In this document: one piece after another, positions 1 through 10,411 of the stretch
Numbering within the stretch: the first letter of the stretch is position 1
Layout of the letters: each line of letters starts with the position of its first letter
Origin: Bacteroidota bacterium
GTDB taxonomy: Bacteria; Bacteroidota; Ignavibacteria; Ignavibacteriales; Melioribacteraceae
NCBI GenBank assembly: GCA_023381535.1
Contig: JAMCSN010000076.1
Location: 435-10,845, forward strand
Reading direction: 5' to 3'
DNA length: 10,411 nucleotides
Notes under the pieces: generated by a model
What the model was told of the DNA's origin: nothing
What the model saw: the letters and a program-made list of their open reading frames with translations, nothing else
Databases searched by the model: none
Position numbers and translations under genes: made by a program

Positions 1-226
1 CAAGTCCCGGCTTTTCTCCACGAATCTTTGAGAGATGGTGCTGCGTTAATTTCATTAATCGACCAAATGCCGTAGCAGGCATTGTTGACGCGAATGAAAA
101 AAATCGTTCGCGGATACCAGCATTTAGATTTCCACCCGATGCATGGTATTGGATTGATTCCATAACTGCAAATATGCCTCCGCATGTGTAAGCAATGTTT
201 TTGTTTGTTTCATCATGTCCAGACAT
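1..226 (-). CDS. cas11c: Type I-C small subunit Cas11c, translated from inside cas8c (partial)
   Basis: In characterised type I-C systems the Cascade small subunit is not a separate gene. It is made from an internal start in the 3' part of cas8c and corresponds to the helical C-terminal domain of Cas8c. Here codon 456 of cas8c is an ATG at 226, preceded by AGGAGGT at 236-242 with a 9-nt spacer of AAAAAAATT. That is as good a ribosome-binding site as those of cas3 and cas5c, although it lies in the middle of a coding sequence. The product would begin MSGHDETNKNIAYTCGGIFA, followed by helical sequence; 75 residues are visible and the rest lies beyond the left edge. The start is seen directly. 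Translation of a separate product is inferred from the family precedent. Confidence 0.82.
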   Translation of the reverse strand, partial: MSGHDETNKNIAYTCGGIFAVMESIQYHASGGNLNAGIRERFFSFASTMPATAFGRLMKLTQHHLSKIRGEKPGL

Positions 227-1591
227 AATTTTTTTACCTCCTGATTGATTTGTTTTTCTATTAATGATCAGTTTCAAAAGTGCAATTCGTTCCGATGTTG
301 CATTGCCTTGCTCGGCTTTAATGCGATTAAGAACTGCACTCAAAATCCATAGTGGTGGTTGTGTTCCAAGTATTGCGCATTTCCATAATGCAGCACCTAT
401 TCTTCCATGTTGAACATCGTTCGTGCTTTTTCCTTTGGCTGCTTTTACCAACTCCCAAAAGCGGGGAAAAGTATAAACGATTTTACCTTGTTCTTTACTG
501 TACTCGCCGATTTCAATATCGCTAAACCATAAAGCAAGATTTTTGCGAAGATTACTTATGCTGGTTATGATCCAGTCGCGAATAGCAATTCTTGCTGCCG
601 AACCGCTGAGTATGATTGAATAAAAAATATCTTGATGAAGATTCTTAAGATGTTTTGCTTCACCGGATTCTATTCCTTTAATCATCTCTCGGATTTCGCC
701 TTCATCCGGTTTGTCCAGCATTTCTATTTCGGAGATTTCTACTGCATCTTGTAGCCAGAATACAACTGCTGTATCAGTTGAGATGTTTTTTCGATTCTTG
801 AATATTGGAATGGCTTTTCCTTTTTTCTCTTTTTGTTCCCATGAGCTTGGTGAGAGCAGCCAATTTAATGCATCAACATAAGCTCTTGCACAGTGTGTGC
901 ATATGGATGAATTTTCGTTCCATTTAAAACCATAAGATTCATATGCATTCTCGTTATAGGAAACAAGAGCACATCCGGCAGTTTGTCCATCAGGTACACG
1001 TTTTATCATTCCATGCGGAAGATCTGTTACTGCATATTCTGAAGAACCACAAATTGAACAAACGGGAAATCTTTTATTCTTCAATTCTTCCTGCAATGAT
1101 TTGTAGTTATCAATTATTGCTTTTCTGATTTCCTTATCCTCATGAAGACGTTTATTGCTTCCGTCAACTATGAAGGAAATATTTCCACCTCTTTGTTTCT
1201 CATCTACCTGTTTTAAAAATTCGGAGCGGGCTTTATTAATTCCGGCTTCTTTGTTGGTTTGGTAAAATGCCATTACAGGCGTAAGAGCGAATAATTGTGG
1301 GTAATTCGCAAGCTTTTCCATAAAGAGTTTATGTTTGGATTTTGGCTCCTTTCCGATATTTAAAATCTCTTCGGACCTATCTACCAATAATCTTGCCTTA
1401 CCTTTCTTTGCGGTAATTGCTTCGGTAATTGTTTCTACCGGTTCATGTACTATAAATTGTTTGAATTTTCCGTTATGACCAATAACCAAATCAATTGATG
1501 TTGGCACCTTGTCTAATGCATCGTGAATGTAAGTGCCTTTTAATTTGTTTTGCCTCAGGTTATTTGCCAGGGAAACAAGTTCTTGTATCAT
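1..1591 (-). CDS. cas8c: Type I-C Cascade large subunit Cas8c (Csd1), 3' end cut by window
   Basis: Cas8c is the large subunit of the type I-C crRNA-guided surveillance complex and takes part in PAM recognition and target DNA binding. About 530 codons are visible from the ATG at 1591; family members are usually somewhat longer, so only the C-terminal end should be missing. I recognise the family from three things: the N-terminal region around residues 65-95; a segment reading GSAARIAIRDW, which resembles the family's conserved NxARxxxRxW stretch; and a C-terminal region with AFGRLMKLTQHHLSK, typical of Csd1. Two CxxC pairs (C178/C181 and C231/C234) look like a zinc-binding site. The ATG overlaps the cas5c stop in an ATGA tetranucleotide, which implies translational coupling. 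The reading frame is intact to the window edge. An internal start for Cas11c lies at codon 456. Identity is secure from both sequence and operon position. Confidence 0.93.
   Translation of the reverse strand, partial: MIQELVSLANNLRQNKLKGTYIHDALDKVPTSIDLVIGHNGKFKQFIVHEPVETITEAITAKKGKARLLVDRSEEILNIGKEPKSKHKLFMEKLANYPQLFALTPVMAFYQTNKEAGINKARSEFLKQVDEKQRGGNISFIVDGSNKRLHEDKEIRKAIIDNYKSLQEELKNKRFPVCSICGSSEYAVTDLPHGMIKRVPDGQTAGCALVSYNENAYESYGFKWNENSSICTHCARAYVDALNWLLSPSSWEQKEKKGKAIPIFKNRKNISTDTAVVFWLQDAVEISEIEMLDKPDEGEIREMIKGIESGEAKHLKNLHQDIFYSIILSGSAARIAIRDWIITSISNLRKNLALWFSDIEIGEYSKEQGKIVYTFPRFWELVKAAKGKSTNDVQHGRIGAALWKCAILGTQPPLWILSAVLNRIKAEQGNATSERIALLKLIINRKTNQSGGKKIMSGHDETNKNIAYTCGGIFAVMESIQYHASGGNLNAGIRERFFSFASTMPATAFGRLMKLTQHHLSKIRGEKPGL
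236..242 (-). promoter_or_regulatory. Internal ribosome-binding site for Cas11c
   Basis: The minus strand reads AGGAGGT, nearly the full anti-Shine-Dalgarno complement. It lies 9 nt before the in-frame ATG at 226. It is encoded within the Ser-Gly-Gly-Lys codons of cas8c, where the glycine codons used (GGA, GGT) happen to spell the site. Confidence 0.8.
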
Positions 1592-2298
1592 AACGCTTCC
1601 TCCTCTTCGGCAAGATTAAATTCATGAAGCAGTTGTTTCGGATACTCAGCAATTTTTCCTTGAACGTGTTTACTTGTTAGGATTTGCTTATAGTCGTTCG
1701 CACATTCCAGTATTCCGTTTTTTACAGCAGCATCATAAAAGAATTTCGGCGTAGGTATTCCTTGTTCGTCATACCACATATCAAGGAACATACTGCCGAT
1801 AGGTATTTCATCTTTAATTCTGTTTTCAACATCATCGGGTTCGGGCAGCGAAAACTCCGCGGCAAACTCGCGGGTACCTAAATAAGGTCTTCGCCAGCAT
1901 TGACCTTTTCCTGTTCTCCGATTGAACATCTCTACATATTTTTTTGTCGGATTTTTCACCGGAGAGGTTGCTTGGTAAACAGATGCTTCGATTATGTAAC
2001 AGACATCCTTTAGAATAATACTATTTCTTTGTGCGCGGTCACGTTCAATGATGATCGGTGTTTTACCTTGCTTCTTGTTGATTTCATTTCTTTTGACCGA
2101 CGCAAACTTGACCGGCTTTAAAACAAAAATTCGTTGAACATGCCAGATGAACTCCGGCTTCCAGAGAATACAATCTAAAATTCCCCGCGCCGCCGAAGGT
2201 GTCATACACGGGTAAGTCATACGTTCTACTTTCAAATCGGGTCGTGTAAAGCATGCATAATCGCCCCATACTTTTACACGAACCATATTCCCATTCAT
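1588..2298 (-). CDS. cas5c: Type I-C Cas5c (Cas5d), Cascade subunit and putative pre-crRNA endoribonuclease
   Basis: Cas5c caps the 5' handle of the crRNA in type I-C Cascade and, because these systems lack Cas6, usually cuts the pre-crRNA. The 236-residue protein carries the family's hallmark N-terminus (VKVWGDYACFTRPDLKVER, then MTPSAARGIL and WKP) and the central block MFNRRTGKGQCWRRPYLGTR. I chose the ATG at 2298 because AAGGAGG at 2304-2310 lies 5 nt upstream; a longer in-frame reading from 2334 would overlap the end of cas3 and adds nothing conserved. The gene starts 16 bp after the cas3 stop and its TGA overlaps the cas8c ATG. From memory of the Bacillus halodurans enzyme (Tyr46, Lys116, His117), the matching residues here are Leu45, Lys119 and Lys120, so only the lysine is kept. 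Family assignment is firm; processing activity is uncertain. Confidence 0.95.
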   Translation of the reverse strand: MNGNMVRVKVWGDYACFTRPDLKVERMTYPCMTPSAARGILDCILWKPEFIWHVQRIFVLKPVKFASVKRNEINKKQGKTPIIIERDRAQRNSIILKDVCYIIEASVYQATSPVKNPTKKYVEMFNRRTGKGQCWRRPYLGTREFAAEFSLPEPDDVENRIKDEIPIGSMFLDMWYDEQGIPTPKFFYDAAVKNGILECANDYKQILTSKHVQGKIAEYPKQLLHEFNLAEEEEAL

Positions 2299-2314
2299 AT
2301 TTTCCTCCTTCTGT

Positions 2315-4534
2315 TTAGAATACTGTTTCAACATCTTCCGGCGCTATTCCGAATTCTTGATCATATTTTCCAAGCCAAATCCTTAAACCGCTTTTGTGCT
2401 GTTCAATTTGACTCCCATATTTTTTCAAGAAGTTTGGATAAACCTGCACGCCGAACTGTTGGATTTTTCTATAAAGTTCTTTTGAAATGAATCCGCTGTT
2501 GTCGAAGAATTTTGTTACCTCTTCAAAAAGCTCCTTGCTTTCGTTAGAGTAAAAGGCAGCAAATAGAAGTGTTGTTTGTTTATCTATTATATGATACTGA
2601 TTGTTAACCGTTTTGAAATTGAACATCTCTCGTTCTTTCGTAATTTTATATCTATCTGGATCAACGAAAAATTCTATCACTTGTTCGTAATATCGTTCAA
2701 AAGATTCTGCATGATGAAGTATCTGGGGATCGTCTTTAATTATTCCTTTGGCAAATTCCGCACACGCACGGTAAGTTTTATCCGGCATTGGATGATCAGT
2801 CAGATCGAACAGAACAACTTTTCCTTTTTTCATTTTTCCATTTCTGTTACATCTTCCCGCAGCTTGTATCACAGAGTCGAGTGGAGCGATTGCACGATAA
2901 ACGCACGGGAAATCGAAATCAACTCCAGCTTCTACAAGTTGTGTTGAAACAACAGCAATTTTTCTTTTCGGCTTTGCAGAAAGCGCTGCAATTATTTTTT
3001 TAATTATCTTTTTCCTATGATGAGCACACATTGCTGTAGAAAGATGGAAATATTCGTCATGAGTACGGCCTTCTTTTATTTTTACAAAAAGTTTTTTGGC
3101 AACCGACTTTGTATTAACTACAGCTAAGTATGATGTTTTTTCTTTCAGTAATTGTTCAGCAACTATATCCAAACCGACCGGCTTCAGTTTCTTGATTAAT
3201 TTATATTCCACACGCTTTGTTACATCAAAGTATTTCATCGGATTTCCAATTAGACTAATTGTTTCTTCGATTCCGTCAAATCCTTCACGTTTGCCGAAAG
3301 CGGGCATTGTTGCGGTACAAAAGAGAAAAGATGTTTTTGAAACTTGGGAAATATTTTTAAGCATTATGATTGTTGGTTCAACAAGTTCTTTCGGTAAGGT
3401 TTGTACTTCATCGAAGATCACTACCGAGTTTGCAATGTTATGATTCTTTCTGCACTTGGAAGGTCTGTTGCTAAAGAGTGATTCGAAAAATTGTACAGCG
3501 GTGGTAATTATTATTGGCGCTTGCCAGTTCTCACATGCAAGTTGTTTAGGAGATAACTGTGTACTATCGAATGTTTCATTCGAGTATTCGTCATCACCTT
3601 CCATTATGCCTGAATGGTGTTCGAGTATGATTTCTTCACCGAAAATTTCTTTTAGGATAGTTGCCGTTTGGTCTATTATGTTTATGTAGGGAAGGACGAT
3701 AATGATACGTTTTAATTTATTTTCTTTTGCATGCAGCAGCGCCCAATGGATTGAAGTTAGCGTTTTACCTAATCCCGTTGGAAGCTGGATAGAAAAGAAT
3801 CCGGGAGGTTTTGAAAATTTATTTATTACATCAAGACGGGCTTCAGTCCTTAGCCTATTGATTTCTCTATCAATAGGTAACAATGTAAATATTTTTTCGA
3901 GCTGGTTTATCAATTCATCGTAATCAATTTCCGATTCCAAACGCGCTTGAGATTTTTCTGGCAGGAAGTGACGCTCCGTATCCAGCCAATCTGCGTCTGT
4001 TAGTGAACTGAATAGTAATCTTGTAAGACATTCTGTAAGTAAAAGGTTCTTTGAATATAACTGCGGAAGATCGGCTTCTTTGTTTTTGATCTCTGCCAGA
4101 TCATTATACAATCGTGTTATAAGTTCTTGGGCAAGTTCTTCGCTCTGCGCATAATTTTCATTATTGCTTCTTCTGTTTTCGTTATCGGGCAATCCTGCAT
4201 GATGACCCTGAATTGCAAATTGTAGCGGGATCAATTTGTTGAATAAAATTTTTGCAATATATGCACCAATCCCTGCATGAAAAGTTTTCTGTCCACCGTA
4301 TTCAATATAATTTTGAAAACCGTCTTGATATTTGCCTACATCATGTAAAATACCTGCTAGATAGAATAAGTTTGTCAGATCCTCGTCAGTTGCAAATGAA
4401 TGCGCTCTTACAGCAGTATTTTTTAAATGATCCTTTAAAAGATGTATCTCACCAAAATTATTTTTTGAATGCGCTACAAACTCTTTCATCTTTCCATTGT
4501 TACTTGGTTTATTGGTAATTTCTTCTTGATTCAT
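2315..4534 (-). CDS. cas3: Type I-C Cas3 helicase-nuclease with N-terminal HD domain
   Basis: Cas3 is recruited to target-bound Cascade, unwinds the DNA and degrades it. The protein has 739 residues, normal for a fused HD-helicase Cas3. The HD domain spans about 15-190: AHS at 21-23, HD at 64-65 in GILHDVGKY, His86, and HH at 111-112 in GHHAGLPD. The superfamily 2 helicase follows: Walker A LPTGLGKT at 251-258, motif II DEVQ at 375-378, motif III TAT at 407-409, motif V STQLVEAGVDF at 530-540, and motif VI QAAGRCNR at 557-564. All key residues are present. The Q in motif II is common in this Cas3 branch. The ATG at 4534 is chosen because GGAGGTG at 4543-4549 lies 8 nt upstream; an in-frame ATG at 4603 has no such site and would add 23 unconserved residues. 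It is the first gene of the cas operon. Confidence 0.96.
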   Translation of the reverse strand: MNQEEITNKPSNNGKMKEFVAHSKNNFGEIHLLKDHLKNTAVRAHSFATDEDLTNLFYLAGILHDVGKYQDGFQNYIEYGGQKTFHAGIGAYIAKILFNKLIPLQFAIQGHHAGLPDNENRRSNNENYAQSEELAQELITRLYNDLAEIKNKEADLPQLYSKNLLLTECLTRLLFSSLTDADWLDTERHFLPEKSQARLESEIDYDELINQLEKIFTLLPIDREINRLRTEARLDVINKFSKPPGFFSIQLPTGLGKTLTSIHWALLHAKENKLKRIIIVLPYINIIDQTATILKEIFGEEIILEHHSGIMEGDDEYSNETFDSTQLSPKQLACENWQAPIIITTAVQFFESLFSNRPSKCRKNHNIANSVVIFDEVQTLPKELVEPTIIMLKNISQVSKTSFLFCTATMPAFGKREGFDGIEETISLIGNPMKYFDVTKRVEYKLIKKLKPVGLDIVAEQLLKEKTSYLAVVNTKSVAKKLFVKIKEGRTHDEYFHLSTAMCAHHRKKIIKKIIAALSAKPKRKIAVVSTQLVEAGVDFDFPCVYRAIAPLDSVIQAAGRCNRNGKMKKGKVVLFDLTDHPMPDKTYRACAEFAKGIIKDDPQILHHAESFERYYEQVIEFFVDPDRYKITKEREMFNFKTVNNQYHIIDKQTTLLFAAFYSNESKELFEEVTKFFDNSGFISKELYRKIQQFGVQVYPNFLKKYGSQIEQHKSGLRIWLGKYDQEFGIAPEDVETVF

Positions 4535-4773
4535 TTTGCTTACACCTCCGGCACACAAGTCACAAATTTTTTGTTTAACTGAAAAGGAATTGATCTTATA
4601 CACAATCTATTCCCCCCGACTTATTCTATCGTCATCGGTGATTATTTAAGAGGCGTCTGCAGATGGAAGTAATCCCCGTATCTTTGTAGGAAGTTAATAA
4701 CCGTGCTAATAAACTGCAATCTGAATTTGTTTTCTTGTGCTGTTTTTGTAAAATCTCGGGGTGTTGCTATTGG

Positions 4774-4787
4774 GAGTAATGTTACTC
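4774..4787. promoter_or_regulatory. Perfect dyad, possible operator
   Basis: GAGTAA and TTACTC face each other across a 2-nt centre (TG). The palindrome lies about 240 bp upstream of the cas3 start. It could bind a dimeric regulator, but a 6-bp arm can arise by chance and no regulator gene is adjacent. Confidence 0.25.
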
Positions 4788-4841
4788 TCATTTTGCGCAA
4801 AGCAGAACAATTGAAGTCTTCTGCAGCCATTTTTGTATTAC

Positions 4842-4856
4842 TGTACTAAAAGTACA
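4842..4856. promoter_or_regulatory. Perfect dyad TGTACT-AAA-AGTACA, possible operator
   Basis: Two 6-bp arms form a perfect inverted repeat around a 3-nt spacer, with the size and symmetry of a dimeric repressor site. It lies about 308 bp upstream of the cas3 ATG and 50 bp from the hairpin-rich element. No regulator gene is next to it, so the role is a guess. Confidence 0.3.
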
Positions 4857-4905
4857 TTGTTTTTTGCATCTTAAATGGCAAAATTTGGCTCTATAATAGT
4901 ATTAC

Positions 4906-4927
4906 TATATATCTCAAAACCGATATA
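4906..4927 (+). repeat. Left terminal inverted repeat of the hairpin-rich element
   Basis: This 22-bp arm pairs with 5155-5176, with a single mismatch at its seventh base (T here, C in the complement of the right arm). Weak similarity continues inward for about ten more bases. Confidence 0.8.
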
Positions 4928-4959
4928 GGAAATACAAGGGTAGAAAAATATAAACATGA

Positions 4960-5036
4960 TAATAGATTTAATGAGCAATAAAATTCACCCAATTGGTGAA
5001 TTGTTTTATAGCTATTGTGTGTTCATTATTCTATTA
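4960..5036. repeat. Long imperfect hairpin
   Basis: The inner stem is a perfect 8-bp pairing of AATTCACC (4982-4989) with GGTGAATT (4995-5002) around the loop CAATT. Further out, TAATAGA plus TAATGA on the left pairs with TCATTA plus TCTATTA on the right, with small bulges and an unpaired middle section. It is the largest fold inside the element. Confidence 0.6.
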
Positions 5037-5044
5037 ATATGTCT

Positions 5045-5127
5045 CTCCTAGCGGAGCTAAAAATCCCGGTAGGGATAAAATATCTATAAATAAAGAATAC
5101 CAAATAAACCAAAGTCCCTTTAGGGAC
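5045..5127. repeat. Three short REP-like palindromic units
   Basis: Three similar small hairpins follow each other: CTCC-TAGC-GGAG at 5045-5056, ATCCC-GGTA-GGGAT at 5063-5076, and GTCCC-TTTA-GGGAC at 5114-5127. Each has a 4-nt loop and a purine-rich 3' arm, and the last two are followed by A-rich sequence. They look like REP-type repetitive palindromes. Whether they recur in this genome cannot be seen from one window. Confidence 0.5.
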
Positions 5128-5132
5128 GAAAC

Positions 5133-5150
5133 AGAGAACATCTATTCTCT
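5133..5150. repeat. Short hairpin AGAGAA-6 nt-TTCTCT
   Basis: A perfect 6-bp stem with a 6-nt loop lies directly inside the right terminal inverted repeat. It is listed because it adds to the density of folds in the element; alone it would not be notable. Confidence 0.4.
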
Positions 5151-5154
5151 TTGC

Positions 5155-5176
5155 TATATCGGTTTTGAGGTATATA
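5155..5176 (-). repeat. Right terminal inverted repeat of the hairpin-rich element
   Basis: This is the inverted partner of 4906-4927, identical at 21 of 22 positions. It is followed by TAC and then unrelated sequence. Confidence 0.8.
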
Positions 5177-5283
5177 TACACTGTAAAAACGATCGTTAAA
5201 ACCATATGCTATCTGCAGAAATTAAGAACCCATACTTTATGAGAAGCCTCAAAGTCACTTCGAATCGGAACTCCTCCCCCTTT

Positions 5284-5316
5284 CAACTGCGCTCCAAATG
5301 CGCTTCAACTGCGCTT
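5284..5316. repeat. Three tandem copies of an 11-bp unit
   Basis: The copies read CAACTGCGCTC, CAAATGCGCTT and CAACTGCGCTT; a degraded fourth (CACTTCCGTAT) may follow. Copies one and three differ at one base. The tract lies about 65 bp before the start of the DUF6266-like gene and is the only notable structure in 5177-5379. Confidence 0.75.
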
Positions 5317-5379
5317 CACTTCCGTATCAAAACTGCATCAACTATACTTAATTCTCTATTAATTCAGCATTAATTCATA

Positions 5380-6036
5380 ATGGCATTTCGTAAAAATAAC
5401 CCACTTGGTCCGGTCTCTGGTAAGATAGGAGAAACTGTTTCAAGAATCAGATACGGCAAAGAAGTAGTTTATTCAAAACCGGCATCTTACCACATCAGCT
5501 ATTCGCCTTCTGCTGTTTCCGGAAGATCCAAATTTGCTAATGCAGTAAAACTTGCTGGATTGGTTAATTCAGTACCGGAATTATCTCTCGTTTGGAAAAT
5601 TGCAAAGATTAAAGGAACTAACTCTTACCAGAAAATCATTAAGCATAATACAAAATTGGTTTCGGATTATGGCTTAACTCTCAAAAACATCATTACACCC
5701 CCTTTGGCACTTGTTGAAGGGCATTCAATTACACTCGACGGAAACAAAATCATACTGGAATTTAAAGTTGATAAATCTTTCCCGAATCCTCCGCTAATCT
5801 TGTTAACTTTGATATCGTTTCAAAACGAAACCCAAAATGAAATGTTCATCGTTCGCTCTGACGAATTAGAAAAAATTGATAACGGTTATCTTAGGGGCGT
5901 TCTATCACTTTCCGCGGAGGCATTAGATAAAACTACCGGGCTCAACAACGCAATTCTCCTTTCAGCATTTCTTTCTGCTTCCGGAACTATATGTTGGTCC
6001 TCAACCATCCCTTTCGAACTGAACTTAAAACCGTAA
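5380..6036 (+). CDS. DUF6266-like protein of unknown function
   Basis: This is a 218-residue protein without a signal peptide or membrane segment. The N-terminal 60 residues follow the pattern I associate with DUF6266 and related Bacteroidota proteins: a Gly-rich GPVSGKIGETV stretch, a YGKEVVYSKPA block, then Ser-rich residues ahead of GRSKFANAVKLA. The remaining part alternates hydrophobic and polar residues like a beta-sandwich (for example KIILEFKVD and ILLTLISF), but I name no fold. The ATG at 5380 has no clear Shine-Dalgarno and sits in AT-rich sequence, common in Bacteroidota-type genes. It stands alone, with a repeat-rich region upstream and an M28 peptidase 131 bp downstream, so context gives no role. 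The family is thought to be widespread but uncharacterised. The gene looks intact; the family name is a judgement from memory of the motif. Confidence 0.75.
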   Translation: MAFRKNNPLGPVSGKIGETVSRIRYGKEVVYSKPASYHISYSPSAVSGRSKFANAVKLAGLVNSVPELSLVWKIAKIKGTNSYQKIIKHNTKLVSDYGLTLKNIITPPLALVEGHSITLDGNKIILEFKVDKSFPNPPLILLTLISFQNETQNEMFIVRSDELEKIDNGYLRGVLSLSAEALDKTTGLNNAILLSAFLSASGTICWSSTIPFELNLKP

Positions 6037-6078
6037 TGCACGTTTCCGGTCTGTGCTGAGCTATATCATTCGCATTTC

Positions 6079-6102
6079 TGTATTCTATTTGTGTATTCTA
6101 TT
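6079..6102 (+). repeat. Direct repeat of TGTATTCTATT
   Basis: Two identical 11-bp copies (6079-6089 and 6092-6102) lie 13 bp apart, start to start, between the DUF6266-like gene and the peptidase gene. This T-rich stretch may be part of the peptidase promoter region; no function is assigned. Confidence 0.5.
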
Positions 6103-6167
6103 CAATAATTGATTGCTTTTTTATCCCGATACAAATATGTTGTGCAGAAATTTTTCGAAAGGTGAAA

Positions 6168-7580
6168 ATGAAAATCCTAAACAAATCTCTGCTTGATACA
6201 TTTCTATATTTCTTATTTCTGACTTCTTCATTCTTTACAACAATACATTCCCAAACCCTCTCTCCGGAAAAACTTAAAAGCTACGAAGCGCTCGCATCAA
6301 AAATGGTGAGGACTGTTTTAGTAGATCAAAAAGGTTACGGTTGGCTGAAAGAACTTTGCAAAATCGGTCCGCGCTTAAGCGGTTCTGAAAAATCGATGAA
6401 AGCAATCAAATGGGCTGAAGCAAAAATGAAAGAATGCAAATTCGATTCTGTTTGGCTTGAACCGGTTATGGTACCTCATTGGGTCAGAGGGAATGTCGCG
6501 CAAGCATACATCAGCAGTTCGAAAAAATACAAGAATGAAAAATTGAAGATTCTCGCATTCGGAGGAAGTGTTGCAACTCCTAAAAAAGGAATTACCGGCG
6601 AAGTGATTGAAGTTAAAAGTCTTGACGAAGCAAAAAAACTTGGCGATAAAGCGAAAGGAAAAATTGTTTTCTACGACCGTCCGCTCGATCAAGGTACGCT
6701 TAACACGTTTCAGGCATACGGCGAAGTGGTGGATCAGAGAATGAACGGCGCTATCGAAGCAGCCAAGGTTGGCGCCGTCGCTGTGCTTGTTCGTTCGATA
6801 CAAACGAAGTACGACAATGTTCCCCACACCGGCGTGATGAATTATGAAAAGGATGTTCAGGAAATTCCAAGCGCCGCAATAGGATTTATTGATGCTGATT
6901 TCTTAAGCAAAGCAATTAAACTTGAGCCGCATCTAAAGGTTACAATTAAATTAGATTGCAAAACTTTGCCGGACGCGCAATCGTACAATGTAATTGGTCA
7001 AATCACCGGAAGCGAATTTCCGAACGATGTAATTGTTGTCGGCGGACACTGGGATAGTTGGGACCAAGGATGCGGCGCGCACGACGACGGAGCTCCAAGT
7101 CTTCAAACAATGGAGTCGCTCGATTTGTTAAATCGAATGCATCTGAAACCGAAGCGCACTATTCGCTGCGTACTTTTTATCAATGAAGAAAACGGTTTGC
7201 GCGGCGGAATCGAATACGGCAAGTATTCCGCAAATGGAAAAGATACTTATTTGGCTGCAATCGAATCTGACCGTGGAGCTTTTACGCCAAGAGGATTTTC
7301 CGTTGCTACAGATTCCCTTTCTTTGTTAAAGATGCAAAGCTGGCTGCCAATCCTCAACAAAACTTATATTGATTGGATTCGAAAAGGCGGCAGCGGCGGA
7401 GACGTAGCAGAAATAAAAAATGCAAAGGCATTGTTGGGATATGTTCCGGATGATCAGCGTTATATGGATTTGCATCATTCGGCTAATGATGTTCTGGAAG
7501 CCGTCAGTCCGCGTGAAATGGAATTAGGAACTTCTTCAATTGCTCTGATGAGTTATTTGTTGAGTGAAGAAGGTCTGTAA
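6168..7580 (+). CDS. Exported M28-family zinc metallopeptidase, carboxypeptidase Q-like
   Basis: This is a secreted or periplasmic peptidase that should remove residues from peptide ends using two zinc ions. The 470-residue protein starts with a signal peptide (hydrophobic segment about 10-25, likely cut after IHS before QTLS). A protease-associated (PA) insert at about 120-270 separates the N-terminal part from the catalytic core. Likely metal and catalytic residues are His294 in GGHWDS, Asp306 in AHDDGA, Glu340 and Glu341 in NEENG, Asp368 in ESDRG, and a His in LHHSAND (436/437). The complete set suggests an active enzyme. The layout matches carboxypeptidase Q rather than a simple aminopeptidase. 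I chose the ATG at 6168 because AAAGG lies just upstream; the GTG at 6162 overlaps that site. A hairpin terminator follows at 7603-7632. Confidence 0.9.
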   Translation: MKILNKSLLDTFLYFLFLTSSFFTTIHSQTLSPEKLKSYEALASKMVRTVLVDQKGYGWLKELCKIGPRLSGSEKSMKAIKWAEAKMKECKFDSVWLEPVMVPHWVRGNVAQAYISSSKKYKNEKLKILAFGGSVATPKKGITGEVIEVKSLDEAKKLGDKAKGKIVFYDRPLDQGTLNTFQAYGEVVDQRMNGAIEAAKVGAVAVLVRSIQTKYDNVPHTGVMNYEKDVQEIPSAAIGFIDADFLSKAIKLEPHLKVTIKLDCKTLPDAQSYNVIGQITGSEFPNDVIVVGGHWDSWDQGCGAHDDGAPSLQTMESLDLLNRMHLKPKRTIRCVLFINEENGLRGGIEYGKYSANGKDTYLAAIESDRGAFTPRGFSVATDSLSLLKMQSWLPILNKTYIDWIRKGGSGGDVAEIKNAKALLGYVPDDQRYMDLHHSANDVLEAVSPREMELGTSSIALMSYLLSEEGL

Positions 7581-7602
7581 TTTTGTGATCTACAATAAAA
7601 AG

Positions 7603-7632
7603 TGCCTCTGCAGTACAAATTATGCAGAGGCA
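7603..7632. terminator. Bidirectional intrinsic terminator between convergent genes
   Basis: TGCCTCTGCA and TGCAGAGGCA form a perfect 10-bp stem around a 10-nt loop. On the minus strand the stem is followed by CTTTTTATTG, a good U-tract, so it ends the Trp-rich protein gene. On the plus strand the following TCTTGCTCTT is weaker but can serve the peptidase gene. Confidence 0.88.
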
Positions 7633-7663
7633 TCTTGCTCTTAATCTTAATCGTAATCTGAAA

Positions 7664-8899
7664 TTATCTTCTTTTCTCTGCGCTTCTTTCAGAACCTCTT
7701 TCTGATCGACCTTGACTTCGTTCAACATTTCTTTCGCTGCGCTCGCTTCTTGGTGAAGGTCTGTCATAATTCGGTTGTCTCTGCGGTTGTGCCATTCTTT
7801 CCGGCGCCTGAGGTCTTTCATTCGAACGCGGTCTCTCATAAACTTGCGGTCTTTCTCTCAAAACTTCCCTTTGAATCTGGTTGTTCTGTTGTCTTTCAAC
7901 TCTGTCCTGGTTACGAAGTTCATTTCTGTTGATAGCCGGATTCCTCTCGGCGTCACGCCTAACATTCATATCTCTGTTCGGAGTAACGCTTCGATCTCGA
8001 TTGTTAAATTGTTCGTTGCGAATATTTCCATCACGCTGATCTGATTCGCGGCTTATTCCTTGATCCATTCTTGTGACAATCTTATCTCTCTCAAGAGATG
8101 TTCTTCCGTTGCCTCTTTTTATTTCCAGATTACTCATATCCCTTCCGCTCGTTAACTCACGCTCGGATGGTCGGTAACTTACAATTCGATTTCCTTCATT
8201 CGAACGGTATTTTCCATAATCTCCGTAGTTGTCAACAGTACGAACATCTCTTTGAGCAATTCTGGAACCGGCTCTTCTTTCAACGAACGCTCTATCAACA
8301 CCGCCGTTAACAATTCTATCCCGGTCGTAGTAATAATTGTTTCTGTATCTGGTGTTGTCAAAAATTCTAGATGTTCGGTATTCATTAACGAGATAATAGT
8401 TTACTCTATGACCGCAGAAGTGACCGTAGTCCACAAAATTCCAATAGCGGTATTGCGATCTCCATCCGATAGAAAAATGAATTCCGAAATCGATGCTGAA
8501 AGATGCGTACGGAGGAAGCGGAGCCCATCCGATGTAGTCGTCGTTGTAACGCCATTCAACCCAAGCCGGTCCCCACTGATTATCGGGTACCCAAATCCAA
8601 CCGTAATAATTGTCGTAGTACCATCTTCCGTAGTGATATGTTGCCCAGCCAAACGGTTCATCGGAATCCCAGTACCATCCGTCATCGGTCCATGCCCAGC
8701 GACCAACGGAATACGGGCGCCATTGCGCGGCTGCTCTGAAAGGACGCCAGACAACCAAGTCGCCGTCGAGTTGAATCCATTCTCCATAAGGACGCAAAGC
8801 GCTGTAAAAGAAATTTATCGAAATCCCCGGGTCAGGTTTTGCATCTAATTGTAAAGTGAAGAAGAAGATTATTGCCGCAATAATTATTTTAGTTTTCAT
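7664..8899 (-). CDS. Exported tryptophan-rich DUF6600-type protein with disordered Arg-rich tail
   Basis: This 411-residue exported protein of unknown function has a signal peptide (about 1-20, MKTKIIIAAIIFFFTLQLDA). A W/Y/G-rich core follows at about 29-130, with repeated motifs such as RPYGEW, GRWAW, GWYWD, GRWYYDNYYGW, WGPAWVEWR and IGWAPLPP. This pattern is that of DUF6600 proteins, found in many Gram-negative envelopes. From about 180 on, the chain is rich in Arg, Asn, Gln, Glu and Ser. It ends in ERP and SER repeats without hydrophobic content, so it is probably disordered. The ATG at 8899 is chosen because AGGAGG lies 7 nt upstream and the signal peptide starts there; ten more in-frame codons upstream carry no signal. 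It faces the peptidase across the terminator and is divergent from the thioredoxin-fold gene. Confidence 0.85.
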   Translation of the reverse strand: MKTKIIIAAIIFFFTLQLDAKPDPGISINFFYSALRPYGEWIQLDGDLVVWRPFRAAAQWRPYSVGRWAWTDDGWYWDSDEPFGWATYHYGRWYYDNYYGWIWVPDNQWGPAWVEWRYNDDYIGWAPLPPYASFSIDFGIHFSIGWRSQYRYWNFVDYGHFCGHRVNYYLVNEYRTSRIFDNTRYRNNYYYDRDRIVNGGVDRAFVERRAGSRIAQRDVRTVDNYGDYGKYRSNEGNRIVSYRPSERELTSGRDMSNLEIKRGNGRTSLERDKIVTRMDQGISRESDQRDGNIRNEQFNNRDRSVTPNRDMNVRRDAERNPAINRNELRNQDRVERQQNNQIQREVLRERPQVYERPRSNERPQAPERMAQPQRQPNYDRPSPRSERSERNVERSQGRSERGSERSAEKRR

Positions 8900-8938
8900 G
8901 GCAGACCTCCTAATTAGTCCACTATTCACTACACAAGG

Positions 8939-8982
8939 AATGTGCCATTAAATTCGTAATAAAAAAAGCTAAATGGAACATT
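8939..8982 (+). other. Inverted repeat followed by T-run in a divergent intergenic region
   Basis: AATGTGCCATT (8939-8949) and AATGGAACATT (8972-8982) pair at 10 of 11 positions across a 22-nt loop. The right arm runs into a tract of seven Ts (8981-8987). It lies between two divergent genes, so an operator is as plausible as an attenuator or terminator for the plus strand. Function unknown. Confidence 0.4.
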
Positions 8983-9002
8983 TTTTTATAATGAATGTTT
9001 AG

Positions 9003-9029
9003 TTGAAAAGACAACCTTTACACTATAAA
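9003..9029 (+). promoter_or_regulatory. Possible promoter of the thioredoxin-fold gene
   Basis: TTGAAA (9003-9008) and TATAAA (9024-9029) resemble -35 and -10 boxes, but the spacer is only 15 nt, shorter than the usual 17. If used, transcription would start about 40 bp before the chosen ATG. Weak call. Confidence 0.3.
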
Positions 9030-9077
9030 GTACATAGTTATTTATTGAACCAAAAATTACAAAACAAGGATAGCCGA

Positions 9078-9668
9078 ATGATTCCTCAATTTTTTCTTGA
9101 TCAGAGACCCCACAAAGGTTTGACTTACGAAGAATATCTTAGCTTGATGCAGCAACACAGCGAAGATCCAAGCATCGAAAATTTCGAAACCATAAAATTA
9201 AACCAGCAGCGAACATCAAGGATCAATAAAACTTATAATGTCGGTCAGGCATTGAAAGACATGATTGCAAAGATTACGTCCCATCAATTATGGATGGTTA
9301 TCACAGAAGATTGGTGCGGTGACTCTGCACAGAATGTTCCGTACGTCGCAAAAATAGCTGCGTGCAATCCGTTGATCGATCTTAGAATACTTCTGCGGGA
9401 CAAGAATCTCGACATCATGGATTTGTACTTAACTGAAGGGAAATCGAGAAGCATTCCGAAGCTCGTTATTTTTGATAAAGACGGCAACGAACTGGTTCAG
9501 TGGGGACCGCGACCTGCAGCGGCACAAGCGCTTGTTAATAAAAACAAGTCGGAAGGCATACCTAAAGATGAGTTTATAAAAGATCTGCATTTGTGGTACG
9601 GGCGAAATCGAGGCGAAAACTTAGAAGAAGAATTTGAAAAAATAATCGGGCAGTTGATCAATCAATAA
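9078..9668 (+). CDS. Thioredoxin-fold protein with single-cysteine active-site motif
   Basis: This is a 196-residue, probably cytosolic protein with a thioredoxin fold in about residues 55-155, of the Thioredoxin_9 type. The active-site position reads WCGDS (79-83), so only the first cysteine is present; the second position is serine. The cis-proline loop is SIPKLVIF (Pro127), followed by the expected beta-hairpin FDKDGNELVQWG. A helical N-terminal extension and a charged C-terminal helix flank the fold. One-cysteine members cannot run the normal dithiol cycle and may act by a monothiol mechanism or bind thiol ligands; this is inference. I chose the ATG at 9078 because AAGGA at 9066-9070 lies 7 nt upstream; the frame is open back to a TTG at 9003, which overlaps the possible promoter. 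No signal peptide. The stop is 1 bp from the stop of the convergent gene. Confidence 0.85.
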   Translation: MIPQFFLDQRPHKGLTYEEYLSLMQQHSEDPSIENFETIKLNQQRTSRINKTYNVGQALKDMIAKITSHQLWMVITEDWCGDSAQNVPYVAKIAACNPLIDLRILLRDKNLDIMDLYLTEGKSRSIPKLVIFDKDGNELVQWGPRPAAAQALVNKNKSEGIPKDEFIKDLHLWYGRNRGENLEEEFEKIIGQLINQ

Positions 9669-9669
9669 A

Positions 9670-10411
9670 TTACTTGTTCTGGAAAATTTTGAAATCAACG
9701 TTGAGCATTAAAGTTGAATCAACAGGCTTACCGGAATTTTGCCCGGGATGAAATTTGGTTTTCATAACTGCAGTTTGAGCTGCTTCATCACAGCCAAGAC
9801 CGATACCTTTTACAACTTCTGCTTTCGTGACTATGCCTTCTGCATTGATAACTACTTTCAAAGTGACAGTTCCTTCTAATCCGTATTTGAGCGCATGTTC
9901 AGGATAAACCAAATTATCTTCAACTGCCTTTATTCCTCCGATAGGAGACGCACATACTTCCACATCGCACGGTGATAAATTTTGTACCGCACCGACAGCT
10001 TGATTTCGTTTGCCCGCTAAATAATTTTGTGCCGGCGCAGAATAATTTGGATCGAAAGAAAAATTTTCTTGTTTCGTAATCATTCCTTTTGAGAAATAAT
10101 AAATATGCTTCAATCCCCCGTTTTCAAAATACGCGCGATCGATACCGTCTTTCATCCCTTCTCTCACTTCATACTCTTCTTTTACCAAACCGGAATCGAA
10201 ATATTCTTTCACCCATCCGTTCAAAATTCCATTATCATAATTTTTCTCGGTCATAATGTTGCCGTTCTGGTAATACCAAACGGAGTTGCCTTCCAGAATA
10301 TTGTTGGCATACGAAAGCTCCGATTGAACTTCTCCGGTTGGGTAGTAAGTCTTGACGATTCCGTTTTGAGCGAACAAGCTCACCGACAAGATCAATTGTA
10401 CTAGTATGATT
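9670..10411 (-). CDS. Exported MORN-repeat protein with TonB C-terminal domain (5' end outside window)
   Basis: The visible 246 residues begin within a signal peptide that runs in from the right edge (IILVQLILSVSLFAQ, likely cut near FAQ). The frame stays open to position 10410, so the true start is beyond the window; a TTG at 10395 is internal to the signal peptide. About four MORN-variant (YwqK-like) repeats follow, of the form YYPTGEVQSELSY, YYQNGNIMTEKNY, YFDSGLVKEEYEV and YFENGGLKHIYYF. The C-terminal 90 residues are a TonB C-terminal domain: YPEHALKYGLEGTVTLKVVI, then GIVTKAEVVKG, then the CDEAAQTAV helix and a final strand. TonB transducers need a membrane anchor and a long Pro-rich spanner; neither is evident here, so this is more likely an exported protein using the domain for binding. 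It is convergent with the thioredoxin-fold gene, with 1 bp between stops. Confidence 0.88.
   Translation of the reverse strand, partial: IILVQLILSVSLFAQNGIVKTYYPTGEVQSELSYANNILEGNSVWYYQNGNIMTEKNYDNGILNGWVKEYFDSGLVKEEYEVREGMKDGIDRAYFENGGLKHIYYFSKGMITKQENFSFDPNYSAPAQNYLAGKRNQAVGAVQNLSPCDVEVCASPIGGIKAVEDNLVYPEHALKYGLEGTVTLKVVINAEGIVTKAEVVKGIGLGCDEAAQTAVMKTKFHPGQNSGKPVDSTLMLNVDFKIFQNK

Follow-up and report, generated by a model that had tools for sequence, protein, structure and literature searches.

The window, i.e. the whole 10,411-nt stretch of DNA analyzed here, carries three adjacent cas genes on its minus strand in the type I-C order cas3-cas5c-cas8c. The cas3 gene combines helicase and HD nuclease parts (2315–4534; TIGR01587 and TIGR01596 over cut-off) and most likely starts at ATG 4534, which we preferred to the GTG at 4603 given in the open reading frame list. 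It is followed by cas5c (1588–2298; TIGR01876 over cut-off), the stop of which overlaps the start of cas8c (csd1) as ATGA. The cas8c gene itself spans positions 2–1591 as 530 codons with no stop, the left window edge cutting the gene (PF09709 at E 2.8e-89, TIGR01863 over cut-off), and its Shine–Dalgarno (SD) motif, at 1598–1604 on the same strand, lies within the 3′ end of cas5c. The window thus ends before the 3′ end of cas8c and before the positions expected in type I-C for cas7, cas4, cas1, cas2, and a repeat array; cas7 comes next after cas8c in all 16 relatives’ loci inspected. In a Cas8c tree, the rows nearest the window (L001, L002, L097, and L008) are labelled or grouped as Ignavibacteria, except that L001 is labelled Bacteroidetes. 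For the M28 peptidase encoded on the contig, the closest relatives among those with an organism name, given for a minority of the 120 hits listed, belong to Ignavibacteriales. The host of the window is probably an Ignavibacteria bacterium. An Rfam search of the window at curated thresholds returned no match.

Inside cas8c, the sequence and its translation bear out the arrangement that the preliminary description had pointed to, namely an AGGAGGT motif (242–236, minus strand) separated by a 9-nt spacer from an in-frame ATG (226–224, minus strand) at codon 456, from which a small subunit, Cas11c, would be made. The window contains five combinations of the form AGGAGG-N(5–11)-ATG, where 0.31 would be expected, and 0 of 200 shuffles reach this number; the other four matches fall at cas8c, at cas5c (two overlapping), and at one non-cas gene. 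With SD strength taken as the predicted pairing energy to ACCUCCUUA (the 16S tail), the internal site reaches −11.6 kcal/mol, next to −12.0 for cas8c, −11.7 for cas5c (ATG 2298), and −10.8 for cas3 (ATG 4534); the earlier statement that this site is as strong as those of the upstream genes is therefore correct. Among the 10 in-frame ATGs of cas8c, only those at codons 1, 456, and 477 are preceded by a motif stronger than −5 kcal/mol.

Of the proposed Cas11c, the window contains the initial 75 codons (2–226, minus strand; the remainder lies beyond the window), and these match solved Cas11c chains. When the region past position 226 was compared with known Cas11c, as had been suggested, the 75 residues after the ATG proved homologous to these chains, with the best match to residues 2–68 of Neisseria lactamica 8g9s_H (E 5.9e-13) and further matches to residues 9–69 of Desulfovibrio vulgaris 7kha_K and residues 9–68 of 9jhb_B and 9jhc_A. 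The solved chains are 116–124 residues long, and the closest full-length relative of the window protein (P0002, 75% identical) has 583 aa, from which a length of ~128 aa is predicted for the Cas11c of the window. A small subunit could also come from a start at codon 477, where the motif is of GGAGG type and reaches −9.5 kcal/mol, or from proteolysis of Cas8c. Initiation at codon 477 would, however, remove the conserved AYxCG segment (from residue 467) that aligns with solved Cas11c, and the Met at this codon is mostly Leu in 32 aligned relatives, whereas the zone around codon 456 holds Met or Val in nearly all homologues (see below), so that we regard this pair of alternatives as very improbable.

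Conservation was assessed in proteins and in DNA. The protein set consisted of the best 120 of the 837 homologues, the window’s own protein included, 119 of which contain the AYxCG anchor, and the start zone was defined as the 8–15 residues before this anchor. A Met or Val is present in the start zone of 118 of the 119 anchor-bearing homologues listed, and in 113 of the listed homologues the residues just upstream are able to encode GGAGG or AGGAG, whereas this is true of 24% of the 825 other Met positions in these proteins. For DNA, we used 71 genome loci and one viral locus (L072) related to the window, to which a Cas8c-family genome search contributed overlapping sets from the class of genome G001 (3 of 395 genomes) and the genus of this Prevotella genome (17 of 249), the class of G002, which holds L002, L008, and L001 (23 of 245), the class of G008 (2 of 119), and the families of G005 (2 of 43), the Prolixibacteraceae genome G010 (7 of 120), and G995 (8 of 140). 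From 120 loci, removal of one without a match and of nine identical repeats, and addition of the window, left 111, and nine more were dropped as repeats or for lack of the anchor region, giving 102 analyzed loci: 72 outside Bacteroidia, including the window, and 30 from Bacteroidia. In L056, the Cas8c match is split across two overlapping frames, so that the gene is either broken or misassembled in this locus, which was not counted.

Every one of the 72 loci outside Bacteroidia combines an in-frame ATG, GTG, or TTG located 8–15 codons ahead of the anchor with an SD at least as strong as −7 kcal/mol, a count that is biased upward by taking the better SD where a locus offered two start candidates, and one in which related loci are not independent. 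At the same threshold, 2.8–5.5% of in-frame ATGs within neighboring genes carry such a motif (four groups), and across 62 SD-bearing loci only 2 of 420 other in-frame cas8c ATGs equal the SD of the internal one.

A motif of this kind could be a by-product of coding, if a conserved KGG...M peptide in the linker of Cas8c happened to spell AGGAGG. Over the 81 SD-bearing loci (including 9 from Bacteroidia), the SD core does lie in frame 0 in most cases, mostly as K-G-G, yet it is found in all three frames (57, 14, and 10 loci in frames 0, 1, and 2), so that different peptides carry the motif depending on the lineage (KGG, KEI/KEN, KEE/KEG, and ERS), and the nucleotides are kept while the peptide varies. 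The start codon points the same way: in the other phyla, i.e. those outside both Ignavibacteria and Bacteroidia, the start column contains 28 Met and 9 Val, with all 9 Val encoded by GTG, whereas 4 of the 5 Val in the adjacent column are encoded by GTA or GTT, and both Val codons at the Ignavibacteria start column are again GTG. We relied on this count of Val by column because it is free of choice, and did not use the product of GTG shares (1.9e-8), for which the site had been chosen beforehand as a start codon.

Codon choice within the motif is equally restricted. In 12 Ignavibacteria genes, the Lys column of the SD is 100% AAG and its Glu column 100% GAG, whereas 12 other conserved Lys columns of these genes have at most 40% AAG and 12 other conserved Glu columns at most 55% GAG. 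In the other phyla, a GG pair precedes the start in 43 of 49 loci, with GGA as its first Gly codon in 40 of them and GGG in the remaining 3, compared to a mean GGA share of 0.34. Synonymous-codon tests of single loci give weak signals (median p of 0.12 across 66 loci, below 0.05 in 14), which is the other point in favor of a by-product, and for this reason pooled and per-column tests were used; the window’s own p of 0.07 is not significant, and the statistical strength thus comes from the locus set. In the pooled test, with the null drawn from each gene’s codon usage, one representative per 70% cluster, and 3000 null sets, z was −6.0 for the other phyla (23 representatives) and −8.1 for Ignavibacteria with the window (18 representatives), and none of the 3000 null sets was as strong as the observed one in either group. 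Clustering at 50% left 4 representatives per group, with z of −2.4 and −3.4, respectively. A Fisher value of 4e-15 on the 102-locus set takes no account of kinship, and we base no claim on it. A by-product of coding is, on this evidence, almost certainly the wrong explanation. The expectation that SD and ATG would be conserved together beyond what codons require consequently holds outside Bacteroidia and fails within this class, where the same test gave no SD excess (z +1.5).

Homology to Cas11c and conservation of the SD–ATG pair outside Bacteroidia together make a separately translated small subunit probable, as originally proposed. They also provide good support for counting the window cas8c, at the level of its sequence, among the known type I-C genes with an internal Cas11c. 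The general premise of an internal start of this kind in the type I-C systems examined to date agrees with passages of three reports (PMC7684278, PMC11899642, PMC10865793): cas8c of D. vulgaris is described with an internal ribosome-binding site (PMC7684278), cas11 of N. lactamica as embedded in cas8 (PMC10865793), and internal-start Cas11 is reported in types I-B, I-C, and I-D, with two Cas11 per I-C complex (PMC11899642). Cas11c of D. vulgaris and N. lactamica comes from the same gene and the same place, the solved chains aligning from window codon 459 or 465–466, and the window differs in being an Ignavibacteria-type contig with its own SD and a start at codon 456, the product of which is predicted. 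Cas11b and Cas11d (from cas8b and cas10d, types I-B and I-D) are likewise cases of two proteins per gene through in-frame internal initiation, although in other subtypes and with other large subunits, and an archaeal I-B case, from a host with few SDs, is described with a GGATG motif (both from passages of PMC11899642). For the window itself, Cas11c within cas8c is therefore an ordinary and already known arrangement, and Cas11c is presumably expressed in its organism.

Within Bacteroidia, the internal ATG and its SD part ways. All 30 loci retain the ATG, but the SD is absent from 21 and GGAGG is retained in 9; four further loci (L181, L182, L183, and L188) also keep the ATG and have no SD, for totals of 34 of 34 with the ATG and 25 of 34 without the SD. 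Another four, L184–L187, were not counted because their linkers repeat those of earlier loci, and assignment to the class follows record labels or search groups, with L017, L025, and L041 labelled only Bacteroidota or Bacteroidetes. A Met is expected by chance in 0.13 of random 8-residue stretches of these proteins, and the internal ATG can hardly be there by chance. In the Cas8c tree of 106 rows, SD state changes seven times and all SD-less rows are Bacteroidia; sister pairs compared for host and SD state give ~3 for and 0 against an association, too few for significance. The 9 SD-bearing Bacteroidia loci sit in a single group of 12 rows, which also contains one spirochaete and the SD-less L043 and L047, and since these 9 of 30 keep GGAGG, the link to the host is a tendency rather than a law. 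Where the K-E-I peptide occurs, it is spelled AAA GAA ATT in L073, compared to AAG GAG ATH in Ignavibacteria loci. SD use at neighboring gene starts, which were taken crudely as the first ATG and include cas genes, amounts to 11% of 158 near SD-less sites and 20% of 76 near SD-bearing Bacteroidia sites; in Ignavibacteria the share is 42% (89 starts) and in the other phyla 46% (431 starts).

The 21 SD-less internal starts tested, out of the 25, have the features of SD-independent starts, i.e. no SD, a high A content, and weak folding. The weakness of their folding lies at a median 98th percentile within the gene, against the 43rd for other in-frame ATGs, and the upstream 20 nt are 57% A (97th percentile). 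Weak folding at the internal start is also seen in the other groups (80th–99th percentile), so that folding alone is not specific to SD-less starts, and A at −3, found in 11 of the 21, is not uniform. These starts resemble the SD-independent gene starts described in Prevotella bryantii, where reporters were insensitive to the SD and SD-less start regions are weakly folded (PMC3155529), and in Flavobacterium johnsoniae, where start regions favor A at −3 and −6 (PMC6847099), with the difference that the relevant passages of these papers concern gene starts, whereas the Cas11c start of Bacteroidia would sit inside a translated gene. Bacteroidia ribosomes have been reported to tuck away their anti-SD (PMC9976891). 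In the Cas11 literature on Bacteroidia, no title on SD-free Cas11 starts appeared among the matches listed, the search coverage excluding most subscription journals.

The absence of the SD from 25 of 34 Bacteroidia loci could also mean that Cas11c is made there without internal initiation, either from a separate gene or from an internal promoter giving a leaderless mRNA, or that it has been lost. The gap between cas8c and cas7 is 11–40 nt in all 16 loci inspected, too short a distance to accommodate a small gene there, and a Bacteroidetes-type promoter motif lies within 200 nt upstream in only 1 of 21 loci. Also at odds with these explanations are the ATG, kept in every one of the 34 loci, and a structure prediction for the product of L055, which is modelled as a Cas11c fold (pLDDT 87.8, TM 0.84 to 8dex_J). 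This set of explanations is thus unlikely, although clearly less so than those considered above for the loci outside Bacteroidia. The separate cas11 gene and the internal promoter were rejected or down-weighted on the cas7 gap in the 16 loci inspected and the 1 of 21 promoter count, and so, on the evidence given above, were the coding by-product and the codon 477 start.

Taken together, the reading we favor, with a probability of roughly 95%, is that this cas8c would encode both the full-length Cas8c and, from an SD-led internal in-frame ATG, a Cas11c of about 125–130 aa, and that the docking signal follows the host in related loci. From these comparisons, we infer translation of Cas11c in the window’s organism, as well as its stoichiometry and role. 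Ribosomes would dock on AGGAGGT in the cas8c message and initiate at codon 456, which would allow the small subunit to be produced in excess of Cas8c, and Cas11c would then lie along the belly of Cascade and stabilize the displaced DNA strand. In related I-C loci, the internal start codon is the constant element and the docking signal depends on the host, the start being SD-led in SD-using hosts such as Ignavibacteria and, in Bacteroidia, often SD-free with an A-rich and weakly folded approach.

The window contributes one more solid example of a hidden CRISPR subunit, and the locus set separates the start codon from the docking signal, with SD-led starts in SD-using hosts and often SD-free ones in Bacteroidia. 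This offers a natural setting in which to ask how ribosomes blind to the SD select a start within a gene under translation, and it cautions against relying on the SD either to call Cas11 in Bacteroidia or to dismiss it. Two results go beyond the known arrangement and deserve further work: host-linked loss of the internal SD, and retention of an SD where cas8c itself begins.

The second of these, an SD kept at the cas8c start in SD-poor hosts, is a separate puzzle. In Bacteroidia, cas8c starts in an ATGA overlap with the stop of the preceding gene in 27 of 30 loci and a few bases after it in the other 3, the upstream frame being identified as cas5c by profile in the window alone and inferred from place and length in other loci. 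The cas8c-start SD is found in 28 of the 30 loci, with a synonymous excess of z −8.7 that is uncorrected for kinship. It is present in 20 of the 21 loci without an internal SD, the exception being L074, and in L181, L182, L183, and L188, where the upstream frames end as ATGA, so that 24 of 25 Bacteroidia loci without an internal SD have a strong one at the cas8c start. Prevotella loci follow the same pattern, with an SD at 12 of 13 cas8c overlaps (z −5.0), and the single SD-less overlap is probably L055, in which the earlier of two ATGs had been used as the start. Among Prevotella controls, an SD occurs at 2 of 26 other ATGA overlaps (z +1.7) and at 1 of 52 close neighbors (z +2.3). In the 13 Prevotella cas5c genes, the two terminal Glu columns are 100% GAG, compared to 0–92% across 13 other conserved Glu columns, a spread that makes this per-column test weaker than the Ignavibacteria one. 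Listed by locus, the strong cas8c-start SD lies inside the 3′ end of the upstream gene in the SD-poor Bacteroidia L055, L061, L101–L115, L181–L183, and L188.

A single Bacteroidia gene thus seems, from its sequence, to carry an SD-led start for cas8c and an SD-free start inside it. The retained SD is most plainly read as serving re-initiation at the cas5c stop and most boldly as a switch tied to ribosome state, the mechanism being conjecture in either case. We put forward only tentatively, as something we consider possible but would not bet on, that Bacteroidia I-C loci combine a selected cas8c-start SD with an often SD-free Cas11c start on an A-rich, weakly folded stretch such that the ratio of Cas8c to Cas11c would be set by the state of the anti-SD (e.g. 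bS21 occupancy) or by SD-assisted re-initiation; the pattern of starts is observed, and the mechanism is conjectural. Phages encoding bS21 have been reported (PMC9723584), and if this proposal is true, such phages could alter bS21 occupancy and hence the ratio of Cas8c to Cas11c.

Three further features were noted elsewhere in the window. Upstream of cas3, a 32-nt inverted repeat with 88% complementarity (4906–4937 and 5145–5176) has its arms 207 nt apart, and the sequence between them, in which short palindromes are visible by eye, may be a small mobile element. On the minus strand, AGGAGGTCTGCCATG at 8897–8911 suggests ATG 8899 as the start of the DUF6600 gene instead of the listed GTG 8929. 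Finally, a 22-nt repeat is present in three overlapping copies with an 11-nt step at 5282–5325, ahead of an open reading frame at 5380.
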